Positions 1-64,000 of a stretch of 64,000 nt of DNA are shown piece after piece. The notes under the pieces are model-generated. The model made no database searches, was not told the DNA's origin, and saw only the letters and a program-made list of their open reading frames with translations. Within the stretch, counting starts at the first letter, position 1; every line of letters starts with the position of its first letter. The stretch spans positions 124,001 through 188,000 of the forward strand of contig NZ_JANHMQ010000002.1 in NCBI RefSeq assembly GCF_024609325.1, given 5' to 3'. The stretch is from Geothrix fuzhouensis. Its GTDB lineage: Bacteria; Acidobacteriota; Holophagae; Holophagales; Holophagaceae. The position numbers were made by a program, and so were the translations under genes.

Positions 1-2274
1 TGGGTCTGCTACAACGTGGTGACCACCCCGGCGACGGGTCAGGCGGCCGTGCCCTACTTCACGGAGCCCGAGAACAACGGGACCCTGAAGGACAACCTGG
101 ACGGCACGTACACCTACACCTTCGCCCTGGACCTTACCAAGGCCAAGGGCTACGTGGACGGGGCCGTCTATGACGCCAACCACCTCAAGTCCGACCTCGA
201 CGATCTGACCTACGACCCGACCTTGACCCACCGTGTGATCGCGTCCGTGGGCGGAAACCAGCCTGGCACCACCACCCAGGTGCTCAGCTCGGCGAACCTC
301 TATTACGACTTCATCCCCTCCACCGGGAAGCCGGTCGCGGCCACGGATACGGAGCGGGTGATCGTGGACATCGCCTCCTGCAACACCTGCCACACGAAGC
401 TGGCGATGCACGCCAACTTCTTCCCGGCCATCAACGACACCCACCTGTGCGTGGTGTGCCACACCGATCAGCTGAAGTACGGCAGCGGCGATTCCCTGCC
501 CGCCTCCGGCAACGTCCTGCTGGCCAACGGCGTCTACGGCAGCACCCAGAAGCTGCAGGGCATGGCCCTGGCCAACTTCCCCAACATGGTCCACCACATC
601 CACACCGGTGAACTCCTCTACTACCAGGGCTACAACCAGTTCTGGGCCTATAACGAAGTCACCTATCCGCAGGACCTGCGGAACTGCACCAAGTGCCATG
701 CCCAGTCCACCGCCGCCCCCCAGGGTGACAACTGGACCAGCGTCCCCAGCCGCCTGGCCTGTGGCGGTTGCCACGACTCCATCGTCTGGGCCACCGGCGT
801 CAACCATGTGGGCGGCGCCCAGACCAGCGACCTGAACTGCGCCAGCTGCCACGGCGCTTCGCAGATGCAGGTGATCCACACTCCGCTCGTCGCACCAGAT
901 GTCGCCGGCTTCGTGCCCGGCAGCCACACCAACGGTTCGTACATCGCGGACTACAAGAACATCCTGCCCGCGGGCGCCCACCAGATCACCTATGACATCA
1001 AGAATGTCACGGTGAACAGCAGCAACCAGCCCGTCGTGACCTTCCGGTTCATGAAGGACGGCACCGCGGTGGCCTTCAACGCGGCTCCCGCCGCCGCGGA
1101 TGCCACGGTCGAGCTCATGCCGGGCTACATCGGCAGCCCCAACTTCTATGTGGCCTTCGGTGTGCCCCAGGATGGCATCGCCGCTCCGGCTGATTGGAAT
1201 GTCACGCTCAGCGGCTACATCAGGAATGTCTGGAACAAGACTGCCGCCACGAACCTTGGCACCACGGCAGCGCCGAACTATGTCCCTACCGGAACCATGA
1301 CTGGTCCGGATGCCGATGGGTATTACCAGCTGACCCTGACTTACGCGTCGATTCCGGCCAACGCCACGCAGATCACGGGCGGTATTGGGTATGTCTACAG
1401 CTACAACTCGCTGCCTCTGACGCAGATCGACCTGCCGGCCTACCCCTATGACCCGACCACCAAACTGGGCGGCCTGAGCGTGCCCGCGCCCAACGTGGCC
1501 AAGCTGGTCAGCGGCACTCTTCCGACGGGCTTCGCCGCCCAGACGGCCCGGCGCGCCATCGTCAGCAATCAGAAGTGCAACGACTGCCACGCCTATCTGG
1601 GCGTCTTCACTGAGAAGGTCTACCACGCCGGTGAACGCAATGATGCGCCGACCTGCACCTTCTGCCACAACGTCAACCGCGTCAACAGCGGCTGGGGCGT
1701 GAACATCAAGGATGCGGTCCATGCCATCCATGCCGCCGACAAGCGGGCGAACAAGTTCTCGTGGGAAGTCTCCGCGGGCGACAAGTACTGGGAAATCACC
1801 TATCCGGCGATCCTGAACAACTGCGAAGCCTGCCATGTGCCTGGCTCGTACGACTTCAGCAACAGCACCAACGCGGCCGCCCTTCCCAACCTTCTGTGGA
1901 CGACGGTGGCCACTGGCACGACCCCGACTAACGTCAATGCCATCGTGACCGGCACCGAGACCGTACCCGGCGTCTACTGGTCGCCCTTCGCGGCGGCCTA
2001 TGGTCCCGCTTATGCCTTCGGCAGCGGCTTCGCCTACAACGTCGGCACTCAGGCGATCACCAACGCGGCACCTACCACCCTGGTGAACAGCCCGATTACC
2101 GCGGCCTGCTCCAGTTGCCACGACTCGGCAGCGGCCATCGCCCACTTCCAGGGCAATGGCGGCGCGTTCTACGAGGCCCGCGCCACGGCACTCTTCAAGG
2201 TCGAGCAATGCCTGGTTTGTCACGGCTCTGGCCGGACTGCAGACGTCAAGGCTGTCCACATGACCTTCAAGTGA
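1..2274 (+). CDS. Decaheme c-type cytochrome, OmcA/MtrC-like (5' partial)
   Basis: The frame is open from the first base of the window, so the N-terminus (signal peptide or lipobox) lies upstream. Ten CxxCH heme c motifs are visible between 379 and 2223 (CNTCH, CVVCH, CTKCH, CGGCH, CASCH, CNDCH, CTFCH, CEACH, CSSCH, CLVCH). They form two groups of five separated by a beta-rich stretch, as in the OmcA/MtrC outer-membrane decaheme family that passes electrons to metal oxides or other extracellular acceptors. The downstream protein (2723-5317) has the same layout and shares the DGTY-Y-TF segment and the first heme context, so the two are tandem paralogs. A strong terminator follows the stop codon. 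The family call is secure; the physiological acceptor is unknown. Confidence 0.92.
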   Translation, partial: WVCYNVVTTPATGQAAVPYFTEPENNGTLKDNLDGTYTYTFALDLTKAKGYVDGAVYDANHLKSDLDDLTYDPTLTHRVIASVGGNQPGTTTQVLSSANLYYDFIPSTGKPVAATDTERVIVDIASCNTCHTKLAMHANFFPAINDTHLCVVCHTDQLKYGSGDSLPASGNVLLANGVYGSTQKLQGMALANFPNMVHHIHTGELLYYQGYNQFWAYNEVTYPQDLRNCTKCHAQSTAAPQGDNWTSVPSRLACGGCHDSIVWATGVNHVGGAQTSDLNCASCHGASQMQVIHTPLVAPDVAGFVPGSHTNGSYIADYKNILPAGAHQITYDIKNVTVNSSNQPVVTFRFMKDGTAVAFNAAPAAADATVELMPGYIGSPNFYVAFGVPQDGIAAPADWNVTLSGYIRNVWNKTAATNLGTTAAPNYVPTGTMTGPDADGYYQLTLTYASIPANATQITGGIGYVYSYNSLPLTQIDLPAYPYDPTTKLGGLSVPAPNVAKLVSGTLPTGFAAQTARRAIVSNQKCNDCHAYLGVFTEKVYHAGERNDAPTCTFCHNVNRVNSGWGVNIKDAVHAIHAADKRANKFSWEVSAGDKYWEITYPAILNNCEACHVPGSYDFSNSTNAAALPNLLWTTVATGTTPTNVNAIVTGTETVPGVYWSPFAAAYGPAYAFGSGFAYNVGTQAITNAAPTTLVNSPITAACSSCHDSAAAIAHFQGNGGAFYEARATALFKVEQCLVCHGSGRTADVKAVHMTFK

Positions 2275-2280
2275 ATTCCC

Positions 2281-2369
2281 CGTCAGGGCGCGGCTGTCCG
2301 TGCCCTGACGATCACTGAGCGTCATAACCGAGGACCCGGATGCCTTCCCGCGCCGGGTCCTTGTTTTGT
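2281..2369 (+). terminator. Hairpin plus rho-independent terminator after the first cytochrome
   Basis: A perfect 9-bp inverted repeat (2281-2289 with 2302-2310) starts a few bases after the stop codon. A second hairpin pairs AGGACCCGG (2331-2339) with CCGGGTCCT (2353-2361) and runs into a T-rich tail at 2361-2369. The second has the full form of an intrinsic terminator. It separates the two cytochromes into independent transcripts. Confidence 0.75.
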
Positions 2370-2501
2370 CATTCCCTCCTGGCCAGCCCAATGGATGGTT
2401 CGATCGGTGACCAGGGTTGAAGGTGGATTTTCACACGATCCAGGGGTGGGAAATGATTCGCAACATCAAATCAAATCATATTGTTTTTACAATTAATGAC
2501 C

Positions 2502-2600
2502 AGTAGGTGACAAACGTCACAAGGGTGGTTGACTCGTTAATTTACCGGAAGATCATCATTGACGAATCCCTGACGGAACTCTCCTCCCGGGAGGTGTGTG
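2502..2600 (+). promoter_or_regulatory. Control region of the second decaheme cytochrome, near copy of an rrf2 leader
   Basis: These 99 bases align without gaps to 6078-6176, the leader of the rrf2 gene at 6176. By my count about 51 of the first 60 positions are identical, with lower identity further on. The block holds a CRP/FNR-type palindrome GGTGACAAACGTCACA (2506-2521), a TTGACT hexamer and a GGAGG that corresponds to the rrf2 ribosome binding site. Here the GGAGG lies more than 120 bp before the actual start codon, so it looks like a relic. Nothing coding is supported in 2370-2722. The AT-rich stretch 2461-2500 may hold further promoter elements. Confidence 0.65.
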
Positions 2601-2722
2601 TGGTTTGTGTCACAGGTCGCCATCAGCAAAGCCGCCTGCGCAAACTCCGCAAGCCTTCCAGGCCAGCGGGAGAGTCTCCTACCCCCTACCTCACTGCTGG
2701 ACTCCCAAAAGGAGAATGAAGC

Positions 2723-5317
2723 ATGCAACACCGACCTTTGAAACACCTCTGCGGCGCCATCGCCGCGGCCGCCGTGCTGCTCACGCTGGTCGCCTGCGAC
2801 GGCAAGACAGGCCCCGCCGGCGCGAACGGGACCAACGGTACGAATGGTACCAACGGCACAAACGGGACCAACGGCACCAACGCTGTTCCCCTGGTCGACG
2901 TCACCAAGCTGACGCCAGAAGCGTGGGCCGCCCTCAAGCCTGTGGGCCAGATCACCAGCGTCACAGTCGGCTCCGCCCCGGTGGTGAATTTCAAGCTGAC
3001 CGATGCGGCCGGGACGCCCATCGTGGGCCTCGGCGCCGTCACGTCGAAGAGCACCGTCCCCGATCGGAGTGGCAACCTCGCCACACTGGCCGGCTATCCC
3101 AATCTGGCCTTCGCCATCGCGAAGCTGGTGCCCGAGGATGCCACCACCAAGGCCCCCAGCAAGTGGGTCAGCTACATCGTGACCTCCGTGCCGGTGATCA
3201 AGGCCTCCACTGGCGCAACGATCGCGGTCGGACCCACCACGCCCACCACCGACAACACCGGCACCCTGGTGGACAATGGTGATGGCACCTACAAGTACAC
3301 CTTCTACCGCGACATCACCAAGACCCAGGCGGTCCTGGACGCGGCGACCTACACCGCCCCCAGCGACAAGGCCGACCTGGGTGACGTGACCTACGCGCCC
3401 ACCCTCGTCCATCGCATCACCCTGCAGTTCTCGGGTAACGCCCCCGGCACTGGCAGCAACACGCCTGATGGTGTGACGCTCACCCCCGGCGTGGCACTGG
3501 AGAATCCCATCAACCTGATTTACGACTTCGTGCCTGCCACGGGCGCCCCACTGGCAGCCGGGGCGGACAACCGCGATGTCGTGGCCATCGGCAACTGCAA
3601 CCAATGCCACGACAAGCTCGCCTTCCACGGCGGTGGCCGGGTCGAGGTGCGCTACTGCGCGGTCTGCCATACCGATCAGCGCAAGTTCGGTTATGCCGAA
3701 GCGGCCACCACGGCCACGGGCTACAACGCAACCACCGGCCAGCGCAAGATCAATGGCGGCGCCGTGGGCGATCTGACCGCCCTGGCTCACCGGATCCACA
3801 TGGGTGCCGAACTGACCAAGGACGGCTACAACTATGCCAACGTCAAGTTCGAGAAGCTCGGCTACTCGATGCTGGATGGTGGTCAGCGCATGTGCTCCAA
3901 GTGCCACGATGGCGTGGCCCAGGCTCAGAACTGGAACCTCAAGCCCAGCCGTCTGGCCTGCGGCACCTGCCACGACCAGGTGGACTTCGCCACCGGCGCG
4001 AACCACATGCCGGGCACCAACGTGCCTCAGGCCAATGATGCGGCCTGCAGCATCTGCCACGCCCCGGATGACATCAAGACCTATCACATGACGCTCAACG
4101 TGACGCCCCACAACCCGACGATCGCTGCCGGCCTGGTGACCTTCACCTATGAGATCAAGTCCGCTGCCGTCTCCGGTACCACCGCGACGGTTGTGTTCCG
4201 GATCAAGGCGGATGGAACCGCGGTCACCTACCTGCCCGCTGCCGCCGCCATGGCGAACCCCCTCACGGGCTTCACCGGCGCCCCCAGCTTCCTGTTTGCT
4301 TATGCCCAGGACCAGGACGGCATCACGGCCCCGGCCGACTACAACAACCTCGGCCGTGCCAATGGCCAGCCTCTGACGGTCTCCATCGCCGCCCTGCTGG
4401 ACACCAACAAGGCCCTGACCTCCGGTACGATGTCGGCCACGGCGGATGCCGACGGCTACTACACCGCGACCGTCCTCAATGCCTTCCCCGCGACCGCCAC
4501 GCTGCGTTCCGTCGCGCTGCAGGGCTACTTCACCCAGGTCAGCCCCGCGGCTCCGCGCCATGCCATTTCAGTGGTCAAGGGCGTCACGGGTGACACCGCC
4601 CGCCGCACCGTCATCGATTCAGCCAAGTGCGCGAACTGTCACGAGTGGTTCGAGGGCCACGGTGGCAACCGCGTCTACGAAGTCCAGGTCTGCGTCACCT
4701 GCCACGTTCCTGGCTTGACCACGAGCGGCCGTGGGTTGCCGGATACGTACCTGAATGGGCTCGCAGCCACGAGTGCGACTCGTCTCACCCTCGAGGCTTG
4801 GGGTGTGGATACCACAGCAGTGAACGCTGCCTTGGCCATTCCCCAGACCACCAACAACTTCAAGGACATGATCCATGGCCTCCACGCAGGGAAGGACCGG
4901 ACCAACCCGATCCACATCGCGCGCAATTTCCGCAACGCCGCGACGCTTGTGGATGGCGGCAACATCGGCTTCCCCGGCATCCTGAGCAACTGCCAGAGCT
5001 GCCACACGCCCACGGGCTACAACCTGCCCACCACGGGCAAGCTGTTCGCGAGCCGCGAATTGGCTGACAACGGCGCGATCCTCACGCCCGCCGATGCCAC
5101 CACCTCCCTGAACACCGTCAGCGCGACCGACAAGATGATCACGCCGTTCACCGCTGCCTGCGTCACCTGCCATGACAGCACCATCGCCAAGGCCCACATG
5201 GTCTCGAACGGTGGTCAGATCCTGGTGAACCGCAGCGCTTTGAATATCGCGAATGAAGCTTGCGCCACCTGCCACGGCAAGGGTTCTCAGTTTGACCCTG
5301 TCACGCTCCACAAATAG
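2723..5317 (+). CDS. Decaheme c-type cytochrome lipoprotein, OmcA/MtrC-like
   Basis: The 864-residue protein has a basic N-terminus, a hydrophobic core and a lipobox LVAC with the lipidated Cys at residue 25, so it should be a surface or outer-membrane lipoprotein. A collagen-like run of six GTN triplets (residues about 36-53) follows the lipid anchor and probably acts as a flexible tether. Ten CxxCH motifs (CNQCH, CAVCH, CSKCH, CGTCH, CSICH, CANCH, CVTCH, CQSCH, CVTCH, CATCH) lie between 3596 and 5275 in a five-plus-five layout with an intervening beta domain. The ATG is preceded by AAAGGAGA about eight bases upstream. This family carries electrons across or outside the outer membrane, and no porin partner (MtrB/MtrE type) is visible here. 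Its leader, shared with an rrf2 gene, suggests co-regulation with that regulator. Confidence 0.93.
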   Translation: MQHRPLKHLCGAIAAAAVLLTLVACDGKTGPAGANGTNGTNGTNGTNGTNGTNAVPLVDVTKLTPEAWAALKPVGQITSVTVGSAPVVNFKLTDAAGTPIVGLGAVTSKSTVPDRSGNLATLAGYPNLAFAIAKLVPEDATTKAPSKWVSYIVTSVPVIKASTGATIAVGPTTPTTDNTGTLVDNGDGTYKYTFYRDITKTQAVLDAATYTAPSDKADLGDVTYAPTLVHRITLQFSGNAPGTGSNTPDGVTLTPGVALENPINLIYDFVPATGAPLAAGADNRDVVAIGNCNQCHDKLAFHGGGRVEVRYCAVCHTDQRKFGYAEAATTATGYNATTGQRKINGGAVGDLTALAHRIHMGAELTKDGYNYANVKFEKLGYSMLDGGQRMCSKCHDGVAQAQNWNLKPSRLACGTCHDQVDFATGANHMPGTNVPQANDAACSICHAPDDIKTYHMTLNVTPHNPTIAAGLVTFTYEIKSAAVSGTTATVVFRIKADGTAVTYLPAAAAMANPLTGFTGAPSFLFAYAQDQDGITAPADYNNLGRANGQPLTVSIAALLDTNKALTSGTMSATADADGYYTATVLNAFPATATLRSVALQGYFTQVSPAAPRHAISVVKGVTGDTARRTVIDSAKCANCHEWFEGHGGNRVYEVQVCVTCHVPGLTTSGRGLPDTYLNGLAATSATRLTLEAWGVDTTAVNAALAIPQTTNNFKDMIHGLHAGKDRTNPIHIARNFRNAATLVDGGNIGFPGILSNCQSCHTPTGYNLPTTGKLFASRELADNGAILTPADATTSLNTVSATDKMITPFTAACVTCHDSTIAKAHMVSNGGQILVNRSALNIANEACATCHGKGSQFDPVTLHK

Positions 5318-5367
5318 GTATAGGACCTGGGGAGGGCGGTGCATTCCGCCCTTCCCGCGATCAATCG

Positions 5368-5413
5368 CGACCCGGGTACGTGATCGTATCCGGGTCGTGT
5401 TTGTGTTTTTCTT
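5368..5413 (+). terminator. Rho-independent terminator
   Basis: CGACCCGG (5368-5375) pairs with CCGGGTCG (5390-5397) and is followed by a T-rich tail ending in TTTTT near 5410. It closes the transcript of the second cytochrome. Confidence 0.8.
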
Positions 5414-5449
5414 TCCCGGGGATTCAAGCCCCCATCACGGAGATCGCAC

Positions 5450-5788
5450 ATGACGAAACGCCTCATCAGGACCTTCCTGGGAGTCGCAATGCTCTTGCCG
5501 ATTGCCGGGCTTCCGATGGCGGCCCAAAGCAAACCGATCGCGAAGAGCCAGGCACCTGCCACCACCACCAGGGCGAAAGGGAAGCTGAAGCCCGTGGACA
5601 TCAACAGCGCCACCAGGAACGAACTGGGCTTCATGCTGGGCATTTCGGAGGAGCTGGCTGCCAAGATCGTGGCGGGGCGGCCCTACCGCTCGAAGGCCCA
5701 CCTCCTGACGCACCACATCGTCTCCGCTGAGGTCTACGCGAAGATCAAGGACAAGGTGGTGGCCAAGCAGTCCGCGCCGGTTCGTTAG
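5450..5788 (+). CDS. Secreted helix-hairpin-helix (ComEA-like) protein
   Basis: The 112-residue protein begins with a Sec signal peptide (basic start, then a hydrophobic stretch ending near MAAQS, residue about 26). A short linker leads to one ComEA-type helix-hairpin-helix unit around residues 48-90, recognisable from VDINSATRNEL and the following AAKIVAGRPY segment. Such domains bind DNA without sequence specificity. In ComEA they hold DNA in the periplasm during uptake, and similar small proteins also occur next to cytochrome genes with no proven role. No competence genes are visible nearby. The start ATG has only a weak GGAGAT-like ribosome binding site. Domain call is good; function is open. 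Confidence 0.8.
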   Translation: MTKRLIRTFLGVAMLLPIAGLPMAAQSKPIAKSQAPATTTRAKGKLKPVDINSATRNELGFMLGISEELAAKIVAGRPYRSKAHLLTHHIVSAEVYAKIKDKVVAKQSAPVR

Positions 5789-6081
5789 GGCGGGTTTCAA
5801 GCTGGCGCGGAGCCGGACCATGGGCCCGGCCCCTGCGTTTAGAGGCGCCACCCAGCCCAATCCCTCTTCCACTCGGCGTCCACCCCCGCCTGCAAGGGGG
5901 GAGGGTCCGCCAGCACTCTAGCCCTGCGGCTCAGGCACCCCGACGGGAGCCGGGGCCTTGGCCGGTCTGGGGAAGGCGGCTTTCGCGGTCAGGGGGGCCG
6001 GCGGGAAGCCTCGGACCCATGGCTGGGGAGGTCCCGATCCAGGGGTACTAATTGCAGTTCTTTTCCAACTGTGAGTCAGTT

Positions 6082-6097
6082 GGTGACGCAAGTCACA
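6082..6097 (+). promoter_or_regulatory. CRP/FNR-superfamily-type palindrome upstream of rrf2
   Basis: GGTGACGCAAGTCACA matches the GTGA-N6-TCAC core bound by CRP-like regulators. It sits 11 bp before a TTGACT hexamer and about 80 bp before the rrf2 start. The binding protein cannot be named from this window. Confidence 0.5.
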
Positions 6098-6175
6098 AGG
6101 GTGGTTGACTCATTAGATTACCGGATGATCCTCATTGGAGAGACTCCGAAAGAACCATTCTTCCAGGAGGTGCAT

Positions 6176-6622
6176 GTGCTGCCCTTGTCCCAGACCACCG
6201 GTTACGCGTTACGCGCCATGCGCTGCCTCCAGGAACCCGGAGGGCAGCCGGTCCTGGTGGAGTCCGTGGCGGACTATACCGGCATCCCGAGGTCCTACCT
6301 CTCCAAGCTGGTTCACAAGCTCGCCAAGAAGGGGCTGGTCCAGGCCCGCCGGGGCCACCACGGCGGGGTGGTTCTGGCCAAGCCAGCCACGGAGATCACG
6401 CTGGAGGATCTCTCGGAAGCCATCGACGGCGTGGCTTGGCGCAAGCGCTGTATGATGGGCTTAGCGGGTTGCACGGAAGATACGCCCTGCGTCCTCCACG
6501 AGTACTGGAAGAGCACCCTGGAGGAGATCCTCGTGCGCCTGCGCTCGGTCACCCTGGCCGACATGTCCCGGCACCATGATCCCGGGGTGGAGCGCTTCCG
6601 CGCCGACCACGGGCTTGCCTGA
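6176..6622 (+). CDS. Rrf2-family transcriptional regulator with Fe-S cluster ligands
   Basis: I start this 148-residue protein at GTG 6176, because AGGAGG (6165-6170) stands five bases upstream and the family begins with (M/V)LPLSQTTGYALRAM. A longer upstream reading would turn the regulatory region into coding sequence. The N-terminal winged helix includes YLSKLVHKLAKKGLV and the typical GHHGGVVLAKP wing. Near the C-terminus CMMGLAGC, CTEDTPC and CVLH give C-x6-C-x5-C-x2-H. This closely resembles the C-x5-C-x5-C-x2-H ligand set of IscR and the three-Cys set of NsrR, so an Fe-S cluster sensing iron-sulfur, oxygen or NO status is likely. Its leader is shared with the cytochrome at 2723, pointing to autoregulation plus control of that gene. 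Confidence 0.88.
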   Translation: MLPLSQTTGYALRAMRCLQEPGGQPVLVESVADYTGIPRSYLSKLVHKLAKKGLVQARRGHHGGVVLAKPATEITLEDLSEAIDGVAWRKRCMMGLAGCTEDTPCVLHEYWKSTLEEILVRLRSVTLADMSRHHDPGVERFRADHGLA

Positions 6623-6634
6623 GCACCGCCAGGG

Positions 6635-6677
6635 GGCACAAGCAAAGGGCGCCCGCTGGGCGCCCTTTGCTTGTGCC
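6635..6677. terminator. Bidirectional terminator between convergent rrf2 genes
   Basis: A perfect 20-bp inverted repeat (6635-6654 with 6658-6677) encloses a 3-nt loop. It lies midway between two convergent genes, and the AAAG/CTTT steps within the stem give short U runs on either strand. It is one of the strongest hairpins in the window. Confidence 0.75.
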
Positions 6678-6693
6678 GAGGCTGGATGGCCCG

Positions 6694-7239
6694 TCAGGCC
6701 TTCTTGGCGGCCGGTTTGGCGGCGACAGTCTTGCGGGCGGGGGCTTTCGCTCCGGTGGGCTTGGCAGCCTTCTTGGGTCGGGGCTTGAGCTTCCTTTCGG
6801 GAAGCGCATCCGCCAGGCGCCAGGTGCGGCTCTGCTGCTCGAAGGTGCGGATCTCTTCCAGGGAGATGTCCTTCAGGCAACGGTGGATGTGGTCGCGTTC
6901 GGACTTCCAGAAGGTGTGGGCGGGGCAGGCGCGCTCATCGGAGCAGTCCTTGAAACCCAGCAGGCATTGGTTGCGCCATTCGGCGCCATCCACCGCCTCG
7001 GCGATGAGGTCGAGGGTGATCTCCTTGGCGGCCAGGGCCAGCACCACGCCGCCCTTGTTGCCACGCTTGGCCATCACCAGGCCCACTTTCGCAAGCTTGT
7101 GGATCATCTTGGAGAGGTAGGGACGGGGGAAGCCGGTGCGCGCGGCCACGTCCACCACCAGCGTGGGCTTGCCACCGGGATCCTCGAGGCAGCTCATGGC
7201 CAGGACTGCGTAACCGGAGGATTGGGACAGTGGGAGCAT
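6694..7239 (-). CDS. Second Rrf2-family regulator with Lys/Ala/Pro-rich tail
   Basis: The 181-residue protein is a paralog of the regulator at 6176, with MLPLSQSSGYAVLAM at the start. The winged helix reads YLSKMIHKLAKVGLV followed by the RGNKGGVVLAL wing. The putative Fe-S ligands CLLGFKDC, CSDERAC and CPAH again give C-x6-C-x5-C-x2-H. Unlike its paralog it carries about 40 extra C-terminal residues rich in Lys, Ala and Pro (KPRPKKAAKPTGAKAPARK), a basic tail that could add nonspecific DNA contacts. I place the start at ATG 7239, the equivalent of the paralog start, with CAGGTG just upstream; an in-frame GTG at 7251 is the alternative. A perfect TGTGA-N6-TCACA site lies about 75 bp upstream. 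Confidence 0.87.
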   Translation of the reverse strand: MLPLSQSSGYAVLAMSCLEDPGGKPTLVVDVAARTGFPRPYLSKMIHKLAKVGLVMAKRGNKGGVVLALAAKEITLDLIAEAVDGAEWRNQCLLGFKDCSDERACPAHTFWKSERDHIHRCLKDISLEEIRTFEQQSRTWRLADALPERKLKPRPKKAAKPTGAKAPARKTVAAKPAAKKA

Positions 7240-7314
7240 GGTCACCTGCACAGGAATGGAAGATGATTCGATCCTGAATGATAGACGATGTTCAGGTCAA
7301 TCACATTCAAAGAG

Positions 7315-7330
7315 TGTGATTTCCTTCACA
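7315..7330 (-). promoter_or_regulatory. Consensus CRP-type site upstream of the second rrf2
   Basis: TGTGATTTCCTTCACA is a perfect TGTGA-N6-TCACA palindrome. Reading leftward it is followed by GTGATTGACC, giving a TTGACC -35-like hexamer. Similar boxes occur at 2506, 6082 and 14941. Confidence 0.55.
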
Positions 7331-7336
7331 ATGCGC

Positions 7337-7363
7337 GAGACCCCCGGATCGCCCGGGGGTCTC
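7337..7363 (-). terminator. Hairpin after the nifJ operon
   Basis: GAGACCCCCGG (7337-7347) pairs perfectly with CCGGGGGTCTC (7353-7363). It lies just beyond the stop of the leftward-read gene ending at 7381. There is no clear U tract, so it may act as a processing or stability hairpin rather than a classical terminator. Confidence 0.6.
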
Positions 7364-7380
7364 GGCGGAAGGCGGAGGTT

Positions 7381-8373
7381 CTAAGCCTTCCAGCCATTCA
7401 GAATGCGCATGTAGTTCGCGCGGGTGAAGGCCTGGGCGTTCGGGCACTTCTGCAAGCTCATGCTGCCCCGGGCCTGGGCCAGGGACTCGTACTCGTGCTC
7501 CTCCAGCCACTCGGCCAGGGTCGCCCGGGTCTGGGCCAGGCGCTCGGGCCCGTGGATCAGCAGGGCGGAGACCATCTGCACGGCGTCCGCGCCAGCCATG
7601 ACGGCCTTGAGGGCGCCGATGCCGTCATGGATGCCGCCGGTGGCCGCGAGGCTGCCCTTGACTTGGTTATGCAGCACCGCCAGCCAGCGCAGGCGAAGCA
7701 GCAGATCCTCAGGGCCTGAGAGTTGCAGGCTGGGTTCGGCGGTCAGCTCCTCCACGTTGATGTCGGGCTGGAAGAACCGGTTGAAGAGCACCAGGCCATC
7801 GGCGCCGGCCGCCTCCAGTTCCACGGCGAAGTGCGCCAGGGAGGAGAAGAAGGGCGAGAGTTTCACGGCGACGGGAATCGTCACCTGGGATTTCACCGCA
7901 CGCACGATGTCGAGGGTGCGCTTCTCGACTTCGGTGGAGGATTCCTTCGGATCCGTCGCCAGATAGTAGACGTTCAACTCCAGGGCGTCGGCCCCGGCCT
8001 CCTGCATGAGCTTGCCGTAGTGCAGCCAGCCCGCGGATGTGGTGCCGTTCAGGGAGGCGATGACCGGAACGGCCACGGCTTCTTTGATGCGGCGGAGCTG
8101 CTCGAGGTACTTCTCAGGGCCCAGGCGGAACTCGTCGGGCTTGGGGAAGAAGGAGATGGCTTCGGCACTGGAGTTCGAAGACAGCTCCATGTCCATGATG
8201 GTGCCCTGCTCTTCGCGGGTGATCTGCTCCTCGAAGAGCGAGTGCATGACGATGGCGGAAGTACCCGCATCTTCGAGGCGCTTGACCATACCCATGTCGT
8301 CGACCATGGGCGAAGCGCCCGCCATCAACGGATGGGCCAGCTTGAGGCCGAGGTAGGTGGTGGAGAGGTTCAT
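7381..8373 (-). CDS. Dihydroorotate dehydrogenase-like flavoprotein
   Basis: The 330-residue protein has a TIM-barrel flavoprotein pattern of the dihydroorotate dehydrogenase superfamily: MNLSTTYLGLKLAHPLMAGASP at the start, VIASLNGTTSAGW, ALELNVYYLATDP, VAVKLSPFF, and the phosphate-binding ATGGIHDGIGALKAVMAGADAVQ near the C-terminus. It begins only 11 bp after nifJ and is read in the same direction, so the two form one operon. Proteins annotated as DHOD-like commonly sit beside pyruvate:ferredoxin oxidoreductase genes, and their true substrate is not established. No other pyrimidine gene is near, so a biosynthetic pyrD role is doubtful. An electron-transfer role linked to PFOR is inference only. 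Confidence 0.85.
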   Translation of the reverse strand: MNLSTTYLGLKLAHPLMAGASPMVDDMGMVKRLEDAGTSAIVMHSLFEEQITREEQGTIMDMELSSNSSAEAISFFPKPDEFRLGPEKYLEQLRRIKEAVAVPVIASLNGTTSAGWLHYGKLMQEAGADALELNVYYLATDPKESSTEVEKRTLDIVRAVKSQVTIPVAVKLSPFFSSLAHFAVELEAAGADGLVLFNRFFQPDINVEELTAEPSLQLSGPEDLLLRLRWLAVLHNQVKGSLAATGGIHDGIGALKAVMAGADAVQMVSALLIHGPERLAQTRATLAEWLEEHEYESLAQARGSMSLQKCPNAQAFTRANYMRILNGWKA

Positions 8374-8384
8374 GGCGTCTCCCT

Positions 8385-11300
8385 TCAGCTTTCCTTGGCC
8401 GTGACGGACAGCTTGGCGAGCTGTTCGTAGACGGAGTAGCGGTTGGTGGTGTCGAGTTGGGCCTGATCCATGAGCTTCTTGAAGTGCTCGGGGTTCTGCT
8501 GCTCGATCATGCGGTAGCGGGTCTCATTGCGGACGTACTGGAGCATGGGGACCTTGGGCGCGCCGGAATCCATTTGCAGGGGCACTTCACCCTTTTCCAG
8601 CCGGCGGGGGTCGAAGCGGAACAGCGGCCAGTGGCCGGAGTCCACGGCGAGCTTCTGCTGGTCGGCACCGTGGGCCAGGTCGTAGCCGTGGGCGATGCAG
8701 TGACTGTAGGCCAGGATGAGGCTGGGGCCGTTGTAGGACTCCGCTTCCTGGAAGGCCTTCACCGTCTGCGCGTCGCGGAAGCCGAAGGCGACCTTGGCCA
8801 CGTAGATGCCGCCGTAGGTCATGGCGATCATGCTCAGATCCTTCTTGGGCATGCTCTTGCCGGCCATGGCGAACTTGGCGCCGGCACCCATGGGCGTGGA
8901 CTTGGAGGCCTGGCCGCCCGTGTTGGAGTAGACCTCGGTGTCGAGCACCAGGACGTTCACGTTGCGGCCGGAGGCGAGGACGTGATCGAGACCGCCGTAG
9001 CCGATGTCATAGGCCCAGCCGTCGCCGCCCACGATCCAGACGCTCTTGTTGACCAGGTAGTCGGCCAGGTCGTAGAGCATCTTCGCTTCGGGCTCTTTGA
9101 GGCCCGCCAGCTTCTGCTTGAGGATCTCCACCCGCTCGCGCTGGGCCTTGATACCCGCTTCGGTGGTCTGGTTTGCGGTGGCGATGCCGGTGATGAGCTC
9201 ATCGCCAAGCTGGGCGGCCAGGCGGTGCATCAGCTCCAGGGCGAATTCCTGGTGCTTGTCCACGGAGAGGCGCATGCCCAGGCCGAATTCCGCGTTGTCC
9301 TCGAACAGGCTGTTGGCCCAGGCGGGGCCGCGGCCGTCCTTGTTCACGGTGTACGGCGTGGTGGGCAGGTTGCCGCCGTAGATGCTGGAGCAGCCCGTGG
9401 CATTGGCGATCAGGGTGCGGTCGCCGAAGAGCTGGGTGAGCAGCTTGATGTAGGGGGTCTCGCCGCAGCCGGAGCAGGCGCCGGAGAACTCGAAGAGCGG
9501 CTCCAGGAACTGGCTACCCTTCACGTCCAGCTTGACCTTGGTGCGATCGGCCTCGGGCAGGTCAAGGAAGAACTTGAAGTTGGCCGCCTCGGCCTCGCGG
9601 AGCGGATCCTGGGCCACCATGTCGATGGCCTTGTGCTTGGGGTTGCTCTTGTCCTTGGCGGGGCAGACTTCCACGCACAGCGTGCAGCCCGTGCAATCTT
9701 CGGGCGCCACCTGGATGGTGTACTTCTGGCCCTTGTACTCGGGACCCTTGTAGTCCACACCCTTGAAGGTGGCGGGGGCATCGTCCAGCTCGGAGGGATC
9801 GTAGACCTTGGCGCGGATGGCGGCGTGAGGGCAGACCATCGCGCACTTGTTGCACTGGATGCAGATGGAGGCGTCCCACTCGGGGATCTCCAGGGCGATG
9901 TTGCGCTTCTCCCACTTGGTGGTGGCCAGGGGCCAGGTGCCATCCACGGGGAAGGCGCTGACCGGCAGCAGGTCGCCCTTGCCCTCCATCATCACGGCGG
10001 TGACGCGCTGGACGAAGTCCGGGGCCTCGGCGGGCACCACGGGGGGCCGCACGCGAGAGGAGGTGACGGTCGCGGGGACCTTCACCTGATGCAGGTGGGC
10101 CAGGGTCTCATCCACCGCCAGGAAGTTCTGCTGGACGATCGCATCACCCTTCTTGCCGTAGGTCTTCTTGATGGCCTTCTTGATCTGGGCGATGGCCTCC
10201 TCACGGGGCAGCACGCCACTGATGGCGAAGAAGCAGGTCTGCATGATGGTGTTGATGCGGACGCCCATGCCGGTGTTCTTGGCCACTTCGTAGGCGTCGA
10301 TCACGTAGAACTTGAGCTGCTTCTCGACGATGGCCTCCTGCACTTCCTTGGGCAGGGTGTCCCAGACGGTCTCGGCGCTGTGGGGCGTGTTGAGCAGGAA
10401 GGTGGCGCCGGGAGCGGCGGGTTCGAGCATTTCGTACTTCTCGAGGAAGCTGGTCTGGTGGCAGGCGATGAAGTTGGCCTTCGTCACCAGGTAGGCGCTC
10501 TTGATGGGCCGGGGGCCGAAGCGCAGGTGGCTGATGGTGATGGCGCCGGACTTCTTGGAGTCATAGACGAAGTAGCCCTGGCCGTAGTTGGGGGTCTCTT
10601 CCGCGATGATCTTGATGGAGTTCTTGTTCGCGCCCACCGTGCCGTCGGCGCCCAGGCCATAGAACAGGGCGCGGGTCACGTCGCTGGGTTCCACATCGAA
10701 GCTCGCGTCGTAAGGCAGGGAGCTGTGGCTCACATCGTCCATGATGCCGATGGTGAAGTGGTTCTTCGGCTTGTCCTGGGCCAGGTTGTCGTAGATGGCC
10801 TTGACCATGGCCGGCGTGAATTCCTTGGAGGACAGGCCGTAGCGGCCGCCCACGACGATGGGATCGAGCTTGGTGTGGCCTTCCTCGCGGCCCTCGCGCA
10901 GGGCCGCGATCACGTCCAGGTGCATGGGGTCGGCGGGCGCGCCGGGTTCCTTGCAGCGGTCCAGCACGGCCAGTTTCTTCACGGAGGCGGGCAGGGCGCG
11001 GACGAACTCGGAGATGGCGAAGGGCCTGAAGAGGCGAACCTTCAGGACGCCCACCTTCTCACCCTGCTTCACGGCCCAATCGACGTATTCGTGGGTCACG
11101 TCGCAGCTCGAGCCCATGGTCACGACCACGCGCTCAGCCTCGGGATGGCCATAGTAGTCGTAGAGGCGGTAGTTGCGGCCCGTCAAGGCGCCGAAGCGGT
11201 CCATCTCCTGCTGCACGATCGCGGGGAAGGCGGCGTAGAACGGGGTGCAGGCTTCGCGGGCCTGGAAGAAGGTGTCGGGATTCTGGGCGGTGCCACGCAG

Positions 11301-11945
11301 GACGGGAGCGTCCGGCGTCAGGGCCATCTTGCGGAACTTGGCCACTAGTTCGTCGGGCACCATGTGACGCAGGTCCTCATCGTTGAGGATCTCGATCTTG
11401 GCGATCTCGTGGCTGGTGCGGAAGCCGTCGAAGAAGTGCAGGATGGGCACGCGGCTGCGCAGGGTGGCGGCGTGGCTGATGGCCGCGAAGTCGTGGGCCT
11501 GCTGCACGCTCTCGGAGCTGAGCATGCCGAAGCCAGTCTGGCGGCAGGCCATCACGTCCGAGTGGTCGCCAAAGATGCTGAGCGCGTGGGCGGCCAGGGT
11601 GCGGGCGGTGACGTGCATGCAGAAGGGCGTCAGCTCGCCGGCGATCTTGTACATGTTCGGGATCATCAGGAGCAGGCCCTGGGACGCCGTGAAGGTCGTC
11701 GTGAGGCTGCCGGCCTGAAGCGAGCCGTGGACCGCGCCTGCGGCGCCGCCTTCGGACTGCATCTCGATCACCGAGGGAATGGTCTTCCAGACATTGGTCT
11801 TGCCCTGGGAGCTCCACTCATCCGCCCACTCGCCCATGTTCGAGGAGGGCGTGATGGGGTAGATGGCGATGACTTCGCTGAGGCGATGGGCGACCGAGGC
11901 GGTGGCCTCGTTCCCATCCAGGGTCTTCATCACTCGCTGGGTCAT
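8385..11945 (-). CDS. nifJ: Pyruvate:ferredoxin (flavodoxin) oxidoreductase
   Basis: This 1186-residue single-chain PFOR oxidises pyruvate plus CoA to acetyl-CoA and CO2, reducing ferredoxin or flavodoxin in the cytoplasm. Domains follow the usual order: N-terminal pyrimidine-binding domain (MKTLDGNEATASVAHRLSEV, YPITPSSNMGE), the central gamma-like domain, a two-cluster ferredoxin domain (CIQCNKCAMVCPHAAIR and CTGCTLCVEVCPAKDKS), the proximal-cluster cysteines (FSGACSGCGETPY) and the TPP site GGDGWAYDIGYGGLDH. I chose ATG 11945 because GGAAGGAG stands eight bases before it; a further 12 residues of open frame upstream lack this. Length is typical. It heads an operon with the DHOD-like gene. 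Confidence 0.97.
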   Translation of the reverse strand: MTQRVMKTLDGNEATASVAHRLSEVIAIYPITPSSNMGEWADEWSSQGKTNVWKTIPSVIEMQSEGGAAGAVHGSLQAGSLTTTFTASQGLLLMIPNMYKIAGELTPFCMHVTARTLAAHALSIFGDHSDVMACRQTGFGMLSSESVQQAHDFAAISHAATLRSRVPILHFFDGFRTSHEIAKIEILNDEDLRHMVPDELVAKFRKMALTPDAPVLRGTAQNPDTFFQAREACTPFYAAFPAIVQQEMDRFGALTGRNYRLYDYYGHPEAERVVVTMGSSCDVTHEYVDWAVKQGEKVGVLKVRLFRPFAISEFVRALPASVKKLAVLDRCKEPGAPADPMHLDVIAALREGREEGHTKLDPIVVGGRYGLSSKEFTPAMVKAIYDNLAQDKPKNHFTIGIMDDVSHSSLPYDASFDVEPSDVTRALFYGLGADGTVGANKNSIKIIAEETPNYGQGYFVYDSKKSGAITISHLRFGPRPIKSAYLVTKANFIACHQTSFLEKYEMLEPAAPGATFLLNTPHSAETVWDTLPKEVQEAIVEKQLKFYVIDAYEVAKNTGMGVRINTIMQTCFFAISGVLPREEAIAQIKKAIKKTYGKKGDAIVQQNFLAVDETLAHLHQVKVPATVTSSRVRPPVVPAEAPDFVQRVTAVMMEGKGDLLPVSAFPVDGTWPLATTKWEKRNIALEIPEWDASICIQCNKCAMVCPHAAIRAKVYDPSELDDAPATFKGVDYKGPEYKGQKYTIQVAPEDCTGCTLCVEVCPAKDKSNPKHKAIDMVAQDPLREAEAANFKFFLDLPEADRTKVKLDVKGSQFLEPLFEFSGACSGCGETPYIKLLTQLFGDRTLIANATGCSSIYGGNLPTTPYTVNKDGRGPAWANSLFEDNAEFGLGMRLSVDKHQEFALELMHRLAAQLGDELITGIATANQTTEAGIKAQRERVEILKQKLAGLKEPEAKMLYDLADYLVNKSVWIVGGDGWAYDIGYGGLDHVLASGRNVNVLVLDTEVYSNTGGQASKSTPMGAGAKFAMAGKSMPKKDLSMIAMTYGGIYVAKVAFGFRDAQTVKAFQEAESYNGPSLILAYSHCIAHGYDLAHGADQQKLAVDSGHWPLFRFDPRRLEKGEVPLQMDSGAPKVPMLQYVRNETRYRMIEQQNPEHFKKLMDQAQLDTTNRYSVYEQLAKLSVTAKES

Positions 11946-12087
11946 GCTTCGCTCCTTCCGAGGGCGGTACGCGGGGCGCATCCGAAGATAGATTTCAGGA
12001 CAGGCAATGGCATTTCAGAACAGACCAAACAGCACGGCCATCATATCTGATGGATGGGTCAATATTCATCACAACCCGGTCGAGTGG
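11946..12087 (-). promoter_or_regulatory. Promoter region of nifJ
   Basis: The 142-bp gap between the Nfn fusion and nifJ has a locally AT-rich stretch (12000-12070). Read leftward it contains TTGTGATGAATATTGACCC followed 11 bp later by TATGAT. The second rrf2 promoter has the same TTGACC-N11-TAT(C/G)AT arrangement (7260-7300). The 11-bp spacing is too short for a sigma-70 promoter, so this may be a shared operator. Confidence 0.35.
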
Positions 12088-14865
12088 TCAGACCGCAACC
12101 TGAGGTTCGCCCATGAGGCGGTGGTGGATGGCGGCCGCCGCCCGGCGACCCTGGCCCATAGCCAGAATCACCGTGGCACCGCCGGTGATGACGTCGCCAC
12201 CGGCGAAGACGCCCGGGAGCGAGGTTTCGCCCGTTTCGTTGTCCACCACCACCACGCCACCCTTGAGGGTCTTGAGGCCCTTGTCGGTCTGGGCGATGAG
12301 GGGGTTCACATCAAAGCCCAGGGCCACCACCAGGGTGTCGCAAGGGATCATGATGCGCTCGTCGGTCATCTTGGGGCTGCGGCGGCCGTCGGGACCGGGC
12401 TCGCCCAGCTCCATGACGGCGCACTCGGCGTGGGTCATCCAGCCCTTGTCGTTGCCGTGGAGCTGCACCGGGGTGGTGAGGTACTTGAATTCGACCCCCT
12501 CCTCCATGGCGTGCTCGAGTTCCTCCTTGCGGGCCGTAGATTCCTTCACGGTGCGGCGGTAGACCACCGTCACGTGCTCGGCGCCCATGCGGCGGGCGGC
12601 GCGGGAGGCGTCCATGGCGGTGTTGCCCGCACCCACGATGATGACGTGCTTGCCGACGGTCACCGGGGTGGAGTACTCGGGGAAGAGGTCCGCCCGCATT
12701 AGGTTGATGCGGGTGAGGAACTCGTTGGCGGTGTAGACGCCCTTGTACTCCTCGCCCGGGATGCCCATCATCTTGGGCAGGCCGGCGCCGGTGCCCATGA
12801 AGATGGCGTCGTTCTCCTGGCGGAGGTCGTCCAGGGTCATGCTGCGGCCGATGAGGGTGTTCATGACGAACTTCACACCCAGGCGGCGGAGCGTCTCCAC
12901 TTCCTGATCCACGATCTTGTTGGGCAGGCGGAACTCGGGGATGCCGTAGAGCATCACGCCGCCGGGCTTGTGCAGGGCATCGTAGACCGTGACGCGGTGG
13001 CCCTTCTTGATGAGCTCGCCGGCCACCGTGAGGCCCGCGGGGCCTGCGCCGATGACAGCCACCTTCTTCCCCGTGGCGGCTTCGACAGGAGGCAGCTCGG
13101 TGGAGCCGAGCATGGAATCACAGGCGAAGCGCTCCAGGCGGCCGATGGAGACGGGCAGGCCCTTGATGCCCACGACGCACTTGATCTCGCACTGCTTCTC
13201 CTGGGGGCAGACGCGGCCACAGACGGAGCCCAGCGAGGAGCTTTCCTTGATGACCCGCGCGGCGGCCTGGGGATCCTCGTTGACGATCTGCTGCAGGAAG
13301 GCCGGGATGTTGATGCTCACCGGGCAACCTTCGATGCAGGCGGGATGCTTGCACATGATGCAGCGGGCAGCTTCGAGCTTCGCCTGCTCGGGCGACAGGC
13401 CCAGGCTCACCTCGTCGAAGTTGCACACGCGCAGCTCCGGCGGCTGGCAGGCCATCTCCTGGCGGGGGATCTTCATCTTCTGGCTGGGCTTGATGGCCCG
13501 CAGATCGAGGTTCTGCCAGTCCAGCTCGGTGACGGGGTCGTTCAGGTACTTGGAGTAGTCCACGGGGCCGGTGGCGGCCACGCGGCCGATCTTGCACTGA
13601 TCGGGCTCACAGATGTCCTTCTCTTCCTGCTTGTACCAGTCGGACCGCATGCGGAGCATGTTGAAGTCGACCTGGTGGCCGTCGAAGTCGGGGCCGTCGA
13701 AGCAGGCGAACTTGGTCTGGCCGCCCACGCTGACGCGGCAGCCACCGCACATACCCGTGCCGTCCACCATGAGGGCGTTGAGGCTCACCAGGGTGAAGAT
13801 GCCGTGGGGTTTCGTCAGGTCGGACACGGCCCGCATCATGGGCAGGGGGCCCACGGCCACCACCTGGGCGACCTTCTCGCGGGCGATGACATCCTTGAGG
13901 GCGTCCGTGACCAGGCCCTGGCGACCCAGGGTGCCGTCATCGGTGGTGACGATCAGTTCGGCGGAAGCCGCGCCCAGCTCGTCGGCGAGCAGCACGCGCT
14001 CCTTGCTGCGGCCCCCCAGGATGGTGATGACCCGGCGGCCCTGGGCGTGGAGGGCCTCGGCGGCGGGCAGGATGGCGGCGGAACCGTAGCCACCCGCCAT
14101 CAGCACGATGGTGCCTTCCTCCACCAGCTCGGTGGGGGTGCCCATGGGGCCGGCCACGGCGTAGAACCGGTCGCCGGCGCTGAGGCGGCCCATGGCCTTC
14201 GTGGTGGCGCCGACCTCCTGCATGATGAAGTGGATGTAACCCTTCTTCGCATCGCCACCCGCCAGGGTGAGGGGGATGCGCTCGCTCTCGGGGAAGGGGG
14301 CGACCATGAAGAACTGGCCGGGCTTGCGGCCCCGGGCCACCTGGGGCGCCTGCACGATGAAGGACCAGGTCTCCGGGGCGATGAGCTTCTTCTCGAGGAT
14401 CAGGTAGCCGTCCTGGGTCTCGTCCTCGGACCAGTACAGGGACTTCCCCTTGAGGAGGGGCAGCATGAGCTTCTCCTCGGCCTCGATGTGGTCGCGGATC
14501 AGGTCCACCAGGCGCTGACCCAGCAGGGTGAGGGACCGGGGCGCCCGGACCTGGCCCTCGTTGATCTCAGCCAGCAGCTGCAGGTCCAGGTCCCACATCT
14601 GGCGGTGGTCCTCCTGGAGGCGCTGGAGCAGGGCTTCCGCCCCGATTTCCTCGAGCAGGGGGAAGAGCTCGCGCTCCTCGGCCTCGTTGTGGGGCTTCAG
14701 CACTTCAAAAATCCACTTGGCGGCGAGGTCCACGGCCTTCCAATCCCCGGCCCCCAGGGCCTCCGCCAGGCGAGTGAGCCGTTCCTGAGCCTCCTGATGG
14801 GTGGCATGCCAGTGCGGCGCGGGCAGATTCTCGGCGGTGATCAGCTGATTGGCCGTGTCGGACAT
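12088..14865 (-). CDS. Hemerythrin-like domain fused to NfnA- and NfnB-type ferredoxin:NAD(P)H oxidoreductase
   Basis: The 925-residue protein has three parts. Residues 1-140 form a hemerythrin-like (HHE) four-helix domain with the di-iron ligand pattern His20/23, H59-x3-E63, H87 and H126-x3-E130. Residues about 150-430 match the FAD/[2Fe-2S] ferredoxin-NAD(P) reductase subunit NfnA/SudB, including the cluster motif DGTGMCGGCRV and FACFDGPDFDGH. Residues about 450-925 match NfnB/SudA (glutamate synthase small-subunit-like): CIMCKHPACIEGCP and CGRVCPQEKQCEIKC for [4Fe-4S] clusters, GAGPAGLTVAGEL for FAD, GAGNTAMDASRAARRMG for NADPH and GVFAGGDVITGGATVI at the end. Nfn enzymes couple NADH, NADPH and ferredoxin by flavin-based bifurcation. 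The hemerythrin part could sense or scavenge O2 or NO. The triple fusion is the unusual feature. Confidence 0.9.
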   Translation of the reverse strand: MSDTANQLITAENLPAPHWHATHQEAQERLTRLAEALGAGDWKAVDLAAKWIFEVLKPHNEAEERELFPLLEEIGAEALLQRLQEDHRQMWDLDLQLLAEINEGQVRAPRSLTLLGQRLVDLIRDHIEAEEKLMLPLLKGKSLYWSEDETQDGYLILEKKLIAPETWSFIVQAPQVARGRKPGQFFMVAPFPESERIPLTLAGGDAKKGYIHFIMQEVGATTKAMGRLSAGDRFYAVAGPMGTPTELVEEGTIVLMAGGYGSAAILPAAEALHAQGRRVITILGGRSKERVLLADELGAASAELIVTTDDGTLGRQGLVTDALKDVIAREKVAQVVAVGPLPMMRAVSDLTKPHGIFTLVSLNALMVDGTGMCGGCRVSVGGQTKFACFDGPDFDGHQVDFNMLRMRSDWYKQEEKDICEPDQCKIGRVAATGPVDYSKYLNDPVTELDWQNLDLRAIKPSQKMKIPRQEMACQPPELRVCNFDEVSLGLSPEQAKLEAARCIMCKHPACIEGCPVSINIPAFLQQIVNEDPQAAARVIKESSSLGSVCGRVCPQEKQCEIKCVVGIKGLPVSIGRLERFACDSMLGSTELPPVEAATGKKVAVIGAGPAGLTVAGELIKKGHRVTVYDALHKPGGVMLYGIPEFRLPNKIVDQEVETLRRLGVKFVMNTLIGRSMTLDDLRQENDAIFMGTGAGLPKMMGIPGEEYKGVYTANEFLTRINLMRADLFPEYSTPVTVGKHVIIVGAGNTAMDASRAARRMGAEHVTVVYRRTVKESTARKEELEHAMEEGVEFKYLTTPVQLHGNDKGWMTHAECAVMELGEPGPDGRRSPKMTDERIMIPCDTLVVALGFDVNPLIAQTDKGLKTLKGGVVVVDNETGETSLPGVFAGGDVITGGATVILAMGQGRRAAAAIHHRLMGEPQVAV

Positions 14866-14940
14866 GGACGCCTCCAGATCTGTTCAGCATGCGACGACCT
14901 GGGAGGGATTTCTGTGTCTAAAAACCTATTCGGGTGCACT

Positions 14941-14956
14941 TGTGACTCATGCCACA
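14941..14956 (-). promoter_or_regulatory. CRP-type site upstream of the hemerythrin-Nfn fusion
   Basis: TGTGACTCATGCCACA matches TGTGA-N6-TCACA with one mismatch and lies 76 bp upstream of the start codon. A TTGACC hexamer is found further upstream on the same strand (14987-14992 as GGTCAA on the plus strand). The rest of the 387-bp gap 14866-15252 shows no supported gene. Confidence 0.45.
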
Positions 14957-15252
14957 GGAGGCTTGAATCGCAAGGACTTAGGCTGGTCAATTATCATTCT
15001 GTATGGATTATTTGGTTGTAGATCTCGGATCTCAACTGCCGCGAATCTCCCGGACTCCAGCCACCCGTGGGCGCCTCCGGAAGGACGTGTGGAGGAAACC
15101 GTCGTGGGGCAGGTGCGCAGTCCCTCCAGGAACCCCGTCCCTCGGTAGCCAATGATAGAGGATCAGGGGGGACGCCAGGCTGGTCTCCAGGGAGGAGCGC
15201 CCGCCACGGAAGGCCGGCCTGCGGTAGGGTGGAAGGTCCCGGAGGCCTCCCT

Positions 15253-15699
15253 GTGGACCTGCTCGACGAATTCCTGCCCTATGCCCAGGGCTGCCTGAAG
15301 CACCCCTCTGAGCGAGCCCGCCTGGCAGCCATGCTGACCCTCTGGGTGGCCAAGTGGCGAGGGAAGCACCGGGTGCTGGATTATTCCCGCAGCCACCATG
15401 GCGCCTTCCTCCACTTCAACCAGCTCATGGAAGGCAAATGGGTTCAGGCTTTCACCTTTGTGGCGACCCGGCGCGAAGGGGTCTGCCTGCGGGGCCCCGA
15501 TCCGGACCGCTCGCGGAAATCCCACAAGTTCCGGCACAACCCCCTGGACGCCGCGCCTCTGGATGCCCTCTTCGAAGCTTGGTCCCTGCACCCCGAAGCC
15601 CGGCCCGCAGGCCACGCCGTGGAGTTCTTCCTGGAGGAGACGCCAGACGAGACCTGGGCCGCCTGTCTGGCCGAGGTGCTGGCGAATCTGGGAGCCTGA
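15253..15699 (+). CDS. Hypothetical protein, 148 residues
   Basis: I start this frame at GTG 15253 because CGGAGG lies about nine bases upstream; the longer reading adds a low-complexity Arg/Gly segment that looks non-coding. The product is soluble, with no signal peptide or membrane segment. It has a helical first third (LLDEFLPYAQGCLKHPSERARLAAML), a basic centre (WRGKHRVLDYSRSHHGAFLHFNQLM) and an acidic C-terminus. I do not recognise the family. It stands alone between the Nfn fusion and the phe attenuator. Confidence 0.6.
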   Translation: MDLLDEFLPYAQGCLKHPSERARLAAMLTLWVAKWRGKHRVLDYSRSHHGAFLHFNQLMEGKWVQAFTFVATRREGVCLRGPDPDRSRKSHKFRHNPLDAAPLDALFEAWSLHPEARPAGHAVEFFLEETPDETWAACLAEVLANLGA

Positions 15700-15745
15700 A
15701 TCCCTTGCGGATCAAGGCGTTTTCCGTCAAGGTGTCTAGACTGCG

Positions 15746-15814
15746 ATGACCCACTCCCGCCGCTTCTTCCCCTTTAGCTTTCGCACCTCGGGTGCGAGGG
15801 TAGGCGGCGTCTAG
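15746..15814 (+). CDS. pheL: Phe-rich leader peptide of the pheA attenuator
   Basis: A 22-codon frame ATG...TAG encodes MTHSRRFFPFSFRTSGARVG plus two residues. Four of six consecutive residues (FFPFSF, codons at 15764-15781) are phenylalanine. The Phe codons lie directly upstream of the first arm of an RNA structure ending in an intrinsic terminator just before pheA. This is the architecture of the enterobacterial pheL leader, although the peptide sequence differs. A convincing ribosome binding site is not obvious (AAGGTG at about 15728 is distant), which is the weakest point. Translation should stall here when charged tRNA-Phe is scarce. Confidence 0.8.
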   Translation: MTHSRRFFPFSFRTSGARVGGV

Positions 15815-15869
15815 AATCCGGAACCGCTTCCGCCATCGCCCCCGAGACCCACCAGGCTCGGGGGTTTTT
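15781..15869 (+). promoter_or_regulatory. Transcription attenuator of pheA-aroG
   Basis: Three mutually exclusive pairings are visible. Segments 1:2 pair TCGCACC (15781-15787) with GGTGCGA (15791-15797). Segments 2:3 pair CTCGGGTGCGA (15787-15797) with TCGCCCCCGAG (15836-15846), 10 of 11 positions matched. Segments 3:4 pair CCCCCGAG (15839-15846) with CTCGGGGG (15857-15864), followed by TTTTT. A ribosome stalled on the Phe codons would cover segment 1, allow 2:3 and permit read-through; otherwise 3:4 terminates before pheA. Confidence 0.85.
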
Positions 15870-15887
15870 GCATTCCAGGAGTTCCCC

Positions 15888-16985
15888 ATGACCGAGATCC
15901 CAGCTCTTCCCGGCCTCCGTCAGGCCATCGACGCCGTGGACGATCAGATGTTGGACCTGCTCAACCGCCGGGCCGCCCTGGCCGCCGAGGTGGGCCGCCT
16001 GAAGGTGGCCGCCACGCCCGAGGCGCTCTTCCATGCCCCGGCCCGGGAGCGGGAGGTGTTGGCCCGCCTGGAGGCGGAGAACACCGGCCCCTTCCCCCCG
16101 GCGGCGGTGCGCACGGTCTTCCAGGAAATCATGAGCGCCTGCCTCAGCCTGGAGAAGCCGCTGCGGGTGGCCTTCCTCGGTCCCGAGGGTACGTTCACGC
16201 ACCTGGCGGCTCGGCATCAGTTCGGCGGGTCCAGCCAATCGCTGCCCCAGGGCACCATCCAGGCTGTGTTCCAGGCCGTGGAGCGCCAGCGCGCCGACTA
16301 CGGCGTGGTGCCCGTGGAAAATGCCACCGAGGGGGCTGTGGACACCACCCTGGATGCCTTTCTCGATAGCCCGCTGCAGATCTGCGCCGAGATCCTGCTG
16401 CCCGTGGACCAGGCGCTGCTGCTGCGCCCCGGCCTGGACCTGGGCGGCGTGCGCCGGGTCTACTCCCATCCCCAGGCCCTGGGCCAGTGCCGTCGCTGGC
16501 TGGAGGCGCACCTGCCCGGGGCGGACCGCATCGAGGCGCCGTCCACGTCCGAGGCCGCCCGCCTCACCCGGGAGGACGCCGAGGGCGCCGCCGTGGCCTC
16601 GGAGCTGGCCGCGGACCTCTTCGGCCTGCAGGTGGCCGAGACCAAGATCCAGGATCTGGCCGCCAACGCCACCCGCTTCCTCGTGCTGGGGCCGAAGTCC
16701 GCCGAGCCCACGGGTCGGGACCGCACCACCCTGCTGGCCATGGCCCAGGACGGCCCCGGTGCCCTGCTGCGCCTGCTGGAGCCCCTGGCCCGCCGGGGCC
16801 TCAACCTCAGCCGCATCCAGAGCCGGCCGACCCGGCGGAAGGTCTGGGAGTACGCCTTCTTCCTGGATGTGGAGGGGCATGCCGCCGACGCCCCCATGGC
16901 CGAGGCCCTGGTCGAACTCGAGGCTGCCTGCGCCTCGCTCAAGGTGCTGGGCAGTTACCCGAGGGCCGTGGAGGTAGCGCGATGA
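15888..16985 (+). CDS. pheA: Bifunctional chorismate mutase / prephenate dehydratase (P-protein)
   Basis: The 365-residue enzyme converts chorismate to prephenate and then to phenylpyruvate. Residues about 5-90 are an AroQ-type chorismate mutase (LRQAIDAVDDQMLDLLNRRAALAAEV). Residues about 93-270 are prephenate dehydratase (VAFLGPEGTFTHLAA, the DYGVVPVENATEGAV loop, and the catalytic NATRFLVLG). Residues about 280-360 are an ACT domain (TTLLAMAQDGPGALLRLLEPLARRGLNLSRIQSRP) expected to bind Phe for feedback inhibition. It follows a Phe attenuator, and its stop overlaps the aroG start (ATGA), so both are translationally coupled. The enzyme is thus controlled at transcription and allosterically. 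Confidence 0.96.
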   Translation: MTEIPALPGLRQAIDAVDDQMLDLLNRRAALAAEVGRLKVAATPEALFHAPAREREVLARLEAENTGPFPPAAVRTVFQEIMSACLSLEKPLRVAFLGPEGTFTHLAARHQFGGSSQSLPQGTIQAVFQAVERQRADYGVVPVENATEGAVDTTLDAFLDSPLQICAEILLPVDQALLLRPGLDLGGVRRVYSHPQALGQCRRWLEAHLPGADRIEAPSTSEAARLTREDAEGAAVASELAADLFGLQVAETKIQDLAANATRFLVLGPKSAEPTGRDRTTLLAMAQDGPGALLRLLEPLARRGLNLSRIQSRPTRRKVWEYAFFLDVEGHAADAPMAEALVELEAACASLKVLGSYPRAVEVAR

Positions 16986-18310
16986 CAGGGATGGCCTGGA
17001 CCCCCGATTCCTGGCGCGGCCTGCCCGCCGCTCAGCAGCCACGCTACCGCGACGTCGCCGCCGTGGAGGCCGCCCTCACCGAGTTGCGGGAGTTGCCGCC
17101 CCTGGTGGTGGCCGAGGAGGTGGACCACCTGCGCAGCCTGATCGCCGAGGCCGCGGCAGGAAAGCGCTTCCTCCTCCAGGGCGGCGACTGCGCCGAGGCC
17201 TTCGACGACTGCCGCGGCGCCATCATCCAGGACAAGCTTCGGGTTCTGCTTCAGATGTCCGTGCTCATCACCCACGGCGGGCGCACGGGCGTCATCCACC
17301 TGGGCCGCATCGCGGGTCAGTACGCCAAGCCCCGCAGCGGCGATACGGAAATGGTGGAAGGTCGCCGGGTGCCGGTCTACCGCGGCGACCTCATCAACGG
17401 CGTGGCCCTGGACCAGCGCGAGGCCGATCCCCAGCGCCTGCTGGAGGCCTACCACCGTGCCGCCGCCACCTTGAATCACCTGCGGGCCCTGGTGGCTGGC
17501 GGCTTCGCCGACCTGCACAACCCCGAGCACTGGGAACTGCCCTGGAGCCGGGAGGACGCCGGCCACTACCTGGAGACGCTGGATCAGGTACGGGCCTCCC
17601 TCGACTTCGTGCAGTGCCTGGGCGGTCTGCCCGAGCACCTCCGCACCGGTGAGCTGTTCACCAGCCACGAGGCCCTGCACCTGCCTTTCGAGACGGCGCT
17701 GACCCGCTGGGTGCCGGAGAAGTCGGCCCACTACAACCTGGGGGCGCACTTCCTCTGGATCGGCGAGCGGACCCGCCAGCTGGACGGCGCCCACCTGGAG
17801 TACATCCGCGGCCTGGCGAACCCCATCGGCCTCAAGGTGGGCCCCACCATGACGCCCGACGACCTGCGCACCACCCTGGCGAAGCTGGATCCCCAGCGCC
17901 AGCCGGGCCGCCTCACCCTCATCACGCGCTTCGGCGCGGGCAAGGCCGGCCGCGTCCTCCCCGCCCTGATCGAAACGGCCCGGGCCGAGGGCCACCCCGT
18001 GCTGTGGAGCTGCGATCCCATGCACGGCAACGGGCGCACGACCGCGGGAGGCGTGAAGACCCGGGCTTTCGGCGACATCCTTCAGGAGCTGCGGGAAGTG
18101 GCCGACCTCCACCGTAACCACGGGTCGAGGCTGCGGGCGGTCCACTTCGAACTCACCGGCGAGCCCGTCACCGAGTGCACCGGCGGCGTCGAAGGACTCG
18201 ACGAAGCGGGCCTCCACGCAGCCTACCGCAGCGGCTGCGATCCCCGCCTCAACCGCAGCCAGAGCCTGGAGATGGCTTTTCTGATCGCTCAGATGATGCG
18301 GCGGCCCTGA
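16982..18310 (+). CDS. aroG: 3-deoxy-7-phosphoheptulonate synthase, class II
   Basis: The 442-residue protein is a class II (plant/mycobacterial type) DAHP synthase condensing PEP and erythrose 4-phosphate, the first shikimate step. Family blocks are clear: FLLQGGDCAEAF near residue 65, GRIAGQYAKPRSG, LYTSHEALHLPFE-like FTSHEALHLPFETAL, GLANPIGLKVGPTM, LITRFGAGKAGRVLPALI, WSCDPMHGN and HFELTGEPVTECTGG. The start ATG overlaps the pheA stop by four bases. Placement after pheA suggests that the phenylalanine attenuator also controls entry into the pathway. Length is typical. Confidence 0.95.
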   Translation: MTGMAWTPDSWRGLPAAQQPRYRDVAAVEAALTELRELPPLVVAEEVDHLRSLIAEAAAGKRFLLQGGDCAEAFDDCRGAIIQDKLRVLLQMSVLITHGGRTGVIHLGRIAGQYAKPRSGDTEMVEGRRVPVYRGDLINGVALDQREADPQRLLEAYHRAAATLNHLRALVAGGFADLHNPEHWELPWSREDAGHYLETLDQVRASLDFVQCLGGLPEHLRTGELFTSHEALHLPFETALTRWVPEKSAHYNLGAHFLWIGERTRQLDGAHLEYIRGLANPIGLKVGPTMTPDDLRTTLAKLDPQRQPGRLTLITRFGAGKAGRVLPALIETARAEGHPVLWSCDPMHGNGRTTAGGVKTRAFGDILQELREVADLHRNHGSRLRAVHFELTGEPVTECTGGVEGLDEAGLHAAYRSGCDPRLNRSQSLEMAFLIAQMMRRP

Positions 18311-19297
18311 CTACTCTCGGACGCTCCACGCCATCTGGTTCCGGTAGTCCGTCACGAAGGCCTTCTTCTCGGCGGAGTAGTTGCAGCCGCCGCCGGTGGT
18401 GGCGGGGCCTACGGCGACGAGGCCGAGGTCGATGGTGGGGGGAAAGGCCTTCAGGGCGCGGTCCACGGCCTCCTGGGCGGAGAGCCCCTGGGCCAACAGG
18501 TCGTAAGTGGCCTTGGCCACCAGGTGCTTGATGATGTCCTCGCCGTTGCCGGTGCAGGCTACGGCGCCCTTGGGGCCGGCGTAGATGCCCGCGCCGAACA
18601 TGGGCACGTCGCCCACGCGGCCGTAGAAGGTGATGGTGGTGCCGCCGGTGCTGATGGCCGCGGCGAAATTCCCCTTCGCGTCGCGGGTGACACAGCCCAC
18701 GGTGTCGGGTGAGCCGAGCGCCTCCTTCAGGGGTGTGGGGAAGTTCCAGGCCTTCTTCCAGTCGTAGCGCTTCCATGCTTCAAGCTGGCGGGGGTCGGAA
18801 CCCTTGAGGATGGCCTGCACGCGCTGGAAGCGGGCCTTGTTCTCGGCGCAGGTGGGGTCGTAGTCGGGGAAGCCCATGGCGCGGGCGAAGCGCGTGGCGC
18901 CGTCGCCCACGATGAGGAGGTGAGGCGTGTCCATGACCTTGCGGGCCACGAGGACGGGGTTTTTCACGCGCTCGATGGCGGCCACGGCGCCGAAGCCGCC
19001 GGTGGTGCCGTCCATGCAGGCGGCGTCCATCTGGATGGTCCTGCCGTCGAGGCGGAGGTTGGCGCCGGTGCCCGCGTTGAAGCGGGGATCGTTCTCCAGT
19101 AACACGACGCCGGCCAAGGCGGCCTCCAGGGCGCTGCCGCCGGCTTTCAGGGTGGCCAGGGCCTTCACCGCGGCCGGGTCCGTCCCGTCCATGCGGGCGC
19201 GGGGGCTGCCGGCGCCACCATGGACCACGGCGGCGGGCGGGGCAGCACCGAGGAAGGTGGCCAAGAGCAGGGAGGCGAGGAGCTGTCGGGTGTGCAT
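18311..19297 (-). CDS. Isoaspartyl peptidase / N4-(beta-N-acetylglucosaminyl)-L-asparaginase family Ntn hydrolase
   Basis: The 328-residue precursor has a signal peptide (residues 1-19, cleavage near GAAPPA) and the plant-type asparaginase/aspartylglucosaminidase fold (peptidase family T2). The autocleavage nucleophile is Thr199 in GSPDTVGCVTRD, followed by the STGGTTITFYGRVGDVPMFGAGIYA block that shapes the active site. The N-terminal VVHGGAG motif is also typical. Members hydrolyse isoaspartyl dipeptides, asparagine or GlcNAc-Asn, and the exact substrate cannot be fixed here. The stop codon abuts the convergent aroG stop. Export suggests periplasmic nutrient or peptide repair use (inference). 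Confidence 0.9.
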   Translation of the reverse strand: MHTRQLLASLLLATFLGAAPPAAVVHGGAGSPRARMDGTDPAAVKALATLKAGGSALEAALAGVVLLENDPRFNAGTGANLRLDGRTIQMDAACMDGTTGGFGAVAAIERVKNPVLVARKVMDTPHLLIVGDGATRFARAMGFPDYDPTCAENKARFQRVQAILKGSDPRQLEAWKRYDWKKAWNFPTPLKEALGSPDTVGCVTRDAKGNFAAAISTGGTTITFYGRVGDVPMFGAGIYAGPKGAVACTGNGEDIIKHLVAKATYDLLAQGLSAQEAVDRALKAFPPTIDLGLVAVGPATTGGGCNYSAEKKAFVTDYRNQMAWSVRE

Positions 19298-19306
19298 GAG
19301 GGAATC

Positions 19307-20311
19307 CTACCCCCCGATGCGGGACATCTCCACCTTGGGCAGGTTCGGCGTGGCGGCATGCCGGAGTTCAGAATAGTGGTCGTCCCGCCGCTTCCAGTGG
19401 AAAGCCAGCAGGGAGGCGAGGCTCGCGTCCGTGTGCCCGCCGCGGAGGAAGCTCCGGAGGTCCAGGCTCTGGCCTGCAAAGAGGCAGGTGTAAAGCCGGC
19501 CCTCGGCGGACAGTCGCGCCCGATCGCAGCCTCGGCAGAAAGGGGCCGTGACGGAGGCGATGAGGCCCACTTCGCCCTTGCCATCCCGGTAGCGCCAGGT
19601 CCGGGCCACCGCACCGGCCCCGTTGACCTGAGGCTCGAGGGGCCACCGGGATTCGAGAATCTGACGCACTTGGGCGGCTGGAACCACAGCTTCCATCTGC
19701 CAGCCATTGGTGGTGCCCACATCCATGAACTCGATGAAGCGCAAGGTGTGACCGCCCTCCCGAGCGAAGGCGGCGAGGTCGAGAATCTCGTCATCGTTCA
19801 CGCCGCGCTTGAGGACGCAGTTGAGTTTGAGGGAGTCGAACCCCGCGGCTCGCGCGGCCTCCAGCCCCGAAAGCACGCGCTCCAGAGGCAGGTCCGTGTC
19901 GCTGATGGCCCGGAAGCGCTCAGGGCGGAGGGTATCGAGGCTCATGGTGAGCCGCCGGAGGCCCGCGGCCTTCAGCGCGGGGGCCTGCTCGGTCAGGAGG
20001 GCCCCGTTGGTGGTGAGGGCCAGGTCGTCGAGGCCGGGCACCTCGGCGAGCATCCTCACCAGGGCGGGCAGCTCCCGGCGCATGAGGGGCTCACCCCCGG
20101 TGAGGCGGATCTTGGTGACGCCGAGGCCGGTGAAAACCCGCGCCAGCCGCGTGATCTCCTCGAAGCTGAGCAGGGCCTCCCGGGGCAGGAAGGTGTAGTC
20201 CGGTCCGAAGACATCTTTGGGCATGCAGTAGGTGCAGCGGAAGTTGCATCGGTCGGTGACCGAAATGCGCAGCGCCTTGAGGGGGCGGCCCAGGGTGTCA
20301 CGAGGCTCCAT
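19307..20311 (-). CDS. moaA: GTP 3',8-cyclase (molybdenum cofactor biosynthesis)
   Basis: The 334-residue radical SAM enzyme starts molybdopterin synthesis from GTP. The SAM-binding cluster motif is CNFRCTYC near residue 22, with RLTGGEPLMRREL following. The second [4Fe-4S] site that binds substrate is CRGCDRARLSAEGRLYTC near residue 265. The C-terminus ends in Gly-Gly (SRIGG), the conserved tail that reaches into the active site in MoaA. No other moa gene is adjacent, although a ThiF/MoeB-like enzyme is at 42404. It is divergent from the gene at 20371 with a very short shared promoter gap. Confidence 0.96.
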   Translation of the reverse strand: MEPRDTLGRPLKALRISVTDRCNFRCTYCMPKDVFGPDYTFLPREALLSFEEITRLARVFTGLGVTKIRLTGGEPLMRRELPALVRMLAEVPGLDDLALTTNGALLTEQAPALKAAGLRRLTMSLDTLRPERFRAISDTDLPLERVLSGLEAARAAGFDSLKLNCVLKRGVNDDEILDLAAFAREGGHTLRFIEFMDVGTTNGWQMEAVVPAAQVRQILESRWPLEPQVNGAGAVARTWRYRDGKGEVGLIASVTAPFCRGCDRARLSAEGRLYTCLFAGQSLDLRSFLRGGHTDASLASLLAFHWKRRDDHYSELRHAATPNLPKVEMSRIGG

Positions 20312-20370
20312 TCCCCAAGCATAATTTCATTTACTGCGTCAGAATGGACTGTTTGATTGGACCGCTGAAA

Positions 20371-21615
20371 ATGGGCTTTTTTGATCGATTCCGCTCCCGC
20401 GCCGACGAAGCGCCCCTCCCAGGGCTTGCCGCCTTGCTGGAAGCCCGGGGCCTGCCGGCCGCGGTGCCGGGGCTGGCCCCCCTGTTTCCGGCCTTTGATG
20501 CCCACCGGAGGGTCGAGGAGCGTGAGGCCTGGGCGGATGCGGTGGCGGACGTGCATCGCCAGGGGCTGCCCATACCAGAGCCCTGGATCGACGCCCAGGA
20601 CCACCTGCTGCCCGAACTGGTGCCCACCTGGCAGGCCGAGCGCGAGGGCCGCTGGAGTCGGAACTTCATCGACGGGCTGAGCCAGCGCATCCGCGTCGGC
20701 GACGTGGTGATGCCAGCGGCTTGGCTGAAGCTGTGGGACCAGTCCGCCGACGATGTGCTGGACCTGGCCCTGGAGCACCTGCGCCGGCGTAGCGAAGGCG
20801 CCTTCGTGCGGCTGCCTTCGGGCATCTACCGCGGCCCGTGGCGCGATGGGGCCGATGCGGCCCGCCTGCTGCTGCCGGAGCTCTGGCACGGCCTCTTCAA
20901 GGACCAGCATCCCTTCCTCGCCATCCCCGCGGCAGACACCCTGCTGGCGGCGCCCCAGATCCTGCTGCCCAAGCTCATGGAAGAGGTGGGCCGTTCCATT
21001 CAGGCCGATGGCCCTGCGCTCCAACTCGCCGTGCTGGAACGCATCGAGGACAAGCTGGTGACGGCCCGACTCCAGGATCCCCATCCCATGTCCGCGCCCC
21101 AGCGGGAACTCAAGCACATGGACCTCCTGGAGGCTCTGCGCACCCAGGAGAAGGATCTCGATCCCGGCCTGGGTCGTCCGGCCCCGGTCCTCATGGTGAA
21201 GACCGCCCAGGGCAAGCCGCTCATCATGGCCACCTGGGCGGCCGGGGCGCCCGTTCTGCTTCCCGAGGCGGATCTTATTGCCTTCGCCGACCAGGAGGGT
21301 GCGCCGCTGGGCATCTTCTGGCGCCAGTCCCTGCCCCGCATCAACGAGCTGCGCGGCGAGGGTGTGGCCATCTGGGGCCCCCGCCGGGTGCGCTACGAGG
21401 GGTTCCCCACGGCCGAGCAACTGGCCCGCCTGGAACAGTTCGCCACCGCCGAGCAAATGAAGGCCCTCCAAGCCCAGCCCGGTGCCCAACCAGGCGCCCG
21501 GCCCGCTGCCCCGAAGGCGGCGGCCCCCGCTGGCACTCCCTTCAGGGCCCAGGAGGCGGCACCGCTGCCCAGGCACCTGCGGGGCGCTGGGTTGGGTGTT
21601 CAGGATAAGGAGTGA
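20371..21615 (+). CDS. Hypothetical protein, about 414 residues
   Basis: The frame is open from 20344, but I prefer ATG 20371 because it begins MGFFDRFRSRADE, a common style of N-terminus for cytosolic proteins, and leaves room for the moaA promoter. No strong ribosome binding site decides between them. The product is soluble, rich in Leu, Ala and Pro. It contains a repeated alternation of helical and beta segments and a Pro/Ala-rich tail (residues about 370-410). I do not recognise a family with confidence. The downstream protease gene starts within its stop codon (TGATG), so the two are translationally coupled. Confidence 0.75.
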   Translation: MGFFDRFRSRADEAPLPGLAALLEARGLPAAVPGLAPLFPAFDAHRRVEEREAWADAVADVHRQGLPIPEPWIDAQDHLLPELVPTWQAEREGRWSRNFIDGLSQRIRVGDVVMPAAWLKLWDQSADDVLDLALEHLRRRSEGAFVRLPSGIYRGPWRDGADAARLLLPELWHGLFKDQHPFLAIPAADTLLAAPQILLPKLMEEVGRSIQADGPALQLAVLERIEDKLVTARLQDPHPMSAPQRELKHMDLLEALRTQEKDLDPGLGRPAPVLMVKTAQGKPLIMATWAAGAPVLLPEADLIAFADQEGAPLGIFWRQSLPRINELRGEGVAIWGPRRVRYEGFPTAEQLARLEQFATAEQMKALQAQPGAQPGARPAAPKAAAPAGTPFRAQEAAPLPRHLRGAGLGVQDKE

Positions 21616-22973
21616 TGCTGCCTGGGTGGCCGCTGCTTCTGATGCTTCAGAGCGCACCACCCCCGGTGATGGCTTCTCCGCAGTCGCGGGCTCAGGCTTC
21701 CGTGCTGCTGGTTCGCGGTCGGAAGGGCAAAACCCGCGGCCAGCAGGGCAGTGGCGTGGTCATTGCGCCGAACCTGGTGGCCACCAATGCCCATGTGGTC
21801 GAGGGCACCCAGGAGATCACCGTGCGGCAGGGGCCACGGACCTGGTTAAGTTCTGAAGCACGGATGGACTGGAGCCACGACCTCTGCCTGCTCACCGTGC
21901 CAGGGCTGACCGCGCCGGTGGCCGTCCTGGCGCCAGTACCGCGAGAACCCGGCCAGACCGTGATGGCGATTGGCTTTCCGGGAGGTCGGGGCCCCGTGGT
22001 GTCCAGGGGACGCTTGCGGGGCCATTGGCATTACGGGGACAGCAGGTTGTTCCAGAGCGACACCGCGATCCTGCCTGGGAGCAGTGGGGGTGGTCTGTTT
22101 GATGACCAGGGCCGGCTGCTGGGGCTGACCACCAGAATCTTGACTTCCGGGCCAAGGTTGACCTTTTCCGTACCGGCGGCTGCGGTTCAAGCCATGGCCC
22201 AGCGATCCGACGGCGGCGGGGACCGACCCTCGGATTGGGTTCCGGTGGGTGGTGGCCCGGACCTGCTGGAAAGGCTGGCAGCGGATCCGCGGAACTGGCC
22301 TGCCTGGGAGATCGCGGCCCGCCAGTGGGTGCTCGACCTGCCCCAGGACGAAGATGCGTGGCGGGCCCTCGGTCTGGCGCTCGACGCTTCTACCCGGATT
22401 TCGACCGGGGCCCCGCCAGGGGCGGCGGCCGAGGCTCTCGCCGAGGGCGTGGAGGCGTACCGGCAGTCCCTTTCCCTGCGGCGCGAGGCCAAGACCTGGA
22501 ACAACCTTGGCGTGTCCCTGGATCTGCTCAATCGGTACGATGAAGCCGAGCGGGCTTTCAAGGAGGCTCTGGCCATGGAACCTGACTACGGCCTGGCTTG
22601 GCTGAACCTGGGCAGCACCCGGTTGAACGCAGGGCGTCATGCCGCCGCGGTAGAAGCCCTTGAGAAGGGACTCAGCCTCCGCCCGGACGAGGCCAGCGGC
22701 TGGGCGAGGCTGGCGCATTGCCAGCGCCGGTTGGGCCAGCGTGAGGCCGCGGCGGCGACGATGCAGATCGCCCTCCGGTACCGACCTTTGAGTGCGGAAG
22801 GGTGGCTGGATTTTGGCCTTCTGCTGGTGGATATGGCCCGCCTGACGGAGGCCCGGGAAGTGCATGGGAGGCTGGTGGCGATGGACCCGGAGCGGGCCGC
22901 CCGCCTCCAGGCTTCGCTGAACCGGGACCGGGTGATCCATGCCGGCGCCGGCGGGAAGAAGCGCCGGCGCTGA
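21615..22973 (+). CDS. Secreted trypsin-like serine protease with C-terminal TPR repeats
   Basis: The 452-residue protein has a short signal peptide (LPGWPLLLMLQSAPPPVMA) and an S1/HtrA-like protease domain. The triad is His in TNAHVVEG, Asp in SHDLCLLTV and Ser in LPGSSGGGLFD. In place of the PDZ domains of DegP there are tetratricopeptide repeats over about residues 255-430 (TWNNLGVSLDLLNRYDEAERAFKEAL and the following units). It probably acts in the periplasm, with the TPRs selecting partners. The upstream gene overlaps it by one base. The final residues are basic (KKRRR). Domain call is firm; substrates are unknown. Confidence 0.88.
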   Translation: MLPGWPLLLMLQSAPPPVMASPQSRAQASVLLVRGRKGKTRGQQGSGVVIAPNLVATNAHVVEGTQEITVRQGPRTWLSSEARMDWSHDLCLLTVPGLTAPVAVLAPVPREPGQTVMAIGFPGGRGPVVSRGRLRGHWHYGDSRLFQSDTAILPGSSGGGLFDDQGRLLGLTTRILTSGPRLTFSVPAAAVQAMAQRSDGGGDRPSDWVPVGGGPDLLERLAADPRNWPAWEIAARQWVLDLPQDEDAWRALGLALDASTRISTGAPPGAAAEALAEGVEAYRQSLSLRREAKTWNNLGVSLDLLNRYDEAERAFKEALAMEPDYGLAWLNLGSTRLNAGRHAAAVEALEKGLSLRPDEASGWARLAHCQRRLGQREAAAATMQIALRYRPLSAEGWLDFGLLLVDMARLTEAREVHGRLVAMDPERAARLQASLNRDRVIHAGAGGKKRRR

Positions 22974-22975
22974 TG

Positions 22976-23010
22976 TAAAAACGGCGGCGGCCTTTGAGGA
23001 CCGCCGCCGT
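22976..23010 (-). terminator. Rho-independent terminator of recA
   Basis: ACGGCGGCGG (22981-22990) pairs perfectly with CCGCCGCCGT (23001-23010). Read leftward the stem is followed by TTTTT (22976-22980), so it terminates recA, and it can also serve the convergent protease gene. Confidence 0.85.
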
Positions 23011-23048
23011 CTGCCGACCCCTTCCAAGGGCGCGCAGGTCGAGGTTTC

Positions 23049-24107
<1,059 letters not shown>

Positions 24108-24203
24108 GGGGTCCTCCGGAAGGGGTGCTTTCCAGGATGGATTCAAAAAGCGAAAAAAACAAGAAAATCTTTTCGACCAGGGGCAGGGGCCGGGTCCACC
24201 AGC

Positions 24204-25331
24204 CTAGCGCAGCTTGACATCCCGCCCACGCCAGTGATTCACCCCCCGGAGGCGGTCCACGAAGGCCCAGGCGGTGCCCGCCGCGAAGACCAGGGCATTC
24301 AGGGGCCAGAGGGCCCAAAGCAGGTCCATGGGCCGGCCGGTCATGCGCTGCTGCACGTCCCCCGCCAGGGTCGGCACCAGCAACCAGAGGAGGAGGGCCA
24401 GGCCCGGGTGGCCCGTGAAGGGCAGCCAGAGGGGCGCGAGCACGACCAGCGCCAGGGGTGGCAGGAGCACCGGCAGGAGCCACCAGGCGGGCAGGGCCGC
24501 GGCGTTCTTCCGCATGGCCCGGACCAGCTCGCCCAGGCCGTGGTACATCCGCAGGTGCAGGTCCGGGCCGCCCCGGGCCACGCGGTTCACGAAGCCGGCC
24601 TGCTTCATGCGCCGGGCCAGCAGCATGTCGTCGATGGCCTCGAGAGGCGCCGCCGCGTGGCCCCCGGAGGCCTCGTAGGCCGAGCGCCGGACCAGCGTGA
24701 AGCCCCCTACACCGCAGAAGGCCGGGTGCCGGGGATTTGGCACCTGGTGCGGCGGCACCAGCACCTGGAAGGCCGAGGCCGCCAGGGGAAGCACCACCCG
24801 TTCCGCCGGGCTGACCGCATCCACGCCGGGGATCAGCGCCAGGATGTCGGTGGGCTGGGCCAGGGCGAAGGCCATGGCCCGCCGCAGCAGATCCGGCGCC
24901 GCCTGCACATCGGCATCCGCGAAGAGCAGCCAGGTTGCTGCCTGGGCTTCGGGCTGGCGGGAGGCCAGATCCAGGGCGTGGTTCTTCCCCAGCCAGCCGG
25001 GGGGCAGGAGGTCGTTGCGGAGCACCCGCAGGCGATCAGGATTGGTCCCTTCTCGCGCCTGCAGGATGTCCGTGCTGCCGTCCGTGGAGCCGTCGTCCAC
25101 CACGATGACGCGCAGGGCGGGGTAGTCCTGGGCCAGCCAGGAATCCAGCGCAGCGGGCAGTTCCAGGGCCTCGTCGCGCACGGGGATGCAGAGGCACACG
25201 GAGGGCGGATCGGCCGGCAGGGCGGGATCGGGCGCCAGGGCGGGCAGGCGAGTCCAGTGGCGGCGCAAGAGAATCAGCCCCGCCAGAAGCAGGGCGGTGG
25301 CGGTCCACGCTGTGAGGTCGGTCCAGGGCAT
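24204..25331 (-). CDS. Membrane glycosyltransferase, family 2
   Basis: The 375-residue protein has an N-terminal transmembrane helix, a GT-A domain (LCIPVRDEALELPAALDSWL, the VIVVDDGSTDGSTD nucleotide-sugar motif, FADADV as the DxD, and the acceptor motif EAIDDMLLARRMKQAG) and four or so hydrophobic segments after residue 275. The PPGWLGKNHAL segment resembles hopanoid- or carotenoid-associated GT2 enzymes (HpnB/CrtQ type), but no hopanoid gene is nearby. Product location is the cytoplasmic membrane. It ends 96 bp upstream of the recA start and may be transcribed with it. Confidence 0.85.
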   Translation of the reverse strand: MPWTDLTAWTATALLLAGLILLRRHWTRLPALAPDPALPADPPSVCLCIPVRDEALELPAALDSWLAQDYPALRVIVVDDGSTDGSTDILQAREGTNPDRLRVLRNDLLPPGWLGKNHALDLASRQPEAQAATWLLFADADVQAAPDLLRRAMAFALAQPTDILALIPGVDAVSPAERVVLPLAASAFQVLVPPHQVPNPRHPAFCGVGGFTLVRRSAYEASGGHAAAPLEAIDDMLLARRMKQAGFVNRVARGGPDLHLRMYHGLGELVRAMRKNAAALPAWWLLPVLLPPLALVVLAPLWLPFTGHPGLALLLWLLVPTLAGDVQQRMTGRPMDLLWALWPLNALVFAAGTAWAFVDRLRGVNHWRGRDVKLR

Positions 25332-25399
25332 GCCTCAGGCTAGCCCGAACGGCCGGGTTGGCGGCGTGGGTTAACCTGGGGGGCAACTCCGGGAACGCC

Positions 25400-26032
25400 A
25401 TGGACGACCTCGGCCCATCCACCCCCGTGCTGCGCCGTCTCCGGCGCCCGGAAGATGTGCCTGGGATCCGGGATCTGATGGCCCGCGTCTACCCGCCGCC
25501 CCATGGCCCCGAGGCCGTGTGGTCCGCCGAGAACCTTCTGCGCCACATCGAGCGGTTCCCCGAGGGCCAGATGGTGGTGGAGGTGGGCGAGCGCCTGGTC
25601 GGGACCTCCACCGCCCAACGTGTGCCCCTGGCCGCGGCGCTGGCCCCCCACACCTGGTCCGTGATCACGGGGCGGGGCAGCCTGTCCACCCACGACCCCG
25701 AGGGAGATGCCCTCTACGGTGTGAACATCGCCGTGGACCCCGCCTGGCAGGATCAGGGCATCGGACGGCTCCTCTATCAGGGCCGCATCGACCTGGGCCG
25801 GCGCCTGGGCTGCCGCGCCTTCGTGGCTGGGGCCCGCATCCCCGGCTACCACCTCGTGGCCCACGAGATGAGCCCCGAGGCCTATGTGGAGGCCGTAGTG
25901 GCTGGCCGGATCTTCGATCCCACCCTCTCGAAGCAGCTCCGCGTGGGCTTCCAGGTCCGCGGCGTGCTGCGGGACTATGCTCACGACGTCGAGACTCTGG
26001 GTCACGCGGCCCTCATCGTCATGGAACTCTGA
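25400..26032 (+). CDS. GNAT-family N-acetyltransferase
   Basis: The 210-residue protein has the acetyl-CoA binding segment GVNIAVDPAWQDQGIGRLLYQGRIDLGRRLGC (motif A, Q/R-x-x-G-x-G/A) around residue 115, followed by strand-helix units typical of GNAT enzymes. I start at ATG 25400; an upstream extension to 25358 has no support. It lies 12 bp before a carbon-nitrogen hydrolase gene. In some bacteria the same two domains are fused in one protein (YhcX type), so the pair very likely acts on a common small molecule. The substrate is unknown. Confidence 0.85.
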   Translation: MDDLGPSTPVLRRLRRPEDVPGIRDLMARVYPPPHGPEAVWSAENLLRHIERFPEGQMVVEVGERLVGTSTAQRVPLAAALAPHTWSVITGRGSLSTHDPEGDALYGVNIAVDPAWQDQGIGRLLYQGRIDLGRRLGCRAFVAGARIPGYHLVAHEMSPEAYVEAVVAGRIFDPTLSKQLRVGFQVRGVLRDYAHDVETLGHAALIVMEL

Positions 26033-26044
26033 GGAGACGACGGC

Positions 26045-27010
26045 ATGCGCTTCAAGGCCCCCACCCCGTTCCTGTCCCGCCCGGTGCGGGTCTGCGGCAT
26101 CCAGTACGCCCTGCGCCCCGTGGCGGATTTCGCCGCCTTCGCGGCTCAGGTGGAGAACTACGTGGATGTGGGTGATGACTACGATGCCGATGTCATCGTG
26201 TTCCCCGAGCTGCTGGCGGTCCAGTTGCTGAGCTGCCTGCGGCCCGGCTTCCCTCCGCCGGAAGCCATGCGGGAGCTGGCGGAGCGGTTCACGGTCGACT
26301 TCGAGGGACTGTTCCTCCACCTGTCGCAGAAGTACGACCGCATCCTGGTGGCCGGCACCCATCCGCGCTTCGTGGACGGGAAGCTGCAGAACGTGGCTTC
26401 CATCTTCTTGCCGGGCCATGGGCCCGTGCACCAGCCCAAGCTCCACCTCACCCCCACGGAGCGGAACGTCTGGCACTTCGAGCCGGGCCAGGAGATCCAC
26501 ATCATCGATACGGATTTCGGTCGGATGGGCGTGTCCATCTGCTACGACGTGCAGTTCCCCGAGGTGGCCCGCATCCAGGCCGAGCAGGGCGTCCAGCTCC
26601 TGGTGGTCCCCTACCTGACGGACGACCGGCGCGGCTACAGCCGCGTCACCACCTGCGCCCGGGCCCGAGCCGTGGAAAACCAGATCTACGTGGTCACCGC
26701 GGGCATGGTGGGCAGCCTGCCCCTCATCACGGACCTGACGGCCCAGTACGCCCAGAGCGGCGTCTACACACCCTCGGACTTCCCCTTCCCCATGGATGGC
26801 ATCGCCACCGAGGCCGCCCCGAACTCCGAGATGGTGCTGGTGGGCGACATCGATCTGGCCATCCTCGACCAGACCCGGGCCCGGGGCTCCGTGCTCAACC
26901 ACCAAGACGCCGCGCAGGACGGACTCCACGTGACTTTCGACGGGCGGATCCATGTCCACCACCTGCCCTGGCTGAAGGCGGACGAGGACCTCACGAAATC
27001 CCGGGCCTGA
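26045..27010 (+). CDS. Carbon-nitrogen hydrolase (nitrilase superfamily)
   Basis: The 321-residue protein shows the Glu-Lys-Cys triad of the superfamily: E55 in VFPELLAV, K132 in HQPKLHLTPTE and C166 in GVSICYDVQFPE. The strands around VAGTHPRF and VVPYLTDDRRG complete the alpha-beta-beta-alpha sandwich. These enzymes cleave amides or nitriles, and this branch resembles the hydrolase half of fused GNAT-nitrilase proteins. The ATG follows GAGGAGACG. It is cotranscribed with the GNAT gene. The stretch 27011-27114 after it holds nothing I can support. Confidence 0.9.
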   Translation: MRFKAPTPFLSRPVRVCGIQYALRPVADFAAFAAQVENYVDVGDDYDADVIVFPELLAVQLLSCLRPGFPPPEAMRELAERFTVDFEGLFLHLSQKYDRILVAGTHPRFVDGKLQNVASIFLPGHGPVHQPKLHLTPTERNVWHFEPGQEIHIIDTDFGRMGVSICYDVQFPEVARIQAEQGVQLLVVPYLTDDRRGYSRVTTCARARAVENQIYVVTAGMVGSLPLITDLTAQYAQSGVYTPSDFPFPMDGIATEAAPNSEMVLVGDIDLAILDQTRARGSVLNHQDAAQDGLHVTFDGRIHVHHLPWLKADEDLTKSRA

Positions 27011-27114
27011 CGCCTCAGGCCAGATCGTTCTCCTGAGGACTCCCTCGATCTGCCCGACACCGGCCGAATTCGTCGCCAGGTCCCGGGTCCGTGACAAGCG
27101 GGACACCCGCCCCT

Positions 27115-27606
27115 TTAGGTTTCCGCGAAGAAGAAGCGGACGTCGGTGGAATCGACCTCCATGAGAGTGGCTACCTGCTTGAGCGCGTGGTCCAGGCGCT
27201 CCACTTCCTTGAGGGGCATGGCGTGCAGGGCGTGCAGGAGCTGGCCCTGGGCGGGGTGGGGCGCCCTCTTCAGCAGCTGGGCTCCGGCGACCGTGAGTGA
27301 AAGGATCACCCGGCGACGGTCTTCGGGATCGGGCACCCGCACCAGCAGGTTCCGCCGCTGGAGGCGGTCGACCACGCCCGTGACGGTGCTGGGATCCAGG
27401 TGCATCTGAGCCGAGAGGGCCTTCAAAGACAAAGAACCCGCCCGGCTCAACTCCCACAGGGCCCAAAGCTGGGGGCCCGTGAGGCCGATCTGCTGCTCCA
27501 CGGAGGTGGAGTAGTCGTGCAGAGCCTTCACGATCCGCCGCAGGCTTTGCACGGCCTCCTCGGCGTGGTGATGCTTTGCCTGGGCCTCCGACAAAACAGT
27601 TTGCAT
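27115..27606 (-). CDS. MarR-family transcriptional regulator
   Basis: The 163-residue protein carries a MarR winged helix (LTGPQLWALWELSRAGSLSLKALSAQMHLDPSTVTGVVDRLQRRNLLVRVPDPEDRRRVILSLT), with the DRR wing intact and flanking dimerisation helices. I prefer ATG 27606; an upstream in-frame start at 27681 would place coding sequence over the palindromic operator and the divergent ClC gene start. No good ribosome binding site is seen for either. The palindrome at its start suggests autorepression, and the divergent ClC channel gene is a probable target. Confidence 0.85.
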   Translation of the reverse strand: MQTVLSEAQAKHHHAEEAVQSLRRIVKALHDYSTSVEQQIGLTGPQLWALWELSRAGSLSLKALSAQMHLDPSTVTGVVDRLQRRNLLVRVPDPEDRRRVILSLTVAGAQLLKRAPHPAQGQLLHALHAMPLKEVERLDHALKQVATLMEVDSTDVRFFFAET

Positions 27607-27619
27607 GCAAATATTTTGT
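27591..27619. promoter_or_regulatory. Palindromic operator candidate for the MarR regulator
   Basis: TTTGCATGCAAA (27600-27611) is a perfect 12-bp palindrome flanked by ACAAAA (27591-27596) and TTTTGT (27614-27619), which are also complementary. Size and symmetry suit a MarR dimer. It overlaps the presumed marR start codon and lies 30-50 bp before the divergent ClC gene. Confidence 0.5.
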
Positions 27620-27659
27620 GCTAAAGCCCTGAATCGGTCAAACTTGGATGGATTCTGAG

Positions 27660-28958
27660 ATGCGCCGTCCAACAGGCCCAACCACCATGTCCATCCTGCC
27701 TCAAGACATATTCCCCAAGCGATTTCAGCAATTACGGCTGCTGGCTCATTCCCGCCGCCTGGTTTTCGTGGTGATGCCCCTGGGCGCCCTCATCGGCCTC
27801 CTGGTGACGACCGCCCTGCTCGGGCTTGGGCGCCTGCAACCCCTGATCTCCCATCTGGGGAGTCGCACCCACTTGGTGGTCCTTCTGCCGGCCATCGGTC
27901 TCTTTCTCACGACGCTCTTGCTTTCGGTCACCGGCATCGGCGAGGTCTCGCTTTTCCGCGATCTGGATCTGGCCCATGTGGCGCCCCACGCAGCGTTTCC
28001 CTTCCGGAAGTCCATGGGCAAAGTCCTGGCTTGCGTTCTCACCATCGGGTTTGGAGGCAGTGCCGGTGTCGAGGGTCCCGGCAAGTGGCTGGGCGCGGCC
28101 CTCGGGCTTCAGTACCACCGGGTCTCACGCTGGCTGAGCCGCCACGTCTCCCCTTTCCGGAGGCTTCATGCCCACCCGCTCGTCATGGTGGAGGCCGGCG
28201 CCGCATCCGCCCTTTCGGCCGTCTTCCGGGCCCCGCTTTCGGGAGCGCTCATGGCCGCAGAACACCACGGGCTGGTGACCCCGGGCGCCCTCATCCCCTG
28301 CGTGGTGGCCTCGGCCACAGGCTACGTCGTCTTTTCCAGCATCGTTGGGACCGCCCCCTTGTTTCCCCAGGCCAGACCCTACCGGCTCCATCCCCAGGAT
28401 CTGGCCTGGGCCTTTCTGCTGGGCATCGCCATCGGCGTGGGGGCCAACGTCTACTTCTGGTTCAGAAAAACCTTCCAGCGGTTCTTCGGCCACATTCCCC
28501 TGCTCTGGCGGGGCCTGGCCGGAGGGCTTGGTCTCACGATCCTGCTGCTGCCTGCCCGGTTCTTCTGGGGCGGGCTCGCGGTCACGGAAGGGGGAGGCCT
28601 GGACCTGGTGCGTCAGCTCCTCACGGGGGGAACCCTTCCGAGTCAGGCCGTGCTGTTCCTGGCCCTCAAGCTCCTGGCCACCGCCGTGACCTTTGCCGCG
28701 GGCGGGGTGGGGGGGCTCTGGCTGCCTTCCTTCACCATGGGGGCCGCCATCGGCGCGGCCTTCGACGGGTTGCTGGGGCTGGGCCAACCAGGCTACCTCA
28801 CCCTGGTCGGGGCGGCGGCATTCGCCGGCTCCACCCATGAATCCCTGCTGATACCGGTGGTATTCCTGGCGGAGACCACCGCCCAGGCGGCACTCGTCGT
28901 GCCGGCGCTGGTCGGCTCCACCGTCGCCTATTTGATGGTGCGCGAGACGAACCCCTGA
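27660..28958 (+). CDS. ClC-family chloride channel or H+/Cl- antiporter
   Basis: The 432-residue membrane protein shows the ClC selectivity motifs GFGGSAGVEGPGKWLGAALG near residue 125 (with the gating Glu present, which favours an exchanger) and AGGVGGLWLPSFTMGAAIG near residue 350. About ten or more hydrophobic segments span the length. No CBS domain follows, as in prokaryotic ClC-ec1-type proteins. The start is uncertain: ATG codons at 27648, 27660 and 27690 are in frame, and GGATGGA precedes 27660. It is divergent from a MarR regulator, which may control it. Confidence 0.88.
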   Translation: MRRPTGPTTMSILPQDIFPKRFQQLRLLAHSRRLVFVVMPLGALIGLLVTTALLGLGRLQPLISHLGSRTHLVVLLPAIGLFLTTLLLSVTGIGEVSLFRDLDLAHVAPHAAFPFRKSMGKVLACVLTIGFGGSAGVEGPGKWLGAALGLQYHRVSRWLSRHVSPFRRLHAHPLVMVEAGAASALSAVFRAPLSGALMAAEHHGLVTPGALIPCVVASATGYVVFSSIVGTAPLFPQARPYRLHPQDLAWAFLLGIAIGVGANVYFWFRKTFQRFFGHIPLLWRGLAGGLGLTILLLPARFFWGGLAVTEGGGLDLVRQLLTGGTLPSQAVLFLALKLLATAVTFAAGGVGGLWLPSFTMGAAIGAAFDGLLGLGQPGYLTLVGAAAFAGSTHESLLIPVVFLAETTAQAALVVPALVGSTVAYLMVRETNP

Positions 28959-29033
28959 TATCCAGGTAAGCGGGGTGCGCGGCCCCCGGCTCAATTCGGG
29001 TAGTCTTCCTTCCGTTCCGTGCCTGAGGTGCCC

Positions 29034-30284
29034 ATGCCCTTGGCCTTCGTGGCTCACGATCCCCTGGCTGGCACCTTGATGCTGCTGGCGCTGCTGTGGC
29101 TGTCGGCCAAGGTGGGCGGCGAACTGGCCGTGCGTCTCAAACTTCCGGCCGTCACGGGGGAACTGGCCGTGGGCCTGGCGCTCACGGCGCTGCACAGGGT
29201 CTGGTCCTGGTTCCCCGAGGTGGCGGCCTCGCCCGGGGCGGAGTTGCTGGGAGGACTGGGCGTGGTGGTGCTCATGTTCGCCGTGGGGCTGGAATCCACG
29301 GTTCCGCAGATGATCAAGGTGGGGGCGGCGTCGCTACGCGTGGCCTTCGTCGGCGTGGTGGCGCCCATGGCCGCGGGCCTCGCGGGGGCGTGGCTCCTGC
29401 TGCCCAGAGGAACTCCGTTCGTGCTGGACCTCTTCATCGGTGCCTGCCTCTGCGCCACCAGCATCGGGATCTCCGCCCAGGTGCTGCGGGAGAAGGGCGC
29501 CGCGGAGTCCATGGAGGGTCGCATCATCGTGGGCGCAGCCGTGGTGGACGACGTGCTGGGTCTTCTGGTGCTGGTGGCCGTTTCAGGCCTGGTGGCCAGT
29601 TCCGGCTTGGGTCCCTCCGGCGGTTCCCTCGGCCCCGAACTCGTCCGCACCCTCCTTCTGGCCCTGGGCTTTCTGGCCGCCGCGCTCACGCTGGGACGCC
29701 TGGCCACCCCACGTCTGTTTCGCCTCGCCAGCCGCTTCCGAGGTGAGCAGGTCCTGCTTCCGTTGGGCCTCGGCTTCGCCTTCCTGCTGGCCTGGCTGGG
29801 CAGCCTCGCGGGCCTGGCCTCCATCGTGGGAGCCTATGCCGCGGGGCTCATCCTGGAGCCCGCCCACATTGAGGATCTCGAACGCCGTGAGCGGCACACG
29901 CTGGAGGAGTTGGTGCATCCCCTGGTGACGGTACTGTCGCCCCTCTTCTTCGTGCTGATGGGGGCCAAGGTGGATCCCACGGCCCTCTTCAAGCCCGCCA
30001 CGCTGGGCTTCGCCATCCTGCTGGCCGCACTGGGCGTGATTGGGAAGTTCGTGGCGGGCTACGCTGGCGGCCGGGGCACCCGGGCCACCGTGGTGGGTTG
30101 GGGCATGGTCCCCCGGGGCGAGGTGGGCCTGATCTTCGTGGCCACGGGCGCCCAACTCCAATGGGACGGTGTTCCCCTGTTGAGCCCGGAAGTCCAGGCC
30201 GGCATCATCGGCGCCCTCCTCCTCACCACCGTGGCCGGGCCCGTGGGGCTGGGCTGGGTGCTGAGGCATAAACAACCAGAGTGA
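29034..30284 (+). CDS. Cation:proton antiporter, CPA2 (Kef/NapA-like)
   Basis: The 416-residue protein has about 12 membrane segments and the CPA2 signatures: LPAVTGELAVGL, LGVVVLMFAVGLES, ATSIGISAQVLRE and the two adjacent acidic residues GAAVVDDVLGLLVL that bind the ion, plus FVLMGAKVD and GWGMVPRGEVGLIF. It lacks the TrkA-N/RCK domain of Kef proteins, so direct Na+/H+ or K+/H+ exchange is likelier than a ligand-gated efflux system. I start at ATG 29034 with TGAGGTG upstream. It follows the ClC gene in the same direction, so the two could jointly handle pH or osmotic load. Confidence 0.9.
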   Translation: MPLAFVAHDPLAGTLMLLALLWLSAKVGGELAVRLKLPAVTGELAVGLALTALHRVWSWFPEVAASPGAELLGGLGVVVLMFAVGLESTVPQMIKVGAASLRVAFVGVVAPMAAGLAGAWLLLPRGTPFVLDLFIGACLCATSIGISAQVLREKGAAESMEGRIIVGAAVVDDVLGLLVLVAVSGLVASSGLGPSGGSLGPELVRTLLLALGFLAAALTLGRLATPRLFRLASRFRGEQVLLPLGLGFAFLLAWLGSLAGLASIVGAYAAGLILEPAHIEDLERRERHTLEELVHPLVTVLSPLFFVLMGAKVDPTALFKPATLGFAILLAALGVIGKFVAGYAGGRGTRATVVGWGMVPRGEVGLIFVATGAQLQWDGVPLLSPEVQAGIIGALLLTTVAGPVGLGWVLRHKQPE

Positions 30285-30312
30285 GCCACCCCGCGGTGTT
30301 GGAACCTTGCCG

Positions 30313-30540
30313 CTAGTGCGGAAGTCCGGGGGCCGACTGGTGCCCGTCGATGTGCCGATCGTCCCGATCCCGATCCCGGTCTCTGTCTCTGTCATCCCTG
30401 TCGCGCCGGGGCTCACGCCGCTCTTCGCGCCGATCATAGGGCCCGCGCTCGCGCCTTTGGTCGTAGTCAGGATAGAGGCAGCCAATGGAAACGCCGAGCG
30501 TGCCCACGGCAAGGGTCAGGCAGAGAAGACGGTTTTTCAT
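30313..30540 (-). CDS. Small Arg/Asp-rich lipoprotein
   Basis: A 75-residue protein starts MKNRLLCLTLAVGTLGVSIGC. The GVSIGC lipobox predicts lipid attachment at Cys21. The mature part is almost entirely charged, with runs of alternating Arg and Asp (RDRDRDRD) and few hydrophobic residues, so it should be disordered. GGGAG precedes the ATG by six bases. I know no function for it. The region upstream (30541-30809) includes a very AT-rich stretch (30688-30735, TATAAA and TATAAC on the minus strand) that is a plausible promoter. Confidence 0.65.
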   Translation of the reverse strand: MKNRLLCLTLAVGTLGVSIGCLYPDYDQRRERGPYDRREERREPRRDRDDRDRDRDRDRDDRHIDGHQSAPGLPH

Positions 30541-30809
30541 GTTGGACTCCCGAGTGTGTAAGTGGAGGAAGGCTTTGAGGCCGAGCTGACTCCGCATCGT
30601 CAAAGGATCCTTGGGATTCCTTTGCGATGGACCGACAGTGTCCGGCACCTCGATGGCCGCCCGAGGGTCTGGGAGCATGTTCTGGGCCAATAAATAAGAG
30701 TTATAATGATTCGATTTATATAACAACCGTGACAATTCAGAAGGGCCTGAACCATCAGAATGAAGCCCTGCCGTATTCAATTCGAAGGCCTGGGGGCCTG
30801 TATGGAGAC

Positions 30810-31532
30810 TCACATCTCCGGCAGCTCCGGCACCAGGGATTCGACGAAGGTGGCCTCCACGCGGAAGACCTGGCGGATGAGGGCCGCGGTGAGGACCTCG
30901 TGGGGCCTGCCATTGCCCACGAGGTGGCCCTGATCCAGGACCAAGACGCGGTCGAAGCGGTAGGCGGCGCGCAGGTCATGGAGGCTCACCACCACGGTGG
31001 CACCGCCGTCCACCAGACGCCGGGCCAGGCGCATCACCTCAAGCGCATGGCGGACATCCAATTGCGCCACAGGTTCATCCCAGAGCTGGATGGGAGCCTG
31101 GGTGGCCAGAGCCCGAGCCAGCCCGACGCGATGGCGCTCACCGCCGGAAAGCCGTGTGGCGGGCCGATCGGCGAGGAAGGTGAGATCCAGTTCCGCCAGC
31201 GCCTCGGCCACCCCGGTGAGATCGTCGCCCCATGCGAAACGCCCCTGGGCTACCACCTCCCGCACGGGGAAGGCGAACTCGAAGTGGGCCTCCTGGCCCA
31301 CCCAGGCCAGCTTGCGGGCCCGCTCGGCGGCCGGTATGTGCGACAGGGATTGTCCATTCCACTGGACTGTCCCGTGGGCGGGCAGCAGCCCCGCCAGGGC
31401 CTGGATCAGCGTGGACTTGCCCGCCCCGTTGGGTCCCACCATCGCCACCAGCTCGCCGGGGCCGAGGTCCAGCGACACCGCCTCCAGGCGGCCGGGCACG
31501 GACAGATCGGCGGCGTGAAGGGCGGCGCTCAT
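30810..31532 (-). CDS. btuD: Vitamin B12 ABC transporter ATP-binding protein
   Basis: The 240-residue ATPase shows Walker A GPNGAGKST (residues about 33-41), the signature LSGGERHRVGLARAL, Walker B IQLWDEP and the switch His in VVSLHDL. It powers import through BtuC. Its ATG overlaps the btuC stop (ATGA), giving a tight btuF-btuC-btuD unit. Assignment to B12 rather than siderophore import rests on the cobalamin riboswitch in front of the adjacent receptor gene, because the ATPase sequence alone cannot distinguish them. Confidence 0.88.
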   Translation of the reverse strand: MSAALHAADLSVPGRLEAVSLDLGPGELVAMVGPNGAGKSTLIQALAGLLPAHGTVQWNGQSLSHIPAAERARKLAWVGQEAHFEFAFPVREVVAQGRFAWGDDLTGVAEALAELDLTFLADRPATRLSGGERHRVGLARALATQAPIQLWDEPVAQLDVRHALEVMRLARRLVDGGATVVVSLHDLRAAYRFDRVLVLDQGHLVGNGRPHEVLTAALIRQVFRVEATFVESLVPELPEM

Positions 31533-32515
31533 CGCGGCCTCCGCAGCAGCCAGAGGAAGAAGGGGCCGCCGATGAGGGAGGTGACGACGCCCAGACGCAA
31601 GCCGAGGGGAAAGGTGCGGGTGACGAGATCGCAGGCGAGGAGGAAGGCCGCGCCGCCCAGCATGGAATAGGGCAGCAGGCGCCGATGGTCGGGGCCGAAG
31701 GCGATTCGGAGCATGTGCGGCACCACCAGCCCCACGAAACCGATGATGCCACCGACCGCCGTCGCCAGGGCCGTGAGGACGGTGGAGAGGACGATGAGCT
31801 GGCGGCGCAGGCGGCGCACATCCACGCCCAGGCTCTGGGCGCTCTGCTCGCCCAGGCTCAGCAGGTCCATGGCCCGGCCCAAAGGCAGCAGCAGCAGACA
31901 GCCCGCCAGGATCGCCGGGACACCCATCCACACGTGCTCCCAGCTGCGGCTCTCCAGGCCGCCCATGAGCCAGAAGAGGATCTGGGCGTTCACCTCGAAG
32001 TGGCCCGCCGTGGTGGTGAGCAGGAAGCTGGTGCCCGCGCCAAGGAGCGCGTTGAGGGCCACGCCGGAAAGCAGCAGCCGCTCGGTGCCGGCGCCCCGCT
32101 GGGCGAGCATCAGCACCGCGCCCGTCGCGCCGAAGGCCCCCAGCACCGAGGCCACCGGCAGGGCCCAAAGGGTGGCGGCGGCGAAGCCCGTGGCAGGGGC
32201 CAGGGCCAGCACGGCCACGGCCCCCAGGGCGCCGCCGCTGCTCACACCCAGGAGGCCGGGGCTGGCCAGGGGGTTGCGGAAGAAGGCCTGCATCACCACG
32301 CCGCTGGCTCCCAGGGCCGCGCCCGCCGCCATGCCCACCAGGGCGCGGGGCAGGCGGAAGTCGCGCACCACCGTACGGGCGATGTCATCGCCGCCACCCA
32401 TCAGTGCCGACAGCACCTGGGCGTAGGAGAGCCGCAGTTCCCCGAAGGCCAGCGAGGCCAGGAAGGCCAGGACCAGCAGCGCCACGAGGACGGGGATGGC
32501 CAGACGGGTTCTCAC
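31529..32515 (-). CDS. btuC: Vitamin B12 ABC transporter permease
   Basis: The 328-residue FecCD/BtuC permease starts at GTG 32515, which overlaps the btuF stop (GTGA). Longer upstream frames are non-coding by composition. About ten membrane helices include the family segments RLPRALVGMAAGAALGASGVVMQ, NPLASPGLLGVSSGGALGA and GFVGLVVPHMLRI, the last being the coupling region to BtuD. It forms the channel of the importer in the cytoplasmic membrane. Confidence 0.9.
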   Translation of the reverse strand: MRTRLAIPVLVALLVLAFLASLAFGELRLSYAQVLSALMGGGDDIARTVVRDFRLPRALVGMAAGAALGASGVVMQAFFRNPLASPGLLGVSSGGALGAVAVLALAPATGFAAATLWALPVASVLGAFGATGAVLMLAQRGAGTERLLLSGVALNALLGAGTSFLLTTTAGHFEVNAQILFWLMGGLESRSWEHVWMGVPAILAGCLLLLPLGRAMDLLSLGEQSAQSLGVDVRRLRRQLIVLSTVLTALATAVGGIIGFVGLVVPHMLRIAFGPDHRRLLPYSMLGGAAFLLACDLVTRTFPLGLRLGVVTSLIGGPFFLWLLRRPR

Positions 32516-33444
32516 CGGAAGCGCTCGGGATGGAGGGCCCGGGCCAGTAGCTCGTAGGCGTCGATGCGATGGTGGGAGACGCTTGACATGAGGGCGCCGG
32601 GGAGGACCGCGAAGCGACCGGCCTTGAAGGCGGGCAGGACACGGTAGTGGGGGACCTCCGCCAGGCGGGCCCGGGTGTCCGAGGCATCTGGCCGGTCCCC
32701 GGAGATCACCAGCACTTCGGCGTTCCAGGTGAGCAGCCTCTCGGAAGGCGTGGGCGCGTGGCCCTTGAGCCCGGCCTCGGCGGCCACGTTCAGGGCGCCC
32801 GCGTGGTCGCAGAGGTCCTGGAAGGTGGTGCCGGCACCGGCAGTGAAGGGATAGACCCCGGCTGTGAGCACGCGGACGGGGCGGGCCCCCTTGAGGCGCT
32901 CTGCGAGGGCCTGCACCCGGCCGCGGCACTGGGCGATGAGGGCTTCGGCCCGAGCCTCCTGGCCCAGCTCACGACCCAAGATCCGGAGGCTGGCGTAGAC
33001 GTCGTCCAGGCTGTCGAAGCGGTCCAGCACCACGAGCCGGATCCCGGCCCGCCGAAGCAGGGCCAGGGTCTCGGGGCGGGTGAAGCTGGCGGCCAGCACC
33101 AGATCGGGCCGGAAGCGCAGCACGCTTTCCGCGTCGCTATCCTTGAGGGCCGGGAACCGCTGGGCCTCGGCGGCCACGACGCTGAACCGCGCGTCCCGCC
33201 CGATGTGGCTCAGGGCGGCGATCTGGCCGGGATCGGCCAGGGCCAGCAGCAGCTCGTCCGTGCCCACGGACTGGCTCACCACCCGCTGCGGCCGCGCCGC
33301 CAGCATGGGCTGGGGCAGCAGAAGTAGGATCAGGAAGAAAACATAATTGAACTGGAAACCGCAGATGTCGCAGATCGCGCAGATAAAGCCCGGCCAGGAG
33401 GCGGGAGCGCCTCTCTTCTCTTTCCTGATTTTTATCTGTGTCAT
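32512..33444 (-). CDS. btuF: Vitamin B12 substrate-binding protein, start lies in a palindromic repeat
   Basis: The mature region is a helical-backbone binding protein of the BtuF/FepB class: QRVVSQSVGTDELLLALADPGQIAALS, FRPDLVLAASFTRPETLALLRR, LDRFDSLDDVYASLRILG and the C-terminal AFKAGRFAVLPGALMSS. The N-terminus is odd. The only in-frame starts ahead of the hydrophobic signal-like segment (NYVFFLILLLLPQPMLAA) are ATGs at 33444 and 33453, both inside the right arm of a palindromic repeat. The resulting leader is unusually long and contains repeat-derived ICAICDICG. The other in-frame ATG falls after the hydrophobic core and would remove the export signal. Function is well supported; the start is not. 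Confidence 0.82.
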   Translation of the reverse strand: MTQIKIRKEKRGAPASWPGFICAICDICGFQFNYVFFLILLLLPQPMLAARPQRVVSQSVGTDELLLALADPGQIAALSHIGRDARFSVVAAEAQRFPALKDSDAESVLRFRPDLVLAASFTRPETLALLRRAGIRLVVLDRFDSLDDVYASLRILGRELGQEARAEALIAQCRGRVQALAERLKGARPVRVLTAGVYPFTAGAGTTFQDLCDHAGALNVAAEAGLKGHAPTPSERLLTWNAEVLVISGDRPDASDTRARLAEVPHYRVLPAFKAGRFAVLPGALMSSVSHHRIDAYELLARALHPERFR

Positions 33445-33462
33445 CGGCGTCATCTGCGGTTT
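33356..33462. repeat. Palindromic interspersed repeat overlapping the btuF 5' end
   Basis: Two 32-bp arms (33356-33387 and 33431-33462) are inverted copies matching at 27 of 32 positions. They begin AAACCGCAGATG and end CAGATAAA, around a 43-bp centre. The type resembles non-autonomous interspersed palindromes that yield Cys/Ile-rich peptides when translated. Only one full copy is seen in this window. Confidence 0.7.
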
Positions 33463-33499
33463 GAAACTAGTCTTCTTTTGAGTGGGGTTCCGGGATCCG

Positions 33500-35524
33500 T
33501 CACCACTTCCAGGTCGCGGCCAGGGTCCAGCGGGGCCCAGGCGCGGGGAAGCCGTAGACCAGGCTGGCGTCGCCCTCCTGATCGTAGCGGCCGCTGAGCC
33601 AATCCTGGACGGTCTGTTTCCGCTGAAGAAGGTGCTCGCCGCGGAGGGCCAAGGTGAGGTGCTGCATGGGCTCGCAGGAAAGGCCTGCGCTGAGGTCGCG
33701 GTAGGGCTTGCGGGTGCTGAGTACCTCGTAGGTGGTGTCATTCAGGTCATAGCGGGGGCCCACCTGGGCCAGGCGCAGGTCGGCGCGCCAGGCCTTCGAC
33801 TGGACGAAGGTCGCCACCGCGGCGGTGAAGAAGGGGTGCCGCAGGATGGCGGTGTTCTGCGGGCCGAAGCGATCCGCCTCGGTGTTGTGGTCCAGGTCGC
33901 GAGTCTCCTGGCTGCGGAGGATGACGTCCCAGCCATAGGCGACGGCCTCGCCGCCCCTCCAGCCCAGGGCGCCCTCCAGGCTCTGGGCCCGGATGGAACC
34001 CTGGTTCGCGTAGTGGGACGTGAACAGGGGCGGAAACGCGAAGCTGGTGTCGTAGACATAGGCCAGCAGGTCGGTGATGCGCGAGCGCTGGGCCTCCAGG
34101 CGATACTCCCAGTGGCCCGCGAACTGGCCGGTGGCGCCGACCTGGAGGGTGCGGCTGCGCTCGGGCAGGATCGGATAGGCCGCACCATCCTGGCTGGCCG
34201 CCTGGGCATTGAGGGTGAACTCCGTGGTGTTGGGCATCCGGAAGCCCTGGCCCACGCTGGCGTAGAGGCGCAGTTCCGGCCGCAGCACCCAGTTGAGGCC
34301 TGTGCGCCAGGTGCCCGCCTCGGCGCTGCCAGCGCGGCTGCGCAGGCCCGTGTCGTAGCGGGTTAAGTCGCGGTGGCCGGCGTCCCGGCGGAGACCCGCC
34401 ACCCAGTCCAGGCCTTCGGCGAGGGTCCAGCGCAGCTCCAGGGCCCCGGCCACATCGCGGCCTTCGCCCCGGTACTGCACGGCGGAAAAGGTGTTGGGGT
34501 CGTAGTAGTTCTGGGCGTGGCTGGTGTCCTCGCGGCCTTCAAGGCGGCCCGACAGGCGGAAGGTGGAGACCGGCGTCCAGTGCAGGGTGAGCTGATCCTC
34601 CACGCGGCGGAAGTCACGATCCGTCTGTTCGCGCTTGGGCCCGCTGGGATCGCCGGTGCGGCCCGACAGGGCCTGGAGGGTATTCTCCAGCACCAGGCTT
34701 GGCGCCAGGGTCCAGCGCAGGCTGGCCCCCCAGCTTTCCTGGCGGGCGCGCATCTCGCGCTGGGGTTCGTAGCTGCGGATCGCGGGCCACCCGGAGGTGG
34801 TGAACGGAATCGTCGCCGTCTGGCCGCTGTTGCGGTAGAAGGCTGTCACCTCCGCCCCGCCGAGCGTTGTGCCCAGCCGCAGGTAGCCACCCGCCTGACG
34901 GAAGGCGTCCTCGGGGAAGCCGCTCTCCTGCTTTTGCGCTTCGCCACCGGCGGCGATCCAGCCGCGAGGTCCCGTGACCTGCACTTGGGCCGTGCCGCCG
35001 AGCAGTCCGTCCGTCCCCACCTTCAGGCCGACCTGGCCATGGCAGCCCTCGGCACCGCGGCCCGTGCTGGTGAGCGCGATGACACCGCCGATGGCGTCGC
35101 TGCCGTAGAGGACCGAGGCAGGGCCGAGGATCAGCTCCACGCGCTCGATGCCCACGAGGCTGAGGGCCCCCAGATCGGGGCTGAGGGCGGTGGGATCGTT
35201 CAGGCGCAGGCCGTCCAGCAGGACCACCACGTTGCGGCTGAGGTTGCCATTGAGGAAGGCCGAGGCCTGCTTGCCGGTGCCGCCCGTGCTCATCACGGCG
35301 CCCGGCTGAAGGACCTCCAGCAGATCCGCCAGGGTGCGGCTGCCCAGGCGGGTCAGCTCCTCGGCCTCGACGACGCGCACCGGGGCGGGGGTGCGGATGA
35401 CAGCTACGGGCTGGCTCTCGGCACTAACGGTGACCGTGGCCTCGGCGGGTTTCCGGTCGGCCTCGGCGGCCAGGGAGAGAGCGGACACAGCCGCCAGGGA
35501 GAAGAGAATGCGGGTAGAACCCAT
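33500..35524 (-). CDS. btuB: TonB-dependent vitamin B12 receptor
   Basis: The 674-residue outer-membrane receptor has a signal peptide (ILFSLAAVSALSLAAEA) and a TonB-box-like early segment. The plug domain runs over about residues 40-160 (TRLGSRTLADLLEVLQPGAVM, VVVLLDGLRLNDPTA, IERVELILGPASVLYGSDAIGGVIAL), followed by a 22-strand-type barrel ending in an aromatic residue (ATWKW). I start at ATG 35524, four bases after GGAGG; ATG 35527 is too close to it. A cobalamin riboswitch lies directly upstream, which identifies the substrate class. btuFCD follows after the palindromic repeat. Confidence 0.92.
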   Translation of the reverse strand: MGSTRILFSLAAVSALSLAAEADRKPAEATVTVSAESQPVAVIRTPAPVRVVEAEELTRLGSRTLADLLEVLQPGAVMSTGGTGKQASAFLNGNLSRNVVVLLDGLRLNDPTALSPDLGALSLVGIERVELILGPASVLYGSDAIGGVIALTSTGRGAEGCHGQVGLKVGTDGLLGGTAQVQVTGPRGWIAAGGEAQKQESGFPEDAFRQAGGYLRLGTTLGGAEVTAFYRNSGQTATIPFTTSGWPAIRSYEPQREMRARQESWGASLRWTLAPSLVLENTLQALSGRTGDPSGPKREQTDRDFRRVEDQLTLHWTPVSTFRLSGRLEGREDTSHAQNYYDPNTFSAVQYRGEGRDVAGALELRWTLAEGLDWVAGLRRDAGHRDLTRYDTGLRSRAGSAEAGTWRTGLNWVLRPELRLYASVGQGFRMPNTTEFTLNAQAASQDGAAYPILPERSRTLQVGATGQFAGHWEYRLEAQRSRITDLLAYVYDTSFAFPPLFTSHYANQGSIRAQSLEGALGWRGGEAVAYGWDVILRSQETRDLDHNTEADRFGPQNTAILRHPFFTAAVATFVQSKAWRADLRLAQVGPRYDLNDTTYEVLSTRKPYRDLSAGLSCEPMQHLTLALRGEHLLQRKQTVQDWLSGRYDQEGDASLVYGFPAPGPRWTLAATWKW

Positions 35525-35541
35525 CATGCCTCCACGCATGA

Positions 35542-35604
35542 CGTCGTGGCGGCTGGGCGGATCCCCTGTGGTGGGAAACCATGGCCCAGCCCGTTCCCAC
35601 GACG
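35542..35604 (-). promoter_or_regulatory. Expression-platform hairpin between B12 riboswitch and btuB
   Basis: CGTCGTGG (35542-35549) pairs with CCACGACG (35597-35604), and inside it GGCTGGGC (35551-35558) pairs with GCCCAGCC (35584-35591). The structure ends a few bases before the btuB GGAGG. There is no U tract, so translational control is likelier than termination. Confidence 0.5.
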
Positions 35605-35609
35605 GGGGG

Positions 35610-35790
35610 TGAGGTGCAGGACCGGTCTCCGGGCTCGCACGCGACAGGGGCCTTTCAGCTCCCTCCGAGCCTTCCCGGGACGATCCCAGTGACTCGGACT
35701 TGAGGTCTCACGCCGGTGCTGCGTTGGCGTGGTGCATACCGTTGCGGGGCAGCGCAGGAGTCTCACCTGCTTCCCGTGCATCCAGCACGA
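35610..35790 (-). ncRNA. Cobalamin (B12) riboswitch
   Basis: Read leftward, the conserved blocks occur in order: GGGAAGCAGGTGAGA, then CTGCCCCGCAACGGTA, then GTCACTGGGA (B12-box variant), CCCGGGAAGG and GAGCCCGGAGACCGGTCCTGC. These match the AdoCbl riboswitch consensus. It lies about 90 bp upstream of btuB and should shut off receptor synthesis when B12 is plentiful. Confidence 0.93.
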
Positions 35791-35848
35791 AATTGTCAGG
35801 CCTCCAGGGAAACACGGCATCGGGAACGGGTGCAAGTACAATGGCCAG

Positions 35849-36721
35849 ATGAACGCACCCATAGGCATCATTGGCGGCAGTGGGCTCTACCGGATGGAGG
35901 GGCTGTCCCTCGATCGGACGGAGCTGGTGCAGACCCCCTTCGGCGCCCCGTCGGGTCCCGTGCATCTCGGGTTGCTGGACGGCGCCCCCGTGGCCTTCCT
36001 GGCCCGCCACGGCGAAGGCCACCGCTTCACGCCCAGCGAAGTGAACTACCGCGCCAACCTCTGGGCCCTGAAGTCCCTGGGCGTCGAGCGGCTGATCTCG
36101 GTGTCCGCCGTGGGCAGCCTCCAGGCCCGCCACAAGCCGGGCGAGCTGCGCCTCGTGAGCCAGTTCATCGACAAGACCCGCCACCGCAAGGACACTTTTT
36201 TCGGAGAGGGCCTGGTGGCTCATGTGAGCTTCGCCGAACCGGTCTGCACCCAAACCACAGCGACTCTGCTCAAGGCTGGACAAGCATTGTCCATTCCCAT
36301 CGAAGGTGGCGCCACTTACGTCTGCATGGAAGGCCCAGCTTTCTCCACCCGCGCCGAAAGCCGCCTGCACCAAAGCTGGGGCGCGGACCTCATCGGCATG
36401 ACCCAGGTGACGGAGGCGCGCCTGGCCCGCGAGGCAGAGCTCTGCTACGCCTGCATTGCCCTGGTGACGGACTATGACGCCTGGCGCGAGGAGGAGGAGG
36501 GCGTGGACGCCGCCTCCGTGCTGGAGGTCATGCACGCCAACGTCGACAAGGCCCAGCGCCTGCTCCGACAAGTCATACCCCAGCTCGCGGCTTCCCCCCG
36601 CTCCTGCGCCTGCGGCGAAGCCCTGAAGGCCGCCCTCTTCACAGCCCCCGAGGCCGTGACCGAGGACGCCCGGAAGCGGCTCGACTTGCTGGTGGGCAAG
36701 TACGGATACGGAGGCCGCTAA
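35849..36721 (+). CDS. mtnP: S-methyl-5'-thioadenosine phosphorylase
   Basis: The 290-residue PNP-family enzyme splits methylthioadenosine into adenine and methylthioribose 1-phosphate. Motifs are GIIGGSGLY at the start, LARHGEGHRFTPSEVNYRAN (phosphate and base site), YVCMEGPAFSTRAES (the sugar-binding Met and Glu) and VTDYDAWREEEEGV near residue 210, where the Asp contacts adenine. I start at ATG 35849, because the upstream frame reads through the riboswitch region. Its stop overlaps the next start by one base, beginning a three-gene unit. Confidence 0.92.
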   Translation: MNAPIGIIGGSGLYRMEGLSLDRTELVQTPFGAPSGPVHLGLLDGAPVAFLARHGEGHRFTPSEVNYRANLWALKSLGVERLISVSAVGSLQARHKPGELRLVSQFIDKTRHRKDTFFGEGLVAHVSFAEPVCTQTTATLLKAGQALSIPIEGGATYVCMEGPAFSTRAESRLHQSWGADLIGMTQVTEARLAREAELCYACIALVTDYDAWREEEEGVDAASVLEVMHANVDKAQRLLRQVIPQLAASPRSCACGEALKAALFTAPEAVTEDARKRLDLLVGKYGYGGR

Positions 36722-37167
36722 TGCCTGTCGCCGCCCCCAGCGCCAAACTCCAGGCCTTGCTCAAAGAGTTCCAGCAGGTGGCGGCCATGGCCGGCTTCCT
36801 CAACCACGGCTTCGATGCCCCGCAGTTGCGGCTCCAGTTCACCCTCTATGGCCGCATCCGGACGGGAACCGAGGCCGAGGCGGTGGGAGCCATCCCGCGC
36901 CTCCAGGCCTGGTCCGGGACGGTGCTGCAGAAGCTCCGCGAGGACAGTGCGGGCGCCATCCTACCCGGCCAGGTTCTCGTGGCGCCCATCCAGCCCTTCC
37001 AGGGCGGCGGCTATACGGTGGTGGTCAACGCCACCTTCGCCACCAAGGTCACCGACAGCGGCTACTTCAAGGTGAAGACCGCCGTGCTGGCGGCCTACCA
37101 GGAGGCCGTGCGGTTGCGGGAGGCGGGGCTCGATCCTGAAGCTCCAGCCCTGGGAGCCGCGGAATGA
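36721..37167 (+). CDS. Hypothetical protein, 148 residues
   Basis: This soluble protein has no signal peptide. A helical N-terminal third (AKLQALLKEFQQVAAMAGFLNHG) is followed by beta-rich sequence (QLRLQFTLYGRI, VLVAPIQPFQGGGYTVVVNATFATKV). It overlaps mtnP by one base and the M23 peptidase gene by four, so coexpression is clear. I do not recognise the family. The translational coupling may simply reflect compact packing. Confidence 0.75.
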   Translation: MPVAAPSAKLQALLKEFQQVAAMAGFLNHGFDAPQLRLQFTLYGRIRTGTEAEAVGAIPRLQAWSGTVLQKLREDSAGAILPGQVLVAPIQPFQGGGYTVVVNATFATKVTDSGYFKVKTAVLAAYQEAVRLREAGLDPEAPALGAAE

Positions 37168-37985
37168 CCCTGGCTCGCTGTCGCGTGGCGGCTTTGCTGA
37201 TGGTGGTGGCGACGGGCCGAGAGCTCACCGGCGCCGAGCCTGCACCGCTCCCCTTCAAGCCCTCCCCCGTCCCCGGCGGCGTGGTGGTCGTCGCCCTTCC
37301 CGGAGGGCCTGCGGCGCCGAAGGCCACCTACCGGGGCGAACCGGTGCTGGTTCGGCGGAGCGGCCGGAGCTGGACGGCGGTGGTGGGCATTCCGCTGAGC
37401 GCAAAGCCGGGCCGGCACGAAATCGCGGTGGAGGGACGCCCCGTCACCTTCACCGTCCGTGCCAAGCGCTACCCGGAGCAGCGCATCCGCCTGAAGGACC
37501 AGCGCCAGGTGACGCCGAACGCCGAGGACGAGGCACGCATCGCCCGGGAGCAGGCGCTCATGGGGCCGGCCTGGAAGGCCTGGCCCGAGGGCCTGGCCCC
37601 CACGCTGCGGTTCCAGCAGCCTACGCCCGGCGGCCTCACCAGCTCCTTCGGCTTGCGCCGGATCTTCAACGGCCAGCCGAGGGCGCCCCACGCGGGGCTC
37701 GACATCAAGGCCCCCGCGGGCCAGGCCGTGCGCGCCCCCGCCGCGGGCATGGTGGTGCTCACGGGCGACTTCTTCTTCAGCGGCAACGCCGTGTTCCTGG
37801 CCCATGGCGAGGGCGTGGTGAGCCTCTTCGCCCACCTGTCGAAGATCACGGTGACCCAGGGCCAGGTGGTGAAGCCCGGCGACCTCCTGGGCGAGGTCGG
37901 CATGACCGGCCGCGCCACGGGCCCCCACCTCCACTGGTCCCTGAGCCTCAACAACGCCCGGGTGGATCCGCGGCTCTTCCTGTAG
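37164..37985 (+). CDS. M23-family peptidoglycan endopeptidase
   Basis: The 273-residue protein has a signal-like N-terminus (residues 1-23) and a lead-in beta domain. A LytM/M23 catalytic domain follows from about residue 150: zinc ligands in APHAGLDIK (HxxxD) and GPHLHW (HxH), with the usual APAAGMVVLTGDFFFSGNAVFLAHGEG and LGEVGMTGRATG segments. It probably trims peptidoglycan cross-links in the periplasm. All zinc ligands are present, so it should be active rather than an EnvC-type activator. Confidence 0.92.
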   Translation: MTLARCRVAALLMVVATGRELTGAEPAPLPFKPSPVPGGVVVVALPGGPAAPKATYRGEPVLVRRSGRSWTAVVGIPLSAKPGRHEIAVEGRPVTFTVRAKRYPEQRIRLKDQRQVTPNAEDEARIAREQALMGPAWKAWPEGLAPTLRFQQPTPGGLTSSFGLRRIFNGQPRAPHAGLDIKAPAGQAVRAPAAGMVVLTGDFFFSGNAVFLAHGEGVVSLFAHLSKITVTQGQVVKPGDLLGEVGMTGRATGPHLHWSLSLNNARVDPRLFL

Positions 37986-38003
37986 TGCCGGGGTCTGCCT
38001 CCA

Positions 38004-38915
38004 TCATCTAGCTGCGTGATGCCCGCGCGTCTGCACGACGACGACGCCGGCGATGGCGATGGCGCCACCCACGATGGTGAGCAGGGTGGGGAGTTCGCGG
38101 AGCCACACCCAGGCGATGACGCTGGCGATCACGGGAGAGAGATAAAGGAAGCTCGAGAGCAGTCCGGCAGGCATCCGGGCCAGGGCGTAGTTCCACAGGA
38201 CGTAGGCGATGGCGGCGGGGAAGATGCCCAGGTAGATCCCAGCCAGGGTGGCGGCCGGCGCCGCGTGGGGGAGCTGCCGGATCAGCCCAGGCAGGAAGAC
38301 GAGCATGGGCAGCGTGCCGGCCCAGATGGCGTAGCTGGTGAACTCGAGGGCCGCGTAGCGCCGGAGGTCCTGCTTCGACAGGATGGAAAACACGGCGGCG
38401 ACCGCGGCTGAGAGCAGGATGAGCAGGGCGCCGGGTGTGAAGTGCAGGCCCTTGCCGCCACTGACGGCGATGAGGGAGACCCCGGCGAAGGCGAGGAGGA
38501 TGCCACCCCAGCCCACCCGCGTCAGGCGCTCGCCCAGGAACAGGGCTGAGAGCAGCGCCGTGAACACGGGGGCGGCGGAGATGAGCAAGGACGCCGCTCC
38601 GGCCTGGACCGACACCTCGCCGAAGTTCAGAGCTACATGGTAGATGGTGATACCCAGGAAGCCGGCGAGGGCGATGCGCGGCAGGTCGGCGCGCTCCGGC
38701 AGCCGCATCCGCGTCGCCAGGGCGTAGAGGGCCAGCACTGCGGAGGCTGTCCCGAACCGGAGCAGGGCCAGTTGGCCTGGGCCATAGCCGTCTGGTCCCG
38801 GGCCTCCCATGGGGGTGAGCCGCATGCCCGCTCGGATGCCGGCGAAGGCCGAAGCCCATAGCAGGAGCACCACGGCGATGGCCGTCCAGGTCCGGGGATC
38901 ACGCTTCCAGGTCAT
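38004..38915 (-). CDS. DMT-superfamily transporter (EamA)
   Basis: The 303-residue protein has ten predicted membrane helices in two EamA repeats, with the typical VVLLLWASAFAGIRAGM start and LGERLTRVGWGGILLAFAGVSLI at the end of repeat one. The second repeat ends WVWLRELPTLLTIVGGAIAIAGVVV. Members export amino acids or other metabolites; the substrate cannot be told. I start at ATG 38915 behind GGTGGAAGG. It is divergent from mgtA. Confidence 0.88.
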   Translation of the reverse strand: MTWKRDPRTWTAIAVVLLLWASAFAGIRAGMRLTPMGGPGPDGYGPGQLALLRFGTASAVLALYALATRMRLPERADLPRIALAGFLGITIYHVALNFGEVSVQAGAASLLISAAPVFTALLSALFLGERLTRVGWGGILLAFAGVSLIAVSGGKGLHFTPGALLILLSAAVAAVFSILSKQDLRRYAALEFTSYAIWAGTLPMLVFLPGLIRQLPHAAPAATLAGIYLGIFPAAIAYVLWNYALARMPAGLLSSFLYLSPVIASVIAWVWLRELPTLLTIVGGAIAIAGVVVVQTRGHHAAR

Positions 38916-39110
38916 ACCTTCCACCCTATCGGAGCGCGGACGGAATGCACCCCTGCCGCCCAGTGGCCTGTCACGCGCGCCGTGTGCAGAGCACCGGCCT
39001 TCCGCCCGGATCCGTCGCGAGATTCATGGTCATGGCGACGCTACGTGCCTACACTCAACACGCGGTCTAGGAAATACCAGGCGACCCAAGGTCCCAGAGG
39101 GGATTCCACC

Positions 39111-41651
39111 ATGCCGACACCCGCAGCCACCCCCGAGATCGCCTTCTGGCGGCTGCCCCTCGCCGGGCTGCTGGAAAAGTTGTGCGCGACGCCTGGCGGA
39201 CTGAGCCGCGCCGAGGCCACGGCGCGCCTGGCGAAGGTCGGTCCCAATGTGACCAGCGGCGAGCGGAAAAGGGCCGTCATCCTTCAATTCCTGGCGAAGT
39301 TCCTCAACCCCCTGGTGATCATCCTGCTCGTGGCCAGCGCCATCTCGGGCGCCACCGGAGACCGGGTCAGCTTCATCATCATCAGTGCCATCGTGTTGAT
39401 GAGCGTGACCCTGGATTTCGTCCAGGAGCACCGGGCCGGCCAGGCGGCGGAGTGGCTGCGTGATTCGGTGGCGGTGCGGGCGCGGGTCCTGCGGGACGGC
39501 CAGACCCTCGATATTCCTCTGGCCGAGATCGTGCCGGGGGATGTGGTCCTCCTCGCCGCCGGAGACCTGATCCCGGGTGATGGCCGCGTGCTGGAGGCCA
39601 AGGACCTGTTCATCAATGAATCCCTCCTGACGGGCGAGCCATACCCCGTGGAGAAGGCGCCGGCGGAGCTGCCGGATCAGGCGGAGGTGCTCCGGGCCAA
39701 GAACACCGTACTCATGGGCACGTCCGTGATCAGCGGCTCGGCCAAGGTGCTGGTGTGCCGCACCGGCCAGGGCACGTCTCTCGGAGAGATCGCCGACACC
39801 CTGGCCGCCAAGGCCCCGGCCAACTCGTTCCAGCAGGGCACGCAGAAATTTGGCCTCCTCATCATGCGCATGACGATCCTCCTCGTCCTGTTCGTGCTGC
39901 TGGCCAACGCCCTCTTCCACCGCCCGTGGCTGGAGTCGTTCCTGTTCGCGGTGGCCCTGGCGGTGGGGCTGACGCCCGAACTCCTGCCCATGGTGGTCTC
40001 GGTGACCCTCGCCCGTGGCGCCCTGCGCATGTCCGCCAAGAAGGTGATCGTCAAGCGCCTGGATTCCATCCAGAACCTCGGCAGCATGGATGTGCTCTGC
40101 ACGGACAAGACCGGCACCCTCACCGAAGCCAAGATCCACCTGGAACGCCATGTGGATGCGAGCGGCAAGGAGAGTCAGCGGGTGCTGGAGCTGGCCTACT
40201 TCAACAGCTTCTTCGAGACGGGGCTGAAGAGCCCGCTGGACGACGCCATCCTGGAGCACCAGGAAATCGACGCCAAGGCCTGGCACAAGGTCGACGAAGT
40301 GCCCTTCGATTTCGAGCGCCGCCGGGTGTCCGTGCTCCTGGAAGGCGCCACTGGCAGGCTGCTCGTGGTGAAGGGGGCACCCGAGGACGTCCTGCGCCTG
40401 TCCGAAAGCTACGAGGCGGAGGGGGGCGCCCGCGCCCTGGATCCCGCCGCCCGGGCCGGCATCACGGCGGTGTTTGAAGCCCTCAGCAAGGACGGTTTCC
40501 GGGTCCTGGGGATCGCCTCGCGGTCCGTGGGGATGGACCATCCGCATGCCGTGGTGGGCGACGAATCGGCCCTGGTCTTCGCGGGCTTCGCGGCGTTCCT
40601 CGATCCCCCGAAGGAGAGCGCCAAGCAGGCACTGGCGGACCTTGCCGCCGGTGGGGTCACGGTCAAGATCGTCACCGGCGACAACGAGCTGGTGACGCAG
40701 CACATCTGCGCCGAGCTCGGCATGCCCGTGGCTGGCGTGCTCACCGGCACGGAGATCCAGCAGCTGGATGATCATGCCCTGCAGGCCAAGGTGGAGCAGG
40801 TGAATCTTTTCTGTCGGGTGGCGCCCGCGCAGAAGAACCGCGTCATCCTCGCCCTCAAGCAGCGGGGCCACGTGGTGGGCTACCTCGGCGACGGCATCAA
40901 CGACGCCCCCGCCCTCCACTCCGCCGACATCGGCATCTCCGTGGAGAGCGCCGTGGATGTGGCCAAGGCGTCCGCGGCCATGATCCTTCTGGAACACGAT
41001 CTGGGCGTGCTCCAGGCCGGTGTCTTGGAAGGCCGGCGCACCTTCGGGAACATCATGAAGTACATCATGATGGGCACCAGTTCCAACTTCGGGAACATGT
41101 TCAGCATGGCCGGAGCGGCTCTGTTCCTGCCGTTCCTCCCCATGCTGCCGGTGCAGATCCTGCTCAACAACCTCCTCTACGATGTCTCCGAGATCCCGAT
41201 CCCCCTGGATAACGTCGACGAGGAATACCTGGCCAAGCCCCGCCAGTGGAACATGGCCTTCATCCGCAATTTCATGCTGGTGATCGGCCCGGTGAGCTCG
41301 CTCTTCGATTTCCTGGTCTTCTTCATCCTGCTGAAGGTCTTCCATGCGGGCGCGGAGTTGTTCCACACCGGCTGGTTCATCGAGTCCATGGCCTCGCAGG
41401 TCCTGGTCATCTTCATCATCCGCACCCGCAGGAATCCCTTCACGAGCCGCCCGAACGCCTGGATCGTCGCCTGCTCGCTCGCCGTGGTGGCGGTGGCCAT
41501 CGGCCTGCCCTTCACGCCCGCCGGCGTCCACCTCGGGTTCGTGGCGCCTCCGGCCTTCTTCTTCCTGGTGCTGGCCGGCATCCTGGTGGCCTACCTGCTG
41601 GCCGTCGAGGGGGTCAAGCAGTGGTTCTTCCGCCACCTGGCACCAGCCTAA
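39111..41651 (+). CDS. mgtA: Magnesium-translocating P-type ATPase
   Basis: The 846-residue type IIIB P-type ATPase has the N-terminal cation ATPase domain, the actuator motif LLTGEPYPVEK, the phosphorylation motif CTDKTGTLTEAK, the hinge GDGINDAPALHSADIGISV and about ten membrane helices. The C-terminal run NNLLYDVSEIPIPLDNVDEEYLAKPRQW is characteristic of MgtA/MgtB importers. I start at ATG 39111 behind GAGGGG; an upstream extension to 38982 is unsupported. No Mg2+-responsive leader was recognised in the 195-bp gap upstream. Confidence 0.94.
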   Translation: MPTPAATPEIAFWRLPLAGLLEKLCATPGGLSRAEATARLAKVGPNVTSGERKRAVILQFLAKFLNPLVIILLVASAISGATGDRVSFIIISAIVLMSVTLDFVQEHRAGQAAEWLRDSVAVRARVLRDGQTLDIPLAEIVPGDVVLLAAGDLIPGDGRVLEAKDLFINESLLTGEPYPVEKAPAELPDQAEVLRAKNTVLMGTSVISGSAKVLVCRTGQGTSLGEIADTLAAKAPANSFQQGTQKFGLLIMRMTILLVLFVLLANALFHRPWLESFLFAVALAVGLTPELLPMVVSVTLARGALRMSAKKVIVKRLDSIQNLGSMDVLCTDKTGTLTEAKIHLERHVDASGKESQRVLELAYFNSFFETGLKSPLDDAILEHQEIDAKAWHKVDEVPFDFERRRVSVLLEGATGRLLVVKGAPEDVLRLSESYEAEGGARALDPAARAGITAVFEALSKDGFRVLGIASRSVGMDHPHAVVGDESALVFAGFAAFLDPPKESAKQALADLAAGGVTVKIVTGDNELVTQHICAELGMPVAGVLTGTEIQQLDDHALQAKVEQVNLFCRVAPAQKNRVILALKQRGHVVGYLGDGINDAPALHSADIGISVESAVDVAKASAAMILLEHDLGVLQAGVLEGRRTFGNIMKYIMMGTSSNFGNMFSMAGAALFLPFLPMLPVQILLNNLLYDVSEIPIPLDNVDEEYLAKPRQWNMAFIRNFMLVIGPVSSLFDFLVFFILLKVFHAGAELFHTGWFIESMASQVLVIFIIRTRRNPFTSRPNAWIVACSLAVVAVAIGLPFTPAGVHLGFVAPPAFFFLVLAGILVAYLLAVEGVKQWFFRHLAPA

Positions 41652-41657
41652 GGGCGA

Positions 41658-42251
41658 TTAGTCCAGACCGAGCCGCGCCCGCAGCGCGGCGCACGCCCGG
41701 GCCCGGTGGCTGAGGGTGTGCTTGGTCTCTGAAGGCAGCTCGCCGAAGGTCCGATCTTGGCCATCAGGAATGAAGATGGGATCGTAGCCAAAGCCCCCCT
41801 CGCCGCGATGGTCGAAGGCGAGGGAGCCATCCACGCTGCCGCTCACCGTGCAGGCCTCTCCCTCAAGGGGCGCATAGGCCAGCACGCAAACGAACCGGGC
41901 GGCCCGGTCCGCCCCATCGGGGATCATGGCCAGCAGGCGCCGGTTCTTGTCCTGGTAGGCGAGCAGGTCGGGCGCGAAGCGGGCCGAGAGTACGCCAGGG
42001 CCGCCCCACAGCGCATCCACGCAGAGGCCCGAGTCATCGGCCAGCACACCATCCACTGGCTCCGCACCGTGCTCGCGCCACCAGGCCCGGGCCCCTTCCG
42101 CCTTCTGCAGGGCGTTGTCCTGAAAAAAGGCGCCGGTCTCGGGCAGCTCCGGCGCCTCTGCGGGCCAGGGGATGAAGTGGAGTTCCGGCAGCAGCTCCGC
42201 GAACTCGCGCAGCTTGCCGGCGTTCCGGGAGGCGAGAAGGACTTTCAGCAT
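41658..42251 (-). CDS. rdgB: XTP/dITP diphosphatase
   Basis: The 197-residue HAM1/RdgB-type house-cleaning enzyme hydrolyses noncanonical purine triphosphates to monophosphates. Conserved blocks are LLASRNAGKLREF at the start, ETGAFFQDNALQKA, LADDSGLCVDALWGGPGVLSARF, and GEGGFGYDPIFIPDG with SETKHTLSHRARA at the end. It is convergent with mgtA, with six bases between the stop codons. Confidence 0.95.
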   Translation of the reverse strand: MLKVLLASRNAGKLREFAELLPELHFIPWPAEAPELPETGAFFQDNALQKAEGARAWWREHGAEPVDGVLADDSGLCVDALWGGPGVLSARFAPDLLAYQDKNRRLLAMIPDGADRAARFVCVLAYAPLEGEACTVSGSVDGSLAFDHRGEGGFGYDPIFIPDGQDRTFGELPSETKHTLSHRARACAALRARLGLD

Positions 42252-42289
42252 CGAGGCATCACCTTTTCATCAGAGCTAAGGAATGTTGA

Positions 42290-42384
42290 AAGCGGAGGGC
42301 AGCAGAGGAACGGAGGAAAGCGGAGAAAGGAACCCCGGGACCTCAGCGGGCCACTTCATGAAGTGCCTCCGCTCTCCTCCGCTT
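42290..42384. repeat. Intergenic inverted repeat
   Basis: AAGCGGAGG (42290-42298) pairs with CCTCCGCTT (42376-42384). A second related pair lies inside, and CACTTCATGAAGTG (42352-42365) is a perfect palindrome in the centre. It fills the gap between the ThiF/MoeB gene end and rdgB. It may be another interspersed palindrome or a processing signal. Confidence 0.45.
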
Positions 42385-42403
42385 ATCCCAATTCTTTTCC
42401 GCC

Positions 42404-43408
42404 TCAGCACCCCACGACCTCGGTGTACCAGCTGCGGGCGCGCTCGGGGGTCATGGGGCCGTGGACGAGGGCGCGGCCGTCGGCGAAGAGGGTAATCTCG
42501 TCGGGGCCCTCCTGGCCCTTGAGCATCATCCCGGCCTGCTTCCAGGGGCTGCGGGTGCGGGTTTCCAGGCGGGCCCTCAGCGCCGCCAGGTCCAGCTTCC
42601 CGGGCGGGTTCACGCGGATCTGCACGCCCTCCAGGCCGCAGAGGGCACTGGCCTTGAGGGTCCAGCGGGCGTCCAGGAATTCGGTGACCCTCTCCGTGCA
42701 GAAGCGGCAGCGGGTCTTGGGAGGCTTCAGGAACTGGCGCTCGTCGTGCCAGAAGTCGAAGCGGGCCAGGTCGGCATGGGGCGTCTTCCCCGTGAGGACC
42801 TTGATGGCCTCCAGGGCCGCCCAGCTGGCGATGACCCCCACGGCGGGGCCCAGCACGCCGGCGCTGTCGCAGGTGTCCACGTCGCCACCCGCCGGGGGCT
42901 CCTCGAGGAGGCAGCGCAGGCAAGGTGTGTGCGGTGGGTTCAGGGGCCAGACGACGCCTTCGCCGCCGATGGCGCCGGCGTAGATCCAGGGCGTGCCCGT
43001 GAGGATGGCCACATCGTTGATGAGGAAGCGGGCCTCGAAGTTGTCTGTGCCGTCGCAGATGAGGTCGAAGCCCGACAGCAGCTCCCGGGCGTTGCCGCTG
43101 GTGAGGTCGGCGACCACGGGTTCCAGCTCGATGGAAGAATTGGCTTCGTGCAGCCGCTCCGCGGCCACTTCAGCCTTGGGGCGCCCCAGGTCCGATTCAC
43201 CGTACAGCAACTGGCGCTGGAGGTTGCTCTGCTCCACCAGGTCCCGGTCGACGAGCGTGAGATGGCCCACGCCCGCCCGGGCCAGCCAGGGCGCGATGAC
43301 CGAGCCCAGGGCTCCCAGCCCCAACACCGCCACGCGCTTGGAACGCAGGGCCTCGTCCGCCTCGCGGCCGAGAAAAATGCGTTGCTTGGCATACCGGTCG
43401 ATGGACAT
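42404..43408 (-). CDS. ThiF/MoeB/HesA-family adenylyltransferase with C-terminal extension
   Basis: The 334-residue protein begins MSIDRYAKQRIFLG, then carries the nucleotide-binding VAVLGLGALGSVIAPWLARAG, the catalytic Arg block DLVEQSNLQRQLLYG and the DGTDNFEARFLIND loop. Zinc-binding Cys pairs are CLRC and CRFC, and DVDTCDSAGVLGPAVG holds the candidate transfer Cys. About 80 further residues form a C-terminal extension, not a rhodanese domain, ending in Gly-Cys. It activates the C-terminal Gly of a ubiquitin-like sulfur carrier (MoaD or ThiS type). A MoaD partner is not in the window; moaA at 19307 makes a molybdopterin role plausible. Confidence 0.88.
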   Translation of the reverse strand: MSIDRYAKQRIFLGREADEALRSKRVAVLGLGALGSVIAPWLARAGVGHLTLVDRDLVEQSNLQRQLLYGESDLGRPKAEVAAERLHEANSSIELEPVVADLTSGNARELLSGFDLICDGTDNFEARFLINDVAILTGTPWIYAGAIGGEGVVWPLNPPHTPCLRCLLEEPPAGGDVDTCDSAGVLGPAVGVIASWAALEAIKVLTGKTPHADLARFDFWHDERQFLKPPKTRCRFCTERVTEFLDARWTLKASALCGLEGVQIRVNPPGKLDLAALRARLETRTRSPWKQAGMMLKGQEGPDEITLFADGRALVHGPMTPERARSWYTEVVGC

Positions 43409-43473
43409 GCCTGGCGCCTAGGTGGGGTTTGGGTAGCTGGATGAGGAGGTCTCGCGTATCGCCGCAGGCGATA

Positions 43474-43505
43474 CCGAGAAGATGCGTTGCTTGGCGTAGC
43501 GGTCG
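43474..43505 (-). repeat. Partial copy of the ThiF/MoeB gene 5' end
   Basis: This 32-bp stretch repeats 43368-43400, the codons for DRYAKQRIF, with few changes and about 105 bp upstream of it. Translated in the same direction it reads DRYAKQRIFS and then diverges. It looks like the relic of a second gene start or a local duplication. Confidence 0.6.
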
Positions 43506-43545
43506 GGCAAGGGAAGTCCTCGGGGATCCGTCCTCGGTCTTCAGT

Positions 43546-43581
43546 CTAAAAGCAACGGCGCCCCATCGGGGCGCCGTTGCT
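43546..43581 (-). terminator. Rho-independent terminator
   Basis: AGCAACGGCGCCCC (43551-43564) pairs perfectly with 43568-43581 around a 3-nt loop. Read leftward the stem is followed by TTTTAGA, so it terminates the gene ending at 43605. Confidence 0.85.
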
Positions 43582-43604
43582 GAAGGCTGATGGCTGACAG
43601 CCGG

Positions 43605-44069
43605 TTAATTCGCGCCCTGGCCGGACTCGGCCATGGCCTTCTCGTACTCGGCCTGGAGGCGGCTGGCGTCGGAGATGGCGAACTTGTAGACGTACTCGAA
43701 GCGGTCGGCACCCTTGGTGAGGGCGATGATCACTTCGTAGACGCCCTCGCCGCTCACCTCGAAGGGAGCCGCGATGACGTTGAAGGTGCCTTCCTTGGCG
43801 CCGTCGGGGATCTGCACGTCGCTGTCGCGGATCACGTCCTTGCGGTCACCGGTGGGGCTCACGATGGAGAAGCCGAACTTGAACTGGCCGTCCATCCGGG
43901 AGAAGCGGGTGTAGAAGCACACCTTGGGCAGGGTGAAGGGCACCTGGGGCACCACGATGTGATGGTCGTACAGGCCCATCAGCGAGGTCTTGCCGCCCAT
44001 TTCCTGGCGGATGTCATCGCAAAGCAACGTGAATTCGTGCTTGGGGGCCTTGATCTGGACTTCTTGCAT
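43605..44069 (-). CDS. Conserved hypothetical protein, 154 residues (DUF6941-like)
   Basis: I start at ATG 44069 (MQEVQIKAPKHEFTLLCDD), where CGGAG lies seven bases upstream; the longer frame is unsupported. The protein is soluble and beta-rich, with LLCDDIRQEMGGKTSLMGLYDHHIVVPQVP near the start and a second half resembling a beta sandwich (TFNVIAAPFEVSGEGVYEVII). The LLCDD-IRQE-GGK-SLMG pattern is similar to proteins of a domain of unknown function I recall as DUF6941, a match I could not verify. No role is known. Confidence 0.8.
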   Translation of the reverse strand: MQEVQIKAPKHEFTLLCDDIRQEMGGKTSLMGLYDHHIVVPQVPFTLPKVCFYTRFSRMDGQFKFGFSIVSPTGDRKDVIRDSDVQIPDGAKEGTFNVIAAPFEVSGEGVYEVIIALTKGADRFEYVYKFAISDASRLQAEYEKAMAESGQGAN

Positions 44070-44170
44070 GGGGGGGCTCCGAAAGAGGGGGCATCCTGGG
44101 GTGAAGGGAAAGTTTACCCTTGAAGACGGTACCATCCAACCACGGGTTGGTGGCCGGCCCTGGAGGCTGC

Positions 44171-45778
44171 ATGCGGCATTGGTTCTGGATCTTGTTGATC
44201 GCCCTGGGGCTCCAGGCCCAAGAGGCCCGGATTCAGATCCTTGGGACTACGGATATGCATGGCCACGTGATGGCCGAGGATACCTTCAGCCTCCAGCCCG
44301 CCAATCTTGGCTGGGCGAAGATCGCCACCTTGATCCGCCGGCAGAAGGCCCTGAACCCCGACACGATCCTGGTGGATTGCGGCGACACGATCCAGGGCGA
44401 GCCCCTGAACTATGTCCGGAACACCCTGCGCCGGGATCTGCCCGAGCCCAACATGGCGATCATGAACGCCCTTGGCTATGCCGCCATGGCCGTGGGGAAC
44501 CATGAGTACGACTTCGGCTTGGATCTGCTGCGCGAGGTGGAGAAGCAGGCCAAGTTCCCCTTCTTGTCCGCCAACACCCTGACTGCCAAGGGAGGTCCGG
44601 CCTTTCCCACGCATGTCCTGGTGACCGTGGCCGGCGTGCGGGTGGCCCTGGTGGGGTTCACCACGCCGCGGACCGCGGTTCTGGCCGGACCCCGAAACGT
44701 GACTGACCTGACCTTCCAGGACATCGTGACCGCCGCCCGGGAACTGGTGCCCCGGTTGCGCGAGAAGGAGAAGGCCGATGTGGTGGTGGCCTTGGTCCAT
44801 TCGGGCCTGGGGAAGGTGGACGGCCGCCCGGGCGACGAGAACGCAGCCTTGCGTCTGGCGGACCAGGTGCCCGGCCTCGACGCCATCTTCACGGGCCACA
44901 CCCATCAAGCCATCCAGACGGAGCATAAGGGTGTGCTCATCCTCCAGGCCCAGGACTACGGGCGGGCGTTGGCGGTGGCGGACCTGAGCCTTCGGAAGGA
45001 GAAGGGCCGCTGGCGCGTGACCGCAACGCAGGGCCGCCTTCTCCGTCCCGAGGCCAGCACACCCGTGGACCCAGAGGTGCTGAGCCTGACGGCAGAACTC
45101 CGCGCCGCCACGGACCGTTACCTGGACACGGCGGCCACCAACCTGCTGGTGGACCTCGACAGCCGCTGGTCCCGCATGGAGGACACGCCGCTCATGCAGC
45201 TGCTCCACCAGGTCCAGCGGCAGGCCACGGGGGCCCAGTTGTCCGCCGCCGCCAGCCCCGGTTCCCGGCTCTTCATCCCCAAGGGCCCCACCAGCGTGCG
45301 GCAGTTCTATGCCCTGTCGCCCTATGAGAACCAGGTGGCCCGCATTCGCATCAATGGCGCTCAGCTCAAGGCCTACCTTGAACACGCAGCACGGCATTAC
45401 TCCTACAGCTGGGAGCCGGAACTCTACAATCGCGAGGTACCCATCCACGACTTCGACACGGTGGATGGCGTCACCTACGCGCTAAACCTGGGGCGACCCG
45501 CTGGCAGTCGAGTGGCCAATCTCAGCTTCCAAGGGCAGCCCGTGAAGCCTGAGCAAACCTTCACCTTGGCGCTCACCACCTACCGGCTGTGGGGCGGCGG
45601 GGGCTACATGGAGGCCATCGGCTTCAAGGGAACCCCGGACCTGGTGACCGAGGCCTCCCAGCGCAACCTGCTGCTGGCCTATGTCCTGGCCCGTCCCACG
45701 CTGAATCCGGGGATCACCAATGCGTGGCGAACCATCCCCTACCTGGACCGGGAGCGGGTGCTCAACCAAGCACGGTGA
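44171..45778 (+). CDS. 5'-nucleotidase / 2',3'-cyclic phosphodiesterase, exported
   Basis: The 535-residue protein has a signal peptide (MRHWFWILLIALGLQAQ) and the two domains of the UshA/CpdB family. The metallophosphatase domain shows ILGTTDMHGHV, VDCGDTIQGEP, AVGNHEYDFGLD and FTGHTHQA, all metal ligands present. The C-terminal substrate domain shows YALSPYENQVARIRINGAQLKAYLEHAA, DGVTYALNLGRPAGSRV and YRLWGGGGYM. It likely scavenges phosphate and nucleosides in the periplasm. GGAGG stands five bases before ATG 44171. It overlaps no neighbour and is divergent from the 43605-44069 gene. Confidence 0.92.
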   Translation: MRHWFWILLIALGLQAQEARIQILGTTDMHGHVMAEDTFSLQPANLGWAKIATLIRRQKALNPDTILVDCGDTIQGEPLNYVRNTLRRDLPEPNMAIMNALGYAAMAVGNHEYDFGLDLLREVEKQAKFPFLSANTLTAKGGPAFPTHVLVTVAGVRVALVGFTTPRTAVLAGPRNVTDLTFQDIVTAARELVPRLREKEKADVVVALVHSGLGKVDGRPGDENAALRLADQVPGLDAIFTGHTHQAIQTEHKGVLILQAQDYGRALAVADLSLRKEKGRWRVTATQGRLLRPEASTPVDPEVLSLTAELRAATDRYLDTAATNLLVDLDSRWSRMEDTPLMQLLHQVQRQATGAQLSAAASPGSRLFIPKGPTSVRQFYALSPYENQVARIRINGAQLKAYLEHAARHYSYSWEPELYNREVPIHDFDTVDGVTYALNLGRPAGSRVANLSFQGQPVKPEQTFTLALTTYRLWGGGGYMEAIGFKGTPDLVTEASQRNLLLAYVLARPTLNPGITNAWRTIPYLDRERVLNQAR

Positions 45779-45802
45779 ATGTCCAGCCCGACAAGGCCCG
45801 AG

Positions 45803-46702
45803 CTACTTGATCTTCACCAGCATCAGGCCGCCCTTGGGGTTCACGAACACGGCATCGGAATCCAGGATTCCCACGAGGATGTGGCTGTCGTCCAAGCCGG
45901 TGGGAAGGAATTCCAGGCCGTTGTGGGGCAGATCGAGCCGAGCCAGGACGAGGCCCTGAAAAGTGCCCCGTTGGACGGCGGGGATCTGGGAGGCCTTCAG
46001 GGCGGCGAGGATCACGCCCTTGCCCACCCACACGGCCAAGGGGCCACGGCTCAGGGTGTCGCCTTCCAGGCTAGGGGGGGGCGCCCCTTGGAAGAGCAGG
46101 GCAGTCTCGCCGATCTTGTGGCCGGTATTGGCATCCAGGATGCTGAGATTGAGGGCGTTCCCGTCGGCCATGAGGATGTTGCCGCTGTCATCCAGGGTGA
46201 GGGGGCGGCGATTCTGGGGGGTGGAGCCCTCCTTCCTCGTCGGCTTGGCCCCAAATGACCAGATCACCTCCGCATTGCGGAAGTCGCGCTTCTCGAGATA
46301 AGGCTCGGGGGTGCGGTAGGAAAGGATCATGCCTACGGCGTCCCAGCAGATGTCGCCGACTGGGGCGGGAAGCCGCTCGCTGCCCAGGCTCCGTCCCGTC
46401 CGATCGAGGTGGGTCAGCGTGGTGCCGTGGGCGACCCAGGCGGCGTTGCGGGGGTCGATCACCCAACGATCAGGCTCGCCATCGAGTTTCCCGAGGGGAA
46501 GGGTTCCCAGCAGGCCGCCGTCCCGCACCCAGGTGTGGAGGGCACGGCCCGGGGCATCGTAAAAAGTGAAGGAATCATCCTTGTCCTGCTTGGCCCAGCT
46601 GGCAGCCTTGGTAGCGGCATCCCAGCCTTGGGCGGAACCAGTTGCAGGGGCTAGGCAGAGCAGGGCGCCCAGGATGGACGCGTAGATAGGGAATGACCTC
46701 AC
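45803..46702 (-). CDS. Hypothetical exported beta-propeller-like protein
   Basis: The 299-residue product, started at GTG 46702 behind CGAGG, has a signal peptide (SILGALLCLAPATGSAQ). The rest is beta-rich with repeated D-x-x-G strands (WVIDPRNAAWVAHGTTLTHLDRTGRSLG, LTLDDSGNILMADGNALNLSILDANTG), reminiscent of a propeller. I do not recognise a named family. It ends head-to-head with the 5'-nucleotidase gene and lies 82 bp downstream of dxs. Confidence 0.7.
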   Translation of the reverse strand: MRSFPIYASILGALLCLAPATGSAQGWDAATKAASWAKQDKDDSFTFYDAPGRALHTWVRDGGLLGTLPLGKLDGEPDRWVIDPRNAAWVAHGTTLTHLDRTGRSLGSERLPAPVGDICWDAVGMILSYRTPEPYLEKRDFRNAEVIWSFGAKPTRKEGSTPQNRRPLTLDDSGNILMADGNALNLSILDANTGHKIGETALLFQGAPPPSLEGDTLSRGPLAVWVGKGVILAALKASQIPAVQRGTFQGLVLARLDLPHNGLEFLPTGLDDSHILVGILDSDAVFVNPKGGLMLVKIK

Positions 46703-46784
46703 GAGAGCCTCGGGGAAAGAGCACGCAGCCACGGCGGGTTGGGTCCAACCATAGGAATTCCGCGAGTCTTTCGCAAGGTATTAC

Positions 46785-48710
46785 TTAGATGTCACGGAAG
46801 AAATTCCGGATTCTGCTTTCAAGAAGCTGGGGGCTGAGGCCTTCTTCTTCCAATAGGCGCTTGGGATCGCCATGGTGGACCAAATGGTCGGCAACGGCAC
46901 ACCTCAGCAGCGGACGAGGCAGGCCAGCGTCCGCCAGGGACTCGGCCACGGCCCCGCCGAAGCCAGCGGGAGCGCAGCCTTCCTCAAGGGTCACGACGGC
47001 GCGGCAGCGGCTCGCCCAGGCGTGGATGAGCGCCTCGTCCATGGGTTTCACGAAGCGGGCGTTGATGACGGCACAGGAGATGCCGTCCGCCGCCAGGGCT
47101 TCCGCGATCTGTGAGGCCGGTTCCACCATGGCGCCCAGAGCGCAGAGCAGGAGATCGCTGCCTTCGCGCAGCAGCTCGCCTTTGCCCACGGGCAGGGCGG
47201 TGATGGGATCCTCGAGGGGGACGCCGAGGCCGTTCCCACGGGGGTACCGGAGGGCGGCTGGGTGGCCGCAGTAGAGGGCGGTCATGAGCATGCGCCGCAA
47301 CTCGTTCTCGTCCTTGGGGGCCATGAGGATGAGGTTGGGTAGGCAGCGCAGGTAGGCAATGTCGTAAAGTCCGTGGTGGGTGGGGCCGTCGGCGCCCACG
47401 ATGCCGGCCCGGTCCAGCGCGAAGGTCACGGGCAGATCCTGGATGCAGACGTCGTGGGCCACCTGGTCGAAGCCGCGCTGCAGGAAGGTACTGTAGATGG
47501 CGGCCACGGGCCGCATGCCCTGGGTCGCGAGGCCGGCGGCGAAGGTTACGGCGTGCTGTTCGGCGATGCCCACGTCGAAGCAGCGGTCGGGAAAGGCCTT
47601 CTGGAACAGGTTCAACCCCGTGCCGTCGAGCATGGCGGCCGTGATGCCGACGATCTTGTCGTCGTTCTTCGCCAACTCCACCAGAGCCTTGCCGAAGACG
47701 CTGGTGAAGCTCGGAGGCGCGGGCTTCGAAGGATCCCCCTGGATCTTGATGATCTCCCCGGATTCGGCGTCGAAGGCGGTGACACCATGCCACTTGAGGG
47801 GATCCAGCACGGCGGGCTCGTAGCCATAGCCCTTCTTGGTCTGCACGTGGAGCAGGACGGGACCTTCCTTCATCTTCTCCTTGGCCTCGGCCAGCGCCTT
47901 GGAGGTGGCGTTCACGTCGTGACCGTTCACGGGCCCGATATAACGGAAGCCCAGATCCTCGAAGAGCAGGCCGGGCACCATGAGGCGCTTGAAACTCTCC
48001 TCGCTCCACTTGGCGGCCTTGGCCACGCCCTTGCTGAGGCCCTCGAGGGGGATCGCCTTGATGGCATGCTCGATGCGGTCCCGCCAGCGCTGGTAGTACT
48101 GGCCGGATATGAGCTGATTGAGGTAGCCCTGCAGCGAACCCACGTTGGGGTTGATGCTCATGTCGTTGTCGTTGAGGATCACCAGGAACTTCTTCGTCTC
48201 CAGGTAGCCCGCCTGATTGAGCCCCTCGAAGGCCATCCCGGCGGTCATGGAGCCATCGCCGATCACGGCGATGCAGGCGTGATCCTGCTTCTGGATATCC
48301 CGCGCCTTGGCCATGCCGAGGGCCGCGGAGATGCTGGTGCTGGCGTGGCCCGCACCGAAGTGGTCATAGGGGCTCTCGTCGCGCTTGAGGAACCCGGAGA
48401 GACCGTGGTGCTGGCGCAGGGTCGGGAACCGGTCCTTCCGGCCCGTAAGGATCTTGTGCGGGTAGGCCTGGTGACCCACGTCCCACACGATGCGGTCCTG
48501 GAGGAAGTCGAAGTGGTGGAACAGGGCCACGGTCAGCTCGACCGTGCCGAGGTTGGAACTGAAATGGCCCCCGGTTTCGGAGACAGAGGCGATGATGAAA
48601 GCCCGCACCTCGGCGGCCAGGCGTTCGAGCTGGTCCGGGGTGAAGTGGCGGATCTGCTGGGGAGCCGTCAGGGAATCGAGCAGGGGGTACAAGCTGGCGG
48701 GGATCTCCAC
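46785..48710 (-). CDS. dxs: 1-deoxy-D-xylulose-5-phosphate synthase
   Basis: The 641-residue TPP enzyme makes DXP from pyruvate and glyceraldehyde 3-phosphate, the first step of the MEP pathway. Family blocks are IPASLYPLLDSLTAPQQIRHF near the start, DRIVWDVGHQAYPHKILTGR, GFLKRDESPYDHFGAGHASTSISAALGMA, VIGDGSMTAGMAFEGLN (TPP motif), DRAGIVGADGPTHHGLYDI and RYPRGNG. I place the start at GTG 48710, eight bases after the ispA stop; an upstream ATG would force a 76-bp overlap with ispA. The operon is xseB-ispA-dxs. Confidence 0.95.
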   Translation of the reverse strand: MEIPASLYPLLDSLTAPQQIRHFTPDQLERLAAEVRAFIIASVSETGGHFSSNLGTVELTVALFHHFDFLQDRIVWDVGHQAYPHKILTGRKDRFPTLRQHHGLSGFLKRDESPYDHFGAGHASTSISAALGMAKARDIQKQDHACIAVIGDGSMTAGMAFEGLNQAGYLETKKFLVILNDNDMSINPNVGSLQGYLNQLISGQYYQRWRDRIEHAIKAIPLEGLSKGVAKAAKWSEESFKRLMVPGLLFEDLGFRYIGPVNGHDVNATSKALAEAKEKMKEGPVLLHVQTKKGYGYEPAVLDPLKWHGVTAFDAESGEIIKIQGDPSKPAPPSFTSVFGKALVELAKNDDKIVGITAAMLDGTGLNLFQKAFPDRCFDVGIAEQHAVTFAAGLATQGMRPVAAIYSTFLQRGFDQVAHDVCIQDLPVTFALDRAGIVGADGPTHHGLYDIAYLRCLPNLILMAPKDENELRRMLMTALYCGHPAALRYPRGNGLGVPLEDPITALPVGKGELLREGSDLLLCALGAMVEPASQIAEALAADGISCAVINARFVKPMDEALIHAWASRCRAVVTLEEGCAPAGFGGAVAESLADAGLPRPLLRCAVADHLVHHGDPKRLLEEEGLSPQLLESRIRNFFRDI

Positions 48711-48718
48711 TTGGAGGC

Positions 48719-49606
48719 CTATTTCGCCCGCTGGGCCAGATACCGGGCCCAGGCTGCCAAAGACGTGCGATTGGGAAGGGTTGCTAGGTGACATAGGGCA
48801 TTCTCAGTGGCTTCACTCAGGGCCTTACGGGCGCCGTCCAGGCCCAGGAGCGAAGGGTAGGTGATCTTACCCCTGCCCGCATCCTTCCCGGCGCGCTTGC
48901 CCAGGTCCGCGTCAGTGGCAGTGGCGTCCAGGATGTCATCCTGGATCTGGAAGGCGAGCCCGATGGCTTCGCCGTAGGCGCGCAGCGCGGCCCGGTCCGC
49001 GGGTACCGCGCCGCCCAGCACCGCGCCGATCTCCAGCGAGGCGCGCAGGAGGGCGCCGGTCTTGAGGCGATGGATGAGGCGCAGATGCTCCAGGTCGTAG
49101 GTGGCGAGCGCCTCGCCTTCGAGGTCGAGCGCCTGGCCACCGGCCATGCCGCGCCAGCCGGCGCCCTCGGCCAGCAGGGCCAGGGCCTCGGCCCGTCGCA
49201 CCGGATCGAGGTCCGCCGAGGCCAGCACGCCGAAGGCCTCGGTGAGCAGCGCATCGCCTGCGAGGATGGCGTGGCCCTCCCCGAAGACTTTGTGGTTGGT
49301 GGGCCGGCCCCGCCGCAGGTCGTCGTCGTCCATGGCGGGGAGGTCGTCATGGATGAGGGAATAGGTGTGGACGTATTCCAGAGCCAGGGCCCCGGGGAGG
49401 GCCTGCTCCGCCGTGCCGCCCACGGCCTCGGCGGCCAGCAGGCAGAGGATCGGCCGCACGCGCTTGCCGCCGGCCTCCAGGCTGTAGCGCATGGCCTCGC
49501 CCAGGCGGGCGGCATCCCCCTTCTGGAGGGGGGCCGTGAGGGAGGCATCCAGCAGCGGGAGCAGGCGGTCCAGGTCGGCCTGGACCTGCGAGGCGGCCCC
49601 AGTCAT
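48719..49606 (-). CDS. ispA: Short-chain polyprenyl diphosphate synthase (farnesyl/geranylgeranyl)
   Basis: The 295-residue trans-prenyltransferase carries the first Asp-rich motif DDLPAMDDDD near residue 90 and the second QIQDDILD near residue 215, with GKRVRPILCLLAAEAVGG upstream. The two residues between the Asp pairs of the first motif follow the bacterial FPP synthase type. It condenses IPP and DMAPP. Its ATG overlaps the xseB stop by four bases, and dxs follows. Confidence 0.94.
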   Translation of the reverse strand: MTGAASQVQADLDRLLPLLDASLTAPLQKGDAARLGEAMRYSLEAGGKRVRPILCLLAAEAVGGTAEQALPGALALEYVHTYSLIHDDLPAMDDDDLRRGRPTNHKVFGEGHAILAGDALLTEAFGVLASADLDPVRRAEALALLAEGAGWRGMAGGQALDLEGEALATYDLEHLRLIHRLKTGALLRASLEIGAVLGGAVPADRAALRAYGEAIGLAFQIQDDILDATATDADLGKRAGKDAGRGKITYPSLLGLDGARKALSEATENALCHLATLPNRTSLAAWARYLAQRAK

Positions 49607-49842
49607 CGGGAATCTTTCGCGTCGTCCAGGGGATCCGCCCGGTACTCGCCGCCCAGGCCGGCCTTCAGGACTTCGACCCGGCGCTGGGCCTCGGCCAGCT
49701 GCTTCTGCAGGGCCTGGCTCAGCTGAACGCCTTCCTCGAAGCGGGCCAGGGCCTCTTCCAGGCTGAGGCTGCCGGACTCCAGCTGCTGCACCAGGGCCTC
49801 CAGCCGATCCAGGCCATCATCGAAGGAGGGTTGGGTGCTCAT
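49603..49842 (-). CDS. xseB: Exodeoxyribonuclease VII small subunit
   Basis: The 79-residue helical protein matches XseB: SFDDGLDRLEALVQQLESGSLSLEEALARFEEGVQLSQALQ, followed by a short acidic tail. It partners XseA, which is not in the window. Coupling with ispA and dxs is a common bacterial gene order. Confidence 0.93.
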   Translation of the reverse strand: MSTQPSFDDGLDRLEALVQQLESGSLSLEEALARFEEGVQLSQALQKQLAEAQRRVEVLKAGLGGEYRADPLDDAKDSR

Positions 49843-49858
49843 GGGGATTCCGAAGGAA

Positions 49859-49878
49859 GGGGCCCCGGAAGGGGCCCC
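49859..49878 (-). terminator. GC-rich hairpin between the 49886 gene and xseB
   Basis: GGGGCCCC (49859-49866) pairs with GGGGCCCC (49871-49878) around GGAA. No U tract follows, so it may only partly separate the two transcripts. Confidence 0.4.
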
Positions 49879-49885
49879 ACCCAGT

Positions 49886-50620
49886 CTACCGCTTCCCCTT
49901 CACGCTTTCCTTCATCTCCTTGCCCCCGTCCTTCATGGTGTAGTCCGAAGGCAGGGCCCAGGCGCTTTCAGGAATGGCGGTGGTGGCAATGGCGGTGGCT
50001 TCGGTGGTCACATCCATGCCCATGAGGCCGGTGATGTGGGTGCGGAGGGGCACGCCCTTGAGCTTGGCGGTTTCCTGGTAGACCCGCTTGAAGAGGGTGC
50101 CCATGGGGCCGGGGACCCGGTTCAGCATGGCCATGGACTTGGCGTAGTCCTTGATCGGGAACTGGAGGGAGGGATCCACGCTCAGCTCCTCCACCATCTT
50201 GCCGAGGGTGACTCGCACCTTCTTGCAGGGGCGGCCCAGGACGGTGTCGGTGCCCAAGGGCTCCACCTTCACCTCGGACACGTCGCCGAACATCATCCTC
50301 GTGACCATCTCAGGCATGCCGGCCATCTGATCCTCCAGGGCCTGCATGGTCTCCTGCATGTCCTTGAAGGTGAGCTTGGTGATGACCTTCTTCGCATGGT
50401 CGATGCTGTAGATGACCTCGTGGCCGTAGTCGACCAGACTGTCGAACTTTGAACCGGCGTGGTTGACCCGCATCCGCGTGGCGCTGAGGTACTGCACCTG
50501 GGCGCCATCCTTGGCCAGGGCACCCTTGCCCGTGACCTGGGAGGTGATGGTGAGATCGCCCGCGACCAGGTTGACCGCGGCAAGGGTCATCCCGAGGGCA
50601 AGAGCCAGAAGGGTGCGCAT
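49886..50620 (-). CDS. Exported protein of unknown function (DUF4412-like)
   Basis: The 244-residue protein has a signal peptide (MRTLLALALGMTLAAVNLVAG) and a beta-rich body with SQVTGKGALAKDGAQVQYLSATRMRV, then a KKVITKLTFKDMQ segment and VLGRPCKKVRVTLG. The pattern of a YLS-MR strand followed by a conserved Cys-Lys-Lys suggests a DUF4412-type, LolA-like barrel, a match I could not check. GGAGA precedes ATG 50620. It is divergent from the NtrC-type regulator. Confidence 0.75.
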   Translation of the reverse strand: MRTLLALALGMTLAAVNLVAGDLTITSQVTGKGALAKDGAQVQYLSATRMRVNHAGSKFDSLVDYGHEVIYSIDHAKKVITKLTFKDMQETMQALEDQMAGMPEMVTRMMFGDVSEVKVEPLGTDTVLGRPCKKVRVTLGKMVEELSVDPSLQFPIKDYAKSMAMLNRVPGPMGTLFKRVYQETAKLKGVPLRTHITGLMGMDVTTEATAIATTAIPESAWALPSDYTMKDGGKEMKESVKGKR

Positions 50621-50707
50621 GGGAATTCTCCGTTGAAGGAATCCGGTGAGCATACCCCGGGAACGCGTCTGGGGCCAGGTGGGGTACCTTCAAGGGTGGG
50701 GGTGGCC

Positions 50708-52078
50708 ATGGCCCGAGTCCTTGTGGTGGATGACAGCAAGGAGACGTGCGAGTTCCTCGAGGAGCTGCTGGGGACGATGGGCCTGGAAGTGACCAAGGCC
50801 ACGCATCCCGACCGGGCCATCGAGCTGCTGCACAAGGGGGACTTCGACCTGCTGCTGTCCGACATCAACCTGGAGGCCAAGAAGGATGGCCTGGACCTGC
50901 TGCGAGAGGCCAAGCCCCTGGGCGTGGACACCATCCTGCTGTCGGGCTTCGGTACGCTGGAAACCGCCATCGAGGCTGTGCGGGAGGGCGCCTTCGACTT
51001 CCTCAGCAAGCCCTGGAACAACGAGGAACTGAAGGCCCTGGTGACCCGGGCCCTCGCCCGGCGGCAGTCCGCCGGCCAGGGTGGGACGCAGGACGCCTCC
51101 CCCAAGGCCAGGCGCAGCCTCATGATCGGTTCCAGCCCCAAGATGATGGCGGTCTACAAGACCATCGCCAGCCTCCAGAACAGCCGGGCCACCGTGCTCA
51201 TCACGGGAGAGAGCGGCACGGGCAAGGAACTGGTGGCCCGGAGCATCCACCTGTCCAGCGATCGCCGGGACCGCGCTTTCGTGGCGGTGAACTGCGGCGC
51301 GCTGACGGAAACTTTGCTGGAATCCGAGCTCTTCGGCCATGTGAAGGGCTCCTTCACCGGCGCCGTGAACGAAAAGCCCGGTCTGTTCGAGGAGGCCTCC
51401 GGCGGCACCATCTTCCTGGACGAGATCGGGGAAACGAGCCCCAGCTTCCAGGTCCGGTTGCTCCGAGTGCTCCAGGAGCAGGAGATCCGCCGCGTGGGTG
51501 GCAACAAGACCATCAAGGTGGATTCCCGGGTCATCGCCGCCACCAACCGGGACCTCCAGCAGATGGTGAAGGCCGGAACCTTCCGCGAGGACCTCTACTA
51601 CCGGCTGAGCGTGGTCGAGCTGGCCGTGCCGCCCCTCCGGGAGCGGGGGGAGGATGTGGACGCACTGCTGGACCATTTCCTGGCCGAGTTCGGGCAGAAG
51701 GATCAGCAGACCTATCGTCTGCATCCCGAAGCACGGCGCGTGCTTCAGGCCTATTCCTGGCCGGGCAATGTGCGCGAGCTGAGCAATGCCGTGGAGAACC
51801 TGACCCAGCTGAGCCGGGGCCGCGAGATCACGGTGGACGACCTCTCGGCCAAAATCCAGGCCGACGTGCTCAAGCGGGCCCTGCTTCGGCCCGAACCCAC
51901 CGAGGGTACCCCTTCCCTGATCGAGGACTGGCCTTCCCTGGACGAGCTGGAGCGCCGCTACATCCAGATCCTGGTGGGCCGGCACAAAGAGAAGCAGCGC
52001 ATCGCGGAGATCCTGGGTGTGGACCGGACCACCCTGTACCGGAAGCTGAAGCGGTACGGATTCCACGAGGGCGAGTAA
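50708..52078 (+). CDS. Sigma-54-dependent response regulator (NtrC family)
   Basis: The 456-residue protein has a receiver domain (acidic D8-D9, phosphoacceptor D52 in LLSDINL, Lys in LSKPWN), then an AAA+ activator domain (Walker A GESGTGKE, GSFTGA in the sigma-54 contact loop in place of the usual GAFTGA, Walker B GGTIFLDEIGE, arginine segment FREDLYYRLSV). It ends with a Fis-type HTH (QRIAEILGVDRTTLYRKLKRYG). No cognate histidine kinase is next to it. Just downstream a sigma-54-like promoter precedes the Lys/Ala-rich repeat gene, its most obvious local target. The Ser variant in the GAFTGA loop is found in some functional activators. Confidence 0.94.
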   Translation: MARVLVVDDSKETCEFLEELLGTMGLEVTKATHPDRAIELLHKGDFDLLLSDINLEAKKDGLDLLREAKPLGVDTILLSGFGTLETAIEAVREGAFDFLSKPWNNEELKALVTRALARRQSAGQGGTQDASPKARRSLMIGSSPKMMAVYKTIASLQNSRATVLITGESGTGKELVARSIHLSSDRRDRAFVAVNCGALTETLLESELFGHVKGSFTGAVNEKPGLFEEASGGTIFLDEIGETSPSFQVRLLRVLQEQEIRRVGGNKTIKVDSRVIAATNRDLQQMVKAGTFREDLYYRLSVVELAVPPLRERGEDVDALLDHFLAEFGQKDQQTYRLHPEARRVLQAYSWPGNVRELSNAVENLTQLSRGREITVDDLSAKIQADVLKRALLRPEPTEGTPSLIEDWPSLDELERRYIQILVGRHKEKQRIAEILGVDRTTLYRKLKRYGFHEGE

Positions 52079-52184
52079 CCCATGGCAGGGGCCAAGGCCG
52101 TCGCACCCTGCGACAAGTTGCAGAACGCAACGCTACGGGCTGATCACCAGAAACAATAAGATGCCCTTTTGCAGTAATTATATG

Positions 52185-52201
52185 TTGGCCTGGATCGTGC
52201 A
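52185..52201 (+). promoter_or_regulatory. Candidate sigma-54 promoter of the repeat-protein gene
   Basis: TTGGCCTGGATCGTGCA has the diagnostic GG (52187-52188) and GC (52199-52200) separated by exactly 10 bp. The flanks match YTGGC and TGCW reasonably, although the -12 element lacks the second T. Transcription would start near 52212, about 40 bp before the ATG. Confidence 0.5.
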
Positions 52202-52250
52202 TATTTGGGCTCACTTCCGGCCGTGCCGGATCCACCCAGGGAGAACCCCC

Positions 52251-53231
52251 ATGAACAAGCTTGCTGCGCTGCTCGTCGCTGCCGCTCTGATCAGCCCCGT
52301 TTTCGCGGAAGAGGCGAAGAAGCCTGAAGCGAAGAAGGTCGAGACCAAGAAGGTCGAGAAAAAGGCTGAGAAGAAGGTCGAACCCAAGAAGGCCATGACC
52401 GCCGAGGAGAAGAAGGCCGAGGCCGCTCCCAAGGCCGAGAAGAAGGCTGAAGCCGCCCCCAAGGCCGAGAAGAAGGCCAAGAAGCACGCGAAGAAGGCCG
52501 CCAAGAAGGCCGAGCCCGCCGCTCCTGCCGCCGAGAAGAAGGCCATGACCGCCGAAGAGAAGAAGGCCGAGGCCGCTCCCAAGGCTGAGAAGAAGGCTGC
52601 CAAGAAGGCCGAGAAGAAGGCTGAGAAGAAGGCCGAGGCCAAGAAGGCCATGACCGCCGAAGAGAAGAAGGCTGAAGCTGCCCCCAAGGCCGAGAAGAAG
52701 GCTGAAGCTGCCCCCAAGGCCGAGAAGAAGGCCAAGAAGCACGCGAAGAAGGCTGCCAAGAAGGCCGAGCCCGCCGCTCCTGCCGCCGAGAAGAAGGCCA
52801 TGACTGCCGAAGAGAAGAAGGCTGAAGCCGCTCCCAAGGCTGAGAAGAAGGCTGAGAAGAAGGCTGCCAAGAAGGCCGAGAAGAAGGCCGAGAAGAAGGC
52901 CGAGGCCAAGAAGGCCATGACCGCCGAAGAGAAGAAGGCTGAAGCTGCCCCCAAGGCTGAGAAGAAGGCCAAGAAGCACGCGAAGAAAGCTGCCAAGAAG
53001 GCCGAGCCCGCTGCTCCTGCCGCCGAGAAGAAGGCCATGACCGCCGAAGAGAAGAAGGCTGAAGCCGCTCCCAAGGCTGAGAAGAAGGCTGCCAAGAAGG
53101 CTGAGAAGAAGGCCGAGGCCAAGAAGGCCATGACCGCCGAAGAGAAGAAGGCTGAAGCTGCCCCCAAGGCCGAGAAGAAGGCCAAGAAGGCTGCCAAGAA
53201 GGCCGAAAAGAAGGAAGAGGCCAAGAAGTAA
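52251..53231 (+). CDS. Exported Lys/Ala/Glu-rich repeat protein
   Basis: The 326-residue precursor starts with a Sec signal peptide (MNKLAALLVAAALISPVFAE), and almost all the rest is Lys, Ala and Glu. Seven copies of a unit beginning AMTAEEKKAEAAPKAEKK occur from residue 48 on. They alternate between a form ending KKHAKKAAKKAEPAAPAAEKK-like sequence and one ending KKAEKKAEAKK, so a larger two-unit repeat has been duplicated. The sequence is strongly helix-prone and basic, like the tail of histone H1, but export argues against chromatin binding. GGGAGA precedes the ATG. Possible roles are binding of polyanions at the surface or a structural rod (inference). A sigma-54-type promoter lies upstream. 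Confidence 0.82.
   Translation: MNKLAALLVAAALISPVFAEEAKKPEAKKVETKKVEKKAEKKVEPKKAMTAEEKKAEAAPKAEKKAEAAPKAEKKAKKHAKKAAKKAEPAAPAAEKKAMTAEEKKAEAAPKAEKKAAKKAEKKAEKKAEAKKAMTAEEKKAEAAPKAEKKAEAAPKAEKKAKKHAKKAAKKAEPAAPAAEKKAMTAEEKKAEAAPKAEKKAEKKAAKKAEKKAEKKAEAKKAMTAEEKKAEAAPKAEKKAKKHAKKAAKKAEPAAPAAEKKAMTAEEKKAEAAPKAEKKAAKKAEKKAEAKKAMTAEEKKAEAAPKAEKKAKKAAKKAEKKEEAKK
52392..53228 (+). repeat. Tandem coding repeats in the Lys/Ala-rich gene
   Basis: Seven imperfect units, each opening with codons for AMTAEEKKAEAAPKAEKK, make up the gene from 52392 on. Near-identity at DNA level between alternate units suggests recent expansion by recombination, so copy number probably varies between strains. Confidence 0.85.
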
Positions 53232-53251
53232 CAGGCTTCACCGGTTTGTGG

Positions 53252-53280
53252 GAAAGCGGGCTTCGGCCCGCTTTCTCGTG
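53252..53280 (+). terminator. Terminator with UUCG tetraloop
   Basis: GAAAGCGGG (53252-53260) pairs with CCCGCTTTC (53267-53275), closing a C-UUCG-G loop. It follows the repeat-protein gene by 20 bp. The U tract is short. Confidence 0.7.
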
Positions 53281-53313
53281 TACGGCTTTCCGGGGCGCGA
53301 TCCCGAGGCCATG

Positions 53314-54159
53314 ATGGAACCTATGATCGATTCACTCCTTGACCTCACTGCCGAGATCCGCACCCGCCTCCACACGTTCCCGGAAGGAGGGCGGCCCCAG
53401 CTCCTGGGTTGCCTTGCGGGCGCCTGCCTCCTTCGGGATGGTTCGGGGCAGCACCATCTGTCTGCAGCGCAGATGGCCCCTCCAGCCGGACCCTGGGATC
53501 TATCCCCCCTCATCGATCACACCCTGTTGAAGGCCGACGCCACCGGGGCCCAGGTAGAAGTCCTTTGTGCGGAAGCGCTTAAGTACGGGTTTGCGTCGGT
53601 CTGCATCAACCCCTTGTGGGTGCCCCTGGCATCCTCTCTTCTGAAGGGCAGTCCCGTCCGGACCTGCACGGTGGTGGGCTTCCCCCTCGGGGCCTCCTCG
53701 CTGTGTTCGAAGGCCCACGAGGCAGAACTGGCCGTGAAGGAGGGAGCCCAGGAAGTGGACATGGTGCTGGCGATCGGTGCCGCGAAGGGTGGGGACTGGG
53801 ATACGGTTCGCCGGGATCTGGTGGGCCTCCGGGCGGCCGTTCCGGCGCCCACGGTGCTGAAGGTGATCCTGGAGACTTGCCTGCTCACGGATGGCGAGAA
53901 GGAGCGGGCTTCGACCCTGGCCCTGGAAGCAGGCCTCGATTTCGTGAAGACCTCCACGGGATTCTCCACCGGGGGTGCCACGGAGGCGGATGTCGCGCTG
54001 ATGCGCCGAGTCGTGGGAACCGGGATGGGGGTCAAGGCCTCCGGTGGTATCCGCACTTATGAGGGGGCGTTGGCCATGGTTCTGGCCGGGGCGACACGTC
54101 TTGGGCTTTCCGCCTCCGTGGCGGTGGTTCAGGGCGGAGCCGGGGCGGGGACCTACTGA
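53314..54159 (+). CDS. deoC: Deoxyribose-phosphate aldolase with N-terminal extension
   Basis: The 281-residue protein contains a complete DeoC core from about residue 65: LIDHTLLKADATGAQVEVLCAEA, FASVCINPLWVPLA, VVGFPLGASSLCSKAHEAELAVKEGAQEVDMVL, VLKVILETCLLTD, the Schiff-base Lys in DFVKTSTGFSTGGAT, and VKASGGIRTYE. It cleaves deoxyribose 5-phosphate to acetaldehyde and glyceraldehyde 3-phosphate. The first 64 residues are additional to the usual length, contain two Cys and have no known role. Starts at 53311, 53314 and 53323 are possible; 53314 best fits CGAGG spacing. Confidence 0.92.
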   Translation: MEPMIDSLLDLTAEIRTRLHTFPEGGRPQLLGCLAGACLLRDGSGQHHLSAAQMAPPAGPWDLSPLIDHTLLKADATGAQVEVLCAEALKYGFASVCINPLWVPLASSLLKGSPVRTCTVVGFPLGASSLCSKAHEAELAVKEGAQEVDMVLAIGAAKGGDWDTVRRDLVGLRAAVPAPTVLKVILETCLLTDGEKERASTLALEAGLDFVKTSTGFSTGGATEADVALMRRVVGTGMGVKASGGIRTYEGALAMVLAGATRLGLSASVAVVQGGAGAGTY

Positions 54160-54201
54160 AAAGTGCTATCCTCACAGATAGCAGTCCCGGCGGAGGTTCT
54201 T

Positions 54202-54699
54202 GTGGCAAAGCTTGATCTCATCATGTTCGAGGAGGAGTACAAGCTCCTCCACGAGATCATCAGCCGCCTTCAGAAGGATGCCTCCGCCAAGGTGGTCTTC
54301 CTGGTGGACAAGAACGGGCAGCAGATCGCCTCGGCCGGCGACGTGAAGAGCATCGACGCCACCAGCCTCGCCTCCCTTACCGCCGGCAACGTGGCGGCCA
54401 CAGACGGTCTGGCCAAGCTCATCGGTGAAAAAGAATTCAGCCTCCTCTTCCATGAGGGCGAGAAGGACAACCTGCACATCTCCATCGTGGGCAAGCGGGG
54501 CATCCTGGTGGTGATCTTCGACCAGAACTCGAGCCTCGCCCTGGTGCGCCTGCGGGTGAAGAAGGCCAGCAAGGAACTCCAGGAGATCTTCGACCAAGTG
54601 GAACAGCGCGCGCAGAAGGAATCCGACGGCGGCAGCCGCTTCGAAAGCCCCTTCTCGGAGATCACGGACGAAGACATCGACCGCCTCTTCGGCGACTGA
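54202..54699 (+). CDS. mglB: MglB, roadblock/LC7 GTPase-activating protein
   Basis: The 165-residue protein is a roadblock domain (EEYKLLHEIISRLQKDASAKVVFLVDKNGQQIASAGDV ... LASLTAGNVAATDGLAKLIGEKEFSLLFHEG) with an acidic C-terminal tail. I start at GTG 54202, six bases after GGAGG; ATG 54223 is possible. MglB stimulates GTP hydrolysis by MglA and fixes cell polarity, positioning type IV pili or gliding machinery. mglA follows after 15 bp. Confidence 0.92.
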   Translation: MAKLDLIMFEEEYKLLHEIISRLQKDASAKVVFLVDKNGQQIASAGDVKSIDATSLASLTAGNVAATDGLAKLIGEKEFSLLFHEGEKDNLHISIVGKRGILVVIFDQNSSLALVRLRVKKASKELQEIFDQVEQRAQKESDGGSRFESPFSEITDEDIDRLFGD

Positions 54700-54714
54700 G
54701 CCTGGGGCGACAAC

Positions 54715-55299
54715 ATGACCTTCATCAACTACGCATCGCGCGAAATCAACTGCAAGATCGTCTACTACGGTCCCGGACTTTGCGGGAAGACGACGAACAT
54801 CCAGTGGATCTTCGAACAGGCCAACCCCGACAAGCGGGGCAAGCTCGTCAGCCTCGCCACTGAGACGGATCGCACGCTCTTCTTCGACTTCCTGCCCCTC
54901 GACATGGGCATGGTCAAGGGGTTCAAGGTCCGCTTCCACCTCTACACCGTGCCCGGTCAGGTCTTTTACGACGCCAGCCGCAAGCTCATCCTTCGTGGCT
55001 GCGACGGCATCATCTTCGTGGCCGATAGCCAGAAGGCGCGCATGGAGGCCAACATCGAATCCATCGCGAACCTGGCCACCAACCTGCGTGAGAACGGCTT
55101 CGACGTCCGGACGATCCCCTACGTCCTTCAGCTCAACAAGCGGGACATGCCCTCCGCCGCACCTGTCGCCGAGATGGAGCGGCTGCTCCGGTTCCGGGGC
55201 GAACCCATGATCGAGGCGGTGGCCAGCGAGGGCACCGGCGTCATCGACACCCTCAAAGCGGCTGCCCGCCAGATCCTGATGGAACTTCAGAAGAACTAG
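54715..55299 (+). CDS. mglA: MglA, Ras-like polarity GTPase
   Basis: The 194-residue small GTPase has the P-loop GPGLCGKTT near residue 19, a LATETDRTLFFDFLPLD switch region, the VPGQVFYDASRKLILRG switch II and the LNKRDMP base-recognition motif, as in Myxococcus MglA. With MglB it forms a two-gene motility and polarity unit. No motor genes are in the window. A few nucleotides separate it from the tRNA region, with no clear terminator. Confidence 0.95.
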   Translation: MTFINYASREINCKIVYYGPGLCGKTTNIQWIFEQANPDKRGKLVSLATETDRTLFFDFLPLDMGMVKGFKVRFHLYTVPGQVFYDASRKLILRGCDGIIFVADSQKARMEANIESIANLATNLRENGFDVRTIPYVLQLNKRDMPSAAPVAEMERLLRFRGEPMIEAVASEGTGVIDTLKAAARQILMELQKN

Positions 55300-55381
55300 G
55301 GCCAAGGCGACCTGGATCACAGGTCCCGCCCCTCTCCGCTTGAATCTGCGCCCACCTCCGGTAGAATGAACCCTTGCCCTT

Positions 55382-55457
55382 TCCGGAGTAGCTCAGGGGT
55401 CAGAGCGGGTGACTGTTAATCACTAGGTCGGGGGTTCAAATCCCTCCTCCGGAGCCA
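55382..55457 (+). tRNA. tRNA-Asn (GTT)
   Basis: A 76-base cloverleaf with encoded CCA. The acceptor stem pairs TCCGGAG (55382-55388) with CTCCGGA (55447-55453). The anticodon loop CTGTTAA gives anticodon GTT at 55415-55417, and the T loop is GGTTCAAATCC. It stands at the left border of an integrated element, a usual attachment site, but no second copy of its 3' end was found in the window. Confidence 0.96.
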
Positions 55458-55473
55458 GCAAACAAAGCACTTA

Positions 55474-55499
55474 GGCCATCCCTGGTGGATGGCCTTTTT
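55474..55499 (+). terminator. Terminator after tRNA-Asn
   Basis: GGCCATCC (55474-55481) pairs with GGATGGCC (55487-55494) and is followed by TTTTT (55495-55499). Confidence 0.9.
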
Positions 55500-55504
55500 C
55501 GTGG

Positions 55505-55528
55505 GATCAAACACCCGTCAAACACCCG
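55505..55528. repeat. Paired 11-bp repeats near the element's left end
   Basis: TCAAACACCCG occurs twice in tandem (55507-55517 and 55518-55528). The reverse complement of 55505-55517, CGGGTGTTTGATC, recurs at 57885-57897 upstream of the primase. These may be arm-type or regulator sites of the element. Confidence 0.5.
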
Positions 55529-55623
55529 TACGGATTCGGCCCCTCCAGAGGGGCAGGCGGTGGCGGCTTGGGGTGAACCCCTGTACTAGTACTTTTCTCA
55601 TTTCCCACTCTGAAAGTGAAAAC

Positions 55624-55720
55624 AACCTCCGCAACCTCCGCAAAATCGCGGAGACTCGCATGGGCACTAGCTTTGAGGTGCGGACGTTAGTGCGGAGGTT
55701 GTGCGGAGGTTGCGGAGGTT
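55624..55720. repeat. Iteron-like inverted repeat array
   Basis: AACCTCCGCA occurs at 55624-55633 and 55633-55642. Its reverse complement TGCGGAGGTT occurs at 55691, 55702 and 55711, with a variant TGCGGACGTT at 55679. Spacing is 9-12 bp, close to one helical turn. The array abuts the replication genes and is a candidate origin or replication control site. The helicase stop codon lies inside the last copy. Confidence 0.65.
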
Positions 55721-57176
55721 AGCCTAGGAGGTCGGGAATCTTGAACCCGTCTCGGTCCTCCGGGTGCTCCTCCATCGGCTCCAGGCGAATGGGTAGACAA
55801 CGGCGGGTTGTGTCAGGGGCAAGGGCGATGTTGTTGCCGGTGCAAACCCACACGGTATCGTTGGGCAGCTCCACTAGGGCGGAAGCACCCAGGAGGCGGC
55901 CCCGGTAATCGGTGGAGGTAATCAGGGCATTCCAGCCCCGGCCTCCGAATCCGGGGTGTACTTCGTCCATCACTTGGACCCGCGTGGCGTCCATCAAGAC
56001 AGGAAGAATGGACTTCATGAGTTCCACTTCCTCGCGGGGGCAGGCCATCACGGGCGCTCCTCCGCCGGTTGCGATGACGGACAGGGTTTGAGATAGAAGG
56101 CCCTTTCCGGCGGCGTTGCCGTTGGCCTCGACTGCGACGAATGGGGCAGGCCCGGTGAACCCGTATCGCCCAACGATGGTTAATAGCGCAGCGAGCACGG
56201 CGGTCTCTTGTGCATCGGCGCATGGGTTCAGTGCCCACGGGAAGTCCTGCCAGACGAGGCGGAGGTGCTCCCAGGAAGCTACGGCATCTTGCTCGCTGGG
56301 GTGCTCTGGCACGGGGGGAAAGTCAGACGGTCCCAGGTAAAGCACCCCGTCGCGGAGCTCGCCATTCTCGGCATGAATGGAACCATCCGACAGGATGACG
56401 GGCACGGTGACAACGGCGCGGAGCTCGCGGAACCCAGGGCCAGGCGCTTCTAGGATCATGGATACTGCCCAATCGGGCACCATGCTCGCCACGCGGCTGA
56501 ATCCGTCTTTCGTCTTGGTGGCCCGCTCAAAATCAGCGGCTTCGCTCAAGCGCTCGCGGACCCAGGCGGGGCCTGCGTCTCGGATGCCCACGGATCCGGC
56601 GGGGATGGTGCGCTTGCCGTTCTCGCCTGAATGGCGATGGACGTGCACAAGACGGCCCCGCCTGGCGTACACACCATCCACGGGCCAGAGTGCCTCGCGG
56701 CTTGCGTCTGCGACTTCCACTTCCGGCGGGCAGACGAGGATGGTTGGACGGCCCGCCTTGCTCCGAGCCTGGGAGGGCAAGCCGTCAAGGGTGCGGTTGC
56801 CGAAGTAGGGCACCTCAATGCCCCGCTCGCGGGCCAGCTTGAGCACGTCTTCGATGGTCCGATGCTCACAGTGGGAGTGCCGGCAGCCGAAGTGACGTGG
56901 AACCCCGTCCGGATGGGTCGTCAGAAATCCGGATTCATCGTTGATGCCATCGGTGTGCGAGCTGGCCCATGGGCAGGTGGTCCGGAACCCTGTGCCGTCG
57001 CCTAAGTCTTTTGCGGGTGCCACAGTCATCCCCAGGGCGCGGAAGGTGCTGAGGATGGGCGGCTCACCTTTGGCGCTGGGCTTGGTGCCCGTGGCCTTCT
57101 TGGGGGCCTTCTTGGCCTTGGAATCAGGCGGGAATGTGGCGGCGATCTCTGCGGGGGTGTAGCGCGGGCCGGTCAT
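55719..57176 (-). CDS. Element helicase/ATPase with zinc-finger N-terminus, C-terminally truncated
   Basis: The 485-residue protein begins with a low-complexity Lys/Ala stretch, then a Cys/His cluster (TTCPW, HFGCRHSHCEHRT, residues about 65-105) like phage primase-helicase zinc domains. An ATPase region from about residue 335 shows an atypical P-loop EANGNAAGKGLL, acidic VMDEVHPGFGG, sensor VWVCTGNN and arginine segment TTRRCLPIRL. The frame stops shortly after KIPDLLG, where I would expect a further helical domain of roughly 100 or more residues in such proteins; the other frames give nothing similar. The stop lies in the iteron array. It overlaps the primase gene by four bases (ATGA). Confidence 0.7.
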   Translation of the reverse strand: MTGPRYTPAEIAATFPPDSKAKKAPKKATGTKPSAKGEPPILSTFRALGMTVAPAKDLGDGTGFRTTCPWASSHTDGINDESGFLTTHPDGVPRHFGCRHSHCEHRTIEDVLKLARERGIEVPYFGNRTLDGLPSQARSKAGRPTILVCPPEVEVADASREALWPVDGVYARRGRLVHVHRHSGENGKRTIPAGSVGIRDAGPAWVRERLSEAADFERATKTKDGFSRVASMVPDWAVSMILEAPGPGFRELRAVVTVPVILSDGSIHAENGELRDGVLYLGPSDFPPVPEHPSEQDAVASWEHLRLVWQDFPWALNPCADAQETAVLAALLTIVGRYGFTGPAPFVAVEANGNAAGKGLLSQTLSVIATGGGAPVMACPREEVELMKSILPVLMDATRVQVMDEVHPGFGGRGWNALITSTDYRGRLLGASALVELPNDTVWVCTGNNIALAPDTTRRCLPIRLEPMEEHPEDRDGFKIPDLLG

Positions 57177-57856
57177 CGGATCACCTCAACTAGCACCGGC
57201 TCCCGTTTCACGTTGTAAAACCCAGGCAGGCGGAGCACAGAGGCCACCTGGCACACCTGGCCATCCGCACCGAAGGGGGCCAACACCTTTTGAATGCCCC
57301 TGAGCAAGGCCTCGTGCTCCGCCTGGTGGCCTTCCTGATAAGGGGTGGCCTCGCTGAAACACCAGTAGAGGTGCACCCCGTGGCCAGAGCTCACGGCCAT
57401 GGTTGGGGCAAGGGGTAGCTTGGCGAGGTCGAAGGGTTCGGCGTCTTCGGCGGCGGCCTTGAAGTCCACGTCTGCCCAGGCGGCGCGAGGGGTGATGATG
57501 TTCTTTTTCTCGCGGCCTCGGAGGTCCGTCTGATTCACGGCGATGAAGATGCCGTCGCCTTGGGCGTTGCGGGCGTCTAGATCCTCTGCCAGCTCCTCCA
57601 GACACCCATGGAGGATCTTGGCCCGCTTAGGATCCTTGCGGGGTGTGTCATCGAAGACCTGGCTGGTGAAGGGGCGCGTCCCGGCTTCTTCCTCTGTGCA
57701 GTTGAAAAGCACGGCCAGGAAAGGCAGTGTGTCGCGGACCATGCGCTCGCGGAGGGGTTGACGGTAGGAGGTATCAAGCCCATCCTTTCCTTGTTCTCTG
57801 ACCGATTCGGTCAACATTCCGCCCCGGTGCCCGCCGGGGTTTTGTTTTGTGGGCAT
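57173..57856 (-). CDS. Archaeo-eukaryotic-type primase (RepB/PrimPol-like)
   Basis: The 227-residue protein shows the three motifs of AEP-type plasmid and phage primases: the metal-binding AAWADVDF (D129, D131), the nucleotide-binding SSGHGVHLYWCF (S157, H159) and VLRLPGFYNVK near residue 210 that follows Asp199. An upstream FIAVNQTDLRGRE strand fits the same fold. I start at ATG 57856 with GGGAGG five bases upstream. It is coupled to the helicase gene by an ATGA overlap, so primase and helicase, often fused in other elements, are separate chains here. Confidence 0.78.
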   Translation of the reverse strand: MPTKQNPGGHRGGMLTESVREQGKDGLDTSYRQPLRERMVRDTLPFLAVLFNCTEEEAGTRPFTSQVFDDTPRKDPKRAKILHGCLEELAEDLDARNAQGDGIFIAVNQTDLRGREKKNIITPRAAWADVDFKAAAEDAEPFDLAKLPLAPTMAVSSGHGVHLYWCFSEATPYQEGHQAEHEALLRGIQKVLAPFGADGQVCQVASVLRLPGFYNVKREPVLVEVIR

Positions 57857-57884
57857 CACAGCCTCCCAAGGCGCTGGTTTTCTT

Positions 57885-57909
57885 CGGGTGTTTGATCCGT
57901 GTTTGATCC
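57885..57909. repeat. Tandem 11-bp repeats upstream of the primase
   Basis: GTGTTTGATCC occurs twice in a row (57888-57898 and 57899-57909). The first copy extends to CGGGTGTTTGATC, an inverted match to 55505-55517. They lie about 30 bp before the primase start and could bind an element regulator. Confidence 0.5.
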
Positions 57910-57950
57910 GTGCTCATGCGACGATGCGTCTAGATGGCTCAAAGTGGCGT

Positions 57951-58142
57951 CTAGCATGGTTCTGCCTCGGTTCTACCGTGTGATGGGTCATCACTTTCGG
58001 CGTCTAGGAGCTCACCGAGCAGGCGCTCGGGTGACTCTGGATCGGGGCCGGGTTCCGCGAGCTGGCCAAGGGATCGAAGACTCATGGCCTGGGCCAGTCC
58101 ACCGGGCAGTACGAGTGCAAAGGTGGCAGCGGAGGGGGTCAT
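57951..58142 (-). CDS. Small hypothetical protein of the element (63 residues)
   Basis: The ATG overlaps the stop of the upstream small gene (ATGA, 58139-58142), which is the main reason to accept it. The product starts MTPSAATFALVLPGG and becomes acidic and Pro-rich. No domain is recognised. Confidence 0.45.
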   Translation of the reverse strand: MTPSAATFALVLPGGLAQAMSLRSLGQLAEPGPDPESPERLLGELLDAESDDPSHGRTEAEPC

Positions 58143-58489
58143 GCTGGGACCTGTTCAAATCGAACCTCGGCCTCGGTCATCACCTCACGGAGAATCCGTA
58201 ACCAGGTGGACCATTCGCCTGGGTTTTCTGCCCGCGTGTCGAAGATCCGCACGGCGACGGCCTTGAAGTGACCGCACATGATTGCCTGGAGTTCCAGCGA
58301 CTCGGCCTCGGTCATCCTGGCTTCTGCAATAAGGGTGGCTTCCGCTTCCTTCCAGCAGAACGCCGCGCGTTCCATGGCGGAATAATCCACCAGGGCTTGG
58401 GTTTCAGGGGGGGCCTCCTCATAGCTGAGGAGGGGGGTTTCGGGACAGGCCTTCGGCTGGGCCTGGGGGGCGGTCATTAGCTCGGTCAT
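58139..58489 (-). CDS. Small hypothetical protein of the element (116 residues)
   Basis: The protein is helical and acidic, with MERAAFCWKEAEATLIAEARMTEAESLELQAIMCGHFKAVAV in the centre. AGGGGAG precedes the ATG, and the gene begins nine bases after the HTH gene stop. No family is recognised. Position between the HTH and primase genes suggests a role in replication or its control. Confidence 0.6.
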   Translation of the reverse strand: MTELMTAPQAQPKACPETPLLSYEEAPPETQALVDYSAMERAAFCWKEAEATLIAEARMTEAESLELQAIMCGHFKAVAVRIFDTRAENPGEWSTWLRILREVMTEAEVRFEQVPA

Positions 58490-58498
58490 GGGCTCCCC

Positions 58499-58780
58499 TC
58501 ACACAGCCGGGGACGGGGTGACGGTGCGACTCGCCATGTATTCCCGAAGGGCGGCGATCTCATAGACCACCCGGCGCGGGGAGACGCGCACCCATTTGGG
58601 GCCGGTGCCCGTCTGCCTCATGGCGTCCAGGGTGGGCTTGGACAGACCGGTGTAGGCGGCGGCCTCGCGGACCGTCACGTACTCCGTGGGGATCCGGGGT
58701 GCCACATACCCAGCGGGCAGGCGGGGATCGGGCGCGGTGGGCTTGCTGGCTGTGGAGGGCGTGGTGCGGGGTCGGGCCAT
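58499..58780 (-). CDS. AlpA/excisionase-type HTH protein
   Basis: The 93-residue protein has a Pro/Thr/Ala-rich start and a MerR-like HTH of the AlpA/HTH_17 kind (EYVTVREAAAYTGLSKPTLDAMRQTGTGPKWVRVSPRRVVYEIAALREYMASR). GGAGG lies seven bases before ATG 58780. Such proteins switch satellite and plasmid integrases on or act as directionality factors. It heads the replication operon and stands next to a repeat-rich control region. Confidence 0.82.
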   Translation of the reverse strand: MARPRTTPSTASKPTAPDPRLPAGYVAPRIPTEYVTVREAAAYTGLSKPTLDAMRQTGTGPKWVRVSPRRVVYEIAALREYMASRTVTPSPAV

Positions 58781-59250
58781 GGTTGGGCCTCCGGTAGCGC
58801 GGAAGATGGGCGGCTCACCCCATGCGCTAAACTGGAGGCGAGCTAGGAAGGGAAACCTTCCGGGTTCGCGGCATCCAGTGGAGTCCTGCCAGGGATTCAA
58901 TCCACTGGATGCCGATCTTGTTATTGGGTTTTCAAAATCGCTTGACCGGTCTTCCTGTTCACTTTGGGTCTAGATCATTCTTTGGTCATGGTAGGACGGC
59001 GGAATATCTGCACGGGATGCGCCGTCCTGTTCACTTTGGGTCGCGTCCTTTTCCTTTACCTTCAAACAACGAAAAAACTAATGGGCTGATCCTAGAAGGG
59101 CTTACCTGTGGAGGTTGTGCCTTATTCATATTGTCTAGTGATTCCGGAGGCGAGACAGGTCGGGGGGGCTTGACTCAATCGGCATAGATCGCATCCAAGC
59201 GGGGCGAGGGTTTGCGGGTGCGTGTACTGCATGTTGTGAGTCTTCCGCAC
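58781..59250. promoter_or_regulatory. Element control region with 18-bp direct repeats and a hairpin
   Basis: This 470-bp non-coding gap between the HTH and integrase genes is more AT-rich than its surroundings. TCCTGTTCACTTTGGGTC occurs at 58953-58970 and again at 59025-59042, 72 bp apart. Between them AGGACGGCG (58993-59001) pairs with CGCCGTCCT (59020-59028). The arrangement looks like regulator binding sites around a promoter. The region holds no supported gene. Confidence 0.55.
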
Positions 59251-60753
59251 TCATTCAGCCTCCATCGCTTCGCCCATCTTCGCGGCGATCTTCTCAGCAG
59301 CGATGCGCTTCTTGTGGCGCTCCAGGTGGGCATAGTGTTTTTTCGTGGTGACGGTGGAGGCGTGGCCTGCAACCTCGGCAAGCGCTTCGAGGGTCTGCCC
59401 CTCATCGCCATAGGTGACGGATAGCGCGGTCCTGCGGAGGTCATGGAGGTGCACGTCTTCGATGTTGAGGGCCTCCGCCTTTTTCTTTTTCTTGGCCTTC
59501 ACGAGCTCGGCTTCATCCTTGGTCAGGCGCTCGCGGATTCGCTCCCACACCTTTTGAAGGCCGATGAAGTGCCCCAGCTCCTCGCCGGGCTCCGGGGTGA
59601 TTGGGGAAGGGAATACCCAAGGGCTTCCGGCCCGCGTCGCCTGAGCTCTGAGGATCTTTCCGAGCTGAGGTGTGATGGCCACGAGCTTGGCCCCGGAGCG
59701 GCGGGAAGACTTGTGTTCTTCCTTCTTGATCCACCCTGTAATGGCTTCCTGCACCTCTCCGGATTCGGGGTCTGTGGTCGGCTCATCCCATTCGATCTCA
59801 TCCCAGCGAAGGGTGAGGCACTCTTGCAGGCGCATGGCGGATAGGAGGAGGGCGCGGATGGCTCCGGCGGCGGCGGGGTCAATTCCAGTCTTCTTGGATT
59901 GCGGGTCTGTTTCCTTCTCCGCCTTCTCCGCCTCCATGGCTCGCATGGTGCGCTCAAGGGCTTTCCGTTCGGCCTGGGATAAGATGCGCTCGCGCACCTT
60001 GGCGGCACCCGTGACCTGCTTTTTCAGCTTGTAGGCAGGGTTGTCCGTCCTCCAGGGTGGAGCCTCCTCCAGAGCCAGATTGAAGATTTTGGAAAGCACC
60101 CGGAGGGCGGCGTCTGCCTGGGAAGGGTGTTCCCGCATGGCGTCCGACCTGTGCCAGTCCTTAACCTCTGCCCGTGTCACGTCTGCCACCAGACGATCGC
60201 TCCAGTACGGCAGAATCACCCGCTTGATGAGTGCATTCGTCCATGCCTCCGTGGAGGCCTTCACGTTGGCCCGATCCGCCGCATAGGTTGCGTACAGCTT
60301 GCAGGCGTCGGCCATGGTCGGGGCCTTGCTTTTGCCCTCTGCAATCCTCACGGCCTCTTCAGTAGCGGCGGCCTTGGCTTTCCTTGCTTCCTCGCGGAGC
60401 CTGTTCCGCTCCTCCATCGGATCCTTCTCCGCCTTCATCTTCCGCACCTCGGCGGCCTTGGCGTGGAGCTCCTCCAGGCTCACGTCCTCCGGGTAGGATC
60501 CCAGCGGGTACCAGATGATCTTTCCCCTAGGCTCTGCGCGATAGCAGACGTAGCAGGGCGCGGAGCCTTGTGGACCTGGTAGCAGGCGGATGCAGAGTCC
60601 TTTGATGGCCCCCAGGCCTACCACCATCGTCTTGGTGCGCGGTTCCTTCTTCTTTGGATCCGGGCTCTTGAACCCATCGAGGAGGCGCTTGAGGTTCGTG
60701 GCGGTGACAGGCCTGCTGATTACTGATCCGCAGGCTGCACCTATCAGGATCAC
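59251..60753 (-). CDS. int: Tyrosine-type site-specific integrase
   Basis: The 500-residue recombinase has a DUF4102-like arm-binding N-terminus (KIIWYPLGSYPEDVSLEELHAKAAEVRKMKAEKDP), a core-binding SAM-like domain (ADACKLYATYAADRANVKASTEAW) and the catalytic domain. The catalytic residues include Arg in SAMRLQECLTLRWDEI, HDLRR, the GHASTVTTKKHYAHLERHK block with the second His and the nucleophile Tyr. It is of the P4/tRNA-integrating class. The first roughly 16 codons (from GTG 60753) are antisense to a nucleotidyltransferase relic, so the start may be supplied by flanking DNA. An internal ATG near 60624 would lose part of the arm domain. Confidence 0.88.
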   Translation of the reverse strand: MILIGAACGSVISRPVTATNLKRLLDGFKSPDPKKKEPRTKTMVVGLGAIKGLCIRLLPGPQGSAPCYVCYRAEPRGKIIWYPLGSYPEDVSLEELHAKAAEVRKMKAEKDPMEERNRLREEARKAKAAATEEAVRIAEGKSKAPTMADACKLYATYAADRANVKASTEAWTNALIKRVILPYWSDRLVADVTRAEVKDWHRSDAMREHPSQADAALRVLSKIFNLALEEAPPWRTDNPAYKLKKQVTGAAKVRERILSQAERKALERTMRAMEAEKAEKETDPQSKKTGIDPAAAGAIRALLLSAMRLQECLTLRWDEIEWDEPTTDPESGEVQEAITGWIKKEEHKSSRRSGAKLVAITPQLGKILRAQATRAGSPWVFPSPITPEPGEELGHFIGLQKVWERIRERLTKDEAELVKAKKKKKAEALNIEDVHLHDLRRTALSVTYGDEGQTLEALAEVAGHASTVTTKKHYAHLERHKKRIAAEKIAAKMGEAMEAE

Positions 60754-61144
60754 AAATGATGTTGATGTGATTGTGGAGGTGGCAAGCCAGGGGGTTTACC
60801 ACCACGTCGATAGTGCCCTCCGAGTTCGAGGATTCAGAAATGACATCAGTGAGGGAGCCCCAGCATGCAGATACCGATTGGAGGACCTCATCCTGGATGT
60901 CATGCCCACAGACCCAGCAATCCTAGGGTTCAGCAACCGGTGGTACCCAGAAGCCATCCAAAATTCCCAAGAGCATGTTCTTGCAAATGAGTTGCCCATC
61001 TTAGTTGTGACACCCCCTTACTTCCTCGGGACGAAGCTTGAGGCGTTTTTCGGGAGCATGATCCTCTCTCAGCAGAAACTCATCCACCACCTTGACCAGG
61101 CGGCCTTTCAGTTTGGGTCGATCGCCGGTCAATCACCTGGCTGA
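60707..61144 (+). pseudogene. 5'-truncated nucleotidyltransferase (AbiEii/toxin-like)
   Basis: Translation from 60707 reads TGLLITDPQAAPIRITNDVDVIVEVAS and continues with GFRNDISEGAPACRYRLEDLILDVMPTDPAILGFSNRWYPEAI and VVTPPYFLGTKLEAF. These are consecutive blocks of a nucleotidyltransferase family whose DVDVIV segment holds the catalytic acids. The preceding Gly-Gly-containing start of the fold is missing, replaced by the integrase 5' end on the other strand. After KLEAFFG the expected sequence is also lost. The fragment cannot be active. The 160 bp after it hold no gene. Confidence 0.72.
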
Positions 61145-61308
61145 GTTCAGCCACTCCGGAACCAGGCAGGGCCACAGAGCCAGGCAGTTCTTCACCGAGG
61201 CAGCGTCCCGTATCCGGTTGAACGGAGGCTCTCGATTGGGGACTCTGCACCTGGCACCGAAGGTCGGATCCATGTCAGGGCTGACTTGCTTCCACGACCT
61301 GCGCGGGT

Positions 61309-62145
61309 TTATCGAGGGGGGAGCGTCAAGCCAGGTTGGGTCGCGGCTGAGGCTGCTTTCCTCAGAGCTGGAGACTCATCGCCTGTCCACTTCAGATGCG
61401 CTGAGAGTGCGGCGTGGTCTGAGATCTTCGACCAAGGCGCACCGGAATGCATCTCGGCCAGTTCGACCGTAAAGCCGCGTACGTAGATGCGATCCAGACG
61501 TAGCAAGGGTTGCTTGGAGGGGAAACTCCGGCCAGGCGACTCGAGACTGCCGAACGCCCCACCGAATGCCTCGATCATCCCGAGGCGATGAGCCAGCAAT
61601 TCATCCGCATCGTTCCGCCAGTCGTTGAAGTCACCGGCGATGATGAGGGGCGAGGCGGGGTCGGCAATGCCCTCGATGCATCCGGCGAGCGCATCCATCT
61701 GACGGCGCCGCGAGGGGGCGAACACCGAGAGATGGACACAGACACAGTGCAACGCCCTGGTCAGGCCCGGCAGGTGAATGGTGCAATGCAACAAGCCCCG
61801 CCGCTCGAAAGGAAAGTGGGTGACGTCCTGGTTGTGCGAATGCTCGATCGGAAAACGGGCGAGGATCGCATTGCCATGGTGCCCGTGGCCGTACATGACG
61901 TTGCCGCCATAGGCGGTGGACTGCCAGACATCTTCGGCCAGGAATTCGTGCTGGGGCTTGTAGGGCCAGTCTTCGTATTTTTTGGCATGCTTGCTGTGCA
62001 GGCCCTGGACCTCCTGAAGAAACACAATGTCCGGACCAAGCTCCCGCAGCCGCTCCCTCAGCTCATGCACCCTCAGGTGCCGATTGAATTGCGAGAACCC
62101 CTTGTGGATGTTGTAGGTGACGATGTGGAGGTGGGTAGAATCCAT
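61309..62145 (-). CDS. Endonuclease/exonuclease/phosphatase (EEP) family protein
   Basis: The 278-residue protein begins MDSTHLHIVTYNIHKGFSQFNRHLRV and shows the EEP fold motifs: FLQEVQG (metal-binding Glu), YGHGHHGNAILARFPI, CVHLSVFAPSRRRQM, IIAGDFNDW (Asp-Asn) and KISDHAALSAHL (catalytic Asp-His). It acts on a phosphodiester or phosphomonoester; DNA, RNA and lipid phosphates are all possible in this family. I start at ATG 62145, because the upstream frame is Arg-rich and unsupported. No signal peptide is seen. Confidence 0.88.
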   Translation of the reverse strand: MDSTHLHIVTYNIHKGFSQFNRHLRVHELRERLRELGPDIVFLQEVQGLHSKHAKKYEDWPYKPQHEFLAEDVWQSTAYGGNVMYGHGHHGNAILARFPIEHSHNQDVTHFPFERRGLLHCTIHLPGLTRALHCVCVHLSVFAPSRRRQMDALAGCIEGIADPASPLIIAGDFNDWRNDADELLAHRLGMIEAFGGAFGSLESPGRSFPSKQPLLRLDRIYVRGFTVELAEMHSGAPWSKISDHAALSAHLKWTGDESPALRKAASAATQPGLTLPPR

Positions 62146-62239
62146 GGTCTTCACGATGCTGAGGACATCCTTCCTGCGCGTGGGCGGCGCAAATCCCGGG
62201 GAGCAGTGGTTGCGGTGGAGGCCAGGAAGCTTCGTGGCC

Positions 62240-62506
62240 CTAATCCGCCTGGCGATCTGCTTCTTCCTCCTGCAGGTCAGCGAAGAGATCCTCCATGTCA
62301 TCGCGGGATTCCGGTGTCACTTCGCCGGTCAGGGCTTCGGTCACTTCATCTTCGGTCAGAGACCCGACGACCTGTTCATGAAGGGGCCGCTCCTGCATGT
62401 CCGCCGATACCGGAGCCGCTTCTTCCGGGAACGCCACTCCCATGGATTCCGACTCCTCGCGGGTCAGGTTCAAGGAGTCGTGGCGCTTGGTTCTCTTCGA
62501 TGCCAT
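62240..62506 (-). CDS. Small acidic hypothetical protein (88 residues)
   Basis: Starting at ATG 62506 the protein reads MASKRTKRHDSLNLTREESE and is then strongly acidic (DDMEDLFADLQEEEADRQAD at the end). It lies 94 bp upstream of the EEP gene in the same direction and could share its transcript. A longer frame to 62644 is possible. No family is recognised. Confidence 0.5.
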   Translation of the reverse strand: MASKRTKRHDSLNLTREESESMGVAFPEEAAPVSADMQERPLHEQVVGSLTEDEVTEALTGEVTPESRDDMEDLFADLQEEEADRQAD

Positions 62507-62757
62507 GGATGCCTGCCTGTCCTTGAATGAAGGGAGGCTTCCTGCGACTTGGCCCTTCGTGCCTGATGTCAGGGTGGCGATCTCCGCGGGCCTGCCTCGG
62601 GAAAGAACCTCCTTCGCCTGGGGGTCATGCACCCTTCGGGCCATTATTAAAAAGCTATATATTCAACATTTTAGAAATGCGATCGGCCTCGCCTCTCCGA
62701 GCTTCCGATCAATTTGAAAGCCCATGGCCTCAAAGCGAAGTCACCCAAGCCGTCAAA
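62507..62757. other. Non-coding gap with AT-rich promoter-like stretch
   Basis: The stretch 62643-62680 is very AT-rich (TATATATTC) and is a plausible promoter for the leftward small-protein and EEP genes. Nothing else can be supported here. Confidence 0.35.
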
Positions 62758-62782
62758 AAGCCCCACTCAAAAGGCGGGGCTT
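62754..62782 (-). terminator. Rho-independent terminator of the XRE-like gene
   Basis: AAGCCCC (62758-62764) pairs with GGGGCTT (62776-62782). Read leftward the stem is followed by TTTTTG. Confidence 0.8.
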
Positions 62783-62866
62783 GTTGTGAGCTGCGGGTGG
62801 TCTCTCAGTGTGGGCAGGAACTCCGCTGGCAGCGGGGCCAGGCCCCTCAGCGGCGTTCTGCTCTGC

Positions 62867-63307
62867 TCATTGGGCTGCCAATTCCTCAAGACGTGCTTTG
62901 GCTTGCCGCTTTCCCATGTCTCTCACGGCAGCAATCGCGGCCAATTGAGCTTGGCGAGGTTTCGATTTCTCGGCCTCCCAGTTGTAGACGGTCTGAGCGG
63001 AGACGCCGAGGAGGGTTCCCATTTCCGCAGCGGACAACCCAAGTTTCTGCCTCTTACTTGCCAACCCCTTTGCGCTGAACCTCATGCGGCCGGTCCCTTC
63101 CGGGCTTGGCTGCGCCGTCGCTTGTCCTGAGGCTTTTTTCTCCATGCGGGCCAGTTGTTTCTCCAATGAAGCCACGCTCCGCTTTAATCCGGAGATGTCA
63201 GACCGGTGTTGGGCCACAGCTTTCTTGAGGGCTTCTGTTTCAGTCCGCAACTCCTTGCGGGCCAAGCGCACAATTTCTACCTTCAGAATGGAAGCAATGT
63301 TTGGCAT
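62867..63307 (-). CDS. XRE-like HTH protein with N-terminal coiled coil
   Basis: The 146-residue protein starts MPNIASILKVEIVRLARKELR at ATG 63307, six bases after GGGAGA. Residues about 20-75 form a predicted coiled coil (TETEALKKAVAQHRSDISGLKRSVASLEKQLARMEKK). A lambda-repressor-like HTH follows from about residue 95 (LASKRQKLGLSAAEMGTLLGVSAQTVYNWEAEKSKPR). It is a DNA-binding protein of unknown target. The coiled coil suggests a dimer or longer assembly. It may belong to the flanking chromosome rather than the element. Confidence 0.82.
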   Translation of the reverse strand: MPNIASILKVEIVRLARKELRTETEALKKAVAQHRSDISGLKRSVASLEKQLARMEKKASGQATAQPSPEGTGRMRFSAKGLASKRQKLGLSAAEMGTLLGVSAQTVYNWEAEKSKPRQAQLAAIAAVRDMGKRQAKARLEELAAQ

Positions 63308-63982
63308 CTTGATTCTCCCATCGGAAATCGGCGACTCATGATTCCCCACAACCATCCTAGGTCATGTAGGAAGGGATCTTTCAGGCAAGTTTTTGAAAAA
63401 TCTATTCCATTCATCACCAATTCCCTACAAGGGCCCAGTTGCTTGAGGGAAAGATCTGAAGGAACAAAAGATGTTGAAATCTTGCTGCATGAATTGCCAA
63501 CCTGGATTTTGGGAATAGTTGGCTGAAAATCTTAAAATCTTGGCAGTTAAATGGTTCGTCTTTGGCCAAGAATCCCCTGCTTGAAGGTATTTAATGCCGA
63601 GCCAGAACCCACTCGGGGTCCTCCGAGGCCTTGGCCCTGCGCTGGCTATGGTTCGGTGATTTTAGAGCCCGAGGGGTCGCTGCACCGATTCACAACCTGG
63701 GCCCCGAGGGTGGGAGTGCCAAGCGTACCTCTGGGCCGCAACCGGCACAGTAGGAAATGGCCCGGATGGTCGGAGTCGCCAAGCCTGGCACATCTGAGCC
63801 AGGGAAAAACCACGCGATTCTGAAAAATAATTCGTCACACCTTTGCCGGTCTCTGCACCCCACAGGCTAACGACATGGCCGACCCTGGACTCCGGGATCA
63901 CCACCGGGACAGGGATGAACATGGACGGATTTTCGGGGCCGCGCGGCGGCCCCTGCCGCGGGTGTGCCCGCAGGAGGATTCA
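63308..63982. other. 675-bp region without a convincing gene, possible structured leader
   Basis: The left part (63360-63600) is AT-rich and may hold promoters for both flanking genes. The right part is GC-rich and contains two similar boxes, GGTGGGAGTGCCAAGC (63709-63724) and GGTCGGAGTCGCCAAGCC (63768-63785), then several short complementary segments up to the ribosome binding site at 63972. Short open frames here lack start signals and coding character. Confidence 0.4.
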
Positions 63983-64000
63983 ATGATCACAAGACTCGTC
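63983..64000 (+). CDS. Start of a gene cut by the window end
   Basis: ATG 63983 follows AGGAGG (63972-63977) at a five-base spacing and opens MITRLV before the window ends. The strong ribosome binding site and long leader support a real start. Nothing can be said of its product. Confidence 0.6.

Follow-up and report, generated by a model that had tools for sequence, protein, structure and literature searches.

Among the closest described relatives of the protein analysed here are the NfnAB enzyme of Thermotoga maritima (4ylf) and the NfnSL enzyme of Pyrococcus furiosus (5jca), which consist of two chains and have no hemerythrin-like (HHE) domain. In what follows, the small half, which bears the [2Fe-2S] cluster, is called NfnA and the large half NfnB. 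Fused NfnAB proteins correspond to Pattern B of a 2019 review of Nfn enzymes and to the model PRK12778 (e.g. in Clostridium autoethanogenum and Bacteroidaceae; PMC6405883). This review distinguishes four architectures, none with an HHE domain, does not mention hemerythrin in its text, and records one Nfn among eight Acidobacteria genomes. A survey of hemerythrins reports 56 architectures for O2-binding hemerythrins, none of which is named with Nfn in the available text, figures aside (PMC4919030).

Di-iron modules joined to redox enzymes are also known. The PRK12775 family likewise consists of an NfnAB chain with an added di-iron-type helical domain, but this domain is ferritin/rubrerythrin-like and located at the opposite (C-terminal) end, and the family falls in another clade. 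The [FeFe]-hydrogenase-rubrerythrin chimera of Clostridium perfringens, described as an H2-driven H2O2 reductase, differs by its core and by its di-iron family; its activity was measured, whereas the present fusion is known from sequence (PMC11926857). A flavodiiron-rubredoxin-reductase fusion was described as an oxidase (PMC9364112). Four His and two Glu in a four-helix bundle, as in the domain described below, are found in YtfE/RIC and in a hemerythrin-like protein (HLP) of Mycobacterium, which are separate proteins; YtfE bears a ScdA_N domain, and the mycobacterial HLP, described as an NO peroxidase, has an additional Tyr ligand (PMC8913304).

NfnA-NfnB fusions are known already, and the new element is an HHE domain on such a chain. 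As the earlier note on this DNA had supposed, no HHE-Nfn fusion was found in print by a search of titles and abstract starts, in which subscription papers are thinly covered; nothing was found in the literature on NfnAB in Geothrix. The protection of bifurcating flavin/Fe-S enzymes and of pyruvate:ferredoxin (flavodoxin) oxidoreductase (PFOR) through oxygen transients is poorly known for anaerobes, and the HHE-Nfn chain may contain its own guard against, or sensor of, oxygen, peroxide or nitric oxide.

Fused gene and Nfn core

The fused gene is located at 12088..14865 (minus strand) of the window, i.e. the whole 64-kb stretch of DNA that was analysed, and is present in a single copy in the genome. 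It is an uninterrupted frame of 925 amino acids with an ATG start and its sole stop at the end, encoding on the same strand the HHE domain (residues 18-138, 14452..14814), a linker (residues 141-150, 14416..14445), the NfnA part with the FAD/NAD fold and the [2Fe-2S] cluster (residues 153-425, 13591..14409), and the NfnB part with two [4Fe-4S] clusters and the second FAD (residues 460-920, 12106..13488). The junction motif GYLILEK is found at residue 153, after the linker. The Pfam domain Hemerythrin (PF01814) was detected on residues 18-138 (49.8 bits, cut-off 25.3), and DHODB_Fe-S_bind (364-400), Fer4_20 (480-585) and Pyr_redox_2 (600-906) each scored above their Pfam cut-offs. The NCBIfam model of NfnA-NfnB fusions, PRK12778, aligned to residues 155-918 with 950.6 bits, which does not reach the model's cut-off of 1103, and the NfnAB-ferritin model PRK12775 reached 776.1 bits (cut-off 1895), with a match ending at profile position 752 of 1006. 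The intact frame and the Pfam and NCBIfam matches bear out the three-part HHE-NfnA-NfnB fusion that had been claimed, and the identity of the three parts in a single chain is practically certain.

Among PDB sequences, the core was best matched by NfnAB from T. maritima and from P. furiosus; both halves of these enzymes resemble the fusion in sequence and fold. The Nfn cofactor motifs had been described as intact, and all the ligands tested (for the [2Fe-2S] cluster, the [4Fe-4S] pair and the flavin arginine) were present. D368, C373, C376 and C388 align with the small subunits of P. furiosus and T. maritima; the three Cys are invariant in 23/23 selected fusions, and D368, which we take to be a [2Fe-2S] ligand, is invariant in alignment A1. 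The non-Cys ligand of this cluster in Nfn has been reported as an aspartate or a glutamate (PMC9503767). The ligands of the [4Fe-4S] pair in NfnB are C502, C505, C510, C514, C553, C559, C563 and E578. These Cys are found in at least 22 of the 23 fusions (in the remaining row, L050, this region is out of frame), and E578, invariant in alignment A1, aligns with P. furiosus E126 (counted by hand). R646, nearly invariant with one row truncated, aligns (counted by hand) with T. maritima R187, reported as the N5 arginine at the bifurcating flavin (PMC6405883). The 4ylf and 5jca enzymes likewise have Asp/Cys and Glu/Cys as cluster ligands together with the N5 arginine, and Pattern B proteins have the same NfnA-NfnB order, cofactor ligands and core length. 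By structural comparison, the NfnB model matched the large subunit of P. furiosus NfnI (5jca_L; Z 46.7, rmsd 1.6, 456 residues aligned) and the NfnA region matched PyrK (5ksw_B; Z 30.7, rmsd 2.0, 244 residues).

Ligands, class and predicted structure of the HHE domain

Conservation of the HHE part was examined in the 23 selected fusions and in an alignment of 18 HHE rows, composed of 15 fused, one detached and two stand-alone HHE proteins (L170 and L171, with Hemerythrin as their sole Pfam domain). H23, H59, E63, E64, H87, H126 and E130 are invariant in both sets (23/23 and 18/18), while H20 (21/23 fusions) and E61 (22/23) are less strict. The ligands H59xxxE63, H87 and H126xxxE130 had been correctly identified in the earlier note, but H23, equally invariant, had been overlooked; once it is included, the complete set reads H-HxxxE-H-HxxxE. 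The possibility that HHE ligands were missing from an alignment was also dismissed, all six being present in every row. In the second copy of G023 (L049), the ligands are kept and nearby residues such as E61 are lost. The HHE part is under purifying selection, with a median dN/dS of 0.19 versus 0.14 for both Nfn halves (66 pairs from 12 same-genus sequences), and diverges faster than Nfn (median dN 0.11 versus 0.05).

The best PDB match of the HHE profile was YtfE (E 1.3e-6), the ligands of which are reported as H84, H129, E133, H160, H204 and E208 (PMC9268430). In the profile alignment (residues 45-136), H59, E63, H87, H126 and E130 align with YtfE H129, E133, H160, H204 and E208, and V55 aligns with E125, a residue of the YtfE iron channel; because this alignment begins at residue 45, H23 can be considered the counterpart of YtfE H84 by analogy only. 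O2-carrying hemerythrins use five His, a Glu and an Asp, with the motifs HxxxH and HxxxxD. In the present domain, W91 sits four residues past H87, and HxxxE is found at 126-130. Judged by its residues, the ligand set is of the YtfE type, unlike that of O2-carrying hemerythrins, and reversible O2 binding is therefore not to be assumed; reactions with O2, peroxide and NO would each be possible at this site.

Scores below the cut-offs were obtained with the models of O2-carrier bacteriohemerythrins (TIGR02481, 17.9 bits, cut-off 51.75; NF033749, 14.4 bits, cut-off 84) and with the RIC/YtfE model TIGR03652 (14.1 bits, cut-off 204.7). The ScdA_N domain (PF04405), which RIC/YtfE proteins usually carry, was absent from the fusion among the 16 Pfam families looked at. 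From these profiles, the domain is classified as a generic HHE domain, in neither the bacteriohemerythrin nor the RIC curated family. Its score, its predicted four-helix bundle and its His/Glu ligands place it in the PF01814 superfamily, with a putative di-iron site.

Two AlphaFold models were produced, the first from a 31-row alignment (poor: mean pLDDT 68.4, pTM 0.44) and the second from a 121-row alignment (better: mean pLDDT 88.5, pTM 0.79), and structural statements are based on the latter. It predicts four HHE helices (residues 17-39, 42-66, 77-100 and 109-137, with pLDDT blocks of about 79-96) and gives low confidence to the linker 141-150 (pLDDT <50), which is probably flexible; it came without inter-domain error. 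A packing of the HHE domain near the flavin, for which the earlier note had suggested a structure prediction, was not confirmed because the linker is poorly predicted, and the model does not fix the orientation of HHE relative to Nfn. In structural matching to the PDB, no chain among the 50 rows listed spans the HHE part.

Distribution and natural variants

HHE and NfnA were found in one frame in 44/61 genomes of the family, belonging to seven genera: 31/31 genomes of the same genus and 13 genomes from six other genera (G004, G005, G006, G007, G010, G011, G015, G023, G024, G026, G029, G031 and G033). The other 17 family genomes were without such a frame. The frameshift or assembly artefact that had been suspected was excluded because many genomes carry the identical frame arrangement. 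The query is spanned from residue 1-2 to at least 918 in 30 of the 31 same-genus genomes, the 31st (G058) having it in pieces on one contig, and several of the 13 other carriers are partial or split (NfnB in a different frame in G006, two contigs in G024, query not covered in full in G011, G026 and G029). A candidate O2/peroxide/NO site on a bifurcating-type enzyme is retained throughout the genus and in genomes from six related genera.

In a survey of 396 genomes of the phylum, the fusion was found in 33 of 39 family members, and none of the matches listed outside the family (down to about 3e-60) begins before query residue 118. Using the HHE part alone as query on 199 genomes, weak partial matches were obtained in four genomes outside the family. 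In a scan of named genomes for fusions in other phyla, HHE was present in 4 of the best 80 of 594 stretches and HHE profiles matched none of the remaining 76; fusions with a diverged HHE may occur elsewhere. The named carriers are Holophagaceae and Acidobacteria MAGs, plus one MAG labelled Bacillota (L061), the contig of which has its match at the same position as the G007 contig of the family.

In the tree, the HHE rows are set apart from the others by a branch with support 74/94, found in 75 percent of bootstrap trees. Genomes of genus g2 (G001, G012 and G021) carry an NfnAB 65-68 percent identical and without HHE, for which loss and original absence are both compatible with the tree; G036 and G002 carry a different NfnAB pair. 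In G036 (genus g5), NfnA and NfnB are unfused and fall in a different clade from the Nfn of the fusion, and a 184-residue HHE frame directly follows them. Its HHE shares 47-54 percent identity with the fusions of genus g5 except L049 (four of five; 41 percent with L049), 46 percent with the HHE of G007 and 37-42 percent with the rest, and the end of the protein retains GYLML, a trace of the fusion junction. The protein is read as a detached module, seemingly retained next to a replaced Nfn, on one MAG contig. Natural variants with HHE, without HHE and with detached HHE make a direct comparison possible.

Four Acidobacteriota genomes of other families (L141, L142, L143 and L145) encode an NfnAB with a C-terminal rubrerythrin-like domain. 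PF02915 (cut-off 22.8) scored 23.9, 22.3, 21.5 and 26.6 bits on these proteins, respectively, and PRK12775 (cut-off 1895) 1629 bits on L142 and 1433.6 bits on L145. Two of the four were placed in the tree, both in a clade apart from the fusion. The presence of another kind of di-iron-type domain on this core elsewhere in the phylum suggests a repeated need.

Neighbouring genes and candidate functions

The fusion is followed on the minus strand by PFOR (8385..11981; TIGR02176, 1805 bits, cut-off 911), a dihydroorotate dehydrogenase-like (DHOD-like) protein (7381..8373; PRK07565, 432.5 bits, cut-off 303), a terminator-like hairpin seen in most of 21 genomes (7336..7364, not assigned to a strand) and Rrf2b, an Rrf2-type regulator with a three-cysteine motif (6694..7251). 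A second Rrf2-type regulator, Rrf2a (6071..6622, plus strand), is convergent. This order of genes was found at 20/20 same-genus loci, taken from 30 other same-genus genomes with the fusion gene, and PFOR always adjoins the fusion at these loci. Among ten loci of other genera with HHE and NfnA, L056 alone has PFOR, the DHOD-like gene and the fusion; PFOR and the DHOD-like gene were not found at the nine others within the stretch compared.

An alignment of 21 genomes displayed two conserved elements upstream of the fusion on the minus strand, a CRP/FNR-type palindrome CTGTGnCATGnnTCACAA (14940..14957) and a second element TTAGGTTTTTAGACACAG (14910..14929). Another palindrome lies upstream of Rrf2b (7315-7331). 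The exact motif CTGTGN7TCACAA occurs once genome-wide, upstream of the fusion, and TGTGN7TCACAA has four sites in the 3.3 Mb genome, two of them within the locus, one ahead of the fusion and one ahead of Rrf2b. The upstream regions of PFOR and Rrf2b share the element TTGACC-N5-ATC-N3-TATsAT, ending in TATgAT between the fusion and PFOR (12040..12062, minus strand) and in TATcAT upstream of Rrf2b (7278-7300), with no other occurrence in the window when up to one mismatch was allowed. Because the palindromes and the TTGACC-type element recur within the locus, it looks co-regulated. PFOR may have a promoter of its own, and a single fusion-PFOR transcript is not to be assumed because PFOR owns a conserved upstream element. 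Two candidate regulators were set aside: Rex, since the palindrome geometry fits but the genome has no PF06971 match, and the CRP-type regulator beside a RIC gene (L210), which has no matching palindrome adjacent (one match with one mismatch, versus 1.75 expected). Hcp (PF03063), looked for with regard to HcpR-like nitrosative control, is absent from the genome.

That the HHE domain protects Nfn, or switches electron flow, when oxygen appears is plausible, and we give a guard or scavenger role a probability of about 0.4 as its main function. The Nfn core would act as an NADH/ferredoxin/NADP+ transhydrogenase drawing on ferredoxin reduced by PFOR, and HHE, flexibly tethered and carrying a di-iron site, would be a resident guard beside both enzymes. 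O2, H2O2 or NO nearing the oxygen-labile Nfn/PFOR pair would meet the di-iron site first. The oxidised site could be re-reduced by its own chain, from NAD(P)H through flavin or [2Fe-2S], or alternatively by reduced ferredoxin, and the re-reduced chain would be a self-contained scavenger. A self-sufficient O2/H2O2/NO reductase of this kind, with NAD(P)H or reduced ferredoxin feeding the tethered six-ligand site, is a tentative and rather doubtful proposal; if true, it would add to the bifurcating enzyme a third exit, at high potential, which only oxidants open, and NfnAB would have acquired such an exit at least twice, via HHE and via the rubrerythrin-like domain.

The rechargeable tethered guard was placed first because PFOR adjoins the fusion and an electron source is on the same chain. 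In Campylobacter jejuni, the hemerythrins HerA and HerB were reported to shield PFOR and OOR from O2, by prevention and not by repair (PMC4257069), a precedent that favours protection because PFOR is the next gene here. The six invariant ligands, the purifying selection on HHE and the PFOR neighbour in all same-genus loci compared were counted in favour of the guard, together with PFOR and the DHOD-like gene at L056, the G036 HHE beside NfnAB though detached, and the C-terminal rubrerythrin-like domain on NfnAB in other Acidobacteriota families. Counted against it were the low linker confidence, the hypothetical electron path from flavin/Fe-S to di-iron, an HHE profile fitting no characterised subfamily, the nine of ten other-genus loci where PFOR was not found, and PFOR's own upstream element; moreover, the Nfn core can do without HHE, since the genus g2 relatives have NfnAB without it.

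The linker also bears on a sensor switch, in which ligand binding or oxidation at HHE would lower or divert electron bifurcation with no di-iron turnover: being of low confidence and probably flexible, it does not point to tight mechanical coupling. A second point against the switch is that HHE is a separate protein in G036. HHE domains act as sensor domains in other proteins, a GGDEF-hemerythrin protein is encoded in the same genome, and the Rrf2 and CRP-type elements at the locus suggest redox- or gas-responsive control, but we regard the switch as unlikely. An RIC/YtfE-like role, in which HHE would supply iron for Fe-S clusters in Nfn and PFOR or mend them, would agree with the six-ligand set shared with YtfE and with YtfE as best PDB match of the profile. 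It is quite improbable, given a TIGR03652 score far from the cut-off, the absence of ScdA_N, V55 where the YtfE iron channel has E125, and two proper RIC proteins elsewhere in the genome, though redundancy is possible.

HHE might also be a passive local buffer, binding O2 or NO stoichiometrically and delaying damage without catalytic turnover. The simple anatomy of a tethered domain fits, and sequestration is among the possibilities named by the C. jejuni authors, who also agree that a single site per chain offers a small capacity against diffusing O2 (PMC4257069); this makes buffering slightly more improbable again. The faster evolution of HHE than of Nfn would suit a structural passenger aiding folding, oligomerisation or docking (e.g. 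to PFOR), with the metal incidental, but this explanation is the least probable of all, the six ligands being invariant in every row of both alignments.

Hemerythrin-like domains in related genomes and in the genome of G. fuzhouensis

Stand-alone hemerythrin-like (HHE) proteins of 271-275 aa are present in the related genomes G004 and G010 (genes at L170:1114-1926 and L171:1444-2268 of the fetched loci), and both keep the seven residues conserved in the HHE fusions (H23, H59, E63, E64, H87, H126 and E130), their N-terminal part being without a Pfam match. A second fused copy is carried by G023, a genus g5 genome of the same family (L049:7358-10096); its HHE domain is more diverged, yet the ligands (all of these residues except E64) are retained. 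Profile search of the genome that holds the window gave ten places above cut-off for Hemerythrin (PF01814), at 1200744, 1411239, 1408279 and 1126918 on contig C1, at 523045, 558741, 669869, 37455 and 138452 on C2, and at 279066 on C3; they include two RIC (YtfE-type) proteins and one GGDEF-hemerythrin protein.

Palindromes in the window

TTGTGN7TCACA-like palindromes (at most 1 mismatch) were over-represented in the window, with 8 matches against 1.8 expected, each palindrome being counted on both strands, and none of 100 shuffles gave as many. They lie at 2506-2522, 2598-2614, 6082-6098, 7315-7331 (upstream of the Rrf2b regulator gene) and 14940-14957 (upstream of the fusion gene). Two are upstream of a gene (2723-5317, + strand, start 2723) that encodes an MtrC/MtrF-type multiheme cytochrome of the outer membrane (PF22113).

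Other NfnA architectures

In MAGs of Methylomirabilota and Flavobacteriales (L072:5065-6816; L112:5164-6834), NfnA, the small half, is extended at its N-terminus by about 300 aa that resemble HEAT repeats. NfnA also forms the C-terminus of a 1150-aa molybdopterin/NuoG-like protein in another Acidobacteriota genome (L139:94-3543).

Follow-up and report, generated by a model that had tools for sequence, protein, structure and literature searches.

Analysis of a 64,000-nt stretch of the Geothrix fuzhouensis genome (hereafter, the window) indicated that the region upstream of pheA and a class II DAHP synthase gene very probably contains a transcription attenuator of the ribosome-mediated type, sensing charged tRNA-Phe and controlling both genes. 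An earlier note on this DNA had recognized in the region the logic of E. coli pheL, and attenuation of this type was supported as the best reading by the conserved Phe codons, the mutually exclusive helices, and the Phe-pathway genes. All features of the element described below are located on the + strand.

The leader peptide ORF (15746–15814), identified by direct reading, comprises 22 codons encoding MTHSRRFFPFSFRTSGARVGGV and a TAG stop. Phe occupies codons 7, 8, 10, and 12 within the sequence TTC TTC CCC TTT AGC TTT (15764–15781), which bore out the earlier description of a 22-codon frame with four Phe in six codons. Short ATG-initiated ORFs with four Phe in six codons were obtained in 0/2000 shuffles of positions 15700–15887, and one other ORF of this composition was present within the 64 kb, at 59462 on the + strand, antisense to a 500-aa integrase-like ORF. 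The strongest check on the reality of the leader was its conservation across the genus. The ORF was kept in 36 distinct Geothrix leaders, all of which had at least three Phe, and the genus-wide codon counts placed Phe at codons 8, 10, and 12 in 35/36, 35/36, and 36/36 leaders, respectively. Codon 7 was Phe or Tyr in 26 of the 36, and both TTC and TTT were used at the conserved Phe codons, which amounts to synonymous swaps. Three Phe were still present in the divergent leader MTNPFRPFTSAFRTPGAEAGGV. Thus, the case that had been named as contrary to attenuation, a leader keeping the terminator and losing the Phe codons, did not occur among the 36 genus leaders.

The first gene downstream, pheA (15888–16985), encodes a protein with chorismate mutase (CM_2), prephenate dehydratase (PDT), and ACT domains according to Pfam, and both NCBIfam PRK11898.1 and CM_P2 scored above the cut-off. 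Its Shine-Dalgarno sequence, AGGAG (15877–15881), was read directly and lies outside the terminator hairpin. The second gene (aroG, 16982–18310) was assigned to class II DAHP synthases (PF01474, E = 3e-175), with TIGR01358 at 568.7 bits, under its cut-off of 614.7. The pheA stop and the start of the second gene overlap in ATGA at 16982–16985; together with the Pfam domains, this confirmed the operon of a P-protein and a class II DAHP synthase that had been proposed.

Folding recovered all three competing pairings of the earlier note as well as the TTTTT tract. Hairpin 1:2 has a core at 15781–15787/15791–15797, lengthened by weaker pairs to 15777–15787/15791–15801 (96.8% of cells paired, 28 distinct sequences). 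The antiterminator 2:3 (element 15787–15846; 93.6% of cells paired) consists of 15787–15797/15836–15846, which carries one U.C mismatch, together with 15799–15801/15832–15834 and 15802–15807/15824–15829. The intrinsic terminator 3:4 (15839–15869; 99.3% of cells paired) has a stem at 15839–15849/15855–15864 and a T5 tract at 15865–15869. Its folding energy was approximately -21 kcal/mol (z = -3.8 against shuffles), and that of the 132-nt leader RNA was -55.9 kcal/mol (z = -3.2). No other part of the leader region was as strong or as well conserved as the terminator. Arm 3 (15836–15846) is common to the antiterminator and the terminator, which makes these helices mutually exclusive, and this arrangement was retained genus-wide. 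Arms 1–4 were kept, with 98.0% and 93.6% of cells paired; sliding the partner gave no more than 61% and 50%. Most members had T4–T5 after the hairpin, and the U tract was imperfect in some orthologs (GGGGGCTTCGC, GGGGGCTTTCG).

The alignment check suggested earlier gave a divided answer: the Phe codons were conserved, but changes across the genus alignment were few, and covariation in the helices was not above shuffles, since the element varies too little among members of the genus. The helices therefore rest on conservation and energetics, and part of the leader conservation is coding constraint mixed with pairing constraint. The 3:4 hairpin was absent from the output of a simple terminator scan, presumably owing to the bulge in its stem. 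The Rfam search returned nothing relevant for the leader at the gathering score or at E ≤ 10; elsewhere in the window, at 35603–35800 on the - strand, it identified a cobalamin riboswitch (RF00174, 71.4 bits).

To compute how the fold depends on where the ribosome stands, the RNA downstream of a parked ribosome was folded, with the leading edge set 12 nt downstream of the first A-site nucleotide. Before the 3' arm of the terminator was made, the probability that the antiterminator held the terminator arm was approximately 0.73 with the ribosome at Phe codons 7–10, 0.49 at codon 12, and 0.23 at the stop. At equilibrium in the complete RNA, the terminator probability was 0.28 at codon 10, 0.11 at codon 11, and 0.98 at the stop. 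In RNA that was not being translated, the opening codons of the leader paired with 15803–15810, antiterminator occupancy was 0.28, and termination was favoured. Across 41 modelled leaders, antiterminator occupancy was 0.30–0.99 at the aromatic codons and 0.03–0.39 at the stop. Several of these had an equilibrium terminator probability of at least 0.97 at every ribosome position, so the switch in them must be kinetic according to the model. Overall, the parked-ribosome model indicates that the fold switches at the Phe codons.

The earlier note had found no obvious ribosome binding site for the leader, and a conserved promoter with a near-leaderless start is the likely answer. The putative promoter (15705–15733) includes a -35 element TTGCGG (15705–15710), a 17-nt spacer, and a weak -10-like hexamer CAAGGT (15728–15733). 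The pattern TTGNNN-N16-18-[CT]ANNNT-N4-14-ATG was found in 29/29 orthologous loci versus 0.7% of shuffled upstream regions; the spacer was 17 nt in 27 of the 29 loci, and the distance from the end of the -10-like element to the ATG was 9–13 nt (12 nt in 25/29). A simple promoter scan did not list this promoter, presumably owing to the CAAGGT hexamer. Judging from the promoter position, the 5' UTR is predicted to be about 5–6 nt long (15740–15745), and the Phe leader is thus likely near-leaderless. A start 5–6 nt before the ATG would be too close for a Shine-Dalgarno sequence, and none would be needed; against this, SD-like matches of at least 4 bases occurred in 7/29 Phe-leader upstream regions. 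In the proC leaders of six genomes, described below with the other leaders, TATNNT ended 6–7 nt before the ATG in 6/7 cases, a strict leaderless pattern, which places the predicted transcription start on or beside the A of the ATG. The published criterion for leaderless genes is a -10 element whose first T lies approximately 12 nt ahead of the start codon (PMC3160421); the predicted promoter positions appear broadly in line with it, strictly for the proC leaders and in a near-leaderless form for the Phe leader.

From these features, we infer the following sequence of events. Transcription would begin several nucleotides upstream of the ATG of the leader, and the leader would be translated without a Shine-Dalgarno sequence. 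When Phe is ample, the ribosome would pass codons 7–12 toward the stop and occlude arm 2 (15787–15797), so that the antiterminator could not form; the terminator (15839–15864) with its U tract would then form, and transcription would end near 15869. When Phe-tRNA is scarce, the ribosome would slow at the UUC/UUU codons 7–12, covering arm 1 and leaving arm 2 free. Arm 2 would then pair with arm 3, the terminator would be pre-empted, and RNA polymerase would read into pheA-aroG.

Other explanations were weighed against the same data. The leader ORF might not be a sensor, the terminator being constitutive or part of an attenuator controlled by a protein or RNA, and the Phe run incidental. Such a reading would fit a terminator that is the strongest and best-conserved part of the region and is favoured in the naked RNA of the window leader; however, it leaves unaccounted for Phe codons that persist at positions 8, 10, and 12 (35/36, 35/36, and 36/36 leaders) through synonymous changes, the cognate residues that leaders of other pathways carry in the same genome, and the absence of a comparable Phe cluster from all 2000 shuffles. 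We regard it as very improbable. It is also very improbable that the conserved peptide acts in trans like Sinorhizobium peTrpL, with or without attenuation in cis. Conservation does extend past the Phe codons (FRTxGARVGGV), and peTrpL likewise comes from an RNA starting at its ATG (PMC7298713); however, the conserved codons at the C-terminal end map onto the arms of helices 1:2 and 2:3, and pairing in the RNA therefore accounts for their conservation, and the leaders of other genera differ in sequence yet retain Phe/Tyr codons.

The least probable of the alternatives is control exerted mainly on translation or through transcript decay rather than termination. It would be in line with the U tracts being imperfect in some members of the genus, but most members have T4–T5 after the hairpin, and the pheA Shine-Dalgarno in the window stands outside the hairpins, so nothing evident sequesters it. 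Attenuation by a ribosome translating the Phe codons is thus the reading that we retain.

Every intact Geothrix pheA locus that was read had the leader (36 distinct leaders), and in the first set of same-genus pheA loci, the leader and terminator were found in 29/29. A Phe leader of this kind is also present in the cultured relative Geothrix fermentans DSM 14018. The covariance model of the leader (R1) matched 38 genomes of the genus (E ≤ 5e-28) and three genomes from two sister genera (E ≤ 2.1e-9), and gave no matches in other families of the class. Among 396 genomes of the phylum, the single weak match outside the family (G344) proved on reading to contain no Phe leader. Aromatic-rich short ORFs were found upstream of 11 of 75 more distant pheA genes, a rate close to that in shuffled upstream regions (11.5%); thus, no claim is made beyond Holophagaceae. 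In Desulfobacteraceae UBA5616 (L261) and Pseudomonadales Ast373_bin18 (L277), pheA relatives are preceded by short ORFs containing WNFWGNRFFYFAPLF and RFYYW, which are possible independent aromatic leaders.

Genus members without pheA had a class II DAHP synthase gene elsewhere, with no evident leader. The genomes G009, G017, G019, G028, and G068 (most >90% complete) lacked both a full-length pheA and the Phe leader, and in several, the class II DAHP synthase gene adjoined a response-regulator-like ORF; these organisms are possibly Phe auxotrophs or use another route. In G011 (L079, G011:C82:27784-27907), the Phe leader and terminator were followed by only the first pheA codons and then by a sequence resembling antisense moaA. 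The arrangement resembles a deletion that removed pheA-aroG and the gene after it, and a misassembly is possible because the assembly is 72% complete.

The identity of the regulatory codons was compared with the downstream genes. At the Geothrix loci of pheA and class II DAHP synthase, the leaders were Phe-led, some with Tyr at codon 7, and upstream of class II DAHP synthase alone (G080, G082), the leaders contained FFYYFGF and SFYYFGF. In other genera, pheA is part of a CM-PDT-ACT-DAHPS fusion. In G088, G074, and G085 (L146, L148, and L149), it forms one ORF of approximately 675 aa, CM_2-PDT-ACT-DAHP_synth_1, with a class I DAHP synthase, an architecture confirmed by Pfam in the G088 protein. 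The leaders of the fused loci read TFTFT...RRYYY, FSFTYAYRYF, FAFTYAYRRYF, or FYAFTCAAGRFYFGF; most had both Phe and Tyr, while the G074 leader had Phe only, so codon tracking is not perfect. With the exception of G074, codon identity appears largely to follow the target gene, which supports a sensing role.

At least seven leader-peptide attenuators, including the Phe leader, are predicted in the genome to which the window belongs. The five best matches of the Phe covariance model in this genome precede pheA, ilvA, proBA, proC, and asnB, and the four ranked under pheA (E 0.003–0.15) were all amino-acid leaders. A codon-blind search for a G-run, a T-run, and then an ATG found these five again and an additional leader before class I DAHP synthase. 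The predicted peptides were MILIPVIHPRPSTLSAGGSCTTS for proC (Pro), MIPVATLNPIPSQPIPGAPVGGI for proBA (Pro), MTFLSARFNRHSNNRLPRANRAWAGEGLT for asnB (Asn), MSHAGSTLIIAAIAIIPSREGA for ilvA (Ile), and MTPRFHTYYWFPHTDRAWHGEGPA for class I DAHP synthase (Tyr-Tyr-Trp-Phe); the seventh leader, with MMTTNGTITHP (Thr), precedes an aspartokinase gene. The six leaders other than that of pheA (L125, L117, L109, L107, L120, and L160) are located at G000:C2:282280, C1:1209469, C1:499510, C1:443023, C1:1556955, and C2:85338, respectively. The target genes of the six leaders from pheA to class I DAHP synthase were checked by Pfam; for proC, an NADP-oxidoreductase domain only was detected, and the name proC was given from the sequence. 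A simple scan of this genome that did not trace operon starts recognized no hisG, trpE, or leuA leaders. At L116 (G000:C1:1036517), a terminator immediately precedes a carA-like ORF and a short ORF is located upstream; this could be another attenuator.

Similar leaders were found in relatives: NPRPS/NPPPS before proB, FNRNNNRPP and RQDNRNNNRPP before asnB, HHARHHVAH before hisG, a Thr leader before an aspartokinase gene, and Tyr/Trp leaders before class I DAHP synthase (G006, G007, G015, G025, and G065). In addition, an Asn-rich leader, RQNNRNNANPS, precedes a 417-aa ORF whose first 160 residues gave no Pfam match (L070, G076:C9:53034-53162).

Thus, a single genome has predicted attenuators for seven amino-acid genes or operons, with codons largely matching the downstream pathway, and the promoters of the examined leaders put the start codon on or close to the predicted 5' end. 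On balance, we lean toward the view that near-leaderless leader-peptide attenuators run much of amino-acid biosynthesis family-wide in Holophagaceae, including kinds undescribed for proBA/proC (Pro), asnB (Asn), and class I DAHP synthase (Tyr-Tyr-Trp-Phe), with regulatory codons that shift with the operon. This suggests that proline and asparagine synthesis may be controllable by codon stalling, and the family may provide a natural test bed for the origin and retargeting of attenuators.

In E. coli, pheL-pheA combines a Phe-rich short leader ORF, hairpins 1:2, 2:3, and 3:4, an intrinsic terminator, and a P-protein gene. The Geothrix leader is similar in its Phe-rich ORF, alternative hairpins, terminator, and downstream P-protein gene. 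However, it is predicted to be near-leaderless, unlike the SD-led E. coli leader, its operon adds a class II DAHP synthase, it belongs to Holophagaceae rather than Gammaproteobacteria, and it matches no Rfam family. The predicted mechanism is classical, and a conserved, near-leaderless attenuator for Phe is predicted here with high confidence, in a lineage without such a description in the open-access literature searched. Attenuation of pheA is listed in PMC1183508, and one open-access paper reports that attenuators in Acidobacteria mostly lack functions. No phenylalanine leader-peptide attenuation in Acidobacteria and no proline or asparagine biosynthetic leaders were found in the open-access literature searched, an absence that is no proof of novelty.

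Leader-peptide control of amino-acid genes outside Proteobacteria is shared with Actinobacteria, in which classical attenuators and the LEU element were described; that survey reported no phenylalanine regulatory structures and did not mention proline or asparagine (PMC1262725). The Salmonella mgtCBR leader, with its short ORFs and its Pro codons, reportedly controls operon read-through (PMC3641672); mgtCBR is an Mg2+/virulence operon, whereas the Pro leaders described above lie ahead of proC and proBA. Although the amino acid and the phylum are different and the Geothrix start site is predicted, the Geothrix leader resembles trpL of Sinorhizobium meliloti, in which a short leader ORF is likewise located at or near the RNA 5' end before a biosynthetic operon (PMC7298713).
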